A stretch of 64,000 nt of DNA from Pseudooceanicola spongiae (GTDB lineage: Bacteria > Pseudomonadota > Alphaproteobacteria > Rhodobacterales > Rhodobacteraceae), in NCBI RefSeq assembly GCF_014899185.1, contig NZ_CP045201.1:3883501-3947500 (forward strand). Reading direction: 5' to 3'. The position numbers and the translations under genes are program-made. The notes beneath the pieces were generated by a model. It was not told the origin of the DNA and did no database searches. It saw only the letters and a list, made by a program, of their open reading frames with translations. Position 1 is the stretch's first letter; every line of letters begins with the position of its first letter. Positions 1-64,000 of the stretch are shown here, one piece after another.

Positions 1-1
1 T

Positions 2-130
2 TTGGGTGGCAACTATCGCTCAGGTGTAGGTGCAGGTGGCAAGTACCGCCTCTCGGAGGCCATCGTTCAAAATAAGACCTGTAGCGACTTTGTTGAGGAG
101 TGGCGGTCGAAATTTCGACAGCATTACTGA
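2..130 (+). CDS. C-terminal end of an unidentified protein (5' end outside window)
   Basis: An open frame runs from the left edge to TGA at 128-130 and encodes about 42 residues, ending FVEEWRSKFRQHY. The piece contains a glycine-rich stretch (GVGAGGKYR) and a charged tail. No start codon is inside the window and the family cannot be recognised from so short a tail. A 0.9-kb non-coding stretch follows, so it ends its transcription unit. The next gene makes a carbohydrate-modifying protein, so a related role is possible but not shown. Confidence 0.45.
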   Translation: MGGNYRSGVGAGGKYRLSEAIVQNKTCSDFVEEWRSKFRQHY

Positions 131-1036
131 CCCTTCGTCGAAAGTGTTTATCCAGGTTTTGATCTTTGAATTGGTCCGATTTTAGCGAGAAATTTGTCGG
201 ATGGGTGTTAGCCCGCGAGTCTACGCTTGCCTCCCCCGTTAACCCAATCCCAGCCCCAAAATCCGCACCGTTCAGATACCGTTCAAATACCGACGGGATA
301 CCGACGTTCCGATTTGGCCAAAACCCTTTCCTGGGTTCACGCGCGGATCTCACGAAATAGTCCCAACTTAAAGTAATCTCACATGCCGTTTGCGCGTACC
401 CACATTGAACGCCGAACACCTCTGGAGACGTCCAAAAGCTGCCCCTCCGAGTCCCTCAGTCGTCATAACACACGCATGCCCTGAGGCCCTTCGTTGTATG
501 GCTCCGCGCAGCCCCGTCGCGGCCCATGTGGTGCCCTTGGCTGCATGGGCACGCGGAGACGCCGAAACCAGAACGGCAGCGCACAGACCCGGTCGGGGAA
601 GACGCCGCTTCGCATGGCCCGCCTTGGCGTCACGGTCGTGCAGCCGGCGCGGGATTTTCCGTTCATCCTCTTCGGGCTTTCCAGGACGGTTGATCGTCTG
701 CCCGCGTGGTTTGCTCAAAACTCTGGCGACCTCCACCCGCTCCGCAAAGCCCTTTGTCAGGCCGCCAAAGCGGTGCCGGGCTTGGGGCGACGCAAAGCCC
801 GGCACAGGAAGAGCGCAAGCACGCCGAAGGAGAGCAACGGGACTTGACGTAACATCGCGAGCGCGGGATAGGTCGCGATCTAGTCTGGGAATTGTAGGTG
901 CCTGTGTAGAAAGAGGAAAAGGGATAAGCTTCTTCTCTGGTCTGGGTCATCTCGCAACACTGCACCAGCCCCTCTTGATCCGGTTGCTGGTACGTGATTG
1001 CCTCGTCGTTTGTCTCATTGCGAAAGAATTTTTGAT
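131..1036. other. Long intergenic region, no supported gene
   Basis: About 0.9 kb with no convincing gene. Several open frames cross it on both strands (for example 390-1112 plus and 368-805 minus), but their predicted products are Arg/Pro/Ala-rich and lack domain features or ribosome binding sites. It holds one copy of an 11-bp-iterated repeat (253-322) and a perfect 11-bp-stem hairpin at 773-805 (arms GTGCCGGGCTT and AAGCCCGGCAC) without a T-run. The last part, just before 1037, should hold the promoter of the large glycosyltransferase gene, but no clear -35/-10 pair was recognised. Confidence 0.5.
253..322 (+). repeat. Iterated 11-bp repeat, copy 1
   Basis: The core reads CCGTTCAGATA, CCGTTCAAATA, CCGACGGGATA, CCGACGTTCCG as four consecutive 11-mers, with conserved flanks (gccccaaaatccgca on the left, atttggc on the right). 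A nearly identical copy in the same orientation lies at 6243-6312, and diverged inverted copies lie at 20521-20580 and 22514-22570. No protein or RNA gene is evident in it. Confidence 0.85.
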
Positions 1037-4000
1037 ATGCGTGTCAAGCCTAACTGCATCCTGGTCCTTGGAATGCACCGGTCCGGAACAAGCGCTTGCA
1101 CACGTGTCCTGAGCCTTCTGGGTGCGGCTTTGCCCGACAGCCTGATGCCGAGCCATGAAACGAATGTGACTGGGTTCTGGGAGTCCCCCGCCTTCATGGA
1201 CGTCAACGATGCCATGCTGGCCGAAGCGGGCAGCAGCTGGGATGACTGGACCGCCTTCGACGAGAGCGCGCTTGAGCCGGATCGGCTCGCGGCTTACGAG
1301 GCCCGGATCGCTCAGACGATACGGGCCGAACTGGGCAATGCGCCTGTGATCGTCCTGAAGGACCCGCGTATCGCGCGCTTTGTGCCGCTTTATCTGAGGG
1401 TACTGCAGTCCGAAGGCTTTGATGTCCGCTGCGTTCACATCACACGCAACCCCTGCGAGGTTGCTCAGTCGCTGGAAGACCGCGATGGTTTTTCGGCCGC
1501 GTTTTCGTCGCTTCTGTGGTTGCGCCACACGCTGGATGCCGAACAGGCGTCGCGCTCGTGTAACCGGATTTTCCTGACCTATCAGGGCCTTATGTCCGAT
1601 GAGGGTGCCACGATCCGGCGTCTGGCCGAATGGGGCGCGGGGGTTGGCCTGTCATCGGCTCCGCAGTCTCTGCAGGCGGCATCCCGGCATCTTGAGAGTG
1701 GATTGCGTCACTTCGCCGATGGCGAGGCGCTGCTTGCTCAGGGGGGCGATGCTCTCTCGCAATTTCTGGCAACGACGTATACCACCGTGACGTCGCTAAG
1801 TGGCGATCCGATGCAGGCAGACGCGCTCGCCAAACTTGATGACTGTGCGGCAAGGCTGAACTGGGCAACCGAGCTGTGCGGACCGGCGTTTCACGCGCTG
1901 AACCAAAGACTGCGGCGGCAAGACGAGACCGACAGCACGCGTGTCACCGAGCTTGAAACAGCGCGGAGCGAAATCGAAGCGCTGCGTCAGGCACATGCCA
2001 CCGAAATCGCCGCGACACTGAAGAACGCCGAAGCGCATGCCGCCGAACTGGCAGCGATGAAGACGCAAGTCCAAGCCCTTTGCGACACTCATGCGGCGCA
2101 GCTGGTGGCCGCACAACAGGACGCCGAAACCTCGGCTGCAATCCATGCGTCTGAGCTGGCCGCAGCACAGGGCGAACAGGAGGTTCTGCGCCGCAGGTTC
2201 GCTGCCGAACTGACAGCCGCGCGCAGTGAAACCGAAACCATGCGCCGGGTGGCGAGCAAATTCCTGCGCAGCCCACTGGTGCCTCTGGCTGACATCATCC
2301 GCTATTACAGCGCGCTGAAAATGTCGAAACTGCTTGAAAATTCCAAGCCGGCTGCGTCACGTAAGTTCGCCCGTTCGGCGGCCAAGCGCGACCCAAAGCG
2401 GTTCATGACGCCCGGCGCCTCGGACACGGGCCTGACAGGCCTCCCGACCGAGGCAGGCGTCTCGGGCGGCGTGATCGACTCCGCCTATGGTGCGCCGACG
2501 GTTCTGCTGCCCTTCGCCGCCTCCATGACCACACCGCGCCACCAGATGCGGATCGCGGTGGTGCTGCATGTCTATGCCCTTGAGCAGGCGGCAAAGTTCC
2601 GCGATGCGCTGAAAGCGCTTCAGGTGCCGTTCTCGCTGTTTATCTCGACCGACACCGAGGAAAAGGCGAACTCCCTGCGCAAGACCTTCGGCAATGGCCC
2701 GGCGCAAGAGACCGAGGTGCGCGTGATGCCCAACCGGGGCCGCGACATCGCCCCGAAACTGGTCGGGTTCGCCGATATCTACGACTCTCAGGACCTTGTC
2801 CTGTTCCTGCACGCCCAGACTTCGCAGCACACCACAGATGAGCTGAATGGATGGCGCGATCAGCAGCTCAAGTCCTTGCTGGGCTCTCGCCACACGGTGA
2901 ACTCGGTCCTCTATGCCTTCTCGGTTGCGCCGGAACTGGGCATGGTGGCCCCGCCGAACCCTGCCGTGATCCGCAAGGACATGGACTGGTCGAACAATTA
3001 CGAGGGCTGCCGGGCCCTGGCCGAACGCATGGGCATCACTCTGACGGCGGACAGCCCGCTGGACTTCCCCGCGGGGGCGATGTTCTGGGCGCGCCCCGCC
3101 GCGCTGCGGCCCCTGCTGGACGCCGGGATCACGCTGGAGGACTTCCCTGAGGAGGCCGGCCAGAAGGACTCACCCTTTGTCCACGCCGTCGAGCGGCTGT
3201 TCTTCTATTCCTGCGAAGCCGCTGGCCTGCGCTGGATCCATGCCGGCGCACCCGATCAGCTGGCGGATGCGGACATGCCGCTGGCCATCGAGAAAGGCTT
3301 CAATCTGGAATGGGCCCTGTCGGACCAGATGCCCGCGCTGATGCTGCCGGGGATCCGCCCGCGGCCCAAGCCCTTTGACAACCCCATCGCGCGGCTTGCC
3401 TCCGCCAAGGACGACTTCCGCGCCCATTGCAAGCAGGACCTCGCCCGCTTCCTGGCCAGCGATGCGCGTCTGGTTTTCGACGCGCCCGGCGATACCCCCA
3501 AGGTCAGCATCGCGCTGATCCTCTACAATCAGGCAGAGCTGACCTTTCATTGCCTGCAGTCGCTGCACCGCAATGCCGGGGTGCCGATCGAGATCATCCT
3601 GCTCGACAACGGGTCAAGCGATGACACCGGCGCGCTGCTCGATCGCCTCGATGGCGTCACCATCCTGCGCAACGGCGAGAACCTGCATTTCCTGCGGGGC
3701 GTCAACCGTGCCGCTCAGGAAGCGCATGGCGAGCATTTCCTGCTGCTCAACAACGACGCGCGGGTGCTGCCCGGTACCATTCCAAGCGCCGTCGCACGGC
3801 TGGAAGAGGACGAGAGCATCGGTGCCGTCGGCGGGCCGATCGTTCTGCTGGACGGATCTCTGCAAGAGGCCGGCAGCATCATCTTCAACAACGGCTCCTG
3901 CCTCGGCTACGGGCGCGGGCGCGACCCTGGCGACTCCGAGTTCCGCTTCCGCCGCGATGTCGACTATTGCTCCGGCGCCTTCCTGATGATGCGCCGCGCG

Positions 4001-5392
4001 GTCTGGGAAGAGCTCGGCGGCTTCGACGAGGCCTTTGCCCCGGCCTATTACGAAGAGACCGACCTCTGCATGCGGATCCGCGAAGGCGGCCGTCGCGTGG
4101 TTTATGATCCCGACGTCAAGATCGTGCATTTCGAATTTGGCAGCTCTTCGACCAGCGAGGCGGCGCTTGCGCTGCAACGGCGCAACGTCGACATCTTCCG
4201 CACCAAGCATGCCATGGCGCTTGCGAAGGGGCACCTGCCGGTGAGTGCCGCGCCCATCCGCGCCCGTCAGCGGCACGAGGGGATCCCGCGGTTGCTGGTG
4301 ATCGATGACCGCGTTCCGATGCCCCACCTCGGGTCTGGCTTTCCGCGCGCGGCCCGCATGTTGAACGATATCGGCGCTGCGGGCTGGTCCGTGACGCTCT
4401 ATTCCACGGCGGTGCCGTTCTTTTCCTGCGAAACTGCCTATCAGGTGATCCCGCGCACGACCGAGCTTCTGGTCGGCGGGCCGATCCTGCCGATGGTGGA
4501 TTTCCTGCGCGACCGGATCGGGTGTTACGACGCCATTCTGGTCAGCCGCCCCCATAACATGGTCCGGTTCCGCCAGGCCGTGGCGCAAGTCCCGGGGTGG
4601 GAGCGCGTGCCCGTGCTCTACGATGCCGAGGCGATCTTTGCCGAGCGGGACGCGGCGCTGGCCCAGCTGGGCGGCGGCAAGGACTTCGACTATCAGACAG
4701 CCCTGCGCGACGAACTCGCCCTTGCCGAGGGCACGCAGACCGTATTCTCGGTTTCTCAGGCCGAGGCCGCGATCTTTGGGGCGCATGGCAACGACGATGT
4801 CCGCGTGCTTGGTCACGCGATGAAACCGCGCCCGCTGGGTGCGGGGCCAGAGGGGCGGCGCAACATGCTGTTCGTCGGCGCTCTGGATGATGACAACAGC
4901 CCCAACACGGATTCCCTGATCTGGTTCATCAACACCATCATGCCGCGTATCGATGCCGAACTTGGCACCGATTGGTCGCTGGATGTCGCCGGACGCTCGG
5001 GCGCGCGCGACCTGCGCGGACTGGCGAGCGACCGGGTGCGGATCCTCGGCAAGGTCGATGACCTCGATCCGCTCTATGCCCAGTCGCGTCTATTCATCGC
5101 TCCGACCCGCTATGCCGCGGGGATCCCGATGAAGGTGCATGAGGCGACCTCGGTCGGCTTGCCGACGGTGGCGACGGACCTGCTGACACAGCAGCTGGGC
5201 TGGACGCATGGGCAGGAACTGTTGAGCGCCGCCGATGCGGATGCCTTCGCCGCCTGCTGCGTGCAGCTCTACCGCGACGATGCGCTGTGGTCGCGGCTGC
5301 GGGCTGGCGGACTTGCCGCAATCGAGCGCGATTGCGACCCCGAACGTTTCGGTGCGGTTCTGGCCGGTGCCTTGTGGGACAACGTCAGCTGA
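1037..5392 (+). CDS. Giant multidomain sulfotransferase / RgpF-like / GT2 / GT4 glycosyltransferase
   Basis: A 1451-residue protein with four enzyme-like modules. Residues ~5-250 are a sulfotransferase-type domain with the PAPS-binding loop GMHRSGTS near the start. Residues ~290-400 are an Ala/Glu-rich coiled coil. Residues ~500-760 resemble rhamnan-synthesis protein F (motif NRGRDIAP). Residues ~820-1060 are a GT2 fold (LDNGSSDDT, LLNNDARV, EETDLCMRIR). Residues ~1085-1450 are a GT4/GT1-type C-terminal transferase (FVGALDDDNSPNTD). No signal peptide is seen, so it is presumably cytoplasmic and assembles or sulfates a surface polysaccharide. ATG 1037 is preferred because the sulfotransferase motif begins at once; a TTG at 998 would add 13 residues. 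It stands alone, with no transporter or polymerase gene beside it. Confidence 0.88.
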   Translation: MRVKPNCILVLGMHRSGTSACTRVLSLLGAALPDSLMPSHETNVTGFWESPAFMDVNDAMLAEAGSSWDDWTAFDESALEPDRLAAYEARIAQTIRAELGNAPVIVLKDPRIARFVPLYLRVLQSEGFDVRCVHITRNPCEVAQSLEDRDGFSAAFSSLLWLRHTLDAEQASRSCNRIFLTYQGLMSDEGATIRRLAEWGAGVGLSSAPQSLQAASRHLESGLRHFADGEALLAQGGDALSQFLATTYTTVTSLSGDPMQADALAKLDDCAARLNWATELCGPAFHALNQRLRRQDETDSTRVTELETARSEIEALRQAHATEIAATLKNAEAHAAELAAMKTQVQALCDTHAAQLVAAQQDAETSAAIHASELAAAQGEQEVLRRRFAAELTAARSETETMRRVASKFLRSPLVPLADIIRYYSALKMSKLLENSKPAASRKFARSAAKRDPKRFMTPGASDTGLTGLPTEAGVSGGVIDSAYGAPTVLLPFAASMTTPRHQMRIAVVLHVYALEQAAKFRDALKALQVPFSLFISTDTEEKANSLRKTFGNGPAQETEVRVMPNRGRDIAPKLVGFADIYDSQDLVLFLHAQTSQHTTDELNGWRDQQLKSLLGSRHTVNSVLYAFSVAPELGMVAPPNPAVIRKDMDWSNNYEGCRALAERMGITLTADSPLDFPAGAMFWARPAALRPLLDAGITLEDFPEEAGQKDSPFVHAVERLFFYSCEAAGLRWIHAGAPDQLADADMPLAIEKGFNLEWALSDQMPALMLPGIRPRPKPFDNPIARLASAKDDFRAHCKQDLARFLASDARLVFDAPGDTPKVSIALILYNQAELTFHCLQSLHRNAGVPIEIILLDNGSSDDTGALLDRLDGVTILRNGENLHFLRGVNRAAQEAHGEHFLLLNNDARVLPGTIPSAVARLEEDESIGAVGGPIVLLDGSLQEAGSIIFNNGSCLGYGRGRDPGDSEFRFRRDVDYCSGAFLMMRRAVWEELGGFDEAFAPAYYEETDLCMRIREGGRRVVYDPDVKIVHFEFGSSSTSEAALALQRRNVDIFRTKHAMALAKGHLPVSAAPIRARQRHEGIPRLLVIDDRVPMPHLGSGFPRAARMLNDIGAAGWSVTLYSTAVPFFSCETAYQVIPRTTELLVGGPILPMVDFLRDRIGCYDAILVSRPHNMVRFRQAVAQVPGWERVPVLYDAEAIFAERDAALAQLGGGKDFDYQTALRDELALAEGTQTVFSVSQAEAAIFGAHGNDDVRVLGHAMKPRPLGAGPEGRRNMLFVGALDDDNSPNTDSLIWFINTIMPRIDAELGTDWSLDVAGRSGARDLRGLASDRVRILGKVDDLDPLYAQSRLFIAPTRYAAGIPMKVHEATSVGLPTVATDLLTQQLGWTHGQELLSAADADAFAACCVQLYRDDALWSRLRAGGLAAIERDCDPERFGAVLAGALWDNVS

Positions 5393-5578
5393 TCTCGCAA
5401 CCCGGACGGCTTCGCGCGGCTATTCCGCCGTCGCGGAGCGCGGTGCGCAAGCGGTCTTGTTTCAAACGGTGACGTCAGTCGGCCCTGCCTGCGCGGTGTT
5501 CAATCCACGCCTTGGCAGGGTCGGCCGCCTTTGCGCACCCTTGCCGGTCCGGAAGGGGGCGGCCACCCGCTCTGCTGT

Positions 5579-5830
5579 TTAGACCTGATAGCCGCGGCGC
5601 GCTTTCTGACGCCGCAGATCAATAAGCGCATCGACTGCCACGCCCTCGTTCGCGAAGGTCTCCGCCCGCACCCGCCCAGCCTGTCCGATTCTGCCCGATT
5701 CCTGGATGAGTGTGCATCCTCCGAACAGATCGGGCTGCAGGGCCACCCGATAGAACCGGCGCGTGTTCTGGCCCGGATCGATCCGGGTCAGCCGCAACGT
5801 GGCGGGGAACAGTTCAAGCTGCGCAGTCAT
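5579..5830 (-). CDS. WGR domain protein
   Basis: An 83-residue protein that is essentially one WGR domain (starting TAQLELFPATLRLTRID, with the core RFYRVALQPDLFGG and ESGRIGQAGRV). In larger proteins WGR domains accompany nucleic-acid-binding modules; free-standing short forms are common in Rhodobacterales and their role is unknown. ATG 5830 is chosen over the in-frame GTG at 5836 because AAGGA lies 7 bases before the ATG but nearly abuts the GTG. It is convergent with the large transferase gene and has no operon partner. Confidence 0.82.
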   Translation of the reverse strand: MTAQLELFPATLRLTRIDPGQNTRRFYRVALQPDLFGGCTLIQESGRIGQAGRVRAETFANEGVAVDALIDLRRQKARRGYQV

Positions 5831-6242
5831 GCTCACATCCTTTCTGCGATTGCCTGTTCTTCCGGGCAGGGGGCATCGGCATCGATCACGGTTATGCTCT
5901 TTTGGTCATGGTACCGCCACCTTTGCAACATGTGCTGAGGCATGCCAGTCACCGTCGCGTTGAACCCCAAAGCCGTGAGCCCGGACCCTGTCACGCGTCG
6001 TCAATCTGTGAATGATGATCGCAGCGCTAGAGGGGGCACCCTTGCTTCGCGTGATCAGTCGGCCTCGCTGGTCGCCACATCGGTGAAGTGTGGCACGTAG
6101 CTCTAAGTGTGAGGCTGGTCCACGACCTGATACATCGGTTCGCAAGACAGCGTGAATGTGTCGCGTCGCTCTCGCAGAGCTCATAATCTGGCGGCCCCAA
6201 ATTTAAGATCCCCACCGCAGGACCTCCATTAACCTTCTCGTC

Positions 6243-6312
6243 GCCCCGAAATCCGCACCGTTCAGATACCGTTCAAATACCGACGGGATACCGACATTCC
6301 GATTTGGCAAAA
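6243..6312 (+). repeat. Iterated 11-bp repeat, copy 2
   Basis: Differs from copy 1 (253-322) at only about three positions over 70 bases and lies in the same orientation, so the two form direct repeats 6 kb apart around the large transferase gene and the WGR gene. The 11-bp period (CCGTTCAGATA, CCGTTCAAATA, CCGACGGGATA, CCGACATTCCG) is preserved. Confidence 0.85.
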
Positions 6313-6401
6313 ATCCCTGTTAACCAAGGCTCCGGCGCCCCCGACGCGCTCCTTTGACCAATCACCATGCGCGGGCACCTTTTACAGGCCCGCGCCATGC
6401 G

Positions 6402-6431
6402 AAAAGGGGCCGACCCTTCGGTCGACCCCTT
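6402..6431 (-). terminator. Rho-independent terminator of the entericidin-like gene
   Basis: A stem GGGGCCGACC with loop CTTC and arm GGTCGACCCC (one mismatch), read on the minus strand, is followed by TTTTC. It lies 24 bases past the stop codon of the minus-strand gene at 6455-6592. Confidence 0.7.
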
Positions 6432-6454
6432 GTCCGATGCCTGTTAAAGCGCCG

Positions 6455-6592
6455 TCACATCTGGGCTTGAGTTTTGTTCGCCTCAGTGGAAATCGTGCTG
6501 CCAGCTTTCTGGATATCTTGGCCTGCACCTTCAACCGTTTCGCACGCCGCGAGCGCGCTAAGTGCAACCATACAAAGCAAAATACGTTTCAT
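6455..6592 (-). CDS. Entericidin-like small lipoprotein
   Basis: A 45-residue protein starting MKRILLCMVALSALAAC. The n-region, hydrophobic core and lipobox (ALAAC) mark a lipoprotein signal peptide cleaved before Cys17. The mature part (CETVEGAGQDIQKAGSTI) matches the entericidin EcnA/EcnB pattern of very small envelope lipoproteins. GGAGG lies 5-6 bases before the ATG and a terminator follows, which supports a real gene despite its size. In enterobacteria entericidins act as an antidote/toxin pair; here only one is seen and its role is unknown. Confidence 0.85.
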   Translation of the reverse strand: MKRILLCMVALSALAACETVEGAGQDIQKAGSTISTEANKTQAQM

Positions 6593-6743
6593 TGGATCCT
6601 CCGGTTACATGTCTGTTAACCCAACGGCGACGGGGGGCATGAGGTTCCATCCCTCCGCATCATTCTCCTGCGCAATTTAATCCGACGGAGCCGCGCCACT
6701 TGTGCGTATAGTCATCGCAGCGCACAGCCAGAGGATCCGAGCC

Positions 6744-7241
6744 ATGCAAACATCAATCAAACCAGCCAGTTACAGCCGCCTGCAGATTTACCTGCACTGG
6801 GCGGTGGTGCTGTTGATCGCCTATCAGTTCCTGTTCAGCGATGGCATGTCGCGCGCCTTTGGTCAGGTGCTCGACAACGTGGCCACCGCGACCTCGCTCG
6901 CCGCGACCAGCCATATCGTCATCGGCTTCACGGTGCTCGCCCTGACCCTGCTGCGCCTGCTGCTGCGTGCCACCCGTGGCGCCCCCGCGCACCCCGAGGC
7001 CGAGACGCCGCTGATGCGCCTTGCCGCGCGGATAACCCATTGGGGCATCTACGCTTTATTGGTTCTGGTGCCGCTCTCAGGCTCTGTCGCGTGGTACGCG
7101 AGCCTTGGTGTCGCGGGCGAGGCGCATGAGGTCTTCAAGACCCTGCTGCTGATCCTGATCGGGCTGCATGTTCTGGCGGCGCTGTTTCACCAGTTCGTGC
7201 TCAAGACCAACCTGATCGCGCGGATGAACCCGCACGGCTGA
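6744..7241 (+). CDS. Cytochrome b561
   Basis: A 165-residue inner-membrane protein with four predicted helices and the spaced histidines expected for two b-type hemes (LHWAVVLL in helix 1, ATSHIVIG in helix 2, RITHWGIY in helix 3, GLHVLAALFHQF in helix 4). The family passes electrons between quinol and periplasmic or cytoplasmic partners. ATG 6744 has GAGG upstream; an in-frame GTG at 6702 would add 14 residues before the family's usual start. It is monocistronic and convergent with the hydrolase gene. Confidence 0.9.
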   Translation: MQTSIKPASYSRLQIYLHWAVVLLIAYQFLFSDGMSRAFGQVLDNVATATSLAATSHIVIGFTVLALTLLRLLLRATRGAPAHPEAETPLMRLAARITHWGIYALLVLVPLSGSVAWYASLGVAGEAHEVFKTLLLILIGLHVLAALFHQFVLKTNLIARMNPHG

Positions 7242-7283
7242 AAGCCTTGAAACGACAGTATAAGTTCGTCTGAAAGGCGCAGT

Positions 7284-8045
7284 TCAGAACGACAGGAACT
7301 GCGCCACGGCGGCCTCGAACTCACGCGGTTTTTCGGCGTGCAGCCAGTGGCCGGCCCCGGGAATCTTGGCGAATTTCGCCTCCGGGAACAGCTGCTTGAT
7401 GCGCTCGCGGTACTCGGGTTTGACATAGTGGCTCTCCGCACCCGTCAGGAACAGGGTGGGGCCGTTGAAGGGGCCGGTCAGATCCTCGGGAAAGCTGAGG
7501 ATCTTGGCCATCTCGGCCTCCAGCACGTCAAGGTTCAGGCGCCATTCCTTTGCCTGCACGTCCAACGATTGCGTGAAGAAGCTCTGTAGGGCCTTGTCGA
7601 CGCCGGCCTTGGCCAACTGCTCCTCCGCGTCCGAACGGCGCGTCAGAGTGTCGAGGTCAACCTCCCGCATGGCATCAATAAATTCCTGCTGCGAGTGGCG
7701 ATACGAGACGGGCGCGATGTCGGCGACGACCAGTTTCGCGAGCTTTTCAGGATCGCTCAGCGCCAGAGCCATTGCGGCCTTGCCGCCCATCGAATGGCCC
7801 AGAAGATGGCAGGCGCGCCCCTCGGCGGCGATCACCTCGGCCAGGTCGGCGGCCATCTCGGGATAGCCATGCGCGGGATCCTTGAACGAGGCGCCATGGT
7901 TGCGCATATCGACGGCAATCACCTGCCGCTCCGCCGCGAGGCGTTTTGCAATGACGCCCCAGTTGCGCCCGGAGCCGAACAGCCCATGGGCGATGACAAG
8001 AGGCGTGGCGTCGGCGGGGCCATCATGGCGGATCACGTTCAGCAT
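7284..8045 (-). CDS. Alpha/beta hydrolase (YbfF-like esterase)
   Basis: A 253-residue alpha/beta-hydrolase-fold protein. The oxyanion/N-terminal strand motif HGLFGSGRNW is followed by the nucleophile elbow GHSMGG and a C-terminal catalytic histidine in GAGHWLHAEKP. The layout matches small cytoplasmic esterases of the YbfF group; the natural substrate is unknown. ATG 8045 gives the family's start (MLNVIRHDG); the frame stays open upstream to 8264 but would run into the divergent gene. The ribosome binding site is weak. Confidence 0.85.
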   Translation of the reverse strand: MLNVIRHDGPADATPLVIAHGLFGSGRNWGVIAKRLAAERQVIAVDMRNHGASFKDPAHGYPEMAADLAEVIAAEGRACHLLGHSMGGKAAMALALSDPEKLAKLVVADIAPVSYRHSQQEFIDAMREVDLDTLTRRSDAEEQLAKAGVDKALQSFFTQSLDVQAKEWRLNLDVLEAEMAKILSFPEDLTGPFNGPTLFLTGAESHYVKPEYRERIKQLFPEAKFAKIPGAGHWLHAEKPREFEAAVAQFLSF

Positions 8046-8159
8046 GAGCAGATTGATAGCCAAGCGCGCTGCGCGAGGCCAGAGCAATCCGTCGCCGACC
8101 TGCCCTTGGAGCGGCGCGCGATCCACGTTAAAACCGTGCAGGTGAGTTGGGGAAAGCCG

Positions 8160-8534
8160 ATGTTTGACGTTGATAAATTCCGTCGCGATGTTGAGAGAAC
8201 CGAAGCTGCATTGCGCGCGAAATTCCACCGCGACAGTGGCGATCTGGCCAGCCTGATGCGCCACGCCGGGCGTCGCCTACCGCCTCGCGCGCATCGGGCC
8301 GCCGAAGAAATTGAACGCGCACAACAACTTGCCGGGCATCCGAAGCTGGCAAAGCAGCTTGATCAGGACAGTCTGAAGCAACCCTTCCGCCGGATCGATG
8401 CGGCGGTTGCGGCCTATGATGGCAAGGATCATCGCAAGGGGCTGCTCCTGGGAGTGTTGAGCAGCATGGCCTTTAATGTGCTGGTTTTTGTGGCGCTGCT
8501 GATTGCCTTTGCGCGCTGGCAGGGTCTGTTCTGA
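8160..8534 (+). CDS. Small single-pass membrane protein of unknown function
   Basis: 124 residues: a charged, helical N-terminal region (many Arg, Glu, Ala, likely amphipathic or coiled coil) followed by one C-terminal membrane segment (LLLGVLSSMAFNVLVFVALL). GGGGAAAG stands 4-5 bases before the ATG. The protein would be anchored with its N-terminal domain in the cytoplasm. No family is recognised. It is divergent from the hydrolase, and its last 62 bases overlap the 3' end of the DUF817 gene on the other strand. Confidence 0.75.
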   Translation: MFDVDKFRRDVERTEAALRAKFHRDSGDLASLMRHAGRRLPPRAHRAAEEIERAQQLAGHPKLAKQLDQDSLKQPFRRIDAAVAAYDGKDHRKGLLLGVLSSMAFNVLVFVALLIAFARWQGLF

Positions 8535-9381
8535 GGGAGGCTGGGCGGAAAGGCGCGCGTCTCAGCGCGCTGCGCATCACCAGCGTGACGGTGGTGAAGC
8601 TGACGAAGAACAACAGATACCACGCGCCCATCTTGGACAGCGACACCAGCTCGAAATGGCCCTGGCCTCGATAGGCCCATGTGCCTGTAAAGGTTCCGAT
8701 ATTCTCGGCAATCCAGAGCGCGAACGCGATGCCGAGCGCGGCGCAAGGGAAGGGCATCCAGAGCCACGTCCCGCCCATGCGAAACCACAGGCGCGTGCGC
8801 AGGAACAGCCCCAGAGAGGCGGCGAACAGCAGCAGCCGGATGTCGGGCAGATAGTGATGCGCGAAGAAGTTGACGTAGATCGCGATCGCCAGCAGCGTGC
8901 CCGCCCAGAACGGCGGATAGGGCGCGATCACGGCATCGAACAGGCGGATCATCCTGGCGATATAGCTGCCGAGTGACGCATACATGAACCCGGTGAACAG
9001 CGGCACATCGAACAGCTTCAGTACACCCGGCTCGGGATAGCCCCAGCTGCCGGCATGGACCTTGAACCATTCCATCACGGTGCCGGTGATATGGAACAGC
9101 AGGATGACCTTCGCCTCCTCCCATGTCTCCAGCCTGAAGGCGATCAGCAGGACCTGCGTCAGCACAGCGATGATCACCAGAGCGTCATAGCGGGCAAGCG
9201 GCCAGTCCGGGCTCCAGATGGCGCGGGTCAGCAGGATCGCGCCGAGGATGATCAGGGCGAAGAGGGCGGCCCAGAGCTGTCGCGCGATAAAGATGGCACA
9301 ACCGGCAAGGCGGCGCGGCAGGTGGCGTTTCAGCCATCCTTCAAGGTGCAGTTCCGCAGAGTGATCGGCCATATCTTTCAT
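8473..9381 (-). CDS. DUF817 family integral membrane protein
   Basis: 302 residues with about eight hydrophobic segments, matching the DUF817 membrane family (central motifs ETWEEAKVILLFHITGTVME and GSWGYPEPG). The function is unknown. The first ~250 residues look conserved; the C-terminal tail after SALRRAPF is Pro/Ala/Gln-rich and is the part that overlaps the convergent small gene. Two ATGs (9381 and 9372) could start it and neither has a strong ribosome binding site. Confidence 0.85.
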   Translation of the reverse strand: MKDMADHSAELHLEGWLKRHLPRRLAGCAIFIARQLWAALFALIILGAILLTRAIWSPDWPLARYDALVIIAVLTQVLLIAFRLETWEEAKVILLFHITGTVMEWFKVHAGSWGYPEPGVLKLFDVPLFTGFMYASLGSYIARMIRLFDAVIAPYPPFWAGTLLAIAIYVNFFAHHYLPDIRLLLFAASLGLFLRTRLWFRMGGTWLWMPFPCAALGIAFALWIAENIGTFTGTWAYRGQGHFELVSLSKMGAWYLLFFVSFTTVTLVMRSALRRAPFRPASLRTDPASAQRQSAAPQKPAH

Positions 9382-9462
9382 GGCCGGGGTTGTCGCGTGA
9401 AAGGCCGGGGCTGTCCAGTGACATGACCGCGGGTGGCTTCGTTTCGAGGTGCTTGGCGAGGG

Positions 9463-9906
9463 TCAGTCGAACTTGCGCGACGGAGCCAGCACCGTTGCCT
9501 CGCCGATCAGCACCTTCTTGCCATTCACCAGACAGCGGCAATCCAGCTGCACGCGACGTTTGCCGTGATCGATGGCGATCACCTCAACCTCGGCAGTCAC
9601 GACGTCTCCGGGCCGCACGGGAGCGAGAAATTTCAGCGTCTGGCCCATGTAAACGGTGCCGTGGCCGGGCAGCTGCTCGCCGATCACAGCCGAGATCAGA
9701 CCCGCTGTCAGCATGCCGTGGGCGATCCGCCCTTCAAAGATGGTATCCTGAGCATAGGCGTCGTCGAGGTGGACAGGGTTTCGGTCCGTTGAGACCTGCG
9801 CAAACATCTCGATGTCGTCATCGGTGATCTGTTTGCGCAGGTGGCGGGTCATGCCCATTTCGATATCTTCGATGCAGATCGTGCCGCGCGGGAAGTTGTC
9901 CAACAT
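9463..9906 (-). CDS. MaoC-like (R)-specific enoyl-CoA hydratase
   Basis: 147 residues with a hot-dog fold and the MaoC/hydratase-2 catalytic pair visible as the Asp of STDRNPVHLDDAYA and the His of GRIAHGMLTAGLIS. The family hydrates trans-2-enoyl-CoA to (R)-3-hydroxyacyl-CoA or acts on related thioesters. ATG 9906 has GGAGGG 4 bases upstream; the longer frame from 9966 adds an Arg-rich stretch unlike the family. It stands downstream of the HAD gene, both on the minus strand. Confidence 0.9.
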   Translation of the reverse strand: MLDNFPRGTICIEDIEMGMTRHLRKQITDDDIEMFAQVSTDRNPVHLDDAYAQDTIFEGRIAHGMLTAGLISAVIGEQLPGHGTVYMGQTLKFLAPVRPGDVVTAEVEVIAIDHGKRRVQLDCRCLVNGKKVLIGEATVLAPSRKFD

Positions 9907-10005
9907 GTGACCCTCCATCAGTCGCAAGGTAATATTGCGGCGATTCAAGTGTCGCCTGCGAAACAATATTACTTCGCGACCGCAGAAAGCAAGTCCGTTC
10001 TGAAC

Positions 10006-10878
10006 CTAGCGCAGTTTGCCAATCGCATAGGTCGGGGTCATTTTCTCTTTCTCGATGAACGCGTTGAGGGCATCTGCCTCGGGCTGGTCGGTGGTTTTTG
10101 TTTCTTCCGCCGCCAGGCCACCGGTGATGAACAGGGAATCGATACCCTCGCCCAGAGCGCCCTGAATATCGGTGTGGATGCCGTCGCCAATGGCGAGGAT
10201 GCGCCTGTCGGAGATATCCTTGCCCAGCTTGTTCAGGCGCAGCCGCGCGAGGTCGTAGATCGGGGGATGCGGTTTGCCGAAATAGAGGCTTTCCCCGCCC
10301 ATTTCGGAATAGAGCTTGGCCACCGCGCCGGCGCACCATTCGCGGTGATCGCCACGGTCGACGACGATATCGGGATTGGCGCAGAGCAGCTTGAGGCCCA
10401 TGGTCTTGGCCAGCAACAGCTGCGGGCGCAGAACGCTCGGGTCGGCGTCAGCATCGAAGGGGCCGGTGCAGACGATACCTTCAGCGTCCTCGAGTGCGAC
10501 GCGCTCGATGTGCTGGGGATTATCAAGCGCTTGCAGGGGGGCGAAGAATGGCGCGTCATGCGGTTCGCCGATGTGAAAAACGCGGTGGCCGACGATGCCC
10601 TGGAACATGGCCGAGCGTGCAGAGTCGCCCGAGGTCGCGATGGTGTCCCAGGCGTCGGTCGGCACGCCGAAACCGTCGAGCTGGGTGCGCACCTGTGCGC
10701 GCGGCCGAGGAGAGTTGGTCACCAGAACCACGGTGACGCCGGTTTTGCGCACGGCCTGCAGGGCGGCGACGGCGTCGGGCAGGGCGGTGACGCCATCGTG
10801 CACGCAGCCCCAGAGATCGACGAACATGGCGTCGTAGTCTGCGGAAATCTCGGCGAGAGAGGAAACGATCTGGGTCAT
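10006..10878 (-). CDS. HAD-superfamily class IIA hydrolase (TIGR01459-type)
   Basis: 290 residues. HAD motif I is DLWGCVHDG (nucleophile Asp and acid/base Asp positions), motif II is VLVTNSPR, the Lys motif is in YFGKPHPPIYD and motif IV is AIGDGIHTDIQGA. The order with a capping domain between motifs II and III fits the class IIA group, which in alphaproteobacteria forms a distinct family of unknown phosphatase specificity. ATG 10878 has CGGAG 8 bases upstream; GTG 10887 is too close to that site. Confidence 0.9.
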   Translation of the reverse strand: MTQIVSSLAEISADYDAMFVDLWGCVHDGVTALPDAVAALQAVRKTGVTVVLVTNSPRPRAQVRTQLDGFGVPTDAWDTIATSGDSARSAMFQGIVGHRVFHIGEPHDAPFFAPLQALDNPQHIERVALEDAEGIVCTGPFDADADPSVLRPQLLLAKTMGLKLLCANPDIVVDRGDHREWCAGAVAKLYSEMGGESLYFGKPHPPIYDLARLRLNKLGKDISDRRILAIGDGIHTDIQGALGEGIDSLFITGGLAAEETKTTDQPEADALNAFIEKEKMTPTYAIGKLR

Positions 10879-11138
10879 GGCGGGCACTCCGGAAATTGTC
10901 GAACGGGCAGGTCTTTATGCTGCCGTTATGGTGGCGGCATCATGTCGGTTTTGCAGCGCAGCAATCGGCGCCGCCGTCGGCCAAGGTATGACGGATGCGC
11001 AGGCGCGCGACCAGAGGAAGTTGCTGGTGGAGGGTGCGCCCGGAATGGCAGACGTAGCGCCGGGTCGGAATGGGGAATGAATATGGGGGCAAGAATAAGC
11101 CGGGCACTTTGCAGCCGCCGCGCCATGAACTGACCACG

Positions 11139-11162
11139 AAAAAGGGGCGCTTGATGCGCCCC
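11139..11162 (-). terminator. Rho-independent terminator of ppaC
   Basis: Perfect 7-bp stem (GGGGCGC / GCGCCCC, loop TTGAT), followed on the minus strand by a T5 run. It lies 25 bases after the stop of the pyrophosphatase gene. Confidence 0.8.
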
Positions 11163-11187
11163 TGATCCAGTGTGAAGGTCGATGGCC

Positions 11188-12108
11188 TCAGAGTTTGAGG
11201 TTCGGGATGATCTGCTTTTTGCGGCTCATAATGCCGGGCAGGACGACGCTGTCACCGGTGACTGTGGCGCCAAAGCTCTTCTCGGCGAGGGTCTTGACCA
11301 GATCGTTGGGCACGAAGAGCGTGGCTTCTTCGTTGAGGATGTCGACAATGAACAGCAGGACTTCGTCCACGCCATCTTCCATCGCAACGGTCTTGAAGCT
11401 CTCCATCAGGGAGGTCTTGCGATCCAGTACGATTTTCGGCGCGGTGGTTTCCAGAACCGAGACGCGGAACTTGGTACCCTCGACCGTGAACTCCTTGGAA
11501 TCCATGCGGATCAGTTCACCGTCGGAAAACGCCGAGATGTCGGATTTGGCTTCGAACATCTGACCGGCATAGGTGCTGAGGTCGATGTTCAGCTCGCCCG
11601 CCAGTTTCTCGGCCAGGGCCTTGTCGGTGTCGGTGGTTGTGGGCGACCGGAATTCCAGCGTGTCCGACAGGATGCAGGACAGCATGGCACCCTTGATATT
11701 GTCGGGCATCTTGGCCGCATCATCACCCATCAGATCGTACATGATGGTCGCTGTGCAGGCCAGGGGCTTGATCGTGATGTCGATCGGGCCTTTTGTCTCA
11801 AGCCCGCCAACCAGCTTGTGGTGGTCGATGATCTGGATGATGTCGGCGTCATTGATCGCGGCCGGAAGCTCGGCCGGGTTGTTGGTGTCAACGATGACAA
11901 CGGTGTCCTCGGCGGTGACCTCGGAGATGATCTCGGGCTTGGCAAAGCCCCATTTCTCGATCACGAAGGCGGCTTCTGTGTTGGGCTCGCCCAGCAGCTT
12001 GGCTTCGGCAGGGGTGCCTTTGATTTCGGAGAGATACCAAGCCCAGATGAGCGGGGAGCCGGTGGAATCGGTATCGGGGGATTTGTGGCCGAAAATCTTG
12101 ATCGTCAT
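11188..12108 (-). CDS. ppaC: Manganese-dependent (type II) inorganic pyrophosphatase
   Basis: 306 residues. The N-terminal DHH-type domain carries the metal ligands in GHKSPDTDSTGSP, VDTNNPAEL and IIDHHKL; a DHHA2-like C-terminal domain ends in GIMSRKKQIIP, containing the substrate-binding RKK triplet. It hydrolyses PPi to two phosphates in the cytoplasm. ATG 12108 fits the family start MTIKIFGHK; upstream codons to 12195 are unrelated. It is monocistronic with its own terminator, and divergent from the DUF2161 gene. Confidence 0.95.
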   Translation of the reverse strand: MTIKIFGHKSPDTDSTGSPLIWAWYLSEIKGTPAEAKLLGEPNTEAAFVIEKWGFAKPEIISEVTAEDTVVIVDTNNPAELPAAINDADIIQIIDHHKLVGGLETKGPIDITIKPLACTATIMYDLMGDDAAKMPDNIKGAMLSCILSDTLEFRSPTTTDTDKALAEKLAGELNIDLSTYAGQMFEAKSDISAFSDGELIRMDSKEFTVEGTKFRVSVLETTAPKIVLDRKTSLMESFKTVAMEDGVDEVLLFIVDILNEEATLFVPNDLVKTLAEKSFGATVTGDSVVLPGIMSRKKQIIPNLKL

Positions 12109-12256
12109 TTTATGCGTCCGTCCTTGGAAAAACTGCAAATCCGCGCCCTTATAAGAGGGCTGAAACTCAGTGTCACCCGCCTGCGTTGGCGGCACGACAA
12201 AATTGGCGATTTCGTGGCCGGGGCTGCGAAAGAAGGATGCGGGAGGTTCGGCCCCG

Positions 12257-12910
12257 ATGGCAAAACTACGTGAGGCGGACCTTTATGCGCCGGTGAAGGC
12301 GTTTCTTGAGGCGCAGGGCTACGAGGTCAAGGGCGAGGTCGCAGGTGCCGACGTGGTGGCGATGCGTGACGATGATCCGCACCCGGTGATCGTTGAGCTG
12401 AAGCTGGGGATGAACCTGACGCTGGTGCAGCAGGGGGTGGCCCGGCAGGGGGTGAGCGATTTCGTCTACCTCGCCGTGCCGGCCCTCAGCGGGCGCAAGA
12501 CGCTGGCGGGGCATATCGGGGTATGCCGCCGGCTTGGGCTCGGGTTTCTGACGGTGCGCGCCCGCGATGGGTTTGTCGAGGTGCATTGCGATCCGGCGCC
12601 TTACGTGCCGCGCCCTGCGCGGGGGCGCGGCGGGAGGCTGCTGCGCGAGTTCCAGCGTCGGGTCGGGGATCCGAATGTTGGGGGCGTAAACCGGGTTCAG
12701 ATCATGACCGCCTATCGTCAGGATGCGCAGCGTTGCGCCGCCTATCTGGCTGAGGCCGGGCCGAGCAAGGGGGCCGTCGTGGCAAAAGGTGCCGGTGTGC
12801 CACGTGCCACGACGATCATGCGCGACGACCACTACGGCTGGTTCGAGAAGGTTGCGACCGGGATCTACGCGCTGACGCCCAAAGGCGCCGCGGCATTGGC
12901 CGATACATAG
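12257..12910 (+). CDS. DUF2161 family PDDEXK-like protein
   Basis: 217 residues. The start (AKLREADLYAPVKAFLEAQG) and the segment VIVELKLGMNLTLVQQGV match DUF2161; the D...ExK spacing around ADVVAMRDD and VELKL resembles a PD-(D/E)XK nuclease core, although a nuclease activity is not shown. The C-terminus contains a small wing-like region (DDHYGWFEKVATGIYALT). Its last 46 bases overlap the convergent minus-strand gene. Confidence 0.8.
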   Translation: MAKLREADLYAPVKAFLEAQGYEVKGEVAGADVVAMRDDDPHPVIVELKLGMNLTLVQQGVARQGVSDFVYLAVPALSGRKTLAGHIGVCRRLGLGFLTVRARDGFVEVHCDPAPYVPRPARGRGGRLLREFQRRVGDPNVGGVNRVQIMTAYRQDAQRCAAYLAEAGPSKGAVVAKGAGVPRATTIMRDDHYGWFEKVATGIYALTPKGAAALADT

Positions 12911-13266
12911 GCGGGGGGCAGTTCTTCGGGGCGTTGCTGGTGCTGCACCATCTGCCAGCCACCCTTGCGCGGCACCCAGCACGAGGTGCACCAGGCCATA
13001 TAGGGCGCGCCGCAGGCTTGCCGGGCTTTGGCACGGTAGGCGAGAACGACGGCTCCGTGGTGTTCCGATGCATTGCGGCGCGAGATGCGCACATCGCCCC
13101 AAGCCGCGGCTTGGCTATGGGCCAGCGCTTCGTCGCGTTTCAGCGGGCCGGTGCCGGGCAGGGTCATCAGGCAATGCGGCGCGAGACGGTCGCGGATATT
13201 GGCGGCCCCTTCGGTCCAGAGGCGCAGTTCTTCGGACCAGAGGTCGGTGACCGTAGACGTGTGCAT
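12865..13266 (-). CDS. NTF2-like / DUF4440-type small protein
   Basis: 133 residues, with AGGAG 9 bases before ATG 13266. The sequence around LWTEGAANIRDRLAPHCLMTLPG, interrupted by aromatic and histidine residues (SEHHGAVVLAYRAKARQACG), fits the SnoaL/DUF4440 cone-shaped fold used by many small hydrolases, isomerases or ligand-binding proteins. The function is unknown. It is divergent from groES with the CIRCE region between. Confidence 0.65.
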   Translation of the reverse strand: MHTSTVTDLWSEELRLWTEGAANIRDRLAPHCLMTLPGTGPLKRDEALAHSQAAAWGDVRISRRNASEHHGAVVLAYRAKARQACGAPYMAWCTSCWVPRKGGWQMVQHQQRPEELPPAYVSANAAAPLGVSA

Positions 13267-13482
13267 GAGGTCTTCTCCTGAGCCGTGATGGCGTGGCGTA
13301 TGGCTGTGAAAAGCAAGACGCCCGAGCGGGGCTTTCGGTTCCATCGCACAGCGGATGTGTCGGCGGAGTGTTGCGCGCTTGGGCAGCAGGGGGGCTTGTA
13401 TGGGGCGTGCTGCTGATTAGGTGGGCTGCATCGTGCTGCCGGACAAGGCTGCAGGGTTGGCAAATTTTGCAACACAGCGTTG

Positions 13483-13510
13483 TTGACTCGCCGCCTCTGC
13501 TTGCCTATCT
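13483..13510 (+). promoter_or_regulatory. Likely groESL promoter
   Basis: TTGACT (13483-13488) and CTATCT (13505-13510) are separated by 16 bases and stand directly upstream of the CIRCE operator, so transcription would start within or next to the operator. This is the usual layout of HrcA-controlled groE operons. Confidence 0.6.
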
Positions 13511-13519
13511 CCGGTGGCG

Positions 13520-13546
13520 TTAGCACTCATCAAGGGTGAGTGCTAA
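13520..13546 (+). promoter_or_regulatory. CIRCE operator (HrcA binding site)
   Basis: TTAGCACTC, nine-base spacer ATCAAGGGT, GAGTGCTAA: both arms match the CIRCE consensus without mismatch. HrcA binds it and represses groESL until heat or other stress titrates GroEL away. It lies 53 bases before the groES start codon. No hrcA gene is in this window. Confidence 0.97.
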
Positions 13547-13598
13547 CGCCCGTCGATCGGCGGGCAAGGGAGAAACTTTGAGCCAAGGAGCCTCAGAG

Positions 13599-15591
<1,993 letters not shown>

Positions 15592-15630
15592 ATCATCCGA
15601 ACTGCTTTCCCCGGCACGTTGCCGGTCGGG

Positions 15631-15658
15631 AAAGGGGGCCTTCGGGCTCCCTTTTTTG
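15631..15658 (+). terminator. Rho-independent terminator of groESL
   Basis: Stem GGGGGCC / GGCTCCC (one G-T pair), loop TTCG, extended by AAA/TTT pairing and followed by a run of six T. It lies 40 bases after the groEL stop. Confidence 0.85.
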
Positions 15659-15840
15659 TTGGTCGCCGGCCGGGCACGGTTTTTCCTCCAAGCCCTAGAA
15701 CTCGGTCAGATTTTGATCGACTCCTAGGTGCACGTGTTTTTTTTGCTGCCGTGCGGCGCGAAGTGGATGCAATTGCAGAATTTTGCCGTACACTGGTCTG
15801 AACCCCGGTGCTCAGGCGTCGGACTGGATACGGGACTCCC

Positions 15841-16344
15841 ATGGCACGCAACGCAAATATAACACTACGCCTTTTTCAGCCGAGTGATGATATCGCGGTC
15901 GGCAATGTCTTGACCCAGGCCTACGACACCCCGTCAGAGGCGCGTCTGGCGCACGCTCTGCGAGAATCCGGGGATATGGAGGTCGAATTGCTGGCCTTCG
16001 ACGGTGACAAAACCGTTGGTTACATTGGGTTTTCTCGCCACAGCTCACCGCGCAACTGGTTTTCGTTGATGCCGCTGGCGGTGCTCCCCTACCGGCGCAA
16101 TATCGGTATCGGTGCGGATCTGATCCGCTACGGTCTGGATTACGCGCGCCGGGCTGGGGCCGATGCGGTGACGGTCGTGGGGGACGGGCGCTACTATCAG
16201 CGGTTCGGGTTCACCTATCGCGCGGCGCAGAATCTGACGACTCCTTACAAGCTGGACGATACACTGTTGTATCCTATTGCCCCGGGGACAGCGTTTTCGC
16301 AGGCAAGGCTGGTCTATCCCGACGCCTTTGCGATGGCGGACTGA
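15841..16344 (+). CDS. GNAT family N-acetyltransferase
   Basis: 167 residues of a single GNAT domain. The acetyl-CoA-binding segment is LAVLPYRRNIGIGADLIRYG (R/Q-x-x-G-x-G/A type), followed by the late motif YYQRFGFTYRAAQNL typical of the group-3 acetyltransferases annotated as YhbS-like. It acetylates an unknown amine. It stands between groEL and the PhnM-like gene on the same strand but after the groESL terminator, so it is probably separately transcribed. Confidence 0.88.
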   Translation: MARNANITLRLFQPSDDIAVGNVLTQAYDTPSEARLAHALRESGDMEVELLAFDGDKTVGYIGFSRHSSPRNWFSLMPLAVLPYRRNIGIGADLIRYGLDYARRAGADAVTVVGDGRYYQRFGFTYRAAQNLTTPYKLDDTLLYPIAPGTAFSQARLVYPDAFAMAD

Positions 16345-16449
16345 CACAGCCGCCAGAGGCCTTTCCCGAGCGCGCCTGCCTGTGCTACCGGGACGGATGA
16401 TCGCGATTTTGACATTCAGACTTTCTCTGCGCTACTGCGGTGGTGTGGC

Positions 16450-17580
16450 ATGCTGAGGCCGATGCATCTGCGCGGGGCGCAAGTGTTGCGCCCCGGTGGG
16501 TTCAGCGATGCTGTCGTAGGTATTGACGGCGGTGTCCTGAGCGATGACTCCTGTGGCCGACCGGTCGATCTGTCGGGCTGGTGGGTCCTGCCCGGCATCG
16601 TGGATGCGCATGGCGACGGCTTCGAGCGGCATCTGGCGCCGCGGCGCGGCGCCCTGCTGGATCTGCGCGACGGGCTTGCGATGAGCGCGGCCGAACTGGC
16701 GGTCAATGGCATCACCACGGCAATGCTGGCGCAGTTCTTCAGTTGGGAAGGCGGGATGCGCAGCCCTGAATTCGCTGCCGAGATGCTGAGAGCCCATGCC
16801 GCGATTGCCCCCTCTCAAGCCGTCGATCTGCGGGTTCAGCTGCGCATTGAGACCCATCTGACAGACCGCTTTGACGAGGCCGCTGCGCTGATCGCCCGCC
16901 ATGGTATTGGCTATGTCGTGTTTAATGATCACGTGCCGCACAAAGCGCTGGCGGCCGGAAAACGCCCGCCGCGTCTGACCGGTCAGGCGCTCAAGAGTGG
17001 CCGCAGCCCTGAGGCACATCTGGCCCTATTGCAGGCGCTGCATGATCGATCGTCTCAGGTGCCTGCGGCGTTGGAGGCTCTGATTGCACCGCTGCTGGCA
17101 AAGGGCGTGATACTGGGCAGTCATGATGACCCGGATGCTGAGGTGCGGGCCCAGTGGCAGTCGCGCGGCGTCGCGGTCTCGGAGTTTCCTGAAAGCGTCG
17201 AAGCGGCGCGGGCTGCGGGCACTGGCGTCGTGCTGGGCGCGCCAAACGTGGTGCGAGGGGCGTCACATACGGGAAATGTCTCGGCGACGGCGCTGGTGGC
17301 GGAAGGGCTCTGCGATGCGCTCGCCTCGGACTATCACTATCCTGCGCCCCGACAGGCGGCGTTGAAGCTGGCGCAGAGCCTCGGGATGGAGGTCGCCTGG
17401 GGGTTGGTGTCTTCGGGGCCTGCGCGCCTGCTGGGGCTGAGTGACCGGGGCCGAATCGAGGCCGGCTTGCGCGCGGATCTTGCCGTGGTGGACCCTGTCA
17501 GCGGGCGTGTCGGGGCAACAATATCGGGTGGGCGTCTGGCCTGGCTCGGGGCTGAGCTGGCGGGGCGGTTCCTCGGCTGA
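16450..17580 (+). CDS. PhnM-like alpha-D-ribose 1-methylphosphonate 5-triphosphate diphosphatase
   Basis: 376-residue amidohydrolase-superfamily protein. LPGIVDAHGDGFERH carries the first metal ligands in the form specific to PhnM; other ligand regions are VFNDHVPHK, ILGSHDDPD and ALASDYHYPAP. PhnM releases pyrophosphate from the ribose-triphosphate phosphonate intermediate of the C-P lyase pathway. No other phn gene is in the window, so this is either an orphan or a divergent paralog working on another substrate. ATG 16450 and ATG 16462 are both possible. Confidence 0.82.
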   Translation: MLRPMHLRGAQVLRPGGFSDAVVGIDGGVLSDDSCGRPVDLSGWWVLPGIVDAHGDGFERHLAPRRGALLDLRDGLAMSAAELAVNGITTAMLAQFFSWEGGMRSPEFAAEMLRAHAAIAPSQAVDLRVQLRIETHLTDRFDEAAALIARHGIGYVVFNDHVPHKALAAGKRPPRLTGQALKSGRSPEAHLALLQALHDRSSQVPAALEALIAPLLAKGVILGSHDDPDAEVRAQWQSRGVAVSEFPESVEAARAAGTGVVLGAPNVVRGASHTGNVSATALVAEGLCDALASDYHYPAPRQAALKLAQSLGMEVAWGLVSSGPARLLGLSDRGRIEAGLRADLAVVDPVSGRVGATISGGRLAWLGAELAGRFLG

Positions 17581-17672
17581 GCGGGCGCAGGTGGGGGCGC
17601 TGCCCCCGTCGCGCGTGCCGCGCGCTTCCCCCGGGATATTTCCGACAGGGAAACATCTGGGGGCAGGGCGGT

Positions 17673-18746
17673 TCAGGTCAGGGGGGTGACGTGGTTCACG
17701 TGGGCCATTTTGCGGCCGGGACGGGTTTCAGACTTGCCATAGAGGTGCAGGGCGGCGCCGGGCGTGGCGGCGAGGCTGGGCAGGCGCGCCATGTCGTCGC
17801 CGATCAGGTTTTCCATGCGGACGTTGGCATGACGTTGACCATCGCCCAGCGGCCAGCCGGCGATGGCGCGGATGTGCTGTTCGAACTGGTCGATGGTGCA
17901 GCCGTTTTGCGTCCAGTGACCGGAGTTGTGCACGCGGGGGGCGATCTCATTGACCACCAGGCCTCCAGGGGTGACGAAGAGCTCGACCCCGAGGACGCCG
18001 ACGTAGTCGAGGGCATTGAGGACGCGGGCGGCCAGCAGCATGGCGTCGGTGCGCAGGGCGGCAGGCAGGCCGGCGGGCACGGTGGTGGTGCGCAGGATGC
18101 CATCGTCATGGACGTTTTCGCCGGGATCGAAGCAGGCCACGGAGCCGTCGAGGCCGCGGGCGGCTATGACAGAGATCTCGGCGGTGAAGTCGATGAAGCC
18201 TTCCAGGAGCGCGGGGGCGCCTGCCATGTCTTCAAAGGCTTGTGGAGCTTGGTCAGGGGTCATGATGCGGGCCTGACCCTTGCCGTCGTAGCCGAAACGC
18301 CGGGTTTTCAGGATGCCGGGGGTGGCGAAGTCGGCCAGCGCGGCGTGTAGGGAGGCGAGGTCGGTGATGTCGGCGTAGGGCGCGGTTTTCAGGCCGAGGG
18401 AGGTGAGGAAGTCTTTCTCGGTCAGGCGATCCTGGCTGGTCGACAGTGCGGATCGGCCCGGGCGGATCGGCACGATGGCCTCAATCACGTCGAGAGCGGA
18501 GGTGGGGATGTTCTCGAACTCGTAGGTGACCACGTCGACGGAGCTGGCGAAGGCGCGCAGGGCGGCGTCATCCTCGTAGGCGGCGCGGGTCACTGCATGG
18601 GCGACGTCTTCGGCCGGCGGGTTGGCGCCGGGCTCGAAAATATGGCAGCGCAGCCCGAGGCGGGAGGCGGCGACAGCGAGCATGCGGCCGAGCTGGCCGC
18701 CGCCAAGAATGCCAATGGTGGCGCCGGTGGAGAGGGGCTCAGTCAT
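17673..18746 (-). CDS. purK: N5-carboxyaminoimidazole ribonucleotide synthase
   Basis: 357 residues, ATP-grasp fold. N-terminal [16 protein letters not shown] is the nucleotide-binding start; [15 protein letters not shown] and [15 protein letters not shown] are family signatures. It makes N5-CAIR from AIR, ATP and bicarbonate in purine synthesis. ATG 18746 is set by the family start and overlaps the end of purE by 8 bases, the usual coupled purE-purK arrangement. Confidence 0.97.
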
Positions 18747-19227
18747 CTGTCGGGACCTCAGGGATGGAGGCCGACAGGGCTGTGCGCCAGTCGTCGAGAC
18801 GCGCGGCGAGGGCAGCATCGGAAATGGCAAGGATACCGGCGGCCATGAGGCCTGCGTTGGCCGCCCCTGCAGCACCGATTGCCATGGTGGCGACGGGAAA
18901 GCCCTTGGGCATCTGCACGATGGAATAGAGGCTGTCTACGCCGGAGAGCGCGCGGGTCTGGACCGGGACGCCGATGACGGGCACGCGGGTCTTGGAGGCC
19001 ATCATGCCGGGCAGGTGGGCGGCGCCGCCAGCGCCTGCGATAATCACATGCAGGCCACGGTCCACGGCGGTCTTGCCATAGTCCCAGAGGCGGTCAGGGG
19101 TGCGGTGGGCGGAGACGATGCGCGTCTCGTAGGGGACGCCAAGTTCGTCGAGGACCGTTGCGGCCTCTCGCATGGTGGGCCAGTCGGACTGGCTGCCCAT
19201 GATGATCCCTACCTTGATATCGCTCAT
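18739..19227 (-). CDS. purE: N5-CAIR mutase (class I PurE)
   Basis: 162 residues. [13 protein letters not shown] binds the substrate phosphate, SAHRTPDR and [12 protein letters not shown] are active-site loops, and [14 protein letters not shown] is the late signature. It converts N5-CAIR to CAIR for the next purine step. It is first gene of the purEK operon, with the following purK overlapping by 8 bases. Confidence 0.97.
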
Positions 19228-19380
19228 CGCCGGTCACCTCTGATGGGGTCAGAAAACCGGTTTATAGAGGATCTGGAGGTGGGAGCAATCGGGCGGCTGC
19301 GCCAAATGGGGGATTTTGCATCCCCCAGACCCCCTGCAAAGTATTTTTGGCAAGATGAGAGAGCCGCTGCCCTGTTGGGG

Positions 19381-19605
19381 TCAGGCGATGATGTCCGGGG
19401 TCAGGCGGTCTTCGATCTGAGCGATCTTGTCCTTGAGGTTGAGCTTTTTCTTCTTCAGCCGCTGCATGGTCAGCTGGTCGGCGGTACCACGGTCCTGCAG
19501 TGCCATGATCGCCTCGTCCAGATCACGGTGCTCTCGGCGGAAGACCTCAAGTTCCACCCGCAGCACGTCATCGGTTTTCATCGAGATGTCTGACTGGGCG
19601 TTCAT
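19381..19605 (-). CDS. DUF465 (YdcH-like) small protein
   Basis: 74 residues, almost all helical: VFRREHRDLDEAIMAL and LKKKKLNLKDKIAQIEDRL are the two-helix signature of the YdcH/DUF465 family, cytoplasmic proteins of unknown function. ATG 19605 gives the usual family length; upstream codons to 19758 are Arg-rich and unlike the family. It is divergent from the Hsp20 gene. Confidence 0.85.
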   Translation of the reverse strand: MNAQSDISMKTDDVLRVELEVFRREHRDLDEAIMALQDRGTADQLTMQRLKKKKLNLKDKIAQIEDRLTPDIIA

Positions 19606-19769
19606 GAGTGATTCGACCTTTGTTTTGCGTAGGATAAGGATAGGCGCAAAGGTAGGTTTGCGCAAAGCCCTTGCACCGGACGTTGGTGCCCACCATATTA
19701 ACCCATGCCGGGTTCGCCGCCTGCGGGGGCTCGTCACCAGACGTCGCTTTTTATGCAAGGACGCGCGAG

Positions 19770-20183
19770 ATGACCAAGATGAGCCTGGGGTCGCACCCCT
19801 ATCTGCTCGGTTTCGAACAGCTGGAACGGTTGCTGGAACGCAGCGCCAAATCCGGCAATGAGGGCTATCCGCCCTTTAATATTGAACAGACGTCGGAGAA
19901 TTCCTACCGCATCACGCTGGCGGTGGCGGGGTTCGCCGAAGCCGAGCTGGCGGTGACGCTGGAGGATCGCCAGTTGGTGATCCGGGGACGGCAGTCTGAA
20001 GACGGCGAGGGGCGGATCTTTCTGCACCGGGGAATCGCTGCTCGACAATTTCAACGGAGCTTTGTGCTGGCTGAAGGCGTTGAGGTAGGTGAGGCCGTCA
20101 TGGAAAACGGTTTGTTGCACGTTGATCTGACCCGGGCCGAGCCCGAACGTGTCGTTCAGCGCATTTCGATTAAGAAAGGGTAA
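19770..20183 (+). CDS. Small heat shock protein (Hsp20/alpha-crystallin)
   Basis: 137 residues with a full alpha-crystallin domain (YRITLAVAGFAEAELAVTLE through HRGIAARQFQRSFVLAEGVE to NGLLHVDLTR). The GLLHVDL element is the conserved GxL-type C-terminal signature. It is an ATP-independent holdase of the IbpA type. AAGGA lies 9 bases before ATG 19770. It forms an operon with the DUF1150 gene 4 bases downstream. Confidence 0.93.
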   Translation: MTKMSLGSHPYLLGFEQLERLLERSAKSGNEGYPPFNIEQTSENSYRITLAVAGFAEAELAVTLEDRQLVIRGRQSEDGEGRIFLHRGIAARQFQRSFVLAEGVEVGEAVMENGLLHVDLTRAEPERVVQRISIKKG

Positions 20184-20187
20184 GCCA

Positions 20188-20424
20188 ATGGAACCGAAAG
20201 ATAATATCGAAGATACCGGCGAAAAGATCGTCTATGTTCGTCCTGTCGAAGCGGCCGATCTGCCCGAAGATGTGCAGGAAGAGCTGAATGAACAGGCACC
20301 CGGTCTGACACGGCTGTTTGCCGTTCACAACTCCGATGGTGAGCGTTTGGCGCTGGTGCGCGACAAGGCCACGGCCTTTATTCTGGCGCGCGAAAATGAC
20401 CTTGCGCCGGTGACGGTACACTGA
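20188..20424 (+). CDS. DUF1150 family protein
   Basis: 78 residues; IVYVRPVEAADLPEDVQEEL and LFAVHNSDGERLALVRDK are typical of DUF1150. The function is unknown, but in Rhodobacterales the gene regularly follows hsp20, which suggests a link to protein quality control. AAGGG lies 7 bases before the ATG, within the end of hsp20, so it is translationally close-coupled. A terminator follows at 20474. Confidence 0.88.
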   Translation: MEPKDNIEDTGEKIVYVRPVEAADLPEDVQEELNEQAPGLTRLFAVHNSDGERLALVRDKATAFILARENDLAPVTVH

Positions 20425-20473
20425 ATTTCGCCTCTGCGTGCGATGCGTGGAAGTGCAAAACGAACGCCTTATG

Positions 20474-20506
20474 CCCCGCTGCCTCACCGCAGCGGGGTTT
20501 CGCGTT
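20474..20506 (+). terminator. Terminator of the hsp20-DUF1150 operon
   Basis: Perfect 9-bp stem (CCCCGCTGC / GCAGCGGGG, loop CTCACC), followed by TTT and, after CGCG, TTTT. Confidence 0.8.
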
Positions 20507-20520
20507 TTAACCCTCCAGAG

Positions 20521-20580
20521 CGAAAATCCTGATGTCGGTATTGCGTCGGTATCTGAACGGTATCCGGGCGGTGCAAAAAA
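20521..20580 (-). repeat. Iterated 11-bp repeat, copy 3 (inverted, diverged)
   Basis: Read on the minus strand it shows CCGCCCGGATA, CCGTTCAGATA, CCGACGCAATA, CCGACATCAGG, the same 11-bp series as the copies near the left end. It lies between convergent genes (DUF1150 and trxB), next to two terminators. Confidence 0.75.
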
Positions 20581-20605
20581 GGTGGAGCTGCCTTAGGATC
20601 TCACA

Positions 20606-20643
20606 CCCCCCCCCCCGGAGTGTGCTCTGCGGGGGGGGGGGGG
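20606..20643. repeat. C11 / G13 homopolymer hairpin
   Basis: Eleven C (20606-20616), a 14-base loop, then thirteen G (20631-20643). The tracts can form an uninterrupted G-C stem. It lies in the convergent gap between DUF1150 and trxB, so it affects no reading frame. Confidence 0.85.
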
Positions 20644-20718
20644 CTGCAGGTGCCGTGGGCGTGGGTGTCGTTAAAAGAGACCTTCGCGGCCGCGCGGGAG
20701 CTGTGGGGCGCCGAGTGC

Positions 20719-20752
20719 AAAAAGGGCCGCCGGGCGAAATGCCGGGCGGCCC
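20719..20752 (-). terminator. Terminator of trxB
   Basis: GGGCCGCC pairs with GGCGGCCC around an inner GGC/GCC step and a GAAAT loop, and is followed on the minus strand by T5. It lies 28 bases past the trxB stop. Confidence 0.8.
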
Positions 20753-20780
20753 TGATGACAGTGAAGCGGTGTGAAGAGCC

Positions 20781-21788
20781 TCAGGCCACGCCTTCGTTTT
20801 CCGGCGCGCCGTAGCCCAGGGGCAGGGTTTCGTCCTTGCCATCATCCAGACCGATTTCGGAGAGGAAGCGTTCCGCATCTAGCGCGGCCATGCAGCCCAT
20901 GCCGGCAGAGGTCACGGCCTGACGATACTTGTGGTCGGTCAGATCGCCTGCGGCAAATACACCGGGGACCGAGGTCTCGGTCGAGCCGGGTTTGACCTTG
21001 ACGTAGCCGCCGTGGTGCAGCTCGAGCTGGTCCTTGACCAGTTCGGAGGCGGGGGCGTGGCCGATGGCGATGAATACCCCCTTGGCCGGGATCTCGGATT
21101 CAGCGCCGGTCTGCACGTTGCGGACCTTGATGCCGGTGACGCCGCGCGGGGTGTCTTCGCCGACAACCTCGACAAGTTCATGAAACCAGAGGGTTTCGAT
21201 CTTTGGGTTCTTCTCCATCCGGTCTTGCAGGATCTTCTCGGCGCGCAGCTCGTCGCGGCGGTGGATCAGGGTGACCTTGGAGGCGAAGTTGGTCAGGAAG
21301 AGGGCCTCTTCGACGGCGGTGTTGCCGCCACCGATGACGACGATTTCCTGCCCGCGATAGAAGAAGCCGTCGCAGGTGGCGCAGGCCGAAACGCCGAAGC
21401 CCTTGAAGGCATCCTCGGTCTCAAGCCCCAGCCACTTGGCGCGCGCGCCGGTCGCAAGGATCACGGCGTCGGCGATATATTCGGTGCCCGAGTCGCCCTT
21501 GGCCACGAAGGGGCGCTTGGAGAGGTCGAGGTCCGTGATGATGTCGCCGATGATTTCGGTGCCCATGGCCTTGGCGTGGGCTTCCATGTTGATCATCAGG
21601 TCGGGGCCCTGAATCTCGGTGTTGCCGGGCCAGTTTTCGACCTCGGTCGTGGTGGTCAGCTGGCCGCCGGGCTCGATCCCCTGAACGAGGATGGGGTCCA
21701 GCATGGCACGGCTGGCGTAGACGCCCGCAGTATAGCCTGCGGGGCCGGAGCCGATGATCAATACCTTCGTCTTGCGCGTCTCAGCCAT
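20781..21788 (-). CDS. trxB: Thioredoxin-disulfide reductase
   Basis: 335 residues. FAD-binding [13 protein letters not shown] at the N-terminus, redox-active CATC in [17 protein letters not shown]-binding [10 protein letters not shown], and the C-terminal FAD motif [16 protein letters not shown]. It reduces thioredoxin with NADPH in the cytoplasm. It is divergent from an Lrp-family regulator with 192 bases between, a common alphaproteobacterial pairing that suggests, but does not prove, control by it. Confidence 0.97.
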
Positions 21789-21980
21789 GTCAGCCTCTCA
21801 TGATATCAGAGTTTTGTCTAAGTAAGCGCGCCGGGGCACAGGTGCAAGCCGGGTGGCGGTGCGCAGAAAACTGCCGCCCGTTTCGAGGCAGGTGAATTGT
21901 GAAATGTTGCGCGATTGTGAAACATTATTGCGCAGGGTAAGGCGCCTGCTATAAGAAACGTAATCCTGAGGAGCGCTAAC

Positions 21981-22481
21981 ATGTCTGGCACACGACTAGA
22001 TCCAATTGACAGGAAAATTCTCGCTGAGCTGCAGGCCGATGGCAGGATGACCAATGTCGAGCTTGCCAAGCGTGTCGGAATTTCCGCGCCGCCCTGTCTG
22101 CGCCGGGTGCGCACGCTGGAGGAATCGGGCTTTATCCGCGGCTATCATGCCGAGGTCGATTCGCGCGAGCTGGGCTTTGAAGTGCAGGTTTTTGCCTCGG
22201 TCGGGCTGGTCAGTCAGGCCGAAGCGGATCTGGTCGCCTTCGAGTCGCTGTGCCGCGAATGGCCGCTGGTGCGGGAATGCCATATGCTGAACGGCGAGGT
22301 CGATTTCATCCTCAAATGCGTGGCGCCGGATCTGTCGACCTTCCAGACCTTCCTGACGGGCAAGCTGACCTCGGCTGAGAATGTGGCGAGCGTGAAAACC
22401 TCGCTGGTGATCCGCTGTGCCAAGGATCTGCCGGGTGTCCCGTTTGAAATCCTGGAAGAACGGCTGGCGCGCAACGCCTGA
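21981..22481 (+). CDS. Lrp/AsnC family transcriptional regulator
   Basis: 166 residues: N-terminal winged HTH (LDPIDRKILAELQADGR, RVGISAPPCLRRVRTLEESG) and a C-terminal RAM/AsnC ligand-sensing domain (ECHMLNGEVDFILKCVAPDL). Such proteins form octamers and sense amino acids. GAGGAG lies 7 bases before the ATG. It is divergent from trxB. It carries the PPCLRRV variant of the recognition helix found in the BkdR/PutR-like alphaproteobacterial branch. Confidence 0.93.
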   Translation: MSGTRLDPIDRKILAELQADGRMTNVELAKRVGISAPPCLRRVRTLEESGFIRGYHAEVDSRELGFEVQVFASVGLVSQAEADLVAFESLCREWPLVRECHMLNGEVDFILKCVAPDLSTFQTFLTGKLTSAENVASVKTSLVIRCAKDLPGVPFEILEERLARNA

Positions 22482-22513
22482 GGCGGAGAGCGCCGCCGGG
22501 ACTGCAAACCGGC

Positions 22514-22570
22514 CGAATCGGGATGTCGGTATCCCGTCGGTATCTGAACGGTATCCGAACGGTGCGAAAT
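22514..22570 (-). repeat. Iterated 11-bp repeat, copy 4 (inverted)
   Basis: On the minus strand: CCGTTCGGATA, CCGTTCAGATA, CCGACGGGATA, CCGACATCCCG, then ATTCGG. It fills the 96-base gap between the convergent lrp and pgeF genes, ending 8 bases before the pgeF stop codon. Confidence 0.82.
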
Positions 22571-22577
22571 CGCCCCT

Positions 22578-23333
22578 CTAGAGCCGGATGACCGAGATCA
22601 GCCGCCCGTAGTCGGCCTGCCCTTCATGGGTGGTGCGGCGAAAGGAAAAGAACCGCTCGGAATCCGAATAGGTGCAGTGACCGATCCATTCGGCCTGTTT
22701 GATCCCGGCGCTGCGCAGACGGTGCAGCCCGTAGGCGGGCAGGTCGAACAGATAGCGGTCGCCCTCGCCATTGGCGAAGAAGCGGGTGTTGTCGGGATCG
22801 TCGACCATGAAATCATCGAGGAACTCAGGCCCGACCTCATAGGCGCGCTGGCTGATCGTCGGGCCGATGGCGGCGGTGATGCGGGCGCGGTCGGCGCCGA
22901 GGTCGATCATGGCGTCGATCGTCGTCTCAAGCACGCCGTCGATGGCACCGCGCCAGCCGGCGTGGGCGGCACCGATGACCTGCGCCTGTGGGTCGGCCAG
23001 CAGCACAGGCTGACAATCGGCGGTCAGGATCGACAGGGCGACGCCGGGGGTGGCGGTGACGATGCCGTCGGCCTCGGGGACAGGATCGAAGGGGCCGGTG
23101 GCTGCCAGCGCCCGCGCGGAGTGGACCTGACGCACATAGGTGAGGGCACCGGGGGCGATCTCCATCGCGGCGGCGACGCGGGCGCGGTTGATCGAGACGA
23201 TCTCGGCCTGATCGGTGGAGCCCAAGCCGCAGTTCAGCCCGGCGAAGATGCCCGAAGACGCGCCGCCCTTGCGGGTGAAGAAGCCGTGGCGGATGGAGCC
23301 AAGCGCCGGTGAGGTGAGGATTTCGAGTGTCAT
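22578..23333 (-). CDS. pgeF: Peptidoglycan editing factor / multicopper polyphenol oxidase family
   Basis: 251 residues of the YfiH/PgeF family: HGFFTRKGGAS near the start, ADCQPVLLAD with a metal-ligand Cys, HAGWRGAIDGV with a metal-ligand His, and the Arg-rich end ERFFSFRRTTHEGQADYGR. It removes mis-incorporated L-Ser from peptidoglycan precursors; older annotations call it laccase. It is last in a minus-strand row lgt-midA-pgeF. Confidence 0.94.
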   Translation of the reverse strand: MTLEILTSPALGSIRHGFFTRKGGASSGIFAGLNCGLGSTDQAEIVSINRARVAAAMEIAPGALTYVRQVHSARALAATGPFDPVPEADGIVTATPGVALSILTADCQPVLLADPQAQVIGAAHAGWRGAIDGVLETTIDAMIDLGADRARITAAIGPTISQRAYEVGPEFLDDFMVDDPDNTRFFANGEGDRYLFDLPAYGLHRLRSAGIKQAEWIGHCTYSDSERFFSFRRTTHEGQADYGRLISVIRL

Positions 23334-23369
23334 GCGGTCCTAACGGGCAGGGTTGGCCTTGTGGGCGGT

Positions 23370-24464
23370 TCAGGGTTTGGCGGGCTCAAGTCCGGGGGGC
23401 GGTTGCTGCCCCTCGGGATAGAGCGCCAGCGTCTTGAACAGCGTTCCCATTTCCTGCGGGTGGGTCAAGCGGCGATGTGCAGCAATGTGATCTGACAGCG
23501 CGTCACCGCTGAGGCGGGCGGCCAGCGCCTGAGCCCGCGCCGTGATGCCGAGACGTTCGAGGAAGACGCCCTGTGTGCTCAGCAGCGTATGGCGCGCGGG
23601 GGCGGCGGCGGTGGCGAGTTCCTCGAAGTCGACATGGGCGGTCAGGTCGGACTCGCCCGGATCGGTGAAGGGATCGGCGTAGGCATGGGCGCGCATGGCC
23701 TGCAGCGTATCGCCCTGAGAGCGCCAGTCGCCATAATCCACGATCAGCGCCGCGCCGCCGTGCTGGGCGATATGATTGCCGATTTCGGCCGCGATGGCGG
23801 AGGCGGAGGGCGAGAGCTCGACAATGTCGCCGGGCTTGGTATCGCCCAGACGATGCGCGAGGGCGGGTTCGGGCGCCGCACCGGTCAGCCCGAGGGTGAG
23901 GGCGTCGCCCTGGGTGGTAACGCGGCGCTCCTGCCAGAGGATATCGTCGGCGCGCACGAACTGGCGGATCGGCAGGGCGTCGAAGAATTCATTGGCGACG
24001 AGGAAGAGGGGGGCGTCGGGCAGGTCTGCGAGGCGGTCGCGCCATTCCACGTCGTAGCCCTTGAGCGTGGCTTTCTGCGCCTTGCGCAGGGCGGGCGAGA
24101 CCTCGACCAGCAGCAGGGTCATGGCGGCGTGAAAGCCCGGCACGCCGCGCGTGGCGCGCAGGATGTCGGCCATCAGGGTGCCACGACCGGGGCCAAGCTC
24201 GGCCAGGGTGAAAGGGGTGGGCGCGCCTTGGTCGAGCCAGCTTTGCGCGAGCGAGAGGCCCAGCAGCTCTCCGAACATCTGGCTGATCTCGGGCGAGGTG
24301 GTGAAATCGCCCGCCGCGCCAAGGGGATCGCGGGTGGTGTAGTAGCCATAGCGCGGATGCAGCAGGCAGTCGGCCATGTAGTCCGACAGGCGCAGCGGGC
24401 CGTCTTGCGCGATGCGGTCGTGCAGGTGCCGGGCGAGCGGGGTCATGGTGGGCGGGGTCGTCAT
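23370..24464 (-). CDS. MidA/NDUFAF7-family SAM-dependent methyltransferase
   Basis: 364 residues. HPRYGYYTTRDPLGAAGDFT and FTLAELGPGRGTLMADILRA (SAM-binding glycine loop) followed by FLVANEFFDALPIRQFV are diagnostic. The mitochondrial homolog methylates an arginine of complex I subunit NDUFS2; bacterial members are presumed to modify NuoD or a related target. The start codon overlaps the lgt stop by 4 bases (ATGA), so translation is coupled. Confidence 0.93.
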   Translation of the reverse strand: MTTPPTMTPLARHLHDRIAQDGPLRLSDYMADCLLHPRYGYYTTRDPLGAAGDFTTSPEISQMFGELLGLSLAQSWLDQGAPTPFTLAELGPGRGTLMADILRATRGVPGFHAAMTLLLVEVSPALRKAQKATLKGYDVEWRDRLADLPDAPLFLVANEFFDALPIRQFVRADDILWQERRVTTQGDALTLGLTGAAPEPALAHRLGDTKPGDIVELSPSASAIAAEIGNHIAQHGGAALIVDYGDWRSQGDTLQAMRAHAYADPFTDPGESDLTAHVDFEELATAAAPARHTLLSTQGVFLERLGITARAQALAARLSGDALSDHIAAHRRLTHPQEMGTLFKTLALYPEGQQPPPGLEPAKP

Positions 24465-25354
24465 GGGGTTCGGGGGCGCATGGAGTAGGCGATCAGGGCG
24501 AGGCCGATCAGCACCATCGGCAGCGACAGCGCCTGACCCATGGTGATGCCGAGGCTCTGGGTGAACTGGATCACATGGCCATGCGGGTTGGTCGGGGTGA
24601 TGAACTGCGCATCGGCAAGGCGGAAGAATTCGACAATGAAGCGCGCGATGCCGTAGCCGGCGATGAAGATGCCGGTCAGGCGACCAGGACGTTTCAGCGT
24701 GCGCGTGGCGAAGGCCAGCGTGATCAGGATCGCCCCGAGGATCAGCCCCTCCATCCCTGCCTCATAGAGCTGCGAGGGGTGGCGGGCGCAGGGCGCGGCG
24801 GCTGTGGCACAGCTTTGCGCGGCCTCACCGGGAAAGATCACGCCCCAGGGCGCGTCGGTGGGACGGCCCCAAAGCTCGGCGTTGATGAAGTTGGCGATGC
24901 GGCCCAGCAGCAGCCCCGGCGGCGTGGCCAGCGCCAGCATGTCGAAGGCGGGCAGCAGCGGGATCGACTGGCGGTAGCAGAAGATCGTGATCGCGGTGGC
25001 GACGCCGATCAGCCCGCCGTGAAAGGCCATGCCGCCTTGCCAGATCATCGGGATCTCGGTGGGATGGGCGAAGTAGTATTCGGGCTGGTAGAACAGCACG
25101 AACCCCAGCCGCCCGCCGAGGATGACGCCGACGATTAGCCAGGTCAGGAACTCGTCCAGCTGTTCGCGGTTCAGCGGCGCGCTATTGGCGGGCCAGAGGC
25201 GGGCGCGGTCGATCGCTGCGCGCGCCAGCAGCCAGCCCAGCAGGATGCCCACAAGGTAGGCCAAAGCGTACCAGCGCAGCGAAAACGAGAACCCGCCGAG
25301 CGACAGGGTGAAGATCTCGGGCGAGATGTCGGGGAAGGGGATTGCGGCTTTCAT
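24461..25354 (-). CDS. lgt: Prolipoprotein diacylglyceryl transferase
   Basis: 297-residue inner-membrane enzyme with seven hydrophobic segments. GGMAFHGGLIGVATA contains the essential His and GRIANFINAELWGRPTD is the Lgt signature. It transfers diacylglycerol from phosphatidylglycerol to the lipobox Cys of prolipoproteins; the lipoproteins in this window (6455, 26036, 26773) would be substrates. ATG 25354 is chosen by family alignment; no good ribosome binding site is seen. Confidence 0.97.
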   Translation of the reverse strand: MKAAIPFPDISPEIFTLSLGGFSFSLRWYALAYLVGILLGWLLARAAIDRARLWPANSAPLNREQLDEFLTWLIVGVILGGRLGFVLFYQPEYYFAHPTEIPMIWQGGMAFHGGLIGVATAITIFCYRQSIPLLPAFDMLALATPPGLLLGRIANFINAELWGRPTDAPWGVIFPGEAAQSCATAAAPCARHPSQLYEAGMEGLILGAILITLAFATRTLKRPGRLTGIFIAGYGIARFIVEFFRLADAQFITPTNPHGHVIQFTQSLGITMGQALSLPMVLIGLALIAYSMRPRTP

Positions 25355-25488
25355 CGGGGGTATCTGCCTGTGGGGGCCGCGCAAAGTCAAGCGGGGGCGT
25401 TGGGCGCAATTCAGCGCAGAGGGTTGAGCCTGCGCCCCTCCCGGCCCATATAGGAGGAGAACAGTAACACATACGTGTGAGAGAGCCG

Positions 25489-25737
25489 ATGCAGACCAGA
25501 TCCAAGTTCTTCGACGACATGTCCCAGCTGATGACGAACGCGATGGGTGTGGCCCAGGGCGCCAAGGATGAGGCCGAAACGGCCTTCAAATCCCGGATCG
25601 ACCGCTGGCTGGCCGATCGCGATTTCGTCACGCGTGAGGAATTCGATGCCGTCCGCCTGATGGCCCAGAAGGCCCGCGAAGAGAACGCGGCGCTGAAGGC
25701 CCGTCTGGATGCGATGGACGCCGCCCCGAAGGCCTGA
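25489..25737 (+). CDS. ubiK: UbiK-like accessory factor (BMFP family)
   Basis: 82 residues: amphipathic N-terminal helix (SKFFDDMSQLMTNAMGVAQG) and C-terminal coiled coil (LMAQKAREENAALKARLDAM), the BMFP/UbiK pattern. UbiK assists assembly of the ubiquinone-biosynthesis metabolon in the membrane. ATG 25489 has GAGAG 3-4 bases upstream; an in-frame GTG at 25477 is the alternative. It is divergent from lgt, as in many alphaproteobacteria. Confidence 0.88.
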   Translation: MQTRSKFFDDMSQLMTNAMGVAQGAKDEAETAFKSRIDRWLADRDFVTREEFDAVRLMAQKAREENAALKARLDAMDAAPKA

Positions 25738-25762
25738 GGCCTTTCGCGACGGATGAGTTGAA

Positions 25763-25800
25763 AAAAAAGCGCCTGTCCCGCGAGGGGTGGGCGCTTTTTT
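25763..25800 (+). terminator. Terminator of ubiK (possibly bidirectional)
   Basis: AAAAAAGCGCC ... GGGCGCTTTTTT: a GC-centred stem flanked by A- and T-runs, 26 bases after the ubiK stop. Confidence 0.8.
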
Positions 25801-26035
25801 GTTGGCATAGGGCTGATCGCGTCGCCCGGTGGGTCAATGACAGCTGCTCGCCCAAGGCAGGCGCAGCTTCAGACCGGCGTTGGGCATCAGGACTCAGGTC
25901 ATCAGATGGTCGGGATAGTGCCTAGAGGGACGGCAGGCTTGGCGCTTTAGCGCGCTCACCTCGTTGCATCAGAAGCGGACGCTGCTTCATAGGGGGCTAT
26001 TGCCGTTGGGGCGATGCACCCAAAAAAAACAGACC

Positions 26036-26602
26036 TTAGGAGCCGTCTTGCTCAAAGGTCTTGTTTTTCTGACGCAAGGGCCTGAGACCAAGGGCCTTCA
26101 CGACTTCCGAGATGCTGATATCGTATTTGGCGGGCAAGGTCTTTGGATAGGGGGTAAGTCCTTGCTTTTGCAGTCCGAGGACATCGCCGTCACGAATTTC
26201 GTCCGCGGTCAATTTAAGGGCCGCTGGCCCGCATTCCCAATCGCCGCCGGGTTTGCCGGTGATCGCGTCGCGCGAGTGCGGATACAGGTAACAAATCCTC
26301 GGGTTGCCCGCCGGCCCTGTGATCTTCCAGAAGCCCTGAAGCGACCTGAGGTTGCCAGGAAACACCAGCCACGTCCGACCACTGACGCTATGGTATTCTA
26401 TCTGCGTGCCGTAGCGGCTGTCCCAATTCTTGATGGTCGTGTCCGCGAGGAACGCGCGCAGGGCAGTCGGATCCGCCAAAAGCGCGTTGAAGCGCGGCTT
26501 ATCCGCCTCTGAAACGGCCAAGCGCGCCACTGACGGGGCGCAGCCACTGAGGGCGAGCCCCGAAATCACGACCAGAGCTGAAAGTGAAAATATTCTTGTC
26601 AT
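26036..26602 (-). CDS. Hypothetical lipoprotein
   Basis: 188 residues. The start MTRIFSLSALVVISGLALSG followed by Cys21 is a lipoprotein signal peptide. The mature protein contains WLVFPGNLRSLQGFWKI and a two-cysteine segment (ICYLYPHSRDAITGKPGGDWEC), suggesting a disulfide and a periplasmic domain. No family is recognised. It is somewhat AT-richer than its neighbours and stands alone, so it may be strain-specific. The ~230 bases downstream hold no gene. Confidence 0.72.
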   Translation of the reverse strand: MTRIFSLSALVVISGLALSGCAPSVARLAVSEADKPRFNALLADPTALRAFLADTTIKNWDSRYGTQIEYHSVSGRTWLVFPGNLRSLQGFWKITGPAGNPRICYLYPHSRDAITGKPGGDWECGPAALKLTADEIRDGDVLGLQKQGLTPYPKTLPAKYDISISEVVKALGLRPLRQKNKTFEQDGS

Positions 26603-26772
26603 CCGTACATCCCATAGCAGTCAGTTCACAACTTTGTGTTGTATGGTCGCAGGCTCTGCCATGCAAGCAAGTGGCCGTTTTGTTTGCAAAAACGGGATGT
26701 TGATCGTGTCTCCCTTGAGGACGTTTTACGCAGTGTGTCGTGCCCGAAAAGAGGCACTGTCGGGGGCGTCCC

Positions 26773-27402
26773 TCAGAGCTTGGAGCAGCCGTTTTCCGAC
26801 TTCAGGGTGACATTGCCGGTGCGGGCCTGCGGGAAGTCCTTGAGGACGGCGCCGAGGATCGCGTCGCCTTCGGTGGTGAAGGCGGCGCATGGGCCCCGGC
26901 TGACGCCGCGCGCCTCAAACACCGGCTTGCCGGTGAGCGCGTCGGTCATGTCCAGCGTGACGCGGCGGGTGAAGACGGTCTTTGTCTCGCTGCGCATGTC
27001 ATAGCCGACGACGCCGTAGATCGGGATGCTGCGGGTGCCGCCGTCGGGTTTGCCGGTGGCGACGGTGCGATAGCCGACGATCTCCCGGTCGGGCACGGGG
27101 TATTCGGTGGTCACCTGTTTGCCGTCGTCGACCGAATAGGCGAGGGCGGCGATCAGGCGGGCGTCCTTGCGGCGGGGTACGGTGGCAAAGCCCTTGGCCT
27201 GCAGCACCCCCGCCAGCGTGCGCGCATTGGTCTGCCAGCCGAGCGAGGCGGCGTCCATCCCATCGCCCGGGGTGATGAAGACGGTGCGGGGGCTGAGATC
27301 GGCGGGGATCGCGGAATTGCCTGCGACGCTGGTGGTCACCATCGAACAGGCGCCAAGCGCCAGCAGGGTCAGACCAGAGACCAGAGTTGGGAAAAGCCGC
27401 AT
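26773..27402 (-). CDS. DUF4136-like lipoprotein
   Basis: 209 residues. Signal peptide MRLFPTLVSGLTLLALGAC with lipobox LGAC; GGAGG lies 6 bases before ATG 27402. The mature part repeats the layout of DUF4136 envelope proteins: TVFITPGDGMDAASLGWQTN, a central strand-rich region with VVGYDMRSETKTVFTRRVTL, and KPVFEARGVSRG. The function is unknown. It is transcribed in the same direction as the downstream lipoprotein gene, with a 170-base gap. Confidence 0.7.
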   Translation of the reverse strand: MRLFPTLVSGLTLLALGACSMVTTSVAGNSAIPADLSPRTVFITPGDGMDAASLGWQTNARTLAGVLQAKGFATVPRRKDARLIAALAYSVDDGKQVTTEYPVPDREIVGYRTVATGKPDGGTRSIPIYGVVGYDMRSETKTVFTRRVTLDMTDALTGKPVFEARGVSRGPCAAFTTEGDAILGAVLKDFPQARTGNVTLKSENGCSKL

Positions 27403-27522
27403 GGAAACCTCCGTCGCGCAAAACACGCATGAGGCGAAGTTTAGGTGCGGAGGGGCCGCAGTGGCAACGGCCTGCCGCATCGGTGAGGGATCACGTTTGC
27501 GACAGGCCGGGATGTGCGCGCC

Positions 27523-28668
27523 TCAGAGGCTGGCGAGCAGCACGGGTTTGAGGTTTTCCGCCGTCAGGGTGACGGGGTTGCCACCGCAGGAGGGGTCCTC
27601 CAGCGCCATGGCGACGATATCGTCGACGCGGTCATCGGCGACGCCAAGCGCGGAGAGTTTGCGCGGGATGCCGAGCTGATCGTTGAGGTCCTGCACGAAG
27701 GCGCAGAAGCCGTCAAAACCGCCCTGCACGCCGAGGTAGGGCGCGGCGAGGTCAAAACGGTCACGGATCGCATCGGCGTTCAGCTGCAGCACGGCTGGCA
27801 TGAAGACCGCGTTGGTGGTGCCGTGGTGGGTGTTGTAGACCGCGCCGATCGGGTGGCTCAGCGCATGGATCGCGCCGAGGCCCTTCTGGAACGCGGTAGC
27901 ACCCATCATGGCGGCGGACATCATCTGCGCGCGCGCCTCGATATCATTCGGGTCGGTGTAGGCGCGGGGCAGGTTGTCGATGACCAGACGCATCCCCTCA
28001 AGCGCGATGCCCTGCGACATCGGGTGGTAGTGGGGCGAGGAGAACGCCTCGACACAATGGGCAAAGGCATCAAGGCCGGTGCCGGCGGTGATGAACTTGG
28101 GCATGCCCACGGTCAGCTCGGGGTCGCAGATGACGACTGTGGGCAGGACCTTGGGGTGGAAGATGATCTTTTTGACGTGCGTTTCGGAATTGGTGATGAC
28201 CGACGCCCGGCCCACCTCAGACCCGGTGCCTGCGGTGGTCGGCACGGCGACGATGGGCGCGATGCCGGCGGGGTCGGCGCGGGTCCACCAGTCGCCGATA
28301 TCTTCATAGTCCCAGATGGGCCGTGTCTGGCCGGACATGAAGGCGACCATCTTGCCGAGGTCGAGGCCGGAGCCGCCGCCAAAGGCGATGACACCGTCAT
28401 GACCGCCCTCGTGATAGGCCGTGAGGCCCTCGGCGAGGTTCTTTTCGGTCGGGTTGGCATCGACGCCGCTGAACATGGCGCGGCCAAGGCCTGCGGCCTC
28501 GAGCAGGTCCAGCGTGCCTTGGGTGATCGCCATCGAGGCCAGCCCGCGGTCAGTGACCAGCAGGGGTTTGGAGATATTGGCCGCGGCGCAGGCGGCGGCG
28601 ATTTCGGAAATGCGACCGGCGCCGAAGCGGATCGCGGTGGGGTAGGACCAGTTTGCTGTGGGGCTCAT
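27523..28668 (-). CDS. Iron-containing alcohol dehydrogenase
   Basis: 381 residues, group III Fe-ADH. NAD-binding GGGSGLDLGK replaces the usual GGGSxxDxAK; metal ligands are visible in GLDAFAHCVEA (Asp and His), AIHALSHPIGA and NTHHGTTNA. It oxidises an alcohol or reduces an aldehyde in the cytoplasm. It is the last gene of the seven-gene operon from 35313, 12 bases after the aldehyde dehydrogenase, so the alcohol and aldehyde steps are probably consecutive. Confidence 0.93.
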   Translation of the reverse strand: MSPTANWSYPTAIRFGAGRISEIAAACAAANISKPLLVTDRGLASMAITQGTLDLLEAAGLGRAMFSGVDANPTEKNLAEGLTAYHEGGHDGVIAFGGGSGLDLGKMVAFMSGQTRPIWDYEDIGDWWTRADPAGIAPIVAVPTTAGTGSEVGRASVITNSETHVKKIIFHPKVLPTVVICDPELTVGMPKFITAGTGLDAFAHCVEAFSSPHYHPMSQGIALEGMRLVIDNLPRAYTDPNDIEARAQMMSAAMMGATAFQKGLGAIHALSHPIGAVYNTHHGTTNAVFMPAVLQLNADAIRDRFDLAAPYLGVQGGFDGFCAFVQDLNDQLGIPRKLSALGVADDRVDDIVAMALEDPSCGGNPVTLTAENLKPVLLASL

Positions 28669-28680
28669 GGGAGGTTTCTC

Positions 28681-30057
28681 TCAGGATTTGCGGTAGTGGT
28701 GCGACTTGGGACGCGTCAGGGCCAGGAAGCCGAGCGCCGAGAGGCCCGCGCCATGCCCGGTGTCCTTGCAGCCCGTCCAGCAGAGCGCCGGGTCGAGGTA
28801 GTCACAGCGGTTCATGAAGACGGTGCCGGTTTCCAGCTGCGGCGCGATATAATCCATCGCGGCGGCGTCCTTGGTGTAGATCGCGGTGGTCAGGCCGTAC
28901 TTGCAATCGTTCATCATGGCGATCGCCTGATCGTCGTCGGAGACGGACATGATGCCAACCACGGGGCCAAAGCTCTCCTCGACCATGACGTCCATCTCGT
29001 GATTGACGTTGGTCAGGATCTGCGGCGTCAGGTAGGCCCCGCCATCATCGGCCTCCATCTCCTCGATATGGGCGACAGCGCCTTGCGTGACGGCCGAGGC
29101 GATCTGCGCGCGAACGGTGGCGGCGAAGCGTTCATTGGCCATCGGGCCGATGGTGGTTTCGGGGTCCAGCGGGTTGCCGAGGCGCAGGGCCTTGACCCAG
29201 GCGACGGCTTTTTCGACGAAGGCGTCATAGAGGCTCTCGTGGACATAAATCCGCTCGATCCCGCAGCAGCACTGACCGGCGTTGAACATCGCGCCGTCCA
29301 TCAAGCCGTCGACGGCGGCGTCAAGATCGGCATCGGCGCGCACATAGCCCGGGTCCTTGCCACCAAGCTCGGTGGCGACGGGGGTGAAGGTGCCTGCGGC
29401 TGCGTGCTCCATCGCCTGACCGCCGGCGACGGAGCCGGTGAAGTTGACGAAATCGAAGGCGCGGGCGGCGATCAGGTTCGAGGTGGTCTCGTGATCCAGC
29501 ACGAGGTTCTGGAAGACGTCCTCGGGCAGGCCAGCGGCCTCGAACGCCTCGGCCAGATGCTCACCCACCTTGAGGGTCTGAGAGGCGTGTTTCAGCACCA
29601 CCACGTTGCCCGCGATCAGGGCGGGGGCGATGGTGTTGATCGCCGTCATGTAGGGATAGTTCCAGGGCGCGACGACCAGCACGACGCCGTGGGGTTCACG
29701 GGTGATCATGCGGGTGAAGGCGGCGCTGTCCTCGATCACCATGGGGGCGAGGGTCGTTTCGGCGATGTCGGCCATATAGCCCGCGCGTTCGTTGAAGCCG
29801 CCGAATTCGCCGCCATAGCGGATCGGGCGGCCCATCTGATGCGCCAGCTCGGTGGTCATGCGGTCGGTCTGCTGGCCGATGATGGCGACAGCGGCACGCA
29901 CCAGTTCGATACGCTCGGCCATCGGGCGCGCGGCCCAGTCGAATTGCGCGGCGCGGGCGTTGTCGACGGCCATGCCTGCGGCGGCGGGGTCCATGACCTC
30001 GCGCTCAAGATAGACAGACCCGTCGATGGGCGAGATGAGTTTAACGGTCTTGGACAT
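28681..30057 (-). CDS. NAD(P)-dependent aldehyde dehydrogenase
   Basis: 458 residues. PWNYPYMTAINTIAPALIAG (Asn of the oxyanion hole), ELGGKDPGYV (general base Glu) and NAGQCCCGIERIYV (catalytic Cys within a Cys triplet) are present; the C-terminal FMNRCDYLDPALCWTGCKDT is the succinate-semialdehyde/aldehyde group variant. It oxidises an aldehyde to the acid. It begins 2 bases after the glutamine-synthetase-like gene, in the same operon. Confidence 0.93.
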   Translation of the reverse strand: MSKTVKLISPIDGSVYLEREVMDPAAAGMAVDNARAAQFDWAARPMAERIELVRAAVAIIGQQTDRMTTELAHQMGRPIRYGGEFGGFNERAGYMADIAETTLAPMVIEDSAAFTRMITREPHGVVLVVAPWNYPYMTAINTIAPALIAGNVVVLKHASQTLKVGEHLAEAFEAAGLPEDVFQNLVLDHETTSNLIAARAFDFVNFTGSVAGGQAMEHAAAGTFTPVATELGGKDPGYVRADADLDAAVDGLMDGAMFNAGQCCCGIERIYVHESLYDAFVEKAVAWVKALRLGNPLDPETTIGPMANERFAATVRAQIASAVTQGAVAHIEEMEADDGGAYLTPQILTNVNHEMDVMVEESFGPVVGIMSVSDDDQAIAMMNDCKYGLTTAIYTKDAAAMDYIAPQLETGTVFMNRCDYLDPALCWTGCKDTGHGAGLSALGFLALTRPKSHHYRKS

Positions 30058-30059
30058 GC

Positions 30060-31418
30060 TCAGGCTCTTTCAAATCCGCGTTGCAGTTCCCAGTCGGTGA
30101 CGACTGCGTCATAGGCTTCCTGTTCCCAGTCGGCGGCGCGGGCGTAGTGGTCGACCACGTCATCGCCGAAGGTGTCGCGCAGGAAGGTCGAGGTGTTCAG
30201 TGTCTCGCGTGCGGCGCGCAAGGTCGAGGGCACCTCGGGCATCTTGCCCTGTTCGTAGATGTCACCTGTAATCGGCGCGTCAAGGGTCAGCCCGTCTTCG
30301 ATGCCCTTGATACCTGCGGCCAGTTGCACGGCCATGGCGAGGTAGGGGTTCAGGTCCGAGCCGCCAATCCGGCACTCCATCCGAACGGATTTGGAATTCG
30401 CGCCGCAGAGGCGGAAGCCCGCGGTGCGGTTGTCCACCGACCAGACCGATTTCGTGGGCGCAAAGCTGCCCGCCTGAAAGCGTTTGTAGGAGTTGATATT
30501 GGGCGCGAGGAAGTAGGTGTAATCGGGGGCGTATTTGATCAGGCCCGCGCAGTAGCTTTTCATCATCGACGACATGCCGAGGTCGTCTTCGGGGTCATAG
30601 AAGGCGTTCTTGCCCTCGGCCCACATCGACTGGTGCACATGCGAGGAGCTGCCGACGCGGTCGCGGTGCCATTTCGGCAGGAACGACGCGGCATGCCCCT
30701 TCATCAGCGCGATGTCCTTGATCGCGAGCTTGGCGATGGTGTGGTAATCGGCGCAGGCCAGAGCCTCGGCGTATTTGATGTTCAGCTCTTCCTGACCGGC
30801 CTCGGCCTCGCCCTTGGAGTTCTCGATGGGGATGCCGGCGGCGTAGAGGGCGTTGCGCACCGGGCGCATCACGACCTCATCACGCAGGGTCAGCTGCATC
30901 GAGTAGTCGGCGTTATGCGGCGCGAGGGTTTCCAGCGCAGTGAAGCCGGATTTGCGGATCTCGTCATAGCTCTTCTCGAACAGGAAGAACTCAAGCTCGG
31001 TCGCCATCATGGGGGTCAGGCCCATCTCGGACAGGCGGGCGATCTGGCCCTGCAGCATGGCGCGGGGCGAATGGGCGACGGGGGCGTGGTGGTGATCCAG
31101 CACATCGCAGAGCACCATGGCCGTGCCCTCGATCCACGGCACGGGGCGCAGGGTGGAGAGGTCTGGCTGCATGATGTAGTCGCCGTATCCCGCCTGCCAG
31201 CTGGTCGATTTGTAGCCATCGACCGTGTACATTTCCAGGTCGGTGGCCAGCAGGTAGTTGCAGCAGTGGCTTTCGGACCATGCGCTGTCGACGAAGTGGG
31301 CGGCGTGAAAGCGTTTGCCCATCAGGCGGCCCTGCATGTCCACGATGCAGGCCAGAACCGTGTCGATGGTGCCGTCTGCGACCTGTTGTTTCAAAGCGTC
31401 GAATGTCAGTTGTGCCAT
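30060..31418 (-). CDS. Glutamine-synthetase family gamma-glutamyl-amine ligase
   Basis: 452 residues. Typical GS-III/PuuA-like features: TELEFFLFEKSYDEI (metal Glu), GQEELNIKYAEALACAD, GSSSHVHQSMW (ATP/Glu site His), and RMECRIGGSDLNPYLA. It lacks the adenylylation loop of GlnA, as do ligases that attach glutamate to amines (PuuA, IpuC, GlnA4). The operon context (alcohol and aldehyde dehydrogenases, formylglutamate-hydrolase-like gene) points to catabolic gamma-glutamylation rather than ammonia assimilation. ATG 31418 has AGGAAGAAAG upstream. Confidence 0.88.
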   Translation of the reverse strand: MAQLTFDALKQQVADGTIDTVLACIVDMQGRLMGKRFHAAHFVDSAWSESHCCNYLLATDLEMYTVDGYKSTSWQAGYGDYIMQPDLSTLRPVPWIEGTAMVLCDVLDHHHAPVAHSPRAMLQGQIARLSEMGLTPMMATELEFFLFEKSYDEIRKSGFTALETLAPHNADYSMQLTLRDEVVMRPVRNALYAAGIPIENSKGEAEAGQEELNIKYAEALACADYHTIAKLAIKDIALMKGHAASFLPKWHRDRVGSSSHVHQSMWAEGKNAFYDPEDDLGMSSMMKSYCAGLIKYAPDYTYFLAPNINSYKRFQAGSFAPTKSVWSVDNRTAGFRLCGANSKSVRMECRIGGSDLNPYLAMAVQLAAGIKGIEDGLTLDAPITGDIYEQGKMPEVPSTLRAARETLNTSTFLRDTFGDDVVDHYARAADWEQEAYDAVVTDWELQRGFERA

Positions 31419-31496
31419 GGCGTCTTTCTTCCTGCCTTTCAGCATAAGGGGGCGACCCTGAGGCCGCCCCTGAGAGATGTTTTGCGGCGAACCCTA

Positions 31497-32543
31497 TCAG
31501 AAGGTGTAGGGCGGGCCTGCTTTGGACACGACGTCGTTGTAGTCGCGGAAGATCTTGACGATCTTGGCCGCGGTTTCGCCTTCTTCGGCCATCTCGTCCC
31601 AGAACTTGACGGCGGCGTCTTCGACGGTCTTCCATTCGTCCTGCGGGATCGAGGTGAGTTCGAGCTTGTCGCCCTGCGCGCGCAGACGCGCTTCGCCGCC
31701 CCAATACCACTGGTTGCGGTAGGTGTGGCTGGCCTCGATCGCGGAGGAGACGATGACCTTGAGGTGTTCCGGCAGATCGGCCCAGCGTTGCTGGTTGACG
31801 AAGAACGACCCGATCCAGGCGCCGGAGATGTTGTTGGTCAGGAAGTAGTTGGTCACGTCTGCCCAGCCGACGGTGTAATCTTCAGTGATGCCGGACCATG
31901 CCATGCCGTCGAGTTCACCGGTTTGCACGGCGACCTGTGCATCCTCGTAAGGAATGTTCACCGGAACGACGCCAAACTGCGACAGGAAGCGGCCAGCGGT
32001 CGGGAAGGTATAGAGCTTGAGCCCGTCCATGTCGGCCAGCGAGGTGATCGGCTTGACGGTGTTGAAGTTACAGGGGTCTTGCCCGGCGGCGGAGAGCCAC
32101 TTGACGCCGACCTTGGCGTATTCTTCTTCCCAGATCTCGGCCAGGCCGTACTGGTTGAACAGCACGGGGACGTCGAGGGAATGCTTGGTCGCCAGCGGGA
32201 AATATCCGCCGAAGTTGCGCACCGGGGTGGGCGAGGCCATCGAGTCATCGTCCGAGTGCACACCGTCGAGGGTGCCGCGTTGCAGGGCCTGAAACAGCTC
32301 GCCCGTGGGGACGATCTGGTCGGCGTAGTAAAGCTCAATCTCAAGCTCGCCTTGTGCGGCGGCGTTGATCGCGTCGATGGCGGGTTTGGTGACTTCCTGA
32401 CCGAGGGCCGAGCCGGCGTAGGTCTGGAAGCGCCACTTGATCGCCTCTTGTGCGCGCAGGATGCCGGGGGCGGCGAGGGCAGCGGGCGCGGCCATGGCGG
32501 CGCCCCTCAGAAAGGACCGTCTGTTGGTTGGTTTGGTGGTCAT
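31497..32543 (-). CDS. TRAP transporter substrate-binding protein (DctP family)
   Basis: 348 residues. Twin-arginine signal peptide (NRRSFLRGAAMAAPAALAAP) followed by a DctP/TAXI-like solute-binding fold: ALQRGTLDGVHSDDDSM and VAVQTGELDGMAWSGITED are the strand motifs preceding the conserved binding-site Arg/Trp region. It captures the operon's substrate in the periplasm and passes it to DctQM. It is encoded between dctM and the glutamine-synthetase-like gene. Confidence 0.93.
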   Translation of the reverse strand: MTTKPTNRRSFLRGAAMAAPAALAAPGILRAQEAIKWRFQTYAGSALGQEVTKPAIDAINAAAQGELEIELYYADQIVPTGELFQALQRGTLDGVHSDDDSMASPTPVRNFGGYFPLATKHSLDVPVLFNQYGLAEIWEEEYAKVGVKWLSAAGQDPCNFNTVKPITSLADMDGLKLYTFPTAGRFLSQFGVVPVNIPYEDAQVAVQTGELDGMAWSGITEDYTVGWADVTNYFLTNNISGAWIGSFFVNQQRWADLPEHLKVIVSSAIEASHTYRNQWYWGGEARLRAQGDKLELTSIPQDEWKTVEDAAVKFWDEMAEEGETAAKIVKIFRDYNDVVSKAGPPYTF

Positions 32544-32598
32544 GTGATAACTCCCATGTTGCGGTTGTAGGCGCCCTGCTTGGGCAGGGTTCTTGTGG

Positions 32599-33924
32599 TT
32601 AATTCGCGTAGACCATGTTCGGCAGCCATGTGGCGATGCCCGGAAAGACCATGACGACGATCAGCGCCAGGATCATCACGGCGACGAACGGGAAGATCGA
32701 CCCGTAGATGTCGCGCAGGGTGATTTCCGGCGGCGCCATGGCGCGCATCAGGAACAGGTTATAGCCGAAGGGCGGGGTCATGTAGGCAATCTGGCAGGTG
32801 ATCGTATAAAGCACGCCGTACCAGACCAGATCGAAGCCGAGCGCGCCGACAAGCGGCACATAAAGCGGCGCCACGATCACCAGCATCGCGGTGTCGTCCA
32901 GAAAACTGCCCATGATCAGGAAGCTGAGCTGCATCAGGATCAGGATGACCCATGGGCTGAGGCCAAGCTGTTCGGTGAACAGGCTTTCGATCGCCTTGAC
33001 CGCGCCGAGGCCGTCGAAGACCGCACCGAAGGCCAGCGCCGCGAGGATGATCCACATGAACATGCAGGAGATAGCGAGGGTCTGGCGGGTGGCGGTTTCG
33101 AACACGCGCCAGCTCATCCGGCCTTTCAGCAGGGCGGCGACGAAGGCGGCGAGGGCGCCGATGGCCGAGGCTTCGACCAGCGAGGTGTAGCCCATCACGA
33201 AGGGCACCATCATCACCATGAAGATACCCAGCGGCAGGGTACCGGCCCAGAGCAGGCGCATCTTTTCGCGCCGCGGGATGTCGCGTTCCTCGGCGCTGAG
33301 GGCGGGGCCGAGCGAGGGGTTCAGGGCGCAGCGGATGACGATGTAGAGGATGAACATCCCCGCCATCAGGAAGCCCGGGCCGATGCCCGCCAGCCAAAGC
33401 TGGCCGACCGGCTGACGCGCGATCATGGCATAAAGCACCAGCACGACCGAGGGTGGCACGAGGATGCCGAGCGACGATCCCGCCTGAATGACACCGGTGA
33501 CCATCTTCTTGTCGTAGCCGCGTTTCAGCAGCTCCGGCAGGGCGATGGTGGAGCCGATGGCCATGCCCGCGACAGAAAGGCCGTTCATCGCCGAGACGAG
33601 GACCATCAACCCGATGGTGCCGATGGCGAGGCCGCCGCGAATGCCGCCCATCCAGACGTGGAACATGCGATAGAGGTCGTCGGCAATCTTGCTCTCGGAC
33701 AGCACGTAGCCCATGAAGACGAACATGGGCAGCGTCAGCATCGGATACCATTTCATCAGCTTCATCAGCGCGCCGTAGCCGAGGTCGAAGCCACCCTTGT
33801 CGCCCCAGAGGCAGAGCGCGGCGACGACGGCGACAAAGCCGATGGCGCCAAAGACCCGCTGGCCGGTCAGCAGCATCAGCATCATCGAGCTGAACATCAG
33901 CAGGGCGATCAGTTCATATGACAT
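32599..33924 (-). CDS. TRAP transporter large permease (DctM)
   Basis: 441 residues, about 12 membrane helices. MSYELIALLMFSSMMLMLLT at the start and LGILVPPSVVLVLYAMIARQ in the middle are the DctM signature. It is the transport channel driven by an ion gradient. The start is 1 base after the stop of dctQ, so the two are coupled. Confidence 0.95.
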   Translation of the reverse strand: MSYELIALLMFSSMMLMLLTGQRVFGAIGFVAVVAALCLWGDKGGFDLGYGALMKLMKWYPMLTLPMFVFMGYVLSESKIADDLYRMFHVWMGGIRGGLAIGTIGLMVLVSAMNGLSVAGMAIGSTIALPELLKRGYDKKMVTGVIQAGSSLGILVPPSVVLVLYAMIARQPVGQLWLAGIGPGFLMAGMFILYIVIRCALNPSLGPALSAEERDIPRREKMRLLWAGTLPLGIFMVMMVPFVMGYTSLVEASAIGALAAFVAALLKGRMSWRVFETATRQTLAISCMFMWIILAALAFGAVFDGLGAVKAIESLFTEQLGLSPWVILILMQLSFLIMGSFLDDTAMLVIVAPLYVPLVGALGFDLVWYGVLYTITCQIAYMTPPFGYNLFLMRAMAPPEITLRDIYGSIFPFVAVMILALIVVMVFPGIATWLPNMVYAN

Positions 33925-33925
33925 A

Positions 33926-34519
33926 TCAGACCGCTTCCCCGCGTATGCGCAGGATATCCTTGAAGAATTCCGACAGCACCTGCAGCAGCATCAGAAACAG
34001 CCCGATGCAGGTGATCAGCTTGATCGGCCACATGATGGGCCGCCATGAGGAGGAGGAGACCTCGATATAGCCCAGGACCTCAGACGCCGCGTCGGGGCCG
34101 CCGGTGACAAAGGCACCGATCAGCCTGGCGAAGAAGCTGAAGGGCGAGCCCATGAAATTGCCGAGCGAATAGGCGAGGGAGGCGAGGCCGCCCCAGATCA
34201 GCACCCCGAGGTAGAAGATCAGGCAGAACACGGTCAGCGCGTCGAGGCAGGCTTTCCTGTGGTCCGAAAGCTCGGCGTAGAACAGGTCCATCCGGACGTT
34301 GCTGCCGAGCTGGATCGAGTAGGGCCCGCCGAGGATGTAGTAGGCGACCATGACGAACTGCGCGGTTTCCAGCGTCCACATGGCGGGGGAGTAGAAGACC
34401 TTGGAGACGGTGGACCACAGCAGGATGCCCATCAGGCCGAAGAGGGCGAACATCATCACCCGCCCGAGGCCGTAGTTGAACAGGTCGACAAAGCGGATGT
34501 AGCCGCGCATCAGTCTCAT
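33926..34519 (-). CDS. TRAP transporter small permease (DctQ)
   Basis: 197 residues, four membrane helices. WTLETAQFVMVAYYILGGPY and RMDLFYAELSDHRKACLDAL are the DctQ pattern. It is larger than minimal DctQ proteins because of an inserted loop (GNFMGSPFSFFARLIG to SSSSWRPIMWPIK). The ATG overlaps the stop of the preceding gene by 4 bases. Confidence 0.92.
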   Translation of the reverse strand: MRLMRGYIRFVDLFNYGLGRVMMFALFGLMGILLWSTVSKVFYSPAMWTLETAQFVMVAYYILGGPYSIQLGSNVRMDLFYAELSDHRKACLDALTVFCLIFYLGVLIWGGLASLAYSLGNFMGSPFSFFARLIGAFVTGGPDAASEVLGYIEVSSSSWRPIMWPIKLITCIGLFLMLLQVLSEFFKDILRIRGEAV

Positions 34520-35313
34520 GCTGCACCGCCCCGTGACAGGTGTTTCTCGGCGCAGCGTGTCGCCAGTTGCGCCAGCGACCGGCTGAGCGCACCGCAGAGC
34601 TGTTCGGCGACGGCCGCGACGGAGGCAGCATCGGCCAGCAGGTCGTTGCGCACCTCGATCATGACGTTCAGGCGGCCGCGGGGAATGGCGTGGGTGGCCA
34701 GCGTGTGCGTGACGCCGTCGGTGGCGGAATAGGGGGCGTTGAGCTCGGCTTTCAGAGGTCCGCTCCAGTTTTTCATCATCGCCGTGGCGAGGCGGGCGTC
34801 GCTGTCGTGCAGCAGGCCGATTTCGGTGCTGCGCGGCGTGCCGTGCCAGACGGGGGTGAAGGAATGCACCGTGACAACCGCGCCGCCGTGACGTTCCAGC
34901 ACCGCCGACAGGGCGGTCTGGAAGGGGCGGTAGATTGCGTCGGTGCGGGCGGCGCGCTGGGCGGGGGTGAGGGCGTGGTTGCCCGGCACCTCGACCACTT
35001 CGCTGCGTTCGGGCATGGCGGTGGGCGCTTCGGGCGGGCGGTTGCAGTCGTAGACGAGGCGCGAGATACGGCCCGCCACCAGCGGCGCATGCAGGCGTTC
35101 GGACATCGCCAGCGCGAGGTCCAGCGCGCCGGGATCCCAAGCGGCATGGCTGAGGCGATCGGCCTGCGACAGCCCCAGACCGTCCAGCGAAACCGGGATC
35201 GTGGCGCTGGCATGTTCGCAGACCAGCACGACCGGGCCGGTGCCGCAGGGGTTTGTCACCGCCACCGCAGGGCCTTCATCTTGGTTAAGAATTTGTGAGT
35301 CACTGCCTGTCAT
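34516..35313 (-). CDS. N-formylglutamate amidohydrolase family protein
   Basis: 265 residues of the HutG/FGase family: VLVCEHASATIPVSLDGLGL, AAWDPGALDLALAM, VYDCNRPPEAPTAMP, VVTVHSFTPVWHG (metal His) and MIEVRNDLL. The family cleaves N-acyl bonds of glutamate derivatives. Being first in an operon with a gamma-glutamyl ligase, it could hydrolyse the final gamma-glutamyl or N-substituted glutamate product rather than formylglutamate; this is inference. The stop codon overlaps dctQ by 4 bases. Confidence 0.9.
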   Translation of the reverse strand: MTGSDSQILNQDEGPAVAVTNPCGTGPVVLVCEHASATIPVSLDGLGLSQADRLSHAAWDPGALDLALAMSERLHAPLVAGRISRLVYDCNRPPEAPTAMPERSEVVEVPGNHALTPAQRAARTDAIYRPFQTALSAVLERHGGAVVTVHSFTPVWHGTPRSTEIGLLHDSDARLATAMMKNWSGPLKAELNAPYSATDGVTHTLATHAIPRGRLNVMIEVRNDLLADAASVAAVAEQLCGALSRSLAQLATRCAEKHLSRGGAA

Positions 35314-35356
35314 GGCCGCAGAAGAGAACGGCACCGGGGTCGAAGTCAACGCATTT

Positions 35357-35375
35357 TTGTAGACATGGCTACAGA
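35357..35375. promoter_or_regulatory. Candidate RpiR operator
   Basis: TGTAG and CTACA form a 5-bp inverted repeat with a 6-base spacer in the divergent region between the operon (start 35313) and the regulator. An in-frame ATG (35365) falls inside the palindrome, which argues that it is not the regulator start. The arms are short, so confidence is low. Confidence 0.35.
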
Positions 35376-35418
35376 GCGCGAATATTTTGTAACCAATCAG
35401 ACAAGGGGAGTGCAGAAC

Positions 35419-36297
35419 GTGGCAGAGGCAGGCGCAAAGCAGGTCAAGGCGCTGATACTGGCGGCCACGACGCGCCTGACGGCCAGCGAAAAACGGGTCG
35501 GAGAGGTGATCCTGAAGGACTATCCGATGGCGGGGATGCAGTCGGTCACCAAGCTGGCAGAGCTGGCCTCGGTCTCGACCCCGACCGTTATACGCATGGC
35601 GCGCAAGCTGGGTTTTGAGGGGTTTCCAGAACTCCAGAACGCTCTGCGCAGTGAGGTGGCCGAGCGCATCAAGGCACCGTCGCTGAAGCGGGACGCGCGC
35701 TCCGCCGCGAGCGAGGGCGAGGGGCATGTGCTGCATCGCTTTACCGAGGCCGTCATCCGCAATCTGACCGGCTCGCTGGAGCGGCTGGACCCGGTGGTCT
35801 TTGACCGGGTGGCAGATTTGCTGGCCGATACCTCTCGCCCTGCCTATTTCGTGGGCGGCCGGATCACGCGGGCGAATGCCAGTTATTTTCACAATCACAT
35901 CCAGATCATCCGCGCCAACGTCACGCTGCTGAGCCAGACGCCGAACGTCTGGCCGCATTACCTGCTGGATATGGACGCGCGCTCGGTCCTGATCGTGTTC
36001 GACATCCGCCGGTACGAGAAGGATTTGCAGAAGCTGGCGGAGCTGGCGCAGGAACGCGGCGCGACGGTGGTGCTGTTCACCGATCAGTGGGGCTCGCCCA
36101 TCGCGCAGGTGGCAGAGAACGTCTTTAACCTGCAGGTCGAGGCGCCGTCGAACTGGGACAGCACCATCGCCATCATGGCGGTGGTCGAGGCGCTGATCGC
36201 CGAGGTGCAGGCCAAGCGCTGGGATGACACGCAAGGCCGGCTGCAGGAACTCGAGTCGATGTTTTCCACCACGCGGGTGTTTCGCAACTTTACCTGA
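35419..36297 (+). CDS. RpiR/MurR family transcriptional regulator
   Basis: 292 residues from GTG 35419, which has AAGGGGAG 8 bases upstream; an in-frame ATG at 35365 would add 18 residues but lacks a ribosome binding site. N-terminal HTH_6 domain (LTASEKRVGEVILKDYP, SVTKLAELASVSTPTVIRMA) and C-terminal SIS domain (AYFVGGRITRANASYFHNHI, VLIVFDIRRYEKD). SIS domains sense phosphosugars or amino-sugar-like ligands; the regulator is divergent from the amine/alcohol operon and most likely controls it. Confidence 0.9.
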   Translation: MAEAGAKQVKALILAATTRLTASEKRVGEVILKDYPMAGMQSVTKLAELASVSTPTVIRMARKLGFEGFPELQNALRSEVAERIKAPSLKRDARSAASEGEGHVLHRFTEAVIRNLTGSLERLDPVVFDRVADLLADTSRPAYFVGGRITRANASYFHNHIQIIRANVTLLSQTPNVWPHYLLDMDARSVLIVFDIRRYEKDLQKLAELAQERGATVVLFTDQWGSPIAQVAENVFNLQVEAPSNWDSTIAIMAVVEALIAEVQAKRWDDTQGRLQELESMFSTTRVFRNFT

Positions 36298-36300
36298 GGG

Positions 36301-36741
36301 CTACTGCGCCAGCAGCGTGCCGAGGCGGCGCAGGGCGAGGGTATAGCCCTCGGTCCCGAAGCCCGCGATCACACCATCGGCGCGCAGCGAGACATAGGAG
36401 TGATGGCGGAAGCTTTCGCGCTTGTGGACGTTGGAGATATGCACCTCGAACACCGGCCCCTCGAAGGTGTTGAGCGCATCCAGAATCGCGACGGAGGTAT
36501 GGGTGAAGGCACCGGGGTTGATCACGATGCCAGCGGCAGTTTCGCGCGCGGCGTGGATGCAATCGATGATGCCGCCCTCGTGGTTGGACTGGAAGAAGGC
36601 GCAGGTCAGGCCGAGGGTTTCGCCCAGGGTCGTGCAGGCCGAGGCGACATCCTCAAGCGTTTCGTGGCCATAGATCTCGGGCTGGCGTTTGCCGAGCAGG
36701 TTGAGGTTGGGACCGTTGATGATCTGGATCAGCTGCGCCAT
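36301..36741 (-). CDS. aroQ: Type II 3-dehydroquinate dehydratase
   Basis: 146 residues. [19 protein letters not shown] at the N-terminus, [17 protein letters not shown] and [17 protein letters not shown] contain the catalytic Tyr, Asn and His; [19 protein letters not shown] closes the lid. It dehydrates 3-dehydroquinate in the shikimate pathway. The stop is 3 bases past the end of the convergent RpiR gene. Confidence 0.97.
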
Positions 36742-36803
36742 TGCGCCCTCCTCTGGCGAATACGTTCACCGACTGTGTAGTGCGGGGGGGCGGGCTTGAC
36801 CAG

Positions 36804-38753
36804 TCAGTCGCGCAGCAGGGCGGTGCGGGCGGCGGTGTCGTTGAAGGTGAGGCCAAGGGCGGCGCAGGTCGCCTCAAGCGCGGTGAAGTCGCCGCGGGCG
36901 ATGGCGTCGGCATCGGCGGTGAGGACCTGCGCGCCGCTCTCGGCCAAGGTCTGCAGGCGGTCGTCATAGGCGGCGCAGAAGGGCTGCCAGAACTCGGTGC
37001 TGGTGGAGTGGCGGCGCATGAAGCTGGCACTGGCGAGCGAGGTCAGCACATCGGCGCGGGTGCGGCGGACGATCAGCCACGTGGCGCCGGGAAAGGCGCG
37101 GGCGAACATCGGCCAGAGCAGGGTGAGCTTGGGGTCCTTGAAAGCCCAGGGGGTGGTGCCGTCGTAGCCCTCATCGCGGATGGCGGTGATCAGGCGGTGG
37201 GCAAGGTCGGGACAGGGCGGCAGCGCCTCGGTTCTGGGCAGAGGCATGACGCCGCGCGGATCGACCCCAAGCGCGCGCAGGATGCCCTTGAGGTGGGTGT
37301 CGCGCAGCCGCCGGTTCTCGTAGTAGCCCTGCGGGTTGTCGGCGTTGCCGGGGATCGTCTGCCCCAGCCAGAGGCCCTGCGCAGCCAGCAGGCGCATTAC
37401 CATCGAGGTGCCGGAACGCGGCAGGCCGCAGACGAACAGAGGACGCTCGGGCGCGGGCCGCTGCAGGTTCGGCGCGGGCAGCGCGACCGGCGGGCGCTGG
37501 TTCCAGTTTGCCGTGGCTTGCGTGATCCAATGGCCAAGGGCGCGGGCCGAGAGGTCGGGTTTCGGCAGGGTCTCTGCGCTGGCAAAGACCGTTGCCGCGT
37601 CGCGTTCCGGCCCCCAGTACCAATGCGCGGTGCGGTTCATGATTGCCAGCAGTGGCACGCCGGAAAACCCCGCCATGTGCCAGTTGGCACTGTCGACCGA
37701 GATCACCCCGGCGAGGGGGCGGATCATGTCGATGGTCGCGACCGGGTTGCGGGTGAGGTCGGCCATAGGCACGGCGCAGCGGCCATCGGCGATCAGCAGG
37801 GCGCGCTCTTCGTCGGTCAGGTCGAACTGCAGGGCGAGGTAGCGCGCGCCGCGTGGCAGCATGTCGAGCAGGAAGGGCAGGGGGATGTGACGCTCCTCCC
37901 GCCGGTTCTGGCCGGAGCCGCCGCGCCAGCACAGGCCAAAGACCGGGCCGTCGAAGGCATGGCGCGTGGGGGTGTCGAGCGTCACGCTGAGGGCGACGCG
38001 GCCCGTGCGGCGATAGGTGCGGGCGATGAAATCAGCCGCCAGATGCGCGGCAGGCGGGGGTGTCGTGTCGGGCAGCTTGTCGGCGGGGACAAAGCGCGCC
38101 TGTGGGAAATAGCGCTGGATCAGGGGCGCGTATTTGGCAAGGCCGGTGAAGGTGGAACGGGCATGTGCGCCCTCGGCCCGGATATGGGCGAGGTGGAACA
38201 GCACATCGCCGAGGCCCTGTTCTAGCACGATCAGGGGCGCATCCTCGGCAGGATCGGCCGACAGGGGCGCGTGGGCGACGCGGGCGGGCAGCACGCGGGG
38301 GAAGTTGATCGCGCCATGTCGGTGGGCATAGAGGGCCAGGCCCAGAGAATAGCGGCGGGCCCAGATCTCGTGCAGGCCGGCGGAGGTGCGGAAATCGGCC
38401 AGCTCGCGCGCGCCGTTGCTGGGGGATTTGCGCAGACGGCGGGCGGTGGCGGGATCGCGCAGGCGCAGCGACAGCCGATAGCGCATCGGCGTCCAGAGCG
38501 CGGGCGGCAGGCTGGCGTTGAGCAGACGTGCCGCGGCAAGATCGCCCTGTTGAAACAGCGCACAGCCAAGCTGGAGGTATTGCAGCGCCTCGCGCTCCGG
38601 CTTTGGCATGTGCTCTAGATCTGGCGCGGCCAGCAGGGGCGCGATCACCTGCCAGCATTTCGAGATCTGGCCGACGGTGAAATGGGCGCGGGCCGTGTCG
38701 ATCGGGCCGGTCAGGGGGCTGGGGCGAGTGGTCTGTGCTGTTGCGCCGGTCAT
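36804..38753 (-). CDS. Glycosyltransferase-9-like / sulfotransferase fusion protein
   Basis: 649 residues. Residues ~1-150 form a helical TPR-like region. Residues ~175-400 resemble the heptosyltransferase (GT9) fold: IVLEQGLGDVLFHLAHIRAE and GVISVDSANWHMAGFSGVPL. Residues ~425-645 are a sulfotransferase with PAPS loop VCGLPRSGTSMVMRLL and GYYENRRLRD. No signal peptide is seen. It probably modifies a surface glycan, like the large protein at 1037. The frame is far from other glycan genes, so its target is unknown. Confidence 0.8.
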   Translation of the reverse strand: MTGATAQTTRPSPLTGPIDTARAHFTVGQISKCWQVIAPLLAAPDLEHMPKPEREALQYLQLGCALFQQGDLAAARLLNASLPPALWTPMRYRLSLRLRDPATARRLRKSPSNGARELADFRTSAGLHEIWARRYSLGLALYAHRHGAINFPRVLPARVAHAPLSADPAEDAPLIVLEQGLGDVLFHLAHIRAEGAHARSTFTGLAKYAPLIQRYFPQARFVPADKLPDTTPPPAAHLAADFIARTYRRTGRVALSVTLDTPTRHAFDGPVFGLCWRGGSGQNRREERHIPLPFLLDMLPRGARYLALQFDLTDEERALLIADGRCAVPMADLTRNPVATIDMIRPLAGVISVDSANWHMAGFSGVPLLAIMNRTAHWYWGPERDAATVFASAETLPKPDLSARALGHWITQATANWNQRPPVALPAPNLQRPAPERPLFVCGLPRSGTSMVMRLLAAQGLWLGQTIPGNADNPQGYYENRRLRDTHLKGILRALGVDPRGVMPLPRTEALPPCPDLAHRLITAIRDEGYDGTTPWAFKDPKLTLLWPMFARAFPGATWLIVRRTRADVLTSLASASFMRRHSTSTEFWQPFCAAYDDRLQTLAESGAQVLTADADAIARGDFTALEATCAALGLTFNDTAARTALLRD

Positions 38754-38892
38754 TGCGCTTGGTGACGGCAGAGGGGGATGATCTGCATCTCGCGGCTCCC
38801 GGGGGGGGCGCAGCGCGTGCGCGCTGCAACTGGCACAGGCCTATGCCCTCGGAGGGGTGTCGCGCAAGGCGTTGGCTCGATTTGTCGCTATC

Positions 38893-39825
38893 CTAGGGCA
38901 GGACGCTGAGCCAGAACCAGACGGTGAACAGGCAGACCCCCGTTGCGATCAGCAGCGACGAGGCGGCAGAGCGTTTGCCGCGATCATAGAGGTTTGCGAA
39001 GACGTAGGTGTTGATCCCCGGCGCAACCGAGGCGGTCAGCACGGCGGAGCGGAAGGCGTCGCGATCCAGCCCGCCGAGGCTGCCGAAGATCCATGTCAGG
39101 GCCGGATGCACCATCAGGGTGATCAGGCAGATCATGCCGATCAGGCGCCAGTCGCCCTCAAGCTTGTATTGCACCAGCACGCCACCGACGGCGAACAGCG
39201 CGCTCGGCAGGGCGGCGCGGGCGATCATGTCCAGCGCCTCGGCCACGGGGGCAGGGATGTAGAGGTGCGTGAGGTTGACGATGAAGCCGAGGAACAGCGC
39301 CACCACCAGCGGGTTCGACAGGATCTGGCGGATGATCCGGCGGATCAGCGACAGCACGGGCAGGCCGGTGCCGCCGGCGCGGACATACTCCATCGAGACG
39401 ATGCCGATGACATAGCAGATCGGCGCGTGGACCGAGATGATGGCGAAGTTGGCGCCAAGGGCGTCGGGGCCGAAGGCGCGTTCGGTGATCGGCACGCCCA
39501 GCATCATCGAGTTCGAGAACAGGCAGCAGAACCCGATGACGACGCTGTCCTGCGCATCGCGCCCCAGCAAACGCGCGCCCACCAGCCCCAGCACGAAGCA
39601 GATGATGGCGGCGGTATAAAAGCTGATCAGCAGCGGCGCGTGAAACTGTGCGCCGATGTCGAAGGTGCTGATGGCGCGGAACAGCAGACAGGGAAAGGCG
39701 AAGTTCTGCGTGAAGGAGAGCAATCCCTCGACCGCCGACATTTTCAGCAGGCGCATCCGCGTCGTGACGTAGCCCGCGCCGATGATCAGGAAGACCGGCA
39801 GGACAATGTTGAAAAGCGCGCTCAT
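38893..39825 (-). CDS. AEC family transporter
   Basis: 310 residues, ten hydrophobic segments. It starts MSALFNIVLPVFLIIGAGYV and includes PCLLFRAISTFDIG and SNPLVVALFLGFIVNLTHLY, the auxin-efflux-carrier (AEC/PIN-like) pattern. It probably exports a small organic acid; the substrate is unknown. It is the last gene of a minus-strand row that starts with dacA. Confidence 0.9.
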   Translation of the reverse strand: MSALFNIVLPVFLIIGAGYVTTRMRLLKMSAVEGLLSFTQNFAFPCLLFRAISTFDIGAQFHAPLLISFYTAAIICFVLGLVGARLLGRDAQDSVVIGFCCLFSNSMMLGVPITERAFGPDALGANFAIISVHAPICYVIGIVSMEYVRAGGTGLPVLSLIRRIIRQILSNPLVVALFLGFIVNLTHLYIPAPVAEALDMIARAALPSALFAVGGVLVQYKLEGDWRLIGMICLITLMVHPALTWIFGSLGGLDRDAFRSAVLTASVAPGINTYVFANLYDRGKRSAASSLLIATGVCLFTVWFWLSVLP

Positions 39826-39843
39826 CCCCGGCGCGCCGGGGCG

Positions 39844-40641
39844 TCAGATCTCATAGGTGATCTGCATGCCGTCAAAAGCGGGGGTGATATGGGCGGGGGT
39901 CTCGGCCTCGAGCGTGTCATAGTCGAGGTCGATGTGCATGTTGGTCAGCACGGCGCGTTCGGGGGCGGCGCGCTCGATCCATTGCAGGGACTGCTCCAGA
40001 TGAGAATGCGTCGGGTGCGGCGTGCGGCGCAGGGTGTCGAGGATCCAGCAGTCGAGGCCAGCGCAGGCCTCCCACGCCTCATCGCTCATTTCGGCGACGT
40101 CGGGCAGGTAGGCGAGGTCGCGCACCCGAAAGCCGAGCGCGTCGATGGAGCCGTGGTTGACCCGGAAGGGTAGCAGGGTGATCGCGCCACCGGCCCCATC
40201 GATGGTGAAGGCGCCCGCGATCGTCTGCATGTCGAGGATCGGCGGATAGGGAGAGCCCTCTGGCTGCTCGAAGGCATAGCCGAAGCGGGCAAACAGCGCC
40301 TCTTGCGTGTCGTCATCTGCCCAGACGGGCAGGCGCTTGCGGGTGTTGAAAACAATCTGGCGCAGGTCGTCGATGCCATGCACGTGGTCGGCGTGGGAAT
40401 GGGTGTAGGCGACGGCGTCGAGCGCACCGATCCCGGCATCGAGCAGCTGCGCGCGCATGTCGGGCGAGGTGTCGACCAGCACGCGGGTGGTGCCGCCCTC
40501 GCGTTCCTGTTCGATCAGGATGGAGCAGCGGCGGCGGGCGTTCTTGGGGTTCGTCGGGTCGCAATCGCCCCAGTGCCCGCCGAGGCGTGGCACCCCACCG
40601 GAGGAGCCGCAGCCGAGGATGGTGATACGCAGCGTGCCCAT
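39844..40641 (-). CDS. MBL-fold metallohydrolase (PhnP-like)
   Basis: 265 residues. ILGCGSSGGVPRLGGHWG followed by the zinc motif THSHADHVHGIDDLR and later RVNHGSIDALGFRV and TNMHIDLDYDTL match the PhnP/YcbJ-like MBL group of phosphodiesterases. The gene overlaps tatD by 1 base (TGATG). Its regular place after tatD in Rhodobacterales suggests nucleotide or nucleic-acid work rather than phosphonate use. Confidence 0.88.
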   Translation of the reverse strand: MGTLRITILGCGSSGGVPRLGGHWGDCDPTNPKNARRRCSILIEQEREGGTTRVLVDTSPDMRAQLLDAGIGALDAVAYTHSHADHVHGIDDLRQIVFNTRKRLPVWADDDTQEALFARFGYAFEQPEGSPYPPILDMQTIAGAFTIDGAGGAITLLPFRVNHGSIDALGFRVRDLAYLPDVAEMSDEAWEACAGLDCWILDTLRRTPHPTHSHLEQSLQWIERAAPERAVLTNMHIDLDYDTLEAETPAHITPAFDGMQITYEI

Positions 40642-41447
40642 CAGGCGGCCTCCTGCCAGTTTGCCGCCTTGGCGAAGAGGCGGTCGAAGTTGGCCTGCGT
40701 CTGGGCGGCGAAATCGGCGTAGTCGAGGCCGAAGACCTCGGCCCCGACGCGGGCGGTATGGGCGGTGAAGGCGGGCTCGTTACGCTTGCCGCGATGCGGC
40801 GGCGGCGCGAGGTAGGGGCTGTCGGTCTCCACGAGGATCCGCTCGATCGGGGCTGCGGCGAAGATCTCGCGCAGGTCTTTTGAGCGGGGGAAGGCCGAGA
40901 TGCCGGACATCGAGAGGTAAAAGCCGAGGTTCAGCGCCGCTTCGGCCAGTGCGGCGGTCGAGGAGAAGCAGTGCATGACGCAGCCGAAGGCGCCGTTGGC
41001 GTGTTCCTCGGCCAAGATACGCGCCATGTCGTCATCGGCATCGCGGGCGTGGATCACCAACGGCAGGCCGGTGGCATGGGCGGCGGCGCAGTGGATGCGC
41101 AGGCTGTCCTGCTGCGCGGCGGCGCTTTCGGCGGTGTAGTGGTAATCGAGGCCGGTTTCGCCGATGGCGACGAATTTCGGGTGCCTGGACATCTCGACCA
41201 GCTGGTCGAAGGTGGCCATGGGCTCTTCGGCGACCGACATCGGGTGGGTCGCGGCGGCGTAGAAGACGGGGGCGTGGGCCTCGGCAATGGCGCGCACGGC
41301 GGGTTCGTTCTTCAGCTTGGTGCAGATCGAGACCATGCGCGTCACCCCGGCCTCGGCGGCGCGGGCGATGACCTGATCCAGTTCGCCTGCGAAATCGGGG
41401 AAGTCCAGGTGGCAATGGCTGTCGGTGATCTGCGGCGTATGGGTCAT
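40641..41447 (-). CDS. tatD: TatD family metal-dependent deoxyribonuclease
   Basis: 268 residues, TIM-barrel. ITDSHCHLDFPDF (first two ligands), AIGETGLDYHYTAESAAAQQ (Glu ligand), LPLVIHARDADDD (His), GCVMHCFSS (His) and ILVETDSPYLAPPPHRG (Asp) are all present. It cleaves DNA 3'-5'. It is coupled to the MBL gene by a 1-base overlap and 48 bases after holB. Confidence 0.95.
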   Translation of the reverse strand: MTHTPQITDSHCHLDFPDFAGELDQVIARAAEAGVTRMVSICTKLKNEPAVRAIAEAHAPVFYAAATHPMSVAEEPMATFDQLVEMSRHPKFVAIGETGLDYHYTAESAAAQQDSLRIHCAAAHATGLPLVIHARDADDDMARILAEEHANGAFGCVMHCFSSTAALAEAALNLGFYLSMSGISAFPRSKDLREIFAAAPIERILVETDSPYLAPPPHRGKRNEPAFTAHTARVGAEVFGLDYADFAAQTQANFDRLFAKAANWQEAA

Positions 41448-41495
41448 GTCTGTCCTGCTTGGTGGTTTCGCCGGACGGCCCCTGATCTGGGACGC

Positions 41496-42626
41496 CTAAC
41501 CTCCGGCAGCGGCTTTCTGCAGCCTGAAAACCGTATCTAGGATGAGTGCGGCAGGGTCAAGGTTGACGGCCAGCCCGTGACGCAGACGCGCCCCGATCTC
41601 TTGCGCCTGTGCTGCCCAAAGACGCGCCGAGGCGGGATCCGGGGCCAGACGCATCAGCACCTCGGCTTCGCCCTTGGCCGCTTCGGGCAGGGGCGGCTGG
41701 CCGGTGGCGCCGGTTTTCGCCAGTCGCGCAAGCGCCTGATCCAGCAGGGCGACCATCAGGGCGCGGCGTTCTTCGGCTCCGCGCATTGCCGCCGCTTCGG
41801 CCAGCGCCTGCGCGCGGGTCCGGTCCAGCCGGGGCAGTGAGCCGAGGATGGCGATCCATTCGGCATAGAGCGCGAGGCCGTTGAGGTTGGCCAGACGCAC
41901 CGCCGCCCCGACCGAGCCTTCGGCAAGGGCTGCCATCTGGTCGGGCGCGTCGGTCTGCACCCCGGCCTGATCGAGGGCCTGCTGCATCTGATCGGGTTCC
42001 AGCGGTTTCAGCCGCAGCACCCGACAGCGCGACCGGATCGTCGGCAAAAGGCCCGAGGGCTGGTGCGTGACCAGCAGCAGCGTGGTGCGGGCGGGGGGCT
42101 CTTCCAGCAGTTTCAGCAGGGCGTTGGCGGCGGAGGTGTTCAGCTCGTCCGCGGCATCGACGATGACGACGCGACGGCCGCCATCGGCCGACGATAGCGA
42201 GAAGAAGCCCTTGAGCTTGCGCGCTTCGTCGACGGTGATCTGGTCTTTCAGTCGTTTGGTCTTGTCGTTGTAGCCGCGCCGCAGCACGAACAGCCCTTGT
42301 TCGGAGCCTGCCGCCATGCGCCTGCGGAGGGGGTGATCTGGCGCGATGTCGAGGGTGTCTGCGTGGGGCGCATGCTCCAGCTCGCCGAACATCCCGCCGG
42401 CGATCGGCAGCGGCGTTGCCAGAAGGAAGCGCGCGATGGACCATGCCAGCGTGGCCTTGCCCGAGCCACGCGGGCCGGTGATCATCCAGCCGTGGTGCAG
42501 GCGCTCGGAGTTGTAGGCCTCAAGAAACTCCTGCTCGGCACCCTGCTGCCCGATCAGGCGGAGGGTGTCGCGCGGATGCGGCGCGCCATCGACGACGTCG
42601 GGTTCTGGAAGGGTGTCGTCGCTCAT
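41496..42626 (-). CDS. holB: DNA polymerase III subunit delta prime
   Basis: 376 residues. AAA+ clamp-loader domain with Walker A GPRGSGKATLAW, a degenerate Walker B VVIVDAADELN and sensor region LLLVTHQPSGLLPTIRSRCR. The C-terminal collar domain follows. It forms part of the clamp loader. The ATG overlaps the tmk stop by 4 bases, so it is translated with tmk. Confidence 0.95.
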   Translation of the reverse strand: MSDDTLPEPDVVDGAPHPRDTLRLIGQQGAEQEFLEAYNSERLHHGWMITGPRGSGKATLAWSIARFLLATPLPIAGGMFGELEHAPHADTLDIAPDHPLRRRMAAGSEQGLFVLRRGYNDKTKRLKDQITVDEARKLKGFFSLSSADGGRRVVIVDAADELNTSAANALLKLLEEPPARTTLLLVTHQPSGLLPTIRSRCRVLRLKPLEPDQMQQALDQAGVQTDAPDQMAALAEGSVGAAVRLANLNGLALYAEWIAILGSLPRLDRTRAQALAEAAAMRGAEERRALMVALLDQALARLAKTGATGQPPLPEAAKGEAEVLMRLAPDPASARLWAAQAQEIGARLRHGLAVNLDPAALILDTVFRLQKAAAGG

Positions 42627-43258
42627 ACTTGTGCCGGTCCGAAAAGCTCGGGCAGGCGGGCGTGCAGGCGGGCCGCGACCTCAGCTGCCGTGCCGGTGCC
42701 GTCGATGGTGCGAAAGCGGTCGGGCGCTGCGGCGGCGAGGGCGAGGAAGCCCTTGCGCATGGCTTTTTGCAGATCGGCGCCGAAGCCCTCGAACCGTTCC
42801 TCGGAGCCTTTGCGCGACAGGGCGCGGGACAGGCCGACCTCGGGGTCCATGTCGATCAGCACGGTGATGTCGGGTTCGCGGCCGATCATCAGGCTGTGCA
42901 GCTGGTCCACGGTGTCGCGCAAATCGCCGCGCGATAGGCCCTGATAGACGCGGGTGCTGTCGGCAAAGCGATCACAGATCACCACGGCGCCGCGCGCCAG
43001 AGCGGGCTGGATCGTGCGCTCCAGATGGTCGCGGCGGGCGGCGGTGAACAACAGGATCTCGGTCTCGGCAGACCAGCGGTCGGGTTCGCCTTGCAGGACC
43101 AGCGCGCGGATCTCCTCGGCGCCCGGCGATCCGCCGGGTTCACGGGTCAGCACGACGTCGCGCCCCAGATCCCGCAGGGCAGCGGCCAGCTGCCGCGCCT
43201 GCGTGGATTTGCCGGAGCCGTCGATGCCCTCAAAGGACAGGAACAGGCCGTTGGTCAT
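42623..43258 (-). CDS. tmk: Thymidylate kinase
   Basis: 211 residues. P-loop FEGIDGSGKSTQARQLA, the DR motif in TREPGGSPGAEEIR, CDRFADSTRVYQG and a lid region rich in Arg. It phosphorylates dTMP to dTDP. It lies 2 bases downstream of dacA and 4 bases into holB, in one operon. Confidence 0.97.
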   Translation of the reverse strand: MTNGLFLSFEGIDGSGKSTQARQLAAALRDLGRDVVLTREPGGSPGAEEIRALVLQGEPDRWSAETEILLFTAARRDHLERTIQPALARGAVVICDRFADSTRVYQGLSRGDLRDTVDQLHSLMIGREPDITVLIDMDPEVGLSRALSRKGSEERFEGFGADLQKAMRKGFLALAAAAPDRFRTIDGTGTAAEVAARLHARLPELFGPAQV

Positions 43259-43260
43259 GC

Positions 43261-44469
43261 TCAGGAGGTGGCCCCGGTGGTGGCTTCGGGCGTCGCGGCC
43301 TCTTCAGGACCTTCGTTCATGCGGCGCATCAGGTAACGCGCGGCGCTTTGCACCTTGGTCATGAAACCGCCGTAGGAGACTTCTTCTGCGGCGACCAGAG
43401 GAACGCGCATTTCGGGCAGGCCCTCGGGCTTCATCACCAGCTGGCCGATCTCCTGGCCGGCCGCGATCGGCGCGGCGAGGGGGCTGTTGTAGACCACTTC
43501 GGAGGGGATGCCCTGCTGCGACAGGAAGGGCACCAGCGTCACCAGATCCTGCGCCACGGTCAGGCCGACATCGGGTTTGCTGCCCTGAAAGACGGAGGCG
43601 CGGGTCACGACGGTGCCCTTCGGAATCACGGTGCTTTCCTTGAACTGGCGAAAGGCCCAGTTGACGATGGAGCGGCTTTCCTCAGCCCGGGCCTGCACGG
43701 ACTCAAGACCCGAGACGACGAAGACGACGCGACGGCCATCCTGCTTGGCGCTGCCGACCAGACCATAGCCTGCCTCGGCGGTATGGCCGGTTTTCAGGCC
43801 ATCGGCGCCGATGCCCAGACCCAGCAGCGGGTTGCGGTTGTGCACGTTCTGCGGCGCGCGCCCGTCAAAGGCGTATTCGGTTTCCGAAAACAGCGGGTAG
43901 AAGTCGGGGAAATCCTTGATGATATGGGTCGCGAGCAGCCCCAGATCGCGCACCGACATGCGCTGGTTGTCGTCGGGCCAGCCGTTGGAATTGGCGAAGG
44001 TCGAGTTGGTCATCCCGAGCTCCTGCGCGCGCTTGGTCATGAAGCGGGCGAACCCGGCCTCGGTGCCATCGGGAGAGAGCGCCTCGGCGATCACGGCGCA
44101 GGCGTCATTGCCCGAAAGCACGATGATGCCCTGCAGCAGATCCTGCACTTTTACGTGATCGGTGGTGTCGAGGAACATGGTCGAGCCGCCGTAGTCCATC
44201 GCATGCTGCGAGACGGGCAGTTCCTCGTCCATGCGCAGGCGGCCATCGCGGATCGCCTCGAAAGCGACATAGAGGGTCATCAGTTTCGACATCGACGCCG
44301 GCGGGATCGGCTTGTCCGCATCCTTGGCGAGAAGAACCGTTCCCGTCGTGATATCAACGATATAGGCCGCGCGGGCACTGGTATCGAAGGCCTGTGCCGG
44401 CAGGGTGGAGAGCGCCAGACAGGCGGCGGCAAGAACGCCCATCACAGGGCGCAGAGAGGACAGCTGCAT
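43261..44469 (-). CDS. D-alanyl-D-alanine carboxypeptidase (PBP5/6 family)
   Basis: 402 residues. Signal peptide (VMGVLAAACLALSTLPAQA), catalytic SMSK in IPPASMSKLMTLYV, SGN in IVLSGNDACAV, KTG in DGLKTGHTAEAG, and a C-terminal beta domain ending in an amphipathic helix (GGFMTKVQSAARYLMRRMNE) that would attach it to the inner membrane. It trims the terminal D-Ala of peptidoglycan pentapeptides in the periplasm. It is the first gene of the dacA-tmk-holB-tatD-MBL row. Confidence 0.94.
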   Translation of the reverse strand: MQLSSLRPVMGVLAAACLALSTLPAQAFDTSARAAYIVDITTGTVLLAKDADKPIPPASMSKLMTLYVAFEAIRDGRLRMDEELPVSQHAMDYGGSTMFLDTTDHVKVQDLLQGIIVLSGNDACAVIAEALSPDGTEAGFARFMTKRAQELGMTNSTFANSNGWPDDNQRMSVRDLGLLATHIIKDFPDFYPLFSETEYAFDGRAPQNVHNRNPLLGLGIGADGLKTGHTAEAGYGLVGSAKQDGRRVVFVVSGLESVQARAEESRSIVNWAFRQFKESTVIPKGTVVTRASVFQGSKPDVGLTVAQDLVTLVPFLSQQGIPSEVVYNSPLAAPIAAGQEIGQLVMKPEGLPEMRVPLVAAEEVSYGGFMTKVQSAARYLMRRMNEGPEEAATPEATTGATS

Positions 44470-44826
44470 GGACGATTCACTCCTGCTTGGTATTTCGGGT
44501 GCGGGCCTGATGAGCGGCGCGCGCGGTTTTTCTTAGCATAACCGGCCCGGTTCGTAACCGCATAGGCGCGAGAAAAACCAGCCTGCCGTCCGTTTTTGGC
44601 AGGCTTGCGCGTTTGCTTGCCGCCCGGAGTGGCCGGTTCGCCGGGCAGGGGCCTGTGGAGGGGCCTGTTTGCTTAAGTGGAGGGCAGGGGAGGCGCGGTC
44701 CTCTCGCTGGTCTGGCGTCGCAGAGGGCCGTTCATCGCGGTTTGCGACCGGGTGTATCTTTCATTGGTGCCAAGTGCGCCGAACCACTTTCAGAATCAGA
44801 TCCCTGCCGTTAAACGCCATCCAGCC
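44470..44826. other. Intergenic region before tRNA-Ser
   Basis: About 357 bases with no supported gene. The left part holds the dacA upstream region; no clear promoter or hairpin with T-run was recognised. Short frames crossing it (for example 44613-44813) have no recognisable product. Confidence 0.5.
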
Positions 44827-44916
44827 GGAGGAGTGGCAGAGTGGTCTAATGCACCGGTCTTGAAAACCGGCGTGCGTGAGAGCGTACCGTGGGTTCGAAT
44901 CCCACCTCCTCCGCCA
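44827..44916 (+). tRNA. tRNA-Ser(UGA)
   Basis: 90 bases including encoded CCA. Acceptor arms GGAGGAG and CTCCTCC, D-arm GGCAGAGTGGTCTAATGC, anticodon stem CCGGT/ACCGG with loop CTTGAAA giving anticodon UGA, a long variable arm (GCGTGCGTGAGAGCGTAC), T-arm GTGGGTTCGAATCCCAC. The class II long variable arm and anticodon fit serine. It marks the junction between the core genome and the accessory region to the right. Confidence 0.98.
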
Positions 44917-45348
44917 CTATACCTCATAAAATCTTGTTTTATTGGGGAAATTTGCAAGGCAGATTCTCCTACGTGTCATCCGGAGTGTATTGCCGAAAAC
45001 GCTTGAAAGCGCTTCCTGACAGAACTGGTGAGTCCGGGGATGCCGGACGCTTCGACCCGCGCCGGGTCTCATAGAGCGCGCGTTCCGCGCATCATCATTT
45101 CTTCTATCCGCCCAGCATCCGCGACCGTCCCGTTCAAGGGGCGAGCGCCGCGCTGTGCGCGTCGGTTACATCGGGGCCCGTGTCCTCGCCTCCGGCTGCG
45201 GGCCGCACCAGCCCCGCCTTACCCCCTTGATCGAGCCGTTCGCGGTCGCGGGTCGGGCTGCGCCCTCCCCCCCCCTCTGCCCCGCCGAAATCACGGGGTT
45301 TTCGCCGGAGCAGTTGGTGGAGACGCCGCCCAGAGGCGGAGGGGGCAA
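44917..45348. other. Non-coding junction region after tRNA-Ser
   Basis: Starts AT-rich (about 100 bases) and then becomes strongly GC-rich. No integrase gene or direct repeat of the tRNA 3' end was found in it. It probably contains debris from a rearrangement that removed the front of the helicase gene to the right. Confidence 0.45.
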
Positions 45349-45909
45349 GGAGAGCCATTCCAACACGCCGAAGAACGGCGGATCATGTATGTAGCAATGA
45401 CCCGCGCACGCTCAACCGTCACGCTGCTGGCGTCTGAAGCCGAGCCCTCATGCTTCGTTCGGGAACTGGTTGCCGATACGGAGTACGGTCTAGCGACTTC
45501 GGCCGGGTCGATGGCCGCTCATGTTCCTTGAAGCGAATGCGGTGGACGCTTGCTTCCAGTGCCCGCCGGGGATGGCCAAGTATGGTATCGATGTGAGCAC
45601 AATCTCATGTGCAGCAATTACATGCCCGCCTGCAGTCAATGCGGGATTGGGATTCCCACGGTTTCGGGGGCTTCGGGTATCCTCGAGTGCTCACATTGCG
45701 GCGTCAGCCACCATGAATGCCCGAAGTGTTCCGATGGGTGGCTTGTCGAGAGGCATGGACCCTACGGCGATTTCTTCGGCTGCATTCGCTATCCGGATTG
45801 CACAGGAAAGGCCTCTATGTCTGAAATCCTCTCACGCGAGACGGGACAAATTGAGGGGGTGGACGACATTGAGCAGGCCGCTACGAGGCCAAGTGCGAGA
45901 TCAAGATGA
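45349..45909 (+). pseudogene. Truncated UvrD/helicase-IV-like C-terminus with in-frame TGA
   Basis: Only the end of a superfamily I helicase is left: HAEERRIMYVAMTRAR is helicase motif VI of UvrD/HelD-type enzymes, followed by TVTLLASEAEPSCFVRELV and then a cysteine-rich zinc-ribbon tail (ACSQCGIG, LECSHCGVSHHECPKCSDG, GCIRYPDCTGKA). TGA at 45529-45531 interrupts the frame in the first CxxC (VP-stop-SECGGRLL), exactly where a zinc-ligand Cys is expected, so a TGC or TGT to TGA change is likely. The ATPase motifs I-V are absent, so the gene is dead whatever the stop means. Confidence 0.8.
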
Positions 45910-46018
45910 CATCGTGAACAAGCAATTCAGCTCGTCAAATTGCCCGCGACGCCGAGACAAGGGTTGATTTCCAACCGGCCTCGGACAAACAAGAGCAGAA
46001 ATAGAGAAAGGAAAATCA

Positions 46019-46576
46019 GTGTTTGGCCTTTTCAAGAAGGAAGCCCAGAGCAAGCTTCGCGTCATGGGGCACGATTTGGAAGTCGTTTCGATAACTCGAG
46101 ACGGGAAAATACTTTTCACTGGAGAAGCGGCCCGAAAGTTTCCCAAAGACCACTTTGAGGGCACCATCATGGAAGTCGCGTTCGTCTGTAAATCCGGTAG
46201 CCCATACTTCGCCTATTACACCTGTCCGGACTATTACGTTGCTGTTGCGGCTCCTGGTGGCTCCGCGTCCTTTGGTGGACCTTTTGAAACTGAGAAATTT
46301 AGATCGGCAGTCTCGCAAGCCATCGGGGCTTTTCTGGTCAAGTGTTTGAAGGACACTCTGAAGATCGACGCCGGCCGGGAAATTGTGTCATTCAGCCATA
46401 ACCGTGCCCACACAAACGTGCTTGCTTACATCTCTTCGATCGGTAGTTGGGCCCCAATCCAACACAATGATGCAGAAGGTGATGACGCTTCCGAAAGAAA
46501 GGCTGCCGCCGTGGATAGTGGGCACGTGAAACTGTCAGAGGTAATCGCAGTAAACGAACTTTCTCCGTCAGCGTAA
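46019..46576 (+). CDS. Hypothetical protein, low G+C
   Basis: 185 residues starting at GTG (FGLFKKEAQSKLRVMGHDLE), with AAAGGA 7 bases upstream. The frame is intact and less GC-rich than the core genes, pointing to transfer. VVSITRDGKILFTGEAARKF and YFAYYTCPDYYVAVAAPGGS suggest a compact alpha/beta domain; the C-terminal 40 residues are polar and acidic. No membrane segment or signal peptide is seen and no family is recognised. Confidence 0.65.
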   Translation: MFGLFKKEAQSKLRVMGHDLEVVSITRDGKILFTGEAARKFPKDHFEGTIMEVAFVCKSGSPYFAYYTCPDYYVAVAAPGGSASFGGPFETEKFRSAVSQAIGAFLVKCLKDTLKIDAGREIVSFSHNRAHTNVLAYISSIGSWAPIQHNDAEGDDASERKAAAVDSGHVKLSEVIAVNELSPSA

Positions 46577-46904
46577 TGGTGGTGTACTATCCCATTCCCG
46601 CACGCGAGCTTTCGTCAACGGGCCTGAAACGTCGGGCCTGGGTCAAACACGGTGTCAGCCATGCTGCGCGTCAAGTTCATCGATGTGACGCGCAGCGAAT
46701 TACAGCTTTCCCGCCCTTCGCGGCGGTGCTTGGTTGGACGCTGCGTTGGGCACGAATGTCGGGGAGGGGCTGGGAGCGGTCATTAGACGGTTTTCGCACG
46801 AACGGCAGCTTGGGGCCGTTCCAGGCACACTGGATTGAAGATTTCACCTTCCTCACAATGTCGCTAGAAAAGGTGCCGTGGAGAAACTGGATGGGGCTTG
46901 AATC
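46577..46904. other. Intergenic region, no supported gene
   Basis: A frame at 46576-46908 has no recognisable product. The middle part (around 46758-46815) contains a degenerate stretch like the dispersed repeat that fills other gaps of this accessory region (GGGGAGGGGCTGGGAGCGG, ACGAACGGCAGCTTGGGGCC). Confidence 0.4.
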
Positions 46905-47444
46905 GTGACAAAGAACTGGACCGCGATAAAGGGAGCGTTGTCGGGATTTTCCAGGGTACAGCTCGTGGGCCTCGTCCAGGACCTGTATCGCGCCGACCCG
47001 AAGAACTAGGATTTTCTGCACGCAAGATTCCTCGTCTCGGATGGGTGCACCGACCTTTCGCCCTACAAGAAGCGGATCAAGGCAGCCATCAATCCAAGCC
47101 GGTGGGATGCACCCATCAAATACCGCGACGCCCGACGCGCCATATCCGATTACAACAAGGCTAGGGGACAGCTCGGCGAAACGCTGGAGCTGATGTTCTA
47201 CTACATCAAATGCGGCAATGAGGTCACGCTGGAGTTCGGTGATATGGATGAGACCTTCTATAACAGCATGGGGTCCATGTTTGGCGCGATCGTGGAGAAG
47301 ATATCCGTGCAAGCCGATCCGGAACTGACGACAACTTGGCTGGATCGGCTGGAGAAAGAATATCAACGCGTTGTCGATACCGGCTGGGGCTATGGTGACG
47401 AACTTGCAGGCTACCTTGAAGACCTCAGGTCTTCGCAAACATAG
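46905..47444 (+). pseudogene. DUF6155-like gene interrupted by TAG
   Basis: A single frame of 180 codons from GTG 46905, broken only by TAG at 47007-47009 (after residue 34, LVQDLYRADPKN). On both sides the sequence matches the DUF6155 layout: N-terminal VQLVGLVQDLYR, then RDARRAISDYNKARGQLGET, MFYYIKCGNEVTLEFGDMDE, TFYNSMGSMF and DTGWGYGDELAGYLEDL. The function of the family is unknown. The otherwise intact frame suggests recent inactivation or a sequencing error; restart downstream is possible at ATG 47193 but would lose over half of the protein. Confidence 0.75.
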
Positions 47445-47526
47445 TTCCTATCCGGTCCGGTCAGTGCAGCGTCAACAGCGTCTACTCAGTACGACACAGA
47501 TTTGTCCACCGCCCTGATTTGCGCCT

Positions 47527-47814
47527 GCCCTCGGCGGCACCTACCGGCTGCCCGGCGCTGGCGCGCTGACACTTGCGCATATGGCTGCAGGGCGCCTTGA
47601 TGGCTTCTGGGAGGCGCAGATCTACCCTTGGGACGTGGCGGCCGGTATTGTCCTGGTGCGCGAGGCTGGCGGGTTGCTCACGCCCTTTGGTGAAGACCGC
47701 GGCTGGTCTGGAGCTGCCCCGCTCATGGCCCTTGCGCCTGCCCTGAAAGAGATCCTGTCCACCAGCTTGCCCGGGGCCTCGTGCTGGACAGGACCGCTGC
47801 AGGGGCTGAGGTGA
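47527..47814 (+). pseudogene. C-terminal remnant of an inositol monophosphatase family gene
   Basis: ALTLAHMAAGRLDGFWEAQI, YPWDVAAGIVLVREAGGLLT and FGEDRGWSGAAPLMALAPAL correspond to the last ~90 residues of the inositol monophosphatase/SuhB family (GSxAL..., PWDxAAG, EAGG). The N-terminal metal-binding half (GExxE and DPxDGT motifs) is missing, so it cannot be active. The frame lies in the decayed segment right of the tRNA-Ser gene. Confidence 0.78.
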
Positions 47815-48234
47815 TGACGAAGCCAAGGCGGCCTAGACAAATTGTCGAGGGCCAGAGTAGCCGCTGGAGCTAGCGATGACCTGTGCACGCCGCGGGAGTT
47901 TGGATTAAGACCTGCGCATCAGGACGCCGCGCGCTCAATTTCGCGCCATCGGCAGGGTCAGACGACTGGCCGTGTCCGACGATGATCCAAGAGATCGATG
48001 CAGGCCCCATGAAGGGCAGGTTGGCCTTCAGCGCTCTTCGAGAAACGGGTCCGCTTGCTGTCCGGACTGCGGTCAGAATTTTGTGCTGGAAGTGGAAATC
48101 TACCACGGTAACGGCGGGTCGTGGAGTAAATCCACGCCCCTTGAAGCGCCATCAGTGGCGCGGCCTCTCGGGGCGGGGCAAAGCGGCCGTTGTCTGCGCT
48201 CTGGCAGACTGGGATAACGTCGGAGGAGAACCCA
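47815..48234. other. Intergenic region, no supported gene
   Basis: About 420 bases. Nothing recognisable except the strong ribosome binding site GGAGGAG just before 48235. Short frames (47972-48217 plus, 47958-48266 minus) give Arg/Pro/Ser-rich products without features. Confidence 0.4.
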
Positions 48235-48777
48235 ATGCGGGGCAATATTGCCAAGAGGCATGTCATTCTGTCGGGATGTTCAGGCGGGGGAAAGTCGACG
48301 CTCCTGGCCGAACTGAAACGGCGGGGCTACGAGACTGTGGAAGAGCCGGGCCGCAGGATCGTCGCGCAGGAGATGCACGGTCAGGGAAGGGCGCTTCCGT
48401 GGGTCGATCTGGAACTGTTCGCCAGCCGCGCCATCGAGATGGCGTCCTTTGACCGGGCGCGCGTCGAGGACGCGAACGGCTGGGTCTTCTTCGACCGTGG
48501 GCTTGTCGATGCGGCCGTGGCACTGGAGCACGCGGCGGGTGTGCCCGTCGCGAAAACCCTCACGGGGCTGGATCGCTTTCACCACCAAGTCTTCCTGACC
48601 CCGCCATGGCCAGAAATCTATCGATCTGACGGCGAACGACAGCTGAATCTGGTGGAAGGCATCGCCGAATATCATCGGCTGTTCGATGCTTTCGAGGGGC
48701 TTCGATATGATCCGGTCATATTGCCGAAGGTCGATGTCGAGGCGCGGGCGGATTACCTCCTGGAGCGACTTAGTTGA
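48235..48777 (+). CDS. AAA-type P-loop ATPase / nucleotide kinase-like protein
   Basis: 180 residues. ILSGCSGGGKSTLLAELKRR is a Walker A P-loop; VEEPGRRIVAQEM and WVFFDRGLVDAAVALEHAAG (Walker B-like, with a DRG motif) are typical of the AAA_28 family, small kinase-like ATPases found in metabolic and toxin-related contexts. GGAGGAG lies 7 bases before ATG 48235. It is alone and intact among decayed genes. The substrate is unknown. Confidence 0.82.
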   Translation: MRGNIAKRHVILSGCSGGGKSTLLAELKRRGYETVEEPGRRIVAQEMHGQGRALPWVDLELFASRAIEMASFDRARVEDANGWVFFDRGLVDAAVALEHAAGVPVAKTLTGLDRFHHQVFLTPPWPEIYRSDGERQLNLVEGIAEYHRLFDAFEGLRYDPVILPKVDVEARADYLLERLS

Positions 48778-49058
48778 TCGCATCGGTTCGAACCCTGCTC
48801 GCGGCAGCACAGCGGGGCGCCATCGGTCCAAAGCTGCTTCGGCGAACACTGCAACAGGCCGCGGGCAGCTCTTTCGAGACCTTCGTGCCGAGCGTAGCAT
48901 GAAGCAGTGCTCGGGCATGAGGTCGGAGAACGGACCTTCGCTGCGCCCGCAAACTAGAATAAGGAAGCCGAACAAAGCGGCCGCTCGGGGCCGCCGCACA
49001 ATATTTTTCGGGGTGCATCTGCAGCGAAGGTCGGCAGTAAGCCCAGAGTGACCGCTGT
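48778..49058. repeat. Gap with degenerate dispersed repeat
   Basis: Carries pieces of the GC-rich dispersed repeat family of this region: GGTCCAAAGCTGCTTCGGCG near 48828, GAGAACGGACCTTCGCTGCG near 48927 and GCAGCGAAGGTCGGCAGTAA at 49021. No gene is evident. Confidence 0.6.
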
Positions 49059-49412
49059 TCAGCCGGGGTGAGACAGAATGTTCAGCAACTTCCCCGAAGG
49101 ATCACGAAGATAAAAGCGGCGGACGCCCCACGGTTCGTCAGTGAGATCATAGACAATATCGTGACCAAGCATTTTCGCTCGCGAGAATGCCGCGTCGACG
49201 TCATCTACCTCAAGTGAAAGATCTGGCACGGGTGTTCCTGAACCACCCTCCGTAGCTATACTTATTTGGACCGCTGCTATCTGAACGGATGCCAATGTTA
49301 CAATCCATCCATGATCCATGATGACTTCTAGCCCAAACAGATCAGTGTAGAATTTTTGAACTTCAGCGACCGATGCCACATCAATGTTTGCGACTATGCG
49401 TCGAATGGTCAT
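49059..49412 (-). CDS. VOC-fold (glyoxalase/bleomycin-resistance family) protein
   Basis: 117 residues with paired beta-alpha-beta-beta modules: RRIVANIDVASVAEVQKFYT (first strand and helix), FGLEVIMDHGWIVTLAS, PDLSLEVDDVDAAFSRAKML and RRFYLRDPSGKLLNIL (late metal-ligand Glu replaced by Asn). Dioxygenases, isomerases and drug-binding proteins share the fold; the late ligand change suggests a non-enzymatic or altered role. AGGAG lies 11 bases upstream. Confidence 0.82.
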   Translation of the reverse strand: MTIRRIVANIDVASVAEVQKFYTDLFGLEVIMDHGWIVTLASVQIAAVQISIATEGGSGTPVPDLSLEVDDVDAAFSRAKMLGHDIVYDLTDEPWGVRRFYLRDPSGKLLNILSHPG

Positions 49413-49439
49413 GGCCAGATAACTCCTGTGCTTATAGCG

Positions 49440-49567
49440 GTAGAATAGCTTGTCAGCGATCGGCAGAAAAGTCCGCAGTGCCGCCGCTCGCCCTCCGGTT
49501 TGACGCTGATTTCGTTTGCAAGTGCAGCGAAGGTCGGCAGTGAGCCCAGAGTTACTTGTAAGCGATG
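49440..49567. repeat. Degenerate dispersed repeat
   Basis: GCAGCGAAGGTCGGCAGTGA at 49524 repeats the motif at 49021 almost exactly, preceded by GAAAAGTCCGCAGTGCCGCC. This family recurs in most gaps between 48.8 and 59 kb. Confidence 0.65.
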
Positions 49568-50311
49568 CTACAATTGGACGTGTATATGATCATCGTGGCG
49601 TGCTGCGCGACACCCCTGAAATCTGACCTTTGGGTTTTTAGCGCCGAACCTTTCTCTCAGATGCGGTTCGATAAAGATTTTTCCCACGCGATCGTCTGCG
49701 CCAAGCAACTGCAGGGCCTCTCTCATCCTTAGGGGGTCAAGTCTGTAGTCAGGCCAAAGGCCTTGTAGCCAGGTCAAATTCCACCGCAACGTGATCGTAT
49801 TATCGGGACAATCGGTTGGCCCGTCCTCGAACGCGAAATAGCCAACAGGCGTTTTAGATACACCGGGCAAATAGCCCTCGTCGCTCTCATAGTAAAAAGC
49901 AAGATCGGCTTTTCTCCCATCATCATGTGAAAGATGTGGAAGCAAAGGAAAGCCAGAAAAATATGGAAAGTTGGCATCCAAGACACGCGTCTCTGTTCCT
50001 GGGTATTGGCGCTCCATTCGGGAGGCAAAGTCGATCAAAACTTCATGAAGCTCTGGAGTAACGTATTGCCTGTTCAGAGCACAATACAGCTTGGACTGCA
50101 TCTGAATCACCTCTCCCGAGGTGCAGGGGATTGGTTCACGTCCCATCATCGGCGCAACCCAAAGGGCCGTCAGTGATAGTGTGAAGTAGGTGGCCGCGAA
50201 AACAACGGTTCTCTGCTTGGAACACAGGGCCATCAACCAAGCCAGCCCGCCAACTTGCGAAATGATGGTCAGTGAAACGAAGATGAAGACGTGAAATAGA
50301 ACCCTAAGCAT
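49568..50311 (-). CDS. Membrane-anchored protein with C-terminal HxH motif
   Basis: 247 residues. Two N-terminal membrane segments (LFHVFIFVSLTIISQVGGLA and TVVFAATYFTLSLTALWVA), then an exported domain ending in RAARHDDHIHVQL. This last motif recalls the terminal zinc-ligand motif (HxH) of M15/M74 murein endopeptidases such as MepA; upstream DANFPYFSGFPLLPHLSHDD could supply further ligands. The assignment to that family is tentative. ATG 50311 is chosen because it starts the first membrane helix. Confidence 0.6.
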   Translation of the reverse strand: MLRVLFHVFIFVSLTIISQVGGLAWLMALCSKQRTVVFAATYFTLSLTALWVAPMMGREPIPCTSGEVIQMQSKLYCALNRQYVTPELHEVLIDFASRMERQYPGTETRVLDANFPYFSGFPLLPHLSHDDGRKADLAFYYESDEGYLPGVSKTPVGYFAFEDGPTDCPDNTITLRWNLTWLQGLWPDYRLDPLRMREALQLLGADDRVGKIFIEPHLRERFGAKNPKVRFQGCRAARHDDHIHVQL

Positions 50312-50427
50312 GTTTTCAACTTGCCGCAGATTCCCAGCATTGAACAGACGACAAACGAAGGTTCGGTTTGTCCCGCTCAGCAGACCTCCGACCATCCGAT
50401 TTCGCTGCACGATGTCATGAAGGGCGG

Positions 50428-50734
50428 GTTCGGGGAAGCTGCGCCGCAGCGAGGCCAAACCTCTCGAATGTCCGCATTGGGCCGGGAGCGACGCCGCGCG
50501 AGGGGCAGCCAGGCGCTTGGCCCTGCGGCGCAGCGAAGGTCCGCAAGGAGCCGATACTGTTGAAAAACTCCTGCTACTTCTCAGCAGTAGTCTAAAGTTG
50601 GAACTTTGTTCCTATCGATACTGAACAGGGGCTCATCTCCGGCATCCACCTTCAGAAAAGGGAACGTTGTTCCTTCTAACGCAGCCGCGCAGACCCACCG
50701 GCGAGTTTTTCAACAGTATCAGCCCAAATTGACC
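50428..50734. repeat. Dispersed repeat interrupted by a MITE-like element
   Basis: The repeat runs from GCGGGTTCGGGGAAGCTGCG through GGGCCGGGAGCGACGCCGCG and GCAGCGAAGGTCCGCAAGG, and continues after the inserted element with AGCCCAAATTG. Joining the two sides gives AAGGAGCCCAAATTG, which aligns with the uninterrupted copy after the IS1182-like element (ACGAGCCCAAGCT at 56091-56103). Confidence 0.75.
50553..50720. mobile_element. 168-bp MITE-like element
   Basis: Perfect 18-bp terminal inverted repeats (GATACTGTTGAAAAACTC at 50553-50570 and GAGTTTTTCAACAGTATC at 50703-50720) flanked by a direct AGCC, the likely 4-bp target duplication. The interior encodes nothing and contains two similar boxes (GGAACTTTGTTCC and GGAACGTTGTTCC). 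The right end of the IS1182-family element at 56009-56026 differs from this repeat by one base, so the MITE can be mobilised by that transposase or derives from it. Confidence 0.82.
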
Positions 50735-50789
50735 GAGAACACCGTCATGGTATGGTCCCAAAAATTATACTACGGAAAAGGTGCTGCAC

Positions 50790-51596
50790 ATGGACCATGC
50801 GAAGGCTATCGAAGCGATTAAAGACGCTACAATCAACATTCCGGGCATCCGGGCTTTGTTCCTGAGTGGCAGCTACGGAAATGGGATGGCTGATGAATAC
50901 AGCGACATTGATTTTGTCTTGGTTGCCAGTGAAGGTGCGACAGACGCTGTTGCAAAAATTTGGCGAGAGGCAGTTGAACGAACTGGCGACATCGTTCTTT
51001 GGTGGGATCGGAAGACTGTTCCCGTTCTTATCAACGCTATCACCGAAGACTGGACCCGCACGGACGTCATGATTTTGAAGCCTGAGCAAATGGGAACGCA
51101 GATACAGAGCAGCTTAAAACCTCTTTTTGACCACGATGATATTTATGATGGATTGGCAGAAACAGCCAAGAATATCGGCCCAAACCTGCCGAAAGCCAAG
51201 CATCAGTTTGAGGAATTCATCAGGATACTTGGCTTGTTACATCTTGCAGCGGGCCGTGAAGAATACATCAATGGTGTTTTGGGGGTGTTCCATCTGCGCA
51301 ACCTTTTAGTCGAGCTGATGATTGAAGAAACAAACGCCCCAAATCGCGGTGGGGTTCTTCATCTTAATCGGCTTATCACTGACGAACAGAAGGCCGTTCT
51401 TACGTCACTTCCACCTGCTGTTTCTAGTCGCGAAGCGATGATATCGGCTCATCTGGCCTATGCAAAAGCTTATTTGCCTCGTGCGCGAAAGAGGGCACTG
51501 CAAATTGGTGTGGAATGGCCCGAACGTTTCGAGACAGTAACTTGGGCAAAGCTCCGCGAAACCTTGTCGATTAAACGTCCATACAACCCTGATTGA
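50790..51596 (+). CDS. Nucleotidyltransferase domain protein (aminoglycoside-adenylyltransferase-like)
   Basis: 268 residues. The N-terminal pol-beta-type nucleotidyltransferase core reads FLSGSYGNGMADEYSDIDFV (GS...D-x-D), with a third carboxylate further on, followed by a helical C-terminal domain. The layout recalls AadK/ANT(6)-like enzymes, but the acceptor is unknown and resistance cannot be claimed. GGAAAAGG lies 8 bases before ATG 50790; GTG 50781 is an alternative. It is clearly AT-richer than its surroundings and lies just right of the MITE, so probably acquired. Confidence 0.78.
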   Translation: MDHAKAIEAIKDATINIPGIRALFLSGSYGNGMADEYSDIDFVLVASEGATDAVAKIWREAVERTGDIVLWWDRKTVPVLINAITEDWTRTDVMILKPEQMGTQIQSSLKPLFDHDDIYDGLAETAKNIGPNLPKAKHQFEEFIRILGLLHLAAGREEYINGVLGVFHLRNLLVELMIEETNAPNRGGVLHLNRLITDEQKAVLTSLPPAVSSREAMISAHLAYAKAYLPRARKRALQIGVEWPERFETVTWAKLRETLSIKRPYNPD

Positions 51597-51870
51597 TAAT
51601 GCTATCTCAGGTCAGCAAAGTCCGTTCAGCTGACCTTGCACCCCCGCGAGGGTTTGCAAGCGCGGCGAACGGCAGCTTTGACGGGCCGCGCTGCAGCATT
51701 CTGATCCAGGGATGAATGACGGCAATGGGCCGGGAGCGACGGCGCACCTAGTGCAACCACGCGTGTGCCTCCTGCTGCGCCGCCGTATGACCGCTTCGAG
51801 CCCGCGTTGACCGATGCTGCGGCGCGCGTGAACGGCGGCTTTGACGCCCCGCTGGGGGAGCTGTTTGCCG
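51597..51870. repeat. Gap with dispersed repeat fragments
   Basis: Two partial copies: GCGGCGAACGGCAGCTTTGA near 51661 with GGGCCGGGAGCGACGGCGCA at 51728, and GCGTGAACGGCGGCTTTGAC near 51826, which ends directly at the MFS gene stop. No gene. Confidence 0.6.
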
Positions 51871-53100
51871 TCAGACGTGATCCGGCTCGAGACGGCGTAG
51901 GAACCGCAACGCGACCAAGATCGACAGTCCGCCGAGCAGGAACGTGATCTGCAAGCCATCGGTCACCGCAGCGGAGGGAGCATCCTCAATGGCGGCACTT
52001 CCGACTCCGGCTGAGAAAATGGCTCCCATGACGGACGCTCCGGATATGAGGCCGATGTTGCGTGACAGGTTAAGCAGGCCCGACACCGCGCCACGCTGGT
52101 CTGCGGACACATCTGCCATCACCATCATGGTATTGGCGGATTGGAACATCTGGTATCCCGGCGTCAGGATCGCGATTGCCGCGATGTAGCCGACGACGCC
52201 GAAAGTCGCGGGCAGCACCGACAGCGAAAGTGTTCCGGCGGCAAGGGTTCCCAGCCCGATCGTCAGAACCCGCCGACTCCCCCAGCTATCGACCAATCGA
52301 CCCGACGGGACGCCGGTGCAGATCGAGAGGACCGGCCCCACCGACATCACCAGACCGACAACCGCCTCTTCCAGGTGGAGCGCGAAGGCGAGGTAGAACG
52401 GCCCGAGCACCAATGTGGCCATCATAATATTCGCCACCAGTAAATTAACCGCCAAGCCGGGAAAGACGCCATTCTTGCCAAGAGCGGACAAACTCAATCG
52501 CGGCGTTTTCCCGACCGGCGAGACAGCTGGCAGGAGCCGCAAAACCAATCCGGCGGCCAGCAGACCGACCGGAGCAAGTACAAGGAAGATCGCAGGCCAT
52601 CCGATCCAATCGATCAGCACGCCGCCGAGAGACGGGCCGAGCGCAGTGCCCACCGCCGACATCGTACCGAGCAATCCCATGGTCCGTCCGACACGCTCGG
52701 TCCCGACAGTCTCTCGCACAAGTGCGATGGTGAGCGTCATCAAAAACGCTGCGCCGATCCCCTGAAGCGCCCGTGCAGCAACCAGCATCCACAGGCTGGA
52801 TGCCAGACCGCACAGCGCGGATGCCAGCGAGAACAGAACCAAACCGAGCACGAGCATCCGTTGCCGACCGAAAACGTCCCCGAGGCGCCCGGCGATCACA
52901 ACGAAAAGCGTGATCGACACCAAATAGGCGATCACAACCCACTGCACCCAATGAAACGGCACGTCGAAGGCCAATGCGAGCGTCGGGAGTGCGATATTGG
53001 CGATGCTGGTTCCCAGCGAGGCCAGCACCATGGATAGCGAAAGACAGAGCATCACTCCACGCCGCGCAGCCTTTAGCTCCGATGTTTCGAGAGTCTTCAT
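51871..53100 (-). CDS. MFS transporter, drug:H+ antiporter type
   Basis: 409 residues, twelve hydrophobic segments. Motif A is GRLGDVFGRQRMLVLGLVLF, motif C-like GTMSAVGTALGPSLGGVLID, and the N-terminal NIALPTLALAFDVPFHWVQW is typical of the DHA2/EmrB-like branch in a shortened 12-helix form. It probably exports a toxic compound. GGAGG lies 7 bases before ATG 53100. A MerR regulator is divergent and a promoter with a 19-bp spacer lies between. Confidence 0.9.
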   Translation of the reverse strand: MKTLETSELKAARRGVMLCLSLSMVLASLGTSIANIALPTLALAFDVPFHWVQWVVIAYLVSITLFVVIAGRLGDVFGRQRMLVLGLVLFSLASALCGLASSLWMLVAARALQGIGAAFLMTLTIALVRETVGTERVGRTMGLLGTMSAVGTALGPSLGGVLIDWIGWPAIFLVLAPVGLLAAGLVLRLLPAVSPVGKTPRLSLSALGKNGVFPGLAVNLLVANIMMATLVLGPFYLAFALHLEEAVVGLVMSVGPVLSICTGVPSGRLVDSWGSRRVLTIGLGTLAAGTLSLSVLPATFGVVGYIAAIAILTPGYQMFQSANTMMVMADVSADQRGAVSGLLNLSRNIGLISGASVMGAIFSAGVGSAAIEDAPSAAVTDGLQITFLLGGLSILVALRFLRRLEPDHV

Positions 53101-53137
53101 CTGTTTCCTCCACTTGCGAGAATCGCTACAGGAAGGC

Positions 53138-53168
53138 ACCTTACGAATTGAAGCCAACTTGAGGTCAA
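53138..53168 (-). promoter_or_regulatory. MerR-type promoter of the MFS gene
   Basis: On the minus strand TTGACC (-35, 53163-53168) and TAAGGT (-10, 53138-53143) are separated by 19 bases, the over-long spacer typical of MerR-activated promoters. CTTGA-GG-TCAAG forms a short palindrome at the -35. The operator also overlaps the start of merR, allowing autoregulation. Confidence 0.72.
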
Positions 53169-53170
53169 GC

Positions 53171-53602
53171 ATGAGACTGCTCGATATCGGCGAGGTGTCG
53201 CGACAGGCCGGTGTCCCGGCATCGGCGCTGCGGTATTACGAGGAGATTGGTCTGATATCTTCGGTCGCTCGACGCGGGCTGAGGCGCCAGTTCGAACCCG
53301 ATGTCCTGTTGCAGCTTGCGCTGATCTCGATGGGGAAAGCGGCGGGCTTCTCGCTTGGGGACATCTCGGCAATGTTCGGTCGAGACGGCAAGCCCGATCT
53401 GCCCAGGAAGGACATGCATGACCGTGCAAATGAACTTGATCGGCAAATTTTAGAGCTGACCGCGCTGCGCGATACCCTGCGCCATGTGGCCGACTGCCCG
53501 GCTCCGTCCCACATGGAGTGTCCAACGTTCATGCGACTCGTCGACCTGGCTGGAAAACGGCGACGAAAAGGGATCAAGGTGCGTTTAAAGACGTTGGATT
53601 AG
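53171..53602 (+). CDS. MerR family transcriptional regulator
   Basis: 143 residues. HTH and wing LLDIGEVSRQAGVPASALRY, YEEIGLISSVARRGLRRQF, a dimerisation helix (NELDRQILELTALRDTLRHV) and a C-terminal segment with two Cys (ADCPAPSHMECPTFMRL), the SoxR/CueR-like effector position but spaced differently, so the ligand is uncertain. It most likely activates the divergent MFS gene through the 19-bp-spacer promoter. Confidence 0.9.
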   Translation: MRLLDIGEVSRQAGVPASALRYYEEIGLISSVARRGLRRQFEPDVLLQLALISMGKAAGFSLGDISAMFGRDGKPDLPRKDMHDRANELDRQILELTALRDTLRHVADCPAPSHMECPTFMRLVDLAGKRRRKGIKVRLKTLD

Positions 53603-53862
53603 TCGGAACAGATGCCCGCTTTGTCCGCACTGCGGACCTCAGGGCCTTGGACGATGCCGCGCAGAGCCATAAAGGTCCGCTATTGGGACGTCGCGCTGCG
53701 GCGATGGCCATCCTGGCGAACGGCAGGTCAGGGCCGTCCGTGACGGTCAATGCCCACGCTTGATCCGGAGATGCTGCGCGGCGGAGAATGGCGGCAGTGA
53801 GCCCTTCGGAACTCTCACGTCTTGATGGCCCCCCGCGGTCAATTTCGCGGTGAAATCGACCG
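53603..53862. repeat. Gap with dispersed repeat fragments
   Basis: Contains TTTGTCCGCACTGCGGACCT (a local GTCCGCA/TGCGGAC hairpin), GCGATGGCCATCCTGGCGAA and GGAGAATGGCGGCAGTGAGC, all of the dispersed family. No gene is seen. Confidence 0.55.
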
Positions 53863-54219
53863 CTACTTGATTTTCGTCCGGGATACACTTTGGGAAATCT
53901 CGGTCACCCGCGCACGGTTCCTATTGCCCCATTCGCATAGAGGGATCAGCGCTTCCACGAGTGTTTGGCCGAAGGGGGTAAGGGAATAGTCGACCACCGG
54001 CGGCACGCGGTGATGGTCGCGCCGCTCGAGCACGCTCATTGCCACGAGGTCACGAAGCTGCTGTGCCAAGACCTTCTCGCTGATGCCGCCGATCAACCGC
54101 CGAATTTCGGAAAACCGCGTCGGGCCATCCTGAACATGATACAGGATCAGTGGCTTCCATTTTCCGCCCATGATCTCCAGCGAAACGTCCAGCCCACACG
54201 GTGTATCCGACTGCTCCAT
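53863..54219 (-). CDS. HxlR family transcriptional regulator
   Basis: 118 residues: a single winged-HTH domain with CGLDVSLEIMGGKWKPLILY (Cys typical of redox-sensing members), TRFSEIRRLIGGISEKVLAQ (recognition helix) and YSLTPFGQTLVEALIPLCEW. It is divergent from the ABM monooxygenase fragment, the usual position for an HxlR target, and the 116-base gap should hold the operator. GTG 54234 is an alternative start. Confidence 0.92.
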   Translation of the reverse strand: MEQSDTPCGLDVSLEIMGGKWKPLILYHVQDGPTRFSEIRRLIGGISEKVLAQQLRDLVAMSVLERRDHHRVPPVVDYSLTPFGQTLVEALIPLCEWGNRNRARVTEISQSVSRTKIK

Positions 54220-54335
54220 AAAAAGACCCCACACTTACCTTTTGGTATGTACTGCCATATAGGTCAGCCGCAGTCTATATGGCAAGAACGAACGCGTCAG
54301 ACCAGACGCCATTCTGCATTTACAGGAGTTCTACT

Positions 54336-54640
54336 ATGCCAAACGACGCACCCACCATCATCATCTACGCGACTTATCGCATCGAAGCTCACGACATGGA
54401 TGAATTTCGAGACGTCGCCACCCGCATGGCTGAGGCCGCCAGATCACGGGACGGCTGTATATTCCTGGATGTTGCGGAAGAGGTCGGCGCGCCCGGCACG
54501 TTCCGCCTGATCGAAGGTTGGCGAGATCAGATGGCCCTAGACGGGCACCTGTCCTCGAAGGACTTTCAAGCCATTCTCGCGGAAGCCGGGAAACTCGCGA
54601 TCGTCGATCGTCGAGCCGACGTGTATTCCATCGCGTCCAA
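54336..54640 (+). pseudogene. ABM (quinol) monooxygenase gene cut by the IS1182-like element
   Basis: From ATG 54336 (AGGAG 8 bases upstream): TIIIYATYRIEAHDMDEFRD, RSRDGCIFLDVAEEVGAPGT and GHLSSKDFQAILAEAGKLAI are the antibiotic-biosynthesis-monooxygenase (YgiN-like) dimeric ferredoxin fold. The frame enters transposase DNA near 54640, just before the family's last residues, and would then read 25 foreign residues to 54716. The fold is nearly complete, so residual function cannot be excluded. Confidence 0.8.
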
Positions 54641-55924
54641 GACATCCCTCTGCACGACGAGATGCGCAGCTTCTACAGCCATACCGGTCGGCCCTCGATC
54701 GATCCTGAGCTCATGATCCGGATGCTGGTCGTTGGCTATGTCATGGGGCTGCGGTCTGAACGTCGCCTGTGCCAGGAGGTGCATCTCAACCTGGCCTACC
54801 GCTGGTTCTGCCGTCTGGGACTCGAGGACAAGGTGCCGGATCATTCGAGCTTTTCGAAGCTCCGGCATGGCAAGTTTCGCGACAGCGATGTCTTTCGCCT
54901 CGTCTTCGAGCGCGTGGTGGCCCAGTGCATCGGCCGTGGTCTGGTCGGGGGCAAGGGCTTCGCTGTTGATGCCAGCCTGATCAGCGCCGATGTCCAGAAG
55001 CAGAGCTCGAGTCGTCAGGATAAATGGGATGCGGCCACCATCGATCCAAACGACGCCCCGAGGGCGGTGCGCGAATATCTCGATACGCTCGACGAAGAAG
55101 CCTTCGGCGCGGCCACGCCCGTAAAGCCCAAGTTCACGGCCCATGCCGATCCTGCCAGCCAGTGGACAGCCGCGCGCAAGGGTCCCGCTTTCTTTGCTTA
55201 TTCAGATAATTACCTGATCGACACCGAACATGGGATCATCATGGACGTAGAGGCGACCCGATCGGTCAGGCAGGCCGAGGTGGGCTCCACCCTCACGATG
55301 CTGGACCGCACGGCGACGCGTTTCGACTTGCGCCCCGATTGGCTTGTTGCCGACACAGCTTATGGGTCCGAGGAGAGCTTGGTCGAGCTCGCCCTGAAAC
55401 GGCAGATCCTGCCCTTCATCCCGGTCATTGATAAAGGCGAACGCACGGACGGGACTTTGTCGCGCTCCGACTTCACCTGGGATGACGAGAATGACCGCTA
55501 TATCTGTCCGGAGGGGAAGGATCTGCGGCATACCCGGAGGAATTACTCCGATCCGGAGCGTATCTCGACCGAGATGAAACCGCGCAAGTATCGCGCGACG
55601 AAGGCGGACTGTCAGGCCTGCCCTTTGAAGGAAAAATGCTGCCCCAACAGCGATACCCGCAGCCTCCAGCGCGGGAAATACGAAATGGTACGTGATTTTG
55701 CCCGCAGCTGCATGGCCTCCGCTTTCAATGAGATCGCCCAGAAACGGCGCAAGAAAGTCGAGATGCTCTTCGCGCATCTGAAACGTATCCTGGGCCTCAC
55801 CCGCCTGCGTTTGAGAGGTCCATTGGGGGTGAAAGACGAGTTTACACTCGCCGCCACCGCCCAAAACCTCCGAAAACTGGCCAAGCTCTGCCTGACAACA
55901 GTCCCATCGGCGCCGATCAGCTGA
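54641..55924 (+). pseudogene. IS1182-family DDE transposase, N-terminally truncated
   Basis: About 427 residues remain in frame. RPSIDPELMIRMLVVGYVMG and LNLAYRWFCRLGLEDKVPDH are family signatures; the DDE carboxylates are seen in GFAVDASLISAD, VADTAYGSEESL and KKVEMLFAHLKRILGLTRLR. A zinc-like cluster CQACPLKEKCC lies before the last motif. The catalytic core is intact, but the N-terminal DNA-binding part is gone and the frame has no native start; the first ATG is 54662. Confidence 0.85.
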
Positions 55925-56026
55925 GAAAACCGATCTGGCGGCTGTTCAAAGTGGCGAGATCTCAGTGAAAATGCACGAAGAGCGAAAACCAAGTCGAAGT
56001 CGCCATAGAGTTTTTCAACAGCATCG
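54641..56026 (+). mobile_element. IS1182-family insertion sequence, 5'-truncated
   Basis: The right terminal inverted repeat is present (GAGTTTTTCAACAGCATC, 56009-56026), but no left copy is seen: transposase sequence begins inside the ABM gene with the first ~40 residues of the usual protein missing. The left end was therefore lost by a deletion or one-ended event. The right flank is a copy of the dispersed repeat. Confidence 0.85.
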
Positions 56027-56102
56027 GCCGGGAGCGACGCCGCGCTAGGGTCAACAAGGCTCTTGGCCCTGCCGTTCAGCGAAGGTCCGGAACGAGCCCA
56101 AG
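56027..56102. repeat. Dispersed repeat copy next to the IS1182-like element
   Basis: GGCCGGGAGCGACGCCGCGC, then GGCTCTTGGCCCTGCCGTTC and AGCGAAGGTCCGGAACGAGC. It aligns over about 75 bases with the copy at 50474-50552 that carries the MITE. Confidence 0.75.
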
Positions 56103-56330
56103 CTACAAGCGGTTTCGGGTGTCTTTTAAATAGTACAGCGCCCCTATTACCAAGGATGTACATATCCAGACTAGGCCCACCCCCAGCCAACTGAAGGCAC
56201 GACTGGTCTCGCCACTCCCCGAGTATCGTTCCGGTACCGGAAGAAGTAACGGCACGGCAATAATTACAGTGGCTTGCGTGGCGCCTATCAAGACCGGGCC
56301 TTTCAGCTTTCGCAGCTTTTCGATAAGCAT
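56103..56330 (-). CDS. Small membrane protein
   Basis: 75 residues: short cytoplasmic start (LIEKLRKLKG), membrane segment 1 (PVLIGATQATVIIAVPLLLP), a short loop (ERYSGSGETSRAF) and segment 2 (GVGLVWICTSLVIGALYYL). GGAGGG lies 5 bases before ATG 56330, which argues for a real gene. No family is recognised. Confidence 0.65.
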   Translation of the reverse strand: MLIEKLRKLKGPVLIGATQATVIIAVPLLLPVPERYSGSGETSRAFSWLGVGLVWICTSLVIGALYYLKDTRNRL

Positions 56331-56644
56331 TTCACCCTCCGATGTTAAGAAGTGACGCTGGCGCTTAAAGGCTGGCACGTGAAAGATCGGAACAACGTAC
56401 TGAAGTCTTATGATGGATCAAGAGCAGGTTTGTCTGCTCTAAGGTCACCCAGTCATTAAATATTCTGCGAGATGGACGAATGGCCGGTTCGGTGAAGCTG
56501 CGTCGCGGCGAAGCCGGACCCAGCCAAGGTCGGCTCCGGGCCGTCCATGTCAGACTACATCAAGCCAAGGGTACCCCAGTGGACACGCCTTCAGTCTGCC
56601 TCCAAGAAAATGGAAATGCACGCTACACTCAAGAGCTCTCATGT
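56331..56644. repeat. Gap with dispersed repeat
   Basis: A GGTTCGGTGAAGCTGCGTCG to CAAGGTCGGCTCCGGGCCGT copy of the dispersed family lies at about 56484-56546. No gene. Confidence 0.55.
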
Positions 56645-57532
56645 TCATCGAGCAATCCGAACGAAGCCGCTTCCGGAACTGAGGTAGGCGTCAGCTGCAA
56701 TACCGTGTGCTTCGCGAAGGATCTGTTCTGCGCTCTCCAAGCTATAAGGTCCAGCAATCATGGCGACGTAGCCAGACTGAGTGTGGACCTTCTTGATGAC
56801 GTCTACTGGAATGTCGCCCGCGGCACCTGGGCTCAAGCCCGACAGTTCCTTAGAACTTGCCAGGACGACCCAGCGGTAGCCTGTCGGTAGCTGCAAAGAT
56901 ATCTGGGCGTTTGCATCATCTTTGGCTGCACTGTTCGCTATCGTTGTCCCATCCGCTGCCAAGAGTTGCACATCAAGACCGGCATCCCGCGCATCAGAGA
57001 TCGTCATCCAGTTCATTCCGTCAGGATCAGCGCTAGTTGCGTATACTATTCCCGCCTGACTAAACCCGATGGTCTGAAGATACGCTCCAACAAGCGCATT
57101 GCCGACAGCACTCGTACTTGCATGCCCGCTCCTCTCTTCCCAGGCTGCATGGAACCCAACCAGAGCACTGGGCGCCATTGCCTTGAAATCTCCAGCCGCC
57201 CAGATCAAAGCGCACGCAGAAGCGCAAACCATCCCTGGACCAACTCCGGTTGATACTGCGTTTGCATGAACCGCGCGGCCAATCTCTAGCCCCTCCAGAA
57301 GGTTGCCCCCCGGACTGTCTAGGACTAGTATAACACGGCTGTAGTTGTGCGTTGCGCTCACAAAATCGGCAGCGTCCCCTGCGGCGATTTCACCTGCTAG
57401 AACAGCGAAAACCGCACCATTTCCAAGCGGCAACACTGATATGTCAGCAGCTCTCAGGGGAGTGGAAAGCCCGACAAGCCCAGCAATAAGAGCGGGAGCG
57501 ATTGAACTTCTCAGCAAATTTCTGTTCCCCAA
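56645..57532 (-). CDS. Secreted ClpP/crotonase-like fold protein with SPOR-like tail
   Basis: 295 residues. A Sec signal peptide (SIAPALIAGLVGLSTPLRAA) leads to a COG3904-type periplasmic domain: VILVLDSPGGNLLEGLEIGR and GMVCASACALIWAAGDFKAM carry the Gly and Ser positions of the ClpP-like active site. The end (SGYVAMIAGPYSLESAEQIL) resembles a SPOR peptidoglycan-binding domain. The start is uncertain (TTG 57532 or TTG 57517; no ATG is available). Confidence 0.7.
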   Translation of the reverse strand: MGNRNLLRSSIAPALIAGLVGLSTPLRAADISVLPLGNGAVFAVLAGEIAAGDAADFVSATHNYSRVILVLDSPGGNLLEGLEIGRAVHANAVSTGVGPGMVCASACALIWAAGDFKAMAPSALVGFHAAWEERSGHASTSAVGNALVGAYLQTIGFSQAGIVYATSADPDGMNWMTISDARDAGLDVQLLAADGTTIANSAAKDDANAQISLQLPTGYRWVVLASSKELSGLSPGAAGDIPVDVIKKVHTQSGYVAMIAGPYSLESAEQILREAHGIAADAYLSSGSGFVRIAR

Positions 57533-58098
57533 ACCTCACACGAAATCGTTAGCATGCAATTCTAATTTCGCCAAACTGACTGGAAGTCTGCACCGAAGGC
57601 ATGCGTCTATGGGTTTTTCTGCGCTAAGCTGGGAACGGCCGCTTCAGGGAAGCCGCGTTGCGGCGCAGGAATGCTCACGAATGACGGCTATGGGCCGATC
57701 GCAACAGGCTGGATTTTCTGCTCGTGCAATATGCTGCAACACAGCATTTGGTAAAGAGGGCTCTGTCCGGTCATTCACTGCACCACGCACGAACGGCCGC
57801 TGTTGTTAAGAAAGCCTGCTTCTGACGCTTGACGAACAACGGATACTCTAGGCCCCAGCCGGCAGACCGGCTTTCGCCCGCAACGTCCCGGCCCATCCTC
57901 CCTGTCCGAATGGTCTGCGCCCTGTCTCTCCGAGCCAGCGCGCAGACCATTCGGCCATGGGCGTCCTGGTCCGTGCCGATGCGCCCTTGCGGGTGACGAT
58001 CACTGGGGCAGGCAGACAACGATATGATCGTTTGGGTCAGTTGATGACGTGAAGGTCAGATTTGCCTGACGTCTCACATCTAGCAAGAGGACGATGCA
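57533..58098. other. Gap with dispersed repeat and perfect inverted repeat
   Basis: No gene is supported. It contains a dispersed-repeat copy (GGAACGGCCGCTTCAGGGAA near 57630 to AATGACGGCTATGGGCCGAT near 57680) and a perfect 14-bp inverted repeat, CCGAATGGTCTGCG at 57906-57919 and CGCAGACCATTCGG at 57941-57954, with a 21-base loop and no T-run. The minus-strand frame at 57771-58019 has no recognisable product. Confidence 0.55.
57906..57954. repeat. Perfect 14-bp inverted repeat
   Basis: Arms CCGAATGGTCTGCG and CGCAGACCATTCGG around 21 bases. It lies about 145 bases before the broken LysE gene. It could be an operator, a cruciform or the end of a lost element; no adjacent transposase or T-run clarifies this. 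Confidence 0.7.
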
Positions 58099-58725
58099 AT
58101 GGAACTTCAGGCATTCTTGATCTTCGCGACGACACAAGCCGTCGTCATGGCGTCGCCCGGTCCTTCCGCGATCCTCGTGGCGTCGCAATCCGCTATAAAC
58201 GGCTGGAGCAGGACCGTTTTCCCAATGTTCTGAATGATGGAAGCAACGGCGATTTACTTCGTTATGTCGGCGACGTGGCTGGCCGCTCTCATCCTCGCGT
58301 CCAACCTTGTCTTCCAAATCATCAAGTGGGTTGGAGGCCGCTACCTTATCCATCTCGGCCTTACCGCCTTGCTCAGCCGGTCGGGTGGGCTCGCGGTCCG
58401 GCGGACAAGTAAATTGAGGTCCCGGCAAGCTCTCTTCTCGCAAAGATTTGTCGTGGAGTTCGCCAATCCCAAGGTGCTTCTCTTCTTTGCAGCTATCCTG
58501 CCCCAATTCCTCGACACCGCAGCGCCGATTGCGCCGCAGAGGATCATCATGGGGCTGACGGAGGCTGCGATGCAGTTTGTGATTTACTCGGCCTACGCAA
58601 AGCTGGGGAACAAGCTTGCCAATGGCGGCCTGCGCGCCTGGAGCGTCGGTCTGATTAACAGAACAGCAGGAGCGGCCTTCATCTTCGCGGGCATTAAGAT
58701 GGCGAGCATCACCGCTGAGCGATAG
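58099..58725 (+). pseudogene. LysE family exporter with in-frame TGA
   Basis: One frame of 209 codons with TGA at 58231-58233 (after FPMF). MELQAFLIFATTQAVVMASP followed by GPSAILVASQSA is the LysE/RhtB start (MxxxPGP); after the stop, YFVMSATWLAALILASNLVF and FVVEFANPKVLLFFAAILPQ (NPK motif) complete a six-helix protein. Intact relatives normally have a Gly here, so GGA to TGA is likely. AGAGGA lies upstream. Expression as a split protein from ATG 58234 would lack the first helix. Confidence 0.82.
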
Positions 58726-59045
58726 GGTGCAAGCGTGCGGTACGGCACAGTGAAACGGTTTGTCTATTGCAAATACACCCTTGCTGGTTCTCGGAGCGCA
58801 CCGACGGGTGGGTGCAGGATCATGTGAAGCGCCATGCTGCGCCGCAGCGAGAAATGGCGAAGCTGACAATCGTGCACCGTGCAGCATCGAAAAGTTTGGG
58901 CTCTTCGGTAGCCTTCGCTACGCAATTCACGAATGACCGCTGTTTCTCACGACAGTCTTATGCAGATTGAGATTGGGGAAAGACCAACGCAGTAGAAGGT
59001 TGCAGACGTCAGCGCGGCATAATCCCAAGCTCGGCAGTATGCATC
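58726..59045. repeat. Gap with dispersed repeat fragments
   Basis: GAAGCGCCATGCTGCGCCGC near 58825, AAATGGCGAAGCTGACAATC near 58852 and CACGAATGACCGCTGTTTCT near 58928 belong to the dispersed family. No gene is recognised. Confidence 0.5.
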
Positions 59046-59065
59046 TTATGCCGACATCGGCATAA
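59046..59065. repeat. 20-bp palindrome
   Basis: TTATGCCGACATCGGCATAA: 9-bp perfect arms around a CA dinucleotide, directly before the ArdC remnant. The asymmetrical two-base centre is what serine-recombinase crossover sites and dimeric operators look like; no recombinase gene is adjacent. Confidence 0.7.
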
Positions 59066-59069
59066 TTGC

Positions 59070-59357
59070 CACTGGACCGGGCATCACTCGCGCCTTGCGC
59101 GGCTGGACGAGGCCGGGGAGGTCAAGGGTAAGAGGGATTATGCTTTCGAGGAGCTGGTCGCGGAGATCGGCGCTTGCATGGCGTCAGTGAAGCTGGAAGT
59201 CGTCCCCGACTTCAGCCAGAGCGCGGCATATGTTGAGAGCTGGGCGAAGGTCCTGAAGGCGGACAAGCGCGCGATTTTCCGGGCCGCAGCGCTGGCGCAG
59301 GCGGCGGCGGACTATGTCCGGCCTGAAGAGGCTGCGAAGGCAGCCGAAGCTGCCTGA
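59070..59357 (+). pseudogene. C-terminal remnant of an ArdC-like antirestriction metallopeptidase
   Basis: The frame opens with HWTGHHSRLARLDEAGEVKG, the region after the HExxH zinc motif of ArdC/DUF1738 proteins, and continues YAFEELVAEIGACMASVKLE, SAAYVESWAKVLKADKRAIF and a helical end with AAALAQAAADYV. About 95 residues remain; the N-terminal ssDNA-binding domain and the HExxH motif are lost. Intact ArdC protects transferred DNA from restriction and is typical of conjugative elements. Confidence 0.85.
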
Positions 59358-59368
59358 ACGATGTAGAA

Positions 59369-59564
59369 GGCGCGGCCCAGCAGCCGCGCCCCACTTCGGA
59401 GGCTACGCGGCCCGGTAGCGGCGAGGTGGGCCTTATGGGTCAACGATGCATCAAGCAGAAGATGCGGGGGCCCGCGATTGCGGGGCCCGGCCCGGATGAT
59501 GTTGGGCCGGGCCCCGCAAAGCAATGCCGAACCGGCCCTGTCGCTCCCGGTCACCGGGAGCGAC
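59369..59564. repeat. Cluster of three strong hairpins
   Basis: GGCGCGGC / GCCGCGCC (59369-59390), TTGCGGGGCCCGGCCC / GGGCCGGGCCCCGCAA (59478-59519, perfect 16-bp stem, 10-base loop) and GTCGCTCCCGGT / ACCGGGAGCGAC (59540-59564, 12-bp arms, one-base centre). None has a T-run, so simple termination is unlikely. They stand just left of the iteron region and are of the kind seen near replication or transfer origins. Confidence 0.75.
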
Positions 59565-59656
59565 CAGCGTGCGCCGCTGGACCACTCTCATAGAGGAAGG
59601 GACATGGGGGAATGTTTGCGCCCATATCTCCACCACACACCGAATTCGATGAATAA

Positions 59657-59787
59657 GGGTGAGGGAGTGAGGGAAGTGAGGCAACTTCCTATACATCTTC
59701 AGAAAGTATCTAAGTTATTGTTTCATAGCATATAAATTTCTAAGGAAATGTTAAAGAAAGTGCCTCACTTCCCTCACCACCCTCACC
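59657..59787. other. Candidate replication origin: inverted GTGAGG iterons around an AT-rich core
   Basis: Left arm 59657-59683 holds three GTGAGG boxes spaced 8-9 bases; right arm 59761-59787 holds the same three in inverse orientation (CCTCAC). GTGAGGGAAGTGAGGCA is shared exactly (17 bp) between arms. The 77 bases between (59684-59760) are about three quarters A+T. This is the layout of an initiator-bound origin; comparable direct and inverted boxes occur at origins of phage-satellite and plasmid primases. No primase or Rep gene is in the window. Confidence 0.6.
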
Positions 59788-59995
59788 GGTGGCGGGTCGT
59801 TGAAGGCTTTTAACACATCGGATTATTCTGTGATTGCTTCACCAGGCGTAGCCGCTGGCTATTGGTTCATTGATGAATTCGCCGATAGGCGTTTCGCGCA
59901 ACCGTGCGCGTCCTGTCCTTTTTCGGGTCTAGGCCACGTCCACACGGTCGATTCCGCTTTGGATCGACGCAACCCAACCGGCTAAACAGTCCGTA

Positions 59996-60844
59996 GGCTC
60001 CAGACCCATTAATCGGCTTGAGGCTGTCAGGTCTGCGTGTTTCAAGTTCCTCCGAACTGAGGGGGACTTATGAGCAATCTGTATTGGCTGAGCGAAGAGC
60101 AAATGGCACGGCTTCGTCCCTATTTTCCGAAGAGCCATGGCGTGCCACGCGTGGATGACAGACGTGTGCTCAGTGGGATTATATTCATCAATCGCAATGG
60201 GTTGCGGTGGTGTGACGCGCCCAAGGAATACGGGCCAGCAAAGACCCTGTACAACCGGTGGAAGCGATGGAGCGACATGGGGGTTTTCGCCAGGATGATG
60301 ACGGGACTGGCGGCAGAGACGCCTGATAACAAGACGATATCCATCGATGCAACGTACCTCAAAGCACACCGAACGGCGTCCAGCTTACGGTTAAAAAAGG
60401 GGGGCGTGGCAGGCTGATAGGGCGGACGAAAGGCGGGATGAACACGAAGCGACATGCCGTCACCGACGTCAAAGGGCGCCCGATCCGGTTCTTCATGACT
60501 GCCGGTCAAGTGAGCGATTACACCGGGGCTAGAGCCTTGGTGAGCAGCTTGCCATCGGCGGATTGGTTGCTGGGCGACCGGGGCTATGATGCAAATTGGT
60601 TCCGCGAGGCCTTGATAGACAAGGGAATAAAGCCCTGTATTCCCGGACGGAAGTCGCGCGACAAGCCCGTCAAATATGACAAGCGCCGCTACAAAAGGCG
60701 CAACCGGATCGAAATCATGTTCGGTCGTCTGAAAGACTGGCGTAGGATATCCACCCGATACGACCGTTGTCCCAAGGTCTTCCTATCTGCCATCGCTCTC
60801 GCGGCAACCGTCCTGTTTGGCTATAAGTTAATGAGTCTGGAGCC
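59996..60844 (+). mobile_element. IS5-family (IS427-type) insertion sequence, complete
   Basis: 849 bp bounded by imperfect inverted repeats (GGCTCCAGACCCATTAAT at 59996-60013 and, inverted, GGCTCCAGACTCATTAAC at 60827-60844), with TA duplicated on both sides, the usual IS427-group target. It encodes a transposase split in two frames around a slippery A6G6 run. It separates the iteron region from the gene at 60864-61508. Confidence 0.9.
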
Positions 60845-60917
60845 TAGAGGGCCCAGTATAGGATTACCGGGAACGCACTGTCCAACCACAAACCGGCAGC
60901 CACAGCACCGTCCGTAA
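60070..60917 (+). CDS. IS5-family transposase (two frames, -1 frameshift)
   Basis: OrfA (60070-60417): WLSEEQMARLRPYFPKSHGV, the IS427 start, ending at TGA soon after A6G6 (60393-60404). OrfB continues in the -1 frame through IGRTKGGMNTKRHAVTDVKG to the catalytic end. DDE residues appear as SIDATYLKAHR, LLGDRGYDANWFR and RNRIEIMFGRLKDWRR. Programmed -1 slippage at the A-run makes the full protein. The second frame runs past the right inverted repeat to 60917 and so reads some flanking DNA; the natural end is unclear. Confidence 0.9.
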
Positions 60918-61508
60918 CAAGTTGCACGGTGTCCAACCCCAGGGCCCGTTCATGACTCGCCGTGCTTGCATGAGCACCGGCGTCAAGGGCACCTGCTCGC
61001 CCGCGTCGAGAAGCTGAATATACCGGACCAGTCCTTCCTCCGCCTCATCGAGCCCGCTTTCCTGATATACGATCAACAAGTCGGACAACTCTCGTAGTGA
61101 CGGGGTCGTGTGCGCAAGCCTGAGTGCATCGCGAGCGGCCTTATCCAGTAAACCCAGCCTCCGTTTCCCCAGCCAAGACCGAGTGGCCATGCGCGCCACC
61201 GCGATTTTCGCATGGAGGATCTCATGCCTCAAGAACCAATCGGCCCGGGCCTCCCAGTCTTGTCCGGCAAACACCCGCTCATTTAGCCAGATTACCCCGT
61301 CGACGAAGGCGGCGTCACAGATCAATCCATCGCCCGCACAAAACTCCGCGTCTTCTGTCACGCCCAGCCGGAGCGGCATCCCCGTTTCCCACCAGATTTT
61401 CAGACGGGCATTGTTTCTGAATCCGAGCGATGACCGGGTCCAGGCAAAGGGTCCGGACCCAATATTTTTAGGGGACCTGAGGGACTTGAGACTTGAAAAA
61501 GGTATCAT
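60864..61508 (-). CDS. HEXXH-motif protein of unknown function
   Basis: 214 residues. FLRHEILHAKIAVARM contains HEILH, a gluzincin-type HEXXH motif, followed at a distance by acidic residues (YQESGLDEAEEG) that could supply a third ligand. IWWETGMPLRLGVTEDAEFC and DAAFVDGVIWLNERVFAGQD make up the N-terminal part. No signal peptide is seen, so it is probably cytoplasmic. ATG 61508 lies in a palindrome; ATG 61379 (MPLRLGV, with GGGAAAC upstream) may be the real start. It neighbours the mob operon divergently, a position taken by antirestriction or regulatory genes in mobile elements. Confidence 0.65.
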   Translation of the reverse strand: MIPFSSLKSLRSPKNIGSGPFAWTRSSLGFRNNARLKIWWETGMPLRLGVTEDAEFCAGDGLICDAAFVDGVIWLNERVFAGQDWEARADWFLRHEILHAKIAVARMATRSWLGKRRLGLLDKAARDALRLAHTTPSLRELSDLLIVYQESGLDEAEEGLVRYIQLLDAGEQVPLTPVLMQARRVMNGPWGWTPCNLLRTVLWLPVCGWTVRSR

Positions 61509-61653
61509 GATACCCCATATAGGAAGTAAGAGACAGCAAGCAATGTTTTCGGCCCTAAATTAGGCCCAAAAACCGCGCTACGCGCGAGGGTCGCCCAGCG
61601 GGCTCCGATAGTCGCCTGCGGCTCCAAATTGGATAGGTCGGGAAGGACAGCGG
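61501..61653. promoter_or_regulatory. Divergent region upstream of mobC; candidate oriT
   Basis: It opens with the 14-bp perfect palindrome GGTATCATGATACC (61501-61514) over the start of the left gene, then CCTAA-A-TTAGG (61554-61564), CGCG-CTA-CGCG and a short AT-rich step. Mob operons are normally preceded by their nick region, so oriT is expected here, but no nic consensus was recognised. Confidence 0.45.
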
Positions 61654-61971
61654 ATGAGGCAGAACGTACTGAAGATTTATCTCAGTGACGCCGAATGGGA
61701 CCACGTCGTAGGCATGGCCGAGAGCGTTTCGATGCCGATGTCTGGCTTCGCGCGAACCTTTCTCGTGACCCAGAAACCACCACGACCGAAGGCGTCGGGC
61801 GTGACTGTCGAGGCCGTGGCGGCGTTGAATCGGTGCGGGGCGTTCTTGAACCAATTTGCCCGTGTTGCGTGCCGTTCGCAGACCCTCTCACCGGCTGAAA
61901 TCCGGGAGGTGACAGCCGCGAGAGAGCATCTTCTCGCCATCGCTGAACAACTGACAGGAGATCGACCATGA
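61654..61971 (+). CDS. MobC-like relaxosome accessory protein
   Basis: 105 residues. VLKIYLSDAEWDHVVGMAES (ribbon-helix-helix start), MPMSGFARTFLVTQ and a long C-terminal helix (ALNRCGAFLNQFARVACRSQ) match the MobC family that binds oriT and helps the relaxase. The stop overlaps the next ATG by 4 bases (ATGA). First gene of the mobilization operon. Confidence 0.82.
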   Translation: MRQNVLKIYLSDAEWDHVVGMAESVSMPMSGFARTFLVTQKPPRPKASGVTVEAVAALNRCGAFLNQFARVACRSQTLSPAEIREVTAAREHLLAIAEQLTGDRP

Positions 61972-62117
61972 AACGCCACACCACCACGATCCGGAGTATC
62001 GCCGCTGTAACAACGATCCTCACCGGCCTGTTCGCCGCGCTTTTCGTCCGGTCAGTCACACCGGGCACGCCCGGCCGTCGGCGAGCAAACCCACCGCGGC
62101 GGAAGACGCGGCGATGA
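61968..62117 (+). CDS. 49-residue membrane protein of the mob operon
   Basis: MKRHTTTIRSIAAVTTILTG then LFAALFVRSV, followed by an Arg/Pro-rich tail (GRRRANPPRRKTRR). One membrane segment is predicted. AGGAG lies 8 bases before the ATG, and ATGA overlaps occur on both sides (with mobC and with the relaxase), which strongly supports translation. No family is recognised. Very short, so easily missed. Confidence 0.75.
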   Translation: MKRHTTTIRSIAAVTTILTGLFAALFVRSVTPGTPGRRRANPPRRKTRR

Positions 62118-63031
62118 TCGGGAAGATCAGGAAGGGCGATACTTTTGGCGGCCTTGCGCGCTATCTGACTGAGGACGGACGGGGGCGGGTCCTAGCCCTC
62201 GACAATCTCTCGTCCGACAGCGTCGCAGCCGCGGCCAGCGAAATGACCATCGCGGCGGCGACGTCGAGGCGGACCCAGAAACCAGTTCTCCATCTGTCGA
62301 TCAGTTACGCGGAGGGCGAAATTGTCAGCACTGACCAGATGCGTCACGACGCCCGGCGGGTCCTCAGAGCCCTTGGCCTGAAGGGGCACCAAGCCGTGAT
62401 CCTTGCGCATGACGACACGGATCATCCCCACTTGCATGTCATGGCCTGCAGGGTTGGGCCGACTGGAAAATCCGTTTCTGATAGCCGGAGTTACTCAAGG
62501 GTCGAAGCGGCCCTCCGAGAAATCGAAACTGTGAGAGGCTGGAACTCGGTCCTCGGGCGGCACGCGCCATCGCCAGCGACAGGGCAGCGCATGACGGGAC
62601 ATCGCAAGTCGCGATACCCGCGACAGCACCGCGTCCCGGATCAGGTGCGTCAATCCCTTCTTAATGCCGGAAGTTGGGCGGAACTTCATCAAGGGGTTCG
62701 AAGTGCCGGGTGGCGGCTGGAAGTTGTCCAGAAAGGGCGTGGGTCGGGCGCTCTGCTCGTCGGCCCGGATGGGGAGCGTGTGGCGGCGGGAGAGGTTGAC
62801 AGGGGAGCAACCCTAACCAGACTGCGCAGGCGGCTGGGGCGCCACCCGGAAACCCAAAAACGAGCGCTGGCAAAACTTGCACAAAGCCGGACCAAAGGGC
62901 CAGGCCGCGCGCCCTTCAGCACCGGGCACGTTTTGGCGGTGGCACTACGACAGATGCTGACCCACGACCTTACGCCGACCCTCCGGCCCCGCCGGTCCGG
63001 GCCGCGTCTGCCCGGCCTGCCACGTCTTTGA
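62114..63031 (+). CDS. Relaxase/mobilization nuclease
   Basis: 305 residues. GKIRKGDTFGGLARYLTEDG is the MobA/VirD2-like N-terminus; the metal-binding three-histidine motif is AHDDTDHPHLHVMACRV (HxDxDHPHxH). The first catalytic position may be Tyr17 in GLARYLTEDG. A Lys/Arg-rich C-terminal half without a helicase or primase domain makes it a short relaxase. It nicks oriT and pilots the strand. Translation is coupled to the gene before. Confidence 0.88.
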   Translation: MIGKIRKGDTFGGLARYLTEDGRGRVLALDNLSSDSVAAAASEMTIAAATSRRTQKPVLHLSISYAEGEIVSTDQMRHDARRVLRALGLKGHQAVILAHDDTDHPHLHVMACRVGPTGKSVSDSRSYSRVEAALREIETVRGWNSVLGRHAPSPATGQRMTGHRKSRYPRQHRVPDQVRQSLLNAGSWAELHQGVRSAGWRLEVVQKGRGSGALLVGPDGERVAAGEVDRGATLTRLRRRLGRHPETQKRALAKLAQSRTKGPGRAPFSTGHVLAVALRQMLTHDLTPTLRPRRSGPRLPGLPRL

Positions 63032-63045
63032 AAGAGGAGGCCTCA

Positions 63046-63459
63046 ATGGCCCGCATACGCAAACCCACAGCGAACGAACCGCACAGCGGGCCCGAGGGTA
63101 ACCCAGAGGCGGGCGACGATTTGCGGCGATTCATCGAGCACGCCTCGGATTTGTTCGCCTCACAGGAGGCGGTCCGGGTCAGCCTGGCAGTTGCCACCGC
63201 CGCGCTAGAGAAGGCGGTGGTCAGCTACGACCGGTCAGCCCTCGCAATCGCGCGGCGTGAGCGCGATGGGATCGCTGTCAGGATCGAGACGGATATCGAC
63301 GCGGTCTTGCGCCGGATGAAAGCGGCGCTCACCGACCCGGTTATCCGGGCCGAGCGTGTCGCGCGGGAGACGCGCATGTCCGCTGCGCTGGCCGGGCTGG
63401 CCGGGGCCTTGCTCGGCGCGGCTGGGCCGGTCGCGTACCTGTTGTTCTGGATAAGCTGA
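63046..63459 (+). CDS. Mobilization accessory membrane protein
   Basis: 137 residues. The N-terminal 90 are soluble and helical (DLRRFIEHASDLFASQEAVR, RRERDGIAVRIETDIDAVL); the C-terminal segment (ALAGLAGALLGAAGPVAYLL) spans the membrane. It recalls the accessory proteins (MbeB/MobB-like) that help tether relaxosomes, but no sequence signature proves this. GAGGAGG lies 6 bases before ATG 63046, 15 bases after the relaxase stop. Confidence 0.7.
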   Translation: MARIRKPTANEPHSGPEGNPEAGDDLRRFIEHASDLFASQEAVRVSLAVATAALEKAVVSYDRSALAIARRERDGIAVRIETDIDAVLRRMKAALTDPVIRAERVARETRMSAALAGLAGALLGAAGPVAYLLFWIS

Positions 63460-63469
63460 GAGGAAACCG

Positions 63470-63907
63470 ATGCGGAACTCTGAGGCCATCGCGTGCCTGG
63501 TCACCGCCGCCGAGGCCGCGCAGGACCCACTTGACCAACTCGCCTGTCGCCGCGCCGGGACCTGGTTGCGCTGGTGCGACGGTTTCGGGGCCACTGTGAC
63601 CCGTACCGAAGCGGAGCGTATTGCGGCGGGCGGGGCCCTGGGTGAAGCGGCGCGCGGCCTGATCCGCAGGCTAGCTGAGACATACCCGGCCCCGCCCGAG
63701 GATGCGCGCCTCGAATATCTGACCGATGACGACGAAACGACGTCTGGGCTTCAGAGCATCGCGCAGTTCTCTGCCGCGACACGCAGGCCGGGGCGGGAAC
63801 CGCGAGAGGGCGATTTCGTGCGGGGGGCGGTGGTGAAGGATCCGTTTGGATCGGTTGGGATCAGAGCGGGCGGGAACGATCTTCCAGCCCCGGACCCATG
63901 GTCGTGA
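63470..63907 (+). CDS. Hypothetical protein of the mobilization module
   Basis: 145 residues, with GAGAGGAAA just before the ATG and 10 bases from the preceding gene, so operonic. Segments are an N-terminal helix (SEAIACLVTAAEAAQDPLDQ), a Trp/Cys-containing middle (RRAGTWLRWCDGFG) and an acidic stretch (RLEYLTDDDETTSG). No family is recognised and no membrane segment is seen. Confidence 0.6.
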   Translation: MRNSEAIACLVTAAEAAQDPLDQLACRRAGTWLRWCDGFGATVTRTEAERIAAGGALGEAARGLIRRLAETYPAPPEDARLEYLTDDDETTSGLQSIAQFSAATRRPGREPREGDFVRGAVVKDPFGSVGIRAGGNDLPAPDPWS

Positions 63908-63912
63908 TACAA

Positions 63913-63938
63913 ATGGACCGGGCCTTTTGCCCGATCCA
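63913..63938. other. Hairpin at the right edge
   Basis: ATGGACCGGGC, loop CTTTT, GCCCGATCCAT: an 11-bp stem with one mismatch, 6 bases after the last stop. It may end the mob operon although it has no T-run. An ATG inside the stem opens a frame to the window edge with no visible ribosome binding site, so no gene is claimed. Confidence 0.5.
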
Positions 63939-64000
63939 TCAGCCGATCAAACGACGGGGTCAGGAGACCGGATATCAGAAGCCGTGCTCGTCGCTGGAGG

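Follow-up and report, generated by a model that had tools for sequence, protein, structure and literature searches.

The closest known counterpart of the locus studied here is the EtoVWX operon that Westermann et al. (2023, PMC10132767) reported in Phaeobacter sp. MED193; it and the other published systems are described here from excerpts of the respective papers. The order of its locus tags is RpiR-GGAH-EtoV-EtoW-EtoX-ETAGA-GAADDH-GETADH, and five of these proteins were increased on phosphorylethanolamine. EtoX, which binds ethanolamine with a Kd of 7.88 ± 1.88 μM, is the only MED193 Eto protein with an assay in the excerpted text; the pathways in Fig. 5 of that paper are headed “Predicted”, and its authors cite Vetting et al. 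2015 on the pathway. According to the same paper, roughly 5 to 10% of bacteria in the ocean carry etoX (PMC10132767).

Two further systems are relevant. The solved structures closest to the proteins of the present locus (4uab, 5dm3, and 2odf, the last being Atu2144) appear to be of the kind found in the ethanolamine pathway of C. salexigens and A. tumefaciens (Vetting et al. 2015), whose host lineage differs from the one considered here. In S. coelicolor, the ligase GlnA4 (SCO1613) is described as characterised, and an FGase-family enzyme (SCO1615) was proposed in 2019 for the last step; with the dehydrogenase SCO1611 and the aldehyde dehydrogenase SCO1612, the proposed reactions are the same as those considered below (PMC6529630). 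This system is actinobacterial, no TRAP importer is named in the excerpted text, and the likeness is one of description, not of sequence.

A 64,000-nucleotide stretch of the Pseudooceanicola spongiae genome (contig NZ_CP045201.1; “the window”) was analyzed. One of its loci is assigned, with high confidence, to the published EtoVWX or gamma-glutamylation type of operon for ethanolamine uptake and catabolism.

Gene content and predicted pathway

All eight open reading frames of the locus were intact and stop-free on translation. Seven, spanning 27523-35313 of the window, lie on the minus strand and encode an FGase-family hydrolase, DctQ, DctM, DctP, a glutamine-synthetase (GS)-like ligase, an aldehyde dehydrogenase (ALDH), and an iron-containing alcohol dehydrogenase (Fe-ADH); the eighth is the divergent RpiR gene (Table 1). 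The start of the hydrolase was taken as the ATG at 35313, although a longer frame (34516-36234) was also listed. Matches above the curated Pfam cut-offs were obtained for Fe-ADH, Aldedh, Gln-synt_C, DctP, DctM, DctQ, FGase, and HTH_6 with SIS. With all frames open and these identities in place, the operon with divergent regulator described in an earlier sequence-only reading was upheld. The minus-strand genes are tightly spaced, with a 4-base overlap between the hydrolase and DctQ genes and gaps of 1 (DctQ-DctM), 55 (DctM-DctP), 51 (DctP-ligase), 2 (ligase-ALDH), and 12 bases (ALDH-ADH).

Table 1. Features of the locus, in window coordinates.
Feature	Position	Strand	Evidence
RpiR-family regulator (HTH_6 + SIS), divergent	35365..36297	+	Pfam; GTG 35410 possible true start
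Near-palindrome TGTAGACATGGCTACA, candidate RpiR operator, divergent promoter	35358..35373	.	Motif search
FGase-family hydrolase, predicted gamma-glutamylglycine amidohydrolase (GGAH)	34516..35313	-	PF05013; PDB 2odf; MED193_10026 by position
TRAP small permease DctQ, EtoV counterpart	33926..34519	-	Pfam; position vs MED193
TRAP large permease DctM, EtoW counterpart	32599..33924	-	Pfam; position vs MED193
TRAP solute-binding protein DctP, EtoX counterpart, Tyr178	31497..32543	-	PDB 4uab/4xf5; alignment
Glutamine-synthetase-like ligase, predicted ethanolamine gamma-glutamylase	30060..31445	-	PF00120; PDB 5dm3; tree; MED193_10046 by position
Aldehyde dehydrogenase, predicted gamma-glutamylacetaldehyde(amide) dehydrogenase	28681..30057	-	PF00171; MED193_10051 by position
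Iron-containing alcohol dehydrogenase, predicted gamma-glutamylethanolamide dehydrogenase	27523..28668	-	PF00465, PF25137; MED193_10056 by position

In composition and order (RpiR, FGase, EtoV, EtoW, EtoX, ligase, ALDH, Fe-ADH), the genes correspond to an Eto-type operon. The set is already known: the excerpted MED193 account lists these eight genes, with locus tags in an identical order, the comparison being one of gene lists, not of sequence or orientation. As this list is in print together with proteomics and a binding constant (PMC10132767), the view of the locus as a separate, poorly described variant was dropped. The chemistry proposed in the same reading fared better: gamma-glutamylation of an alcohol-bearing amine (ethanolamine being the best candidate), two-step oxidation, and deglutamylation by an FGase-family enzyme is the scheme published for this gene set and proposed for the GlnA4 neighbourhood of S. 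coelicolor.

Ethanolamine is very probably converted to glycine while tagged with glutamate. The TRAP system would import ethanolamine, and the GS-like ligase would join it to the gamma-carboxyl group of glutamate in an ATP-dependent reaction. The Fe-ADH would then oxidize the alcohol to the aldehyde, which the ALDH would convert to gamma-glutamylglycine. Cleavage of the latter to glycine and glutamate by the FGase-family enzyme would recycle the glutamate, and no free aldehyde would be released. For this organism we infer all enzyme activities, the order of the reactions, and binding by RpiR; ethanolamine binding and induction have been demonstrated for homologues. The genome also encodes a glycine decarboxylase.

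Conservation and variant loci

Synteny was assessed by tblastn with the window proteins as queries (E of 1e-8, more than 60 bits, and more than 40% coverage); at these thresholds a very distant homologue is scored as absent. The 80 loci examined were the best of 204 relatives found, and the sample is thus tilted toward close relatives. The full eight-gene order, strands included, was kept in 64 of the 80, a recurrence that argues against a chance arrangement.

In five loci (L043, L052, L053, L055, and L080), the ligase and Fe-ADH genes occurred without an intervening ALDH gene, and tblastn found no FGase homologue within L043, L055, or L080. The route is therefore not complete in one place everywhere. 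Short loci of about 4.3 kb (L088-L116) were left out of the 80-locus count; a gene next to the ligase was also missing from three of them (L096, L102, and L113), and L096 is probably from the same genome as L051.

The surroundings of the enzyme genes varied as well. A relative in S. meliloti adjoins an amino acid permease as its transporter, and one in Ruegeria conchae has no TRAP genes. In Aminobacter, the enzyme module adjoins bhcRABCD, annotated for glyoxylate catabolism, a neighbour that would fit glycine as the product.

The TRAP binding protein

TRAP binding proteins usually carry an Arg residue that binds the carboxylate of the ligand. The best PDB match of DctP was 4uab/4xf5 (E = 5.6e-149, 500 bits), and 4uab is presumably Csal_0678 with ethanolamine bound. 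Position 178 of DctP, which we equate with Arg-147 of SiaP via the 2zzv alignment, was Phe or Tyr in all 74 aligned rows, including that of the window, where it is Tyr. As described in the excerpted literature, Csal_0678 binds ethanolamine and is without an Arg-147 equivalent. By the 4uab match and this alignment, DctP belongs to the Csal_0678/EtoX group, in which the carboxylate-binding Arg is absent; the aromatic residue in its place agrees with ethanolamine as the ligand.

The ligase and the dehydrogenases

The ligase scored 320 bits against PF00120, and its best PDB match (667 bits) was 5dm3, which we take to be the structure of the C. salexigens ligase. It fell short of the cut-offs of the curated models for gamma-glutamylputrescine synthetase (NF045547, 204.3 vs. 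650 bits) and glutamine synthetase (TIGR00653, 229 vs. 429.15 bits; TIGR03105, 230.7 vs. 469.6 bits). With this score and 26% identity to E. coli PuuA, the label “PuuA-like” given to it earlier is inexact.

A ligase tree of 28 rows was assembled from 17 of the 80 loci, five plasmid relatives, the window, and references (E. coli PuuA, E. coli GlnA, and three paralogues from the same genome). A starred branch (99/97) sets the group of the window ligase apart from PuuA, GlnA, and the paralogues. Three of the five reference rows (PuuA and two L119 ligases) sit on very long branches, making their placement unsure; only the separation of group from references was therefore used.

These data bear on a Puu-type polyamine pathway. 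PuuABCD of E. coli shares the strategy of glutamylating, oxidizing, and deglutamylating the substrate, and the weak similarity of the ligase to gamma-glutamylputrescine synthetase points the same way; however, the low identity to PuuA and the 99/97 branch (long-branched reference rows notwithstanding) speak against it, and the oxidase and hydrolase are of other kinds, Pfam having detected neither a PuuB-type FAD oxidase nor a PuuD-type hydrolase among the eight genes. Moreover, the genome has a separate Puu-like cluster elsewhere, in which two PuuA-like ligases are accompanied by a GATase/C26 protein and a DAO-type oxidase. On the ligase score, the tree, and this cluster, a putrescine or polyamine role was disfavoured and is given next to no probability. 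The predicted function of the ligase is the formation of gamma-glutamylethanolamide.

The Fe-ADH matched PF00465 (160 bits) and PF25137 (142 bits), and the ALDH matched PF00171 (393 bits). When scored against their cut-offs, no curated NCBIfam models named the pathway enzymes; the best scores, both sub-cut-off, were to 4-hydroxybutyrate dehydrogenase for the Fe-ADH (361 bits, 500 needed) and to succinic semialdehyde dehydrogenase for the ALDH (296 vs. 521 bits).

The FGase-family hydrolase

The hydrolase scored 125.9 bits against PF05013 (gathering score, 28.9), with 2odf (Atu2144) as the best PDB match. Membership in this family would allow a role in histidine breakdown, with formylglutamate as the substrate and no relation to the ligase. 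None of the three FGase proteins in the genome reached the cut-off of the HutG N-formylglutamate deformylase model (TIGR02017), so that no alternative HutG was evident, which also favours that role. Against it, the hydrolase itself scored only 20 bits where 278.75 are required, its gene order with the ligase is conserved as described above, and the MED193 counterpart rises with the operon in the excerpted account (PMC10132767). On the HutG score and the synteny, histidine degradation was disfavoured and is regarded as extremely unlikely.

In the excerpted literature, the role of gamma-glutamylglycine hydrolase has been proposed solely on genomic and proteomic grounds; the assignment of the MED193 amidohydrolase to the FGase family follows, in our comparison, from its position and the S. 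coelicolor proposal. We lean toward a combined reading in which the FGase protein would be a dedicated gamma-glutamylglycine hydrolase apart from HutG, and in which hydrolase, ligase, ALDH, and Fe-ADH would together form a movable core cassette with exchangeable importers, some lineages being without an ALDH or hydrolase of their own.

Distribution of the ligase and EutB

EutB is ethanolamine ammonia-lyase. No match to it was found in the genome of P. spongiae (93.59% complete), and this enzyme was thus set aside for the same genome. EutB was sought in 149 genomes of the family, with 11 over the cut-off, and the search was repeated on 295 to match the ligase sample; the two samples were taken as the same 295 genomes on the strength of identical settings, the same sample size, and handles common to both. 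Twenty genomes had an EutB match, of which one (G046) was dropped as sub-cut-off, leaving 19. The ligase was found in 180 of the 295: in 2 of the 19 genomes with EutB vs. 178 of the 276 others (Fisher p = 3.9e-6, a value that ignores kinship). Neither was over the cut-off in 98. One of the two genomes that carry both is G022 (85% complete), where the EutB match is only partial. The ligase and EutB routes are almost mutually exclusive in the family, which agrees with ethanolamine as the substrate.

Alternatively, the main substrate of this chemistry could be a different small amino alcohol (3-aminopropanol or 1-amino-2-propanol, for example), ethanolamine being used only secondarily. Promiscuity is known among ligases and dehydrogenases of this type, and the S. 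meliloti and R. conchae relatives differ in their transporters (an amino acid permease and no TRAP genes, respectively). This reading is nevertheless very unlikely, given the near-exclusion with EutB and a binding protein that falls in a group with measured ethanolamine binding; in addition, oxidation of 1-amino-2-propanol yields a ketone, which would leave the ALDH idle.

The regulator and its candidate operator

The motif TGTAG-N6-CTACA occurred once in the window (at the near-palindrome of Table 1) and in none of 100 shuffles. Among 70 other divergent RpiR-FGase regions, this strict form was present in three, namely those from Pseudooceanicola, and the looser TGTA-N8-TACA was present in 24, vs. 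two sites in the remaining 1.29 Mb of the same loci; in 46 of the 70, the palindrome was absent even in its looser form. RpiR probably controls the operon, with the near-palindrome as the candidate operator that it would bind. The ATG at 35365 lies inside this conserved element, and RpiR may therefore start at the in-frame GTG at 35410. Generic promoter and terminator scans of the sequence were not clearly above chance (2 vs. 1.7 expected and 7 vs. 4.8, respectively).

Implications

Ethanolamine derived from membrane lipids is a nutrient found widely in the sea, and the window adds a Pseudooceanicola host to the known Eto-type operon. Three points go beyond the published accounts as excerpted here: the near-exclusion of the ligase and EutB routes at the level of the family, the conserved candidate RpiR operator, and the variant loci without ALDH or TRAP genes.

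Gene layout and conservation

The sequence-only reading had described an operon with a divergent RpiR gene, and this is borne out: all eight genes, seven of them on the minus strand, are present and intact in the window, with open reading frames, at the positions listed below. The genome carrying them is a single contig of 4.37 Mb.

Genes of the operon and its divergent regulator (window positions)
Gene	Position	Strand	Transcription order or orientation
FGase-family hydrolase	34516-35313	minus	first
TRAP DctQ	33926-34519	minus	second
TRAP DctM	32599-33924	minus	third
TRAP DctP	31497-32543	minus	fourth
GS-like ligase	30060-31445	minus	fifth
Aldehyde dehydrogenase (ALDH)	28681-30057	minus	sixth
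Iron alcohol dehydrogenase (Fe-ADH)	27523-28668	minus	seventh
RpiR gene	35365-36297		divergent from operon

The eight genes recur in the same order and orientation in 64 of the 80 named loci (L-numbers; the best 80 of 204 relatives), among which Pseudooceanicola sediminis is the closest named relative found (ligase identity, 94%), which makes a Pseudooceanicola the probable host. Nine of the remaining 16 were judged to end at a contig edge (L033, L036, L050, L059, L060, L067, L073, L083 and L084), and seven are variants. L029 (Roseobacter sp. H9) otherwise holds the full operon and is uncut past the ALDH gene, yet the search gave no Fe-ADH homologue there; at L051, the TRAP genes were not found. 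In L043, L052, L053, L055 and L080, ALDH is absent between the ligase and Fe-ADH genes, which follow each other (L053 is cut upstream and was judged on its downstream side only). A different ALDH (31%) is located upstream in L055 (Shimia litoralis), where phosphodiesterase-family, class III aminotransferase and EamA genes also lie; in L080, the upstream genes encode ABC transporter components and an MFS protein.

Candidate operator and RpiR start

A conserved near-palindrome, TGTAGACATGGCTACA, is located at 35358-35373, between the RpiR and FGase genes. It is the sole match to TGTAG-N6-CTACA in the 64-kb window, and 100 shuffles yielded none. The strict pattern occurs in 3 of 70 divergent RpiR-FGase regions, those of the three named Pseudooceanicola loci only. 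The looser TGTA-N8-TACA was found in 24 of these regions, compared to 2 sites in the 1.29 Mb of remaining locus sequence, and is missing from 46. The near-palindrome overlaps the ATG proposed for RpiR (the long start); that start may therefore be wrong, and translation may instead begin at GTG 35410, which is in frame.

Enzymes and binding protein

The best PDB matches of the ligase were 5dm3 (667 bits), which we take to be the ligase neighbor of Csal_0678, and 11zs (584 bits). It shares 26% identity with E. coli PuuA and 24% with GlnA, whereas identity with the 22 relatives in the tree ranges from 55 to 94%; its scores fell below the curated cut-offs of the PuuA, GlnA and type III GS models. 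In this tree, a starred branch (99/97) sets the ligase and these relatives apart from each of the five references, of which three are long-branched. A separate Puu-like cluster (L119:6809-11718, at about 1.83 Mb in the same genome) contains two PuuA-like ligases, a class I glutamine amidotransferase (GATase)/C26 protein and a DAO-type oxidase; it would be a natural place for polyamine use.

The top PDB match of the hydrolase was 2odf (Atu2144; E 1.3e-76). None of the three PF05013 proteins found in the genome reached the HutG cut-off (20 bits for that of the window, 117.5 and 24.6 for the others). Residues near-invariant in the hydrolase (≥97%, 63 aligned rows) include His34, His56, Asp60, Arg85, Asp89, Asn91, Arg92, His150, Arg161, His208, Glu220 and Arg222, a pattern consistent with a conserved catalytic site. 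Because no curated model scored above its cut-off for either dehydrogenase, the substrates of both are inferred from context.

The solute-binding protein matched 4uab/4xf5 best (E 5.6e-149); 4uab is, we presume, Csal_0678 with bound ethanolamine. Tyr178 is at the presumed carboxylate-Arg site, which we take, from the 2zzv alignment, to be that of Arg-147; Phe or Tyr is found there in 74 of 74 aligned rows, the window included. Csal_0678 is described, in the available part of PMC4646407, as binding ethanolamine and as being without the arginine used by other TRAP binding proteins for carboxylates.

Distribution and plasmid relatives

Taking E 1e-120 or better as presence, the ligase was found in 180 of 295 family genomes. 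EutB scored above cut-off in 19, and 98 had neither. The two co-occur in only G022 (a partial EutB match) and G239 (odds ratio 0.065, Fisher's exact p 3.9e-6, figures that ignore relatedness); a search of the window's own genome gave no EutB match. Because the statistics ignore relatedness, this complementarity is support for the ethanolamine reading, not proof.

Six plasmid relatives were examined among the 25 matches listed of 687 records. The complete layout, TRAP genes included, is present in Paracoccus denitrificans and Ruegeria sp. B32. In Ruegeria conchae, neither TRAP nor RpiR genes adjoin those of the enzymes, and on S. meliloti pSymB an amino acid permease takes the place of TRAP. 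On Aminobacter aminovorans pAA03 (L123; plasmid typed as conjugative), RpiR and the four enzymes directly adjoin the beta-hydroxyaspartate cycle genes bhcRABCD, a neighborhood that would be in keeping with glycine as the product. A 55% ligase relative on a Paraburkholderia sabiae plasmid (L126) has quite different surroundings, perhaps reflecting a different role for this ligase family, even a biosynthetic one; its neighbors are annotated as gamma-glutamyl-GABA hydrolase family, aminoethylphosphonate transaminase, fatty acid desaturase and homoserine O-succinyltransferase.

Relation to the published system

The available part of PMC10132767 (Westermann et al. 2023) lists eight genes for Phaeobacter sp. 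MED193, with locus tags running from 10021 to 10056: RpiR, gamma-glutamylglycine amidohydrolase, EtoV, EtoW, EtoX, ethanolamine gamma-glutamylase, gamma-glutamylacetaldehydeamide dehydrogenase and gamma-glutamylethanolamide dehydrogenase. This locus-tag order is that of the window, the likeness covering gene list and order. According to the same source, phosphorylethanolamine raises five of the eight MED193 proteins, and EtoX binds ethanolamine with a Kd of 7.88 ± 1.88 μM; for the C. salexigens and A. tumefaciens pathway, it refers to Vetting et al. 2015. The 2019 GlnA4 paper (PMC6529630), in the part available, regards the C. salexigens pathway as predicted in silico; for the release of glycine and glutamate, it suggests that an enzyme of the formylglutamate amidohydrolase family may be responsible. 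The pathway and an FGase-family deglutamylase are therefore both already published. The chemistry proposed from sequence, gamma-glutamylation of an amino alcohol or amine followed by oxidation in two steps and FGase-type deglutamylation, was right in outline and agrees with the MED193 pathway. The accompanying view of a separate, poorly described variant does not hold, as the same gene set was described in PMC10132767; the operon in the window is an already described system.
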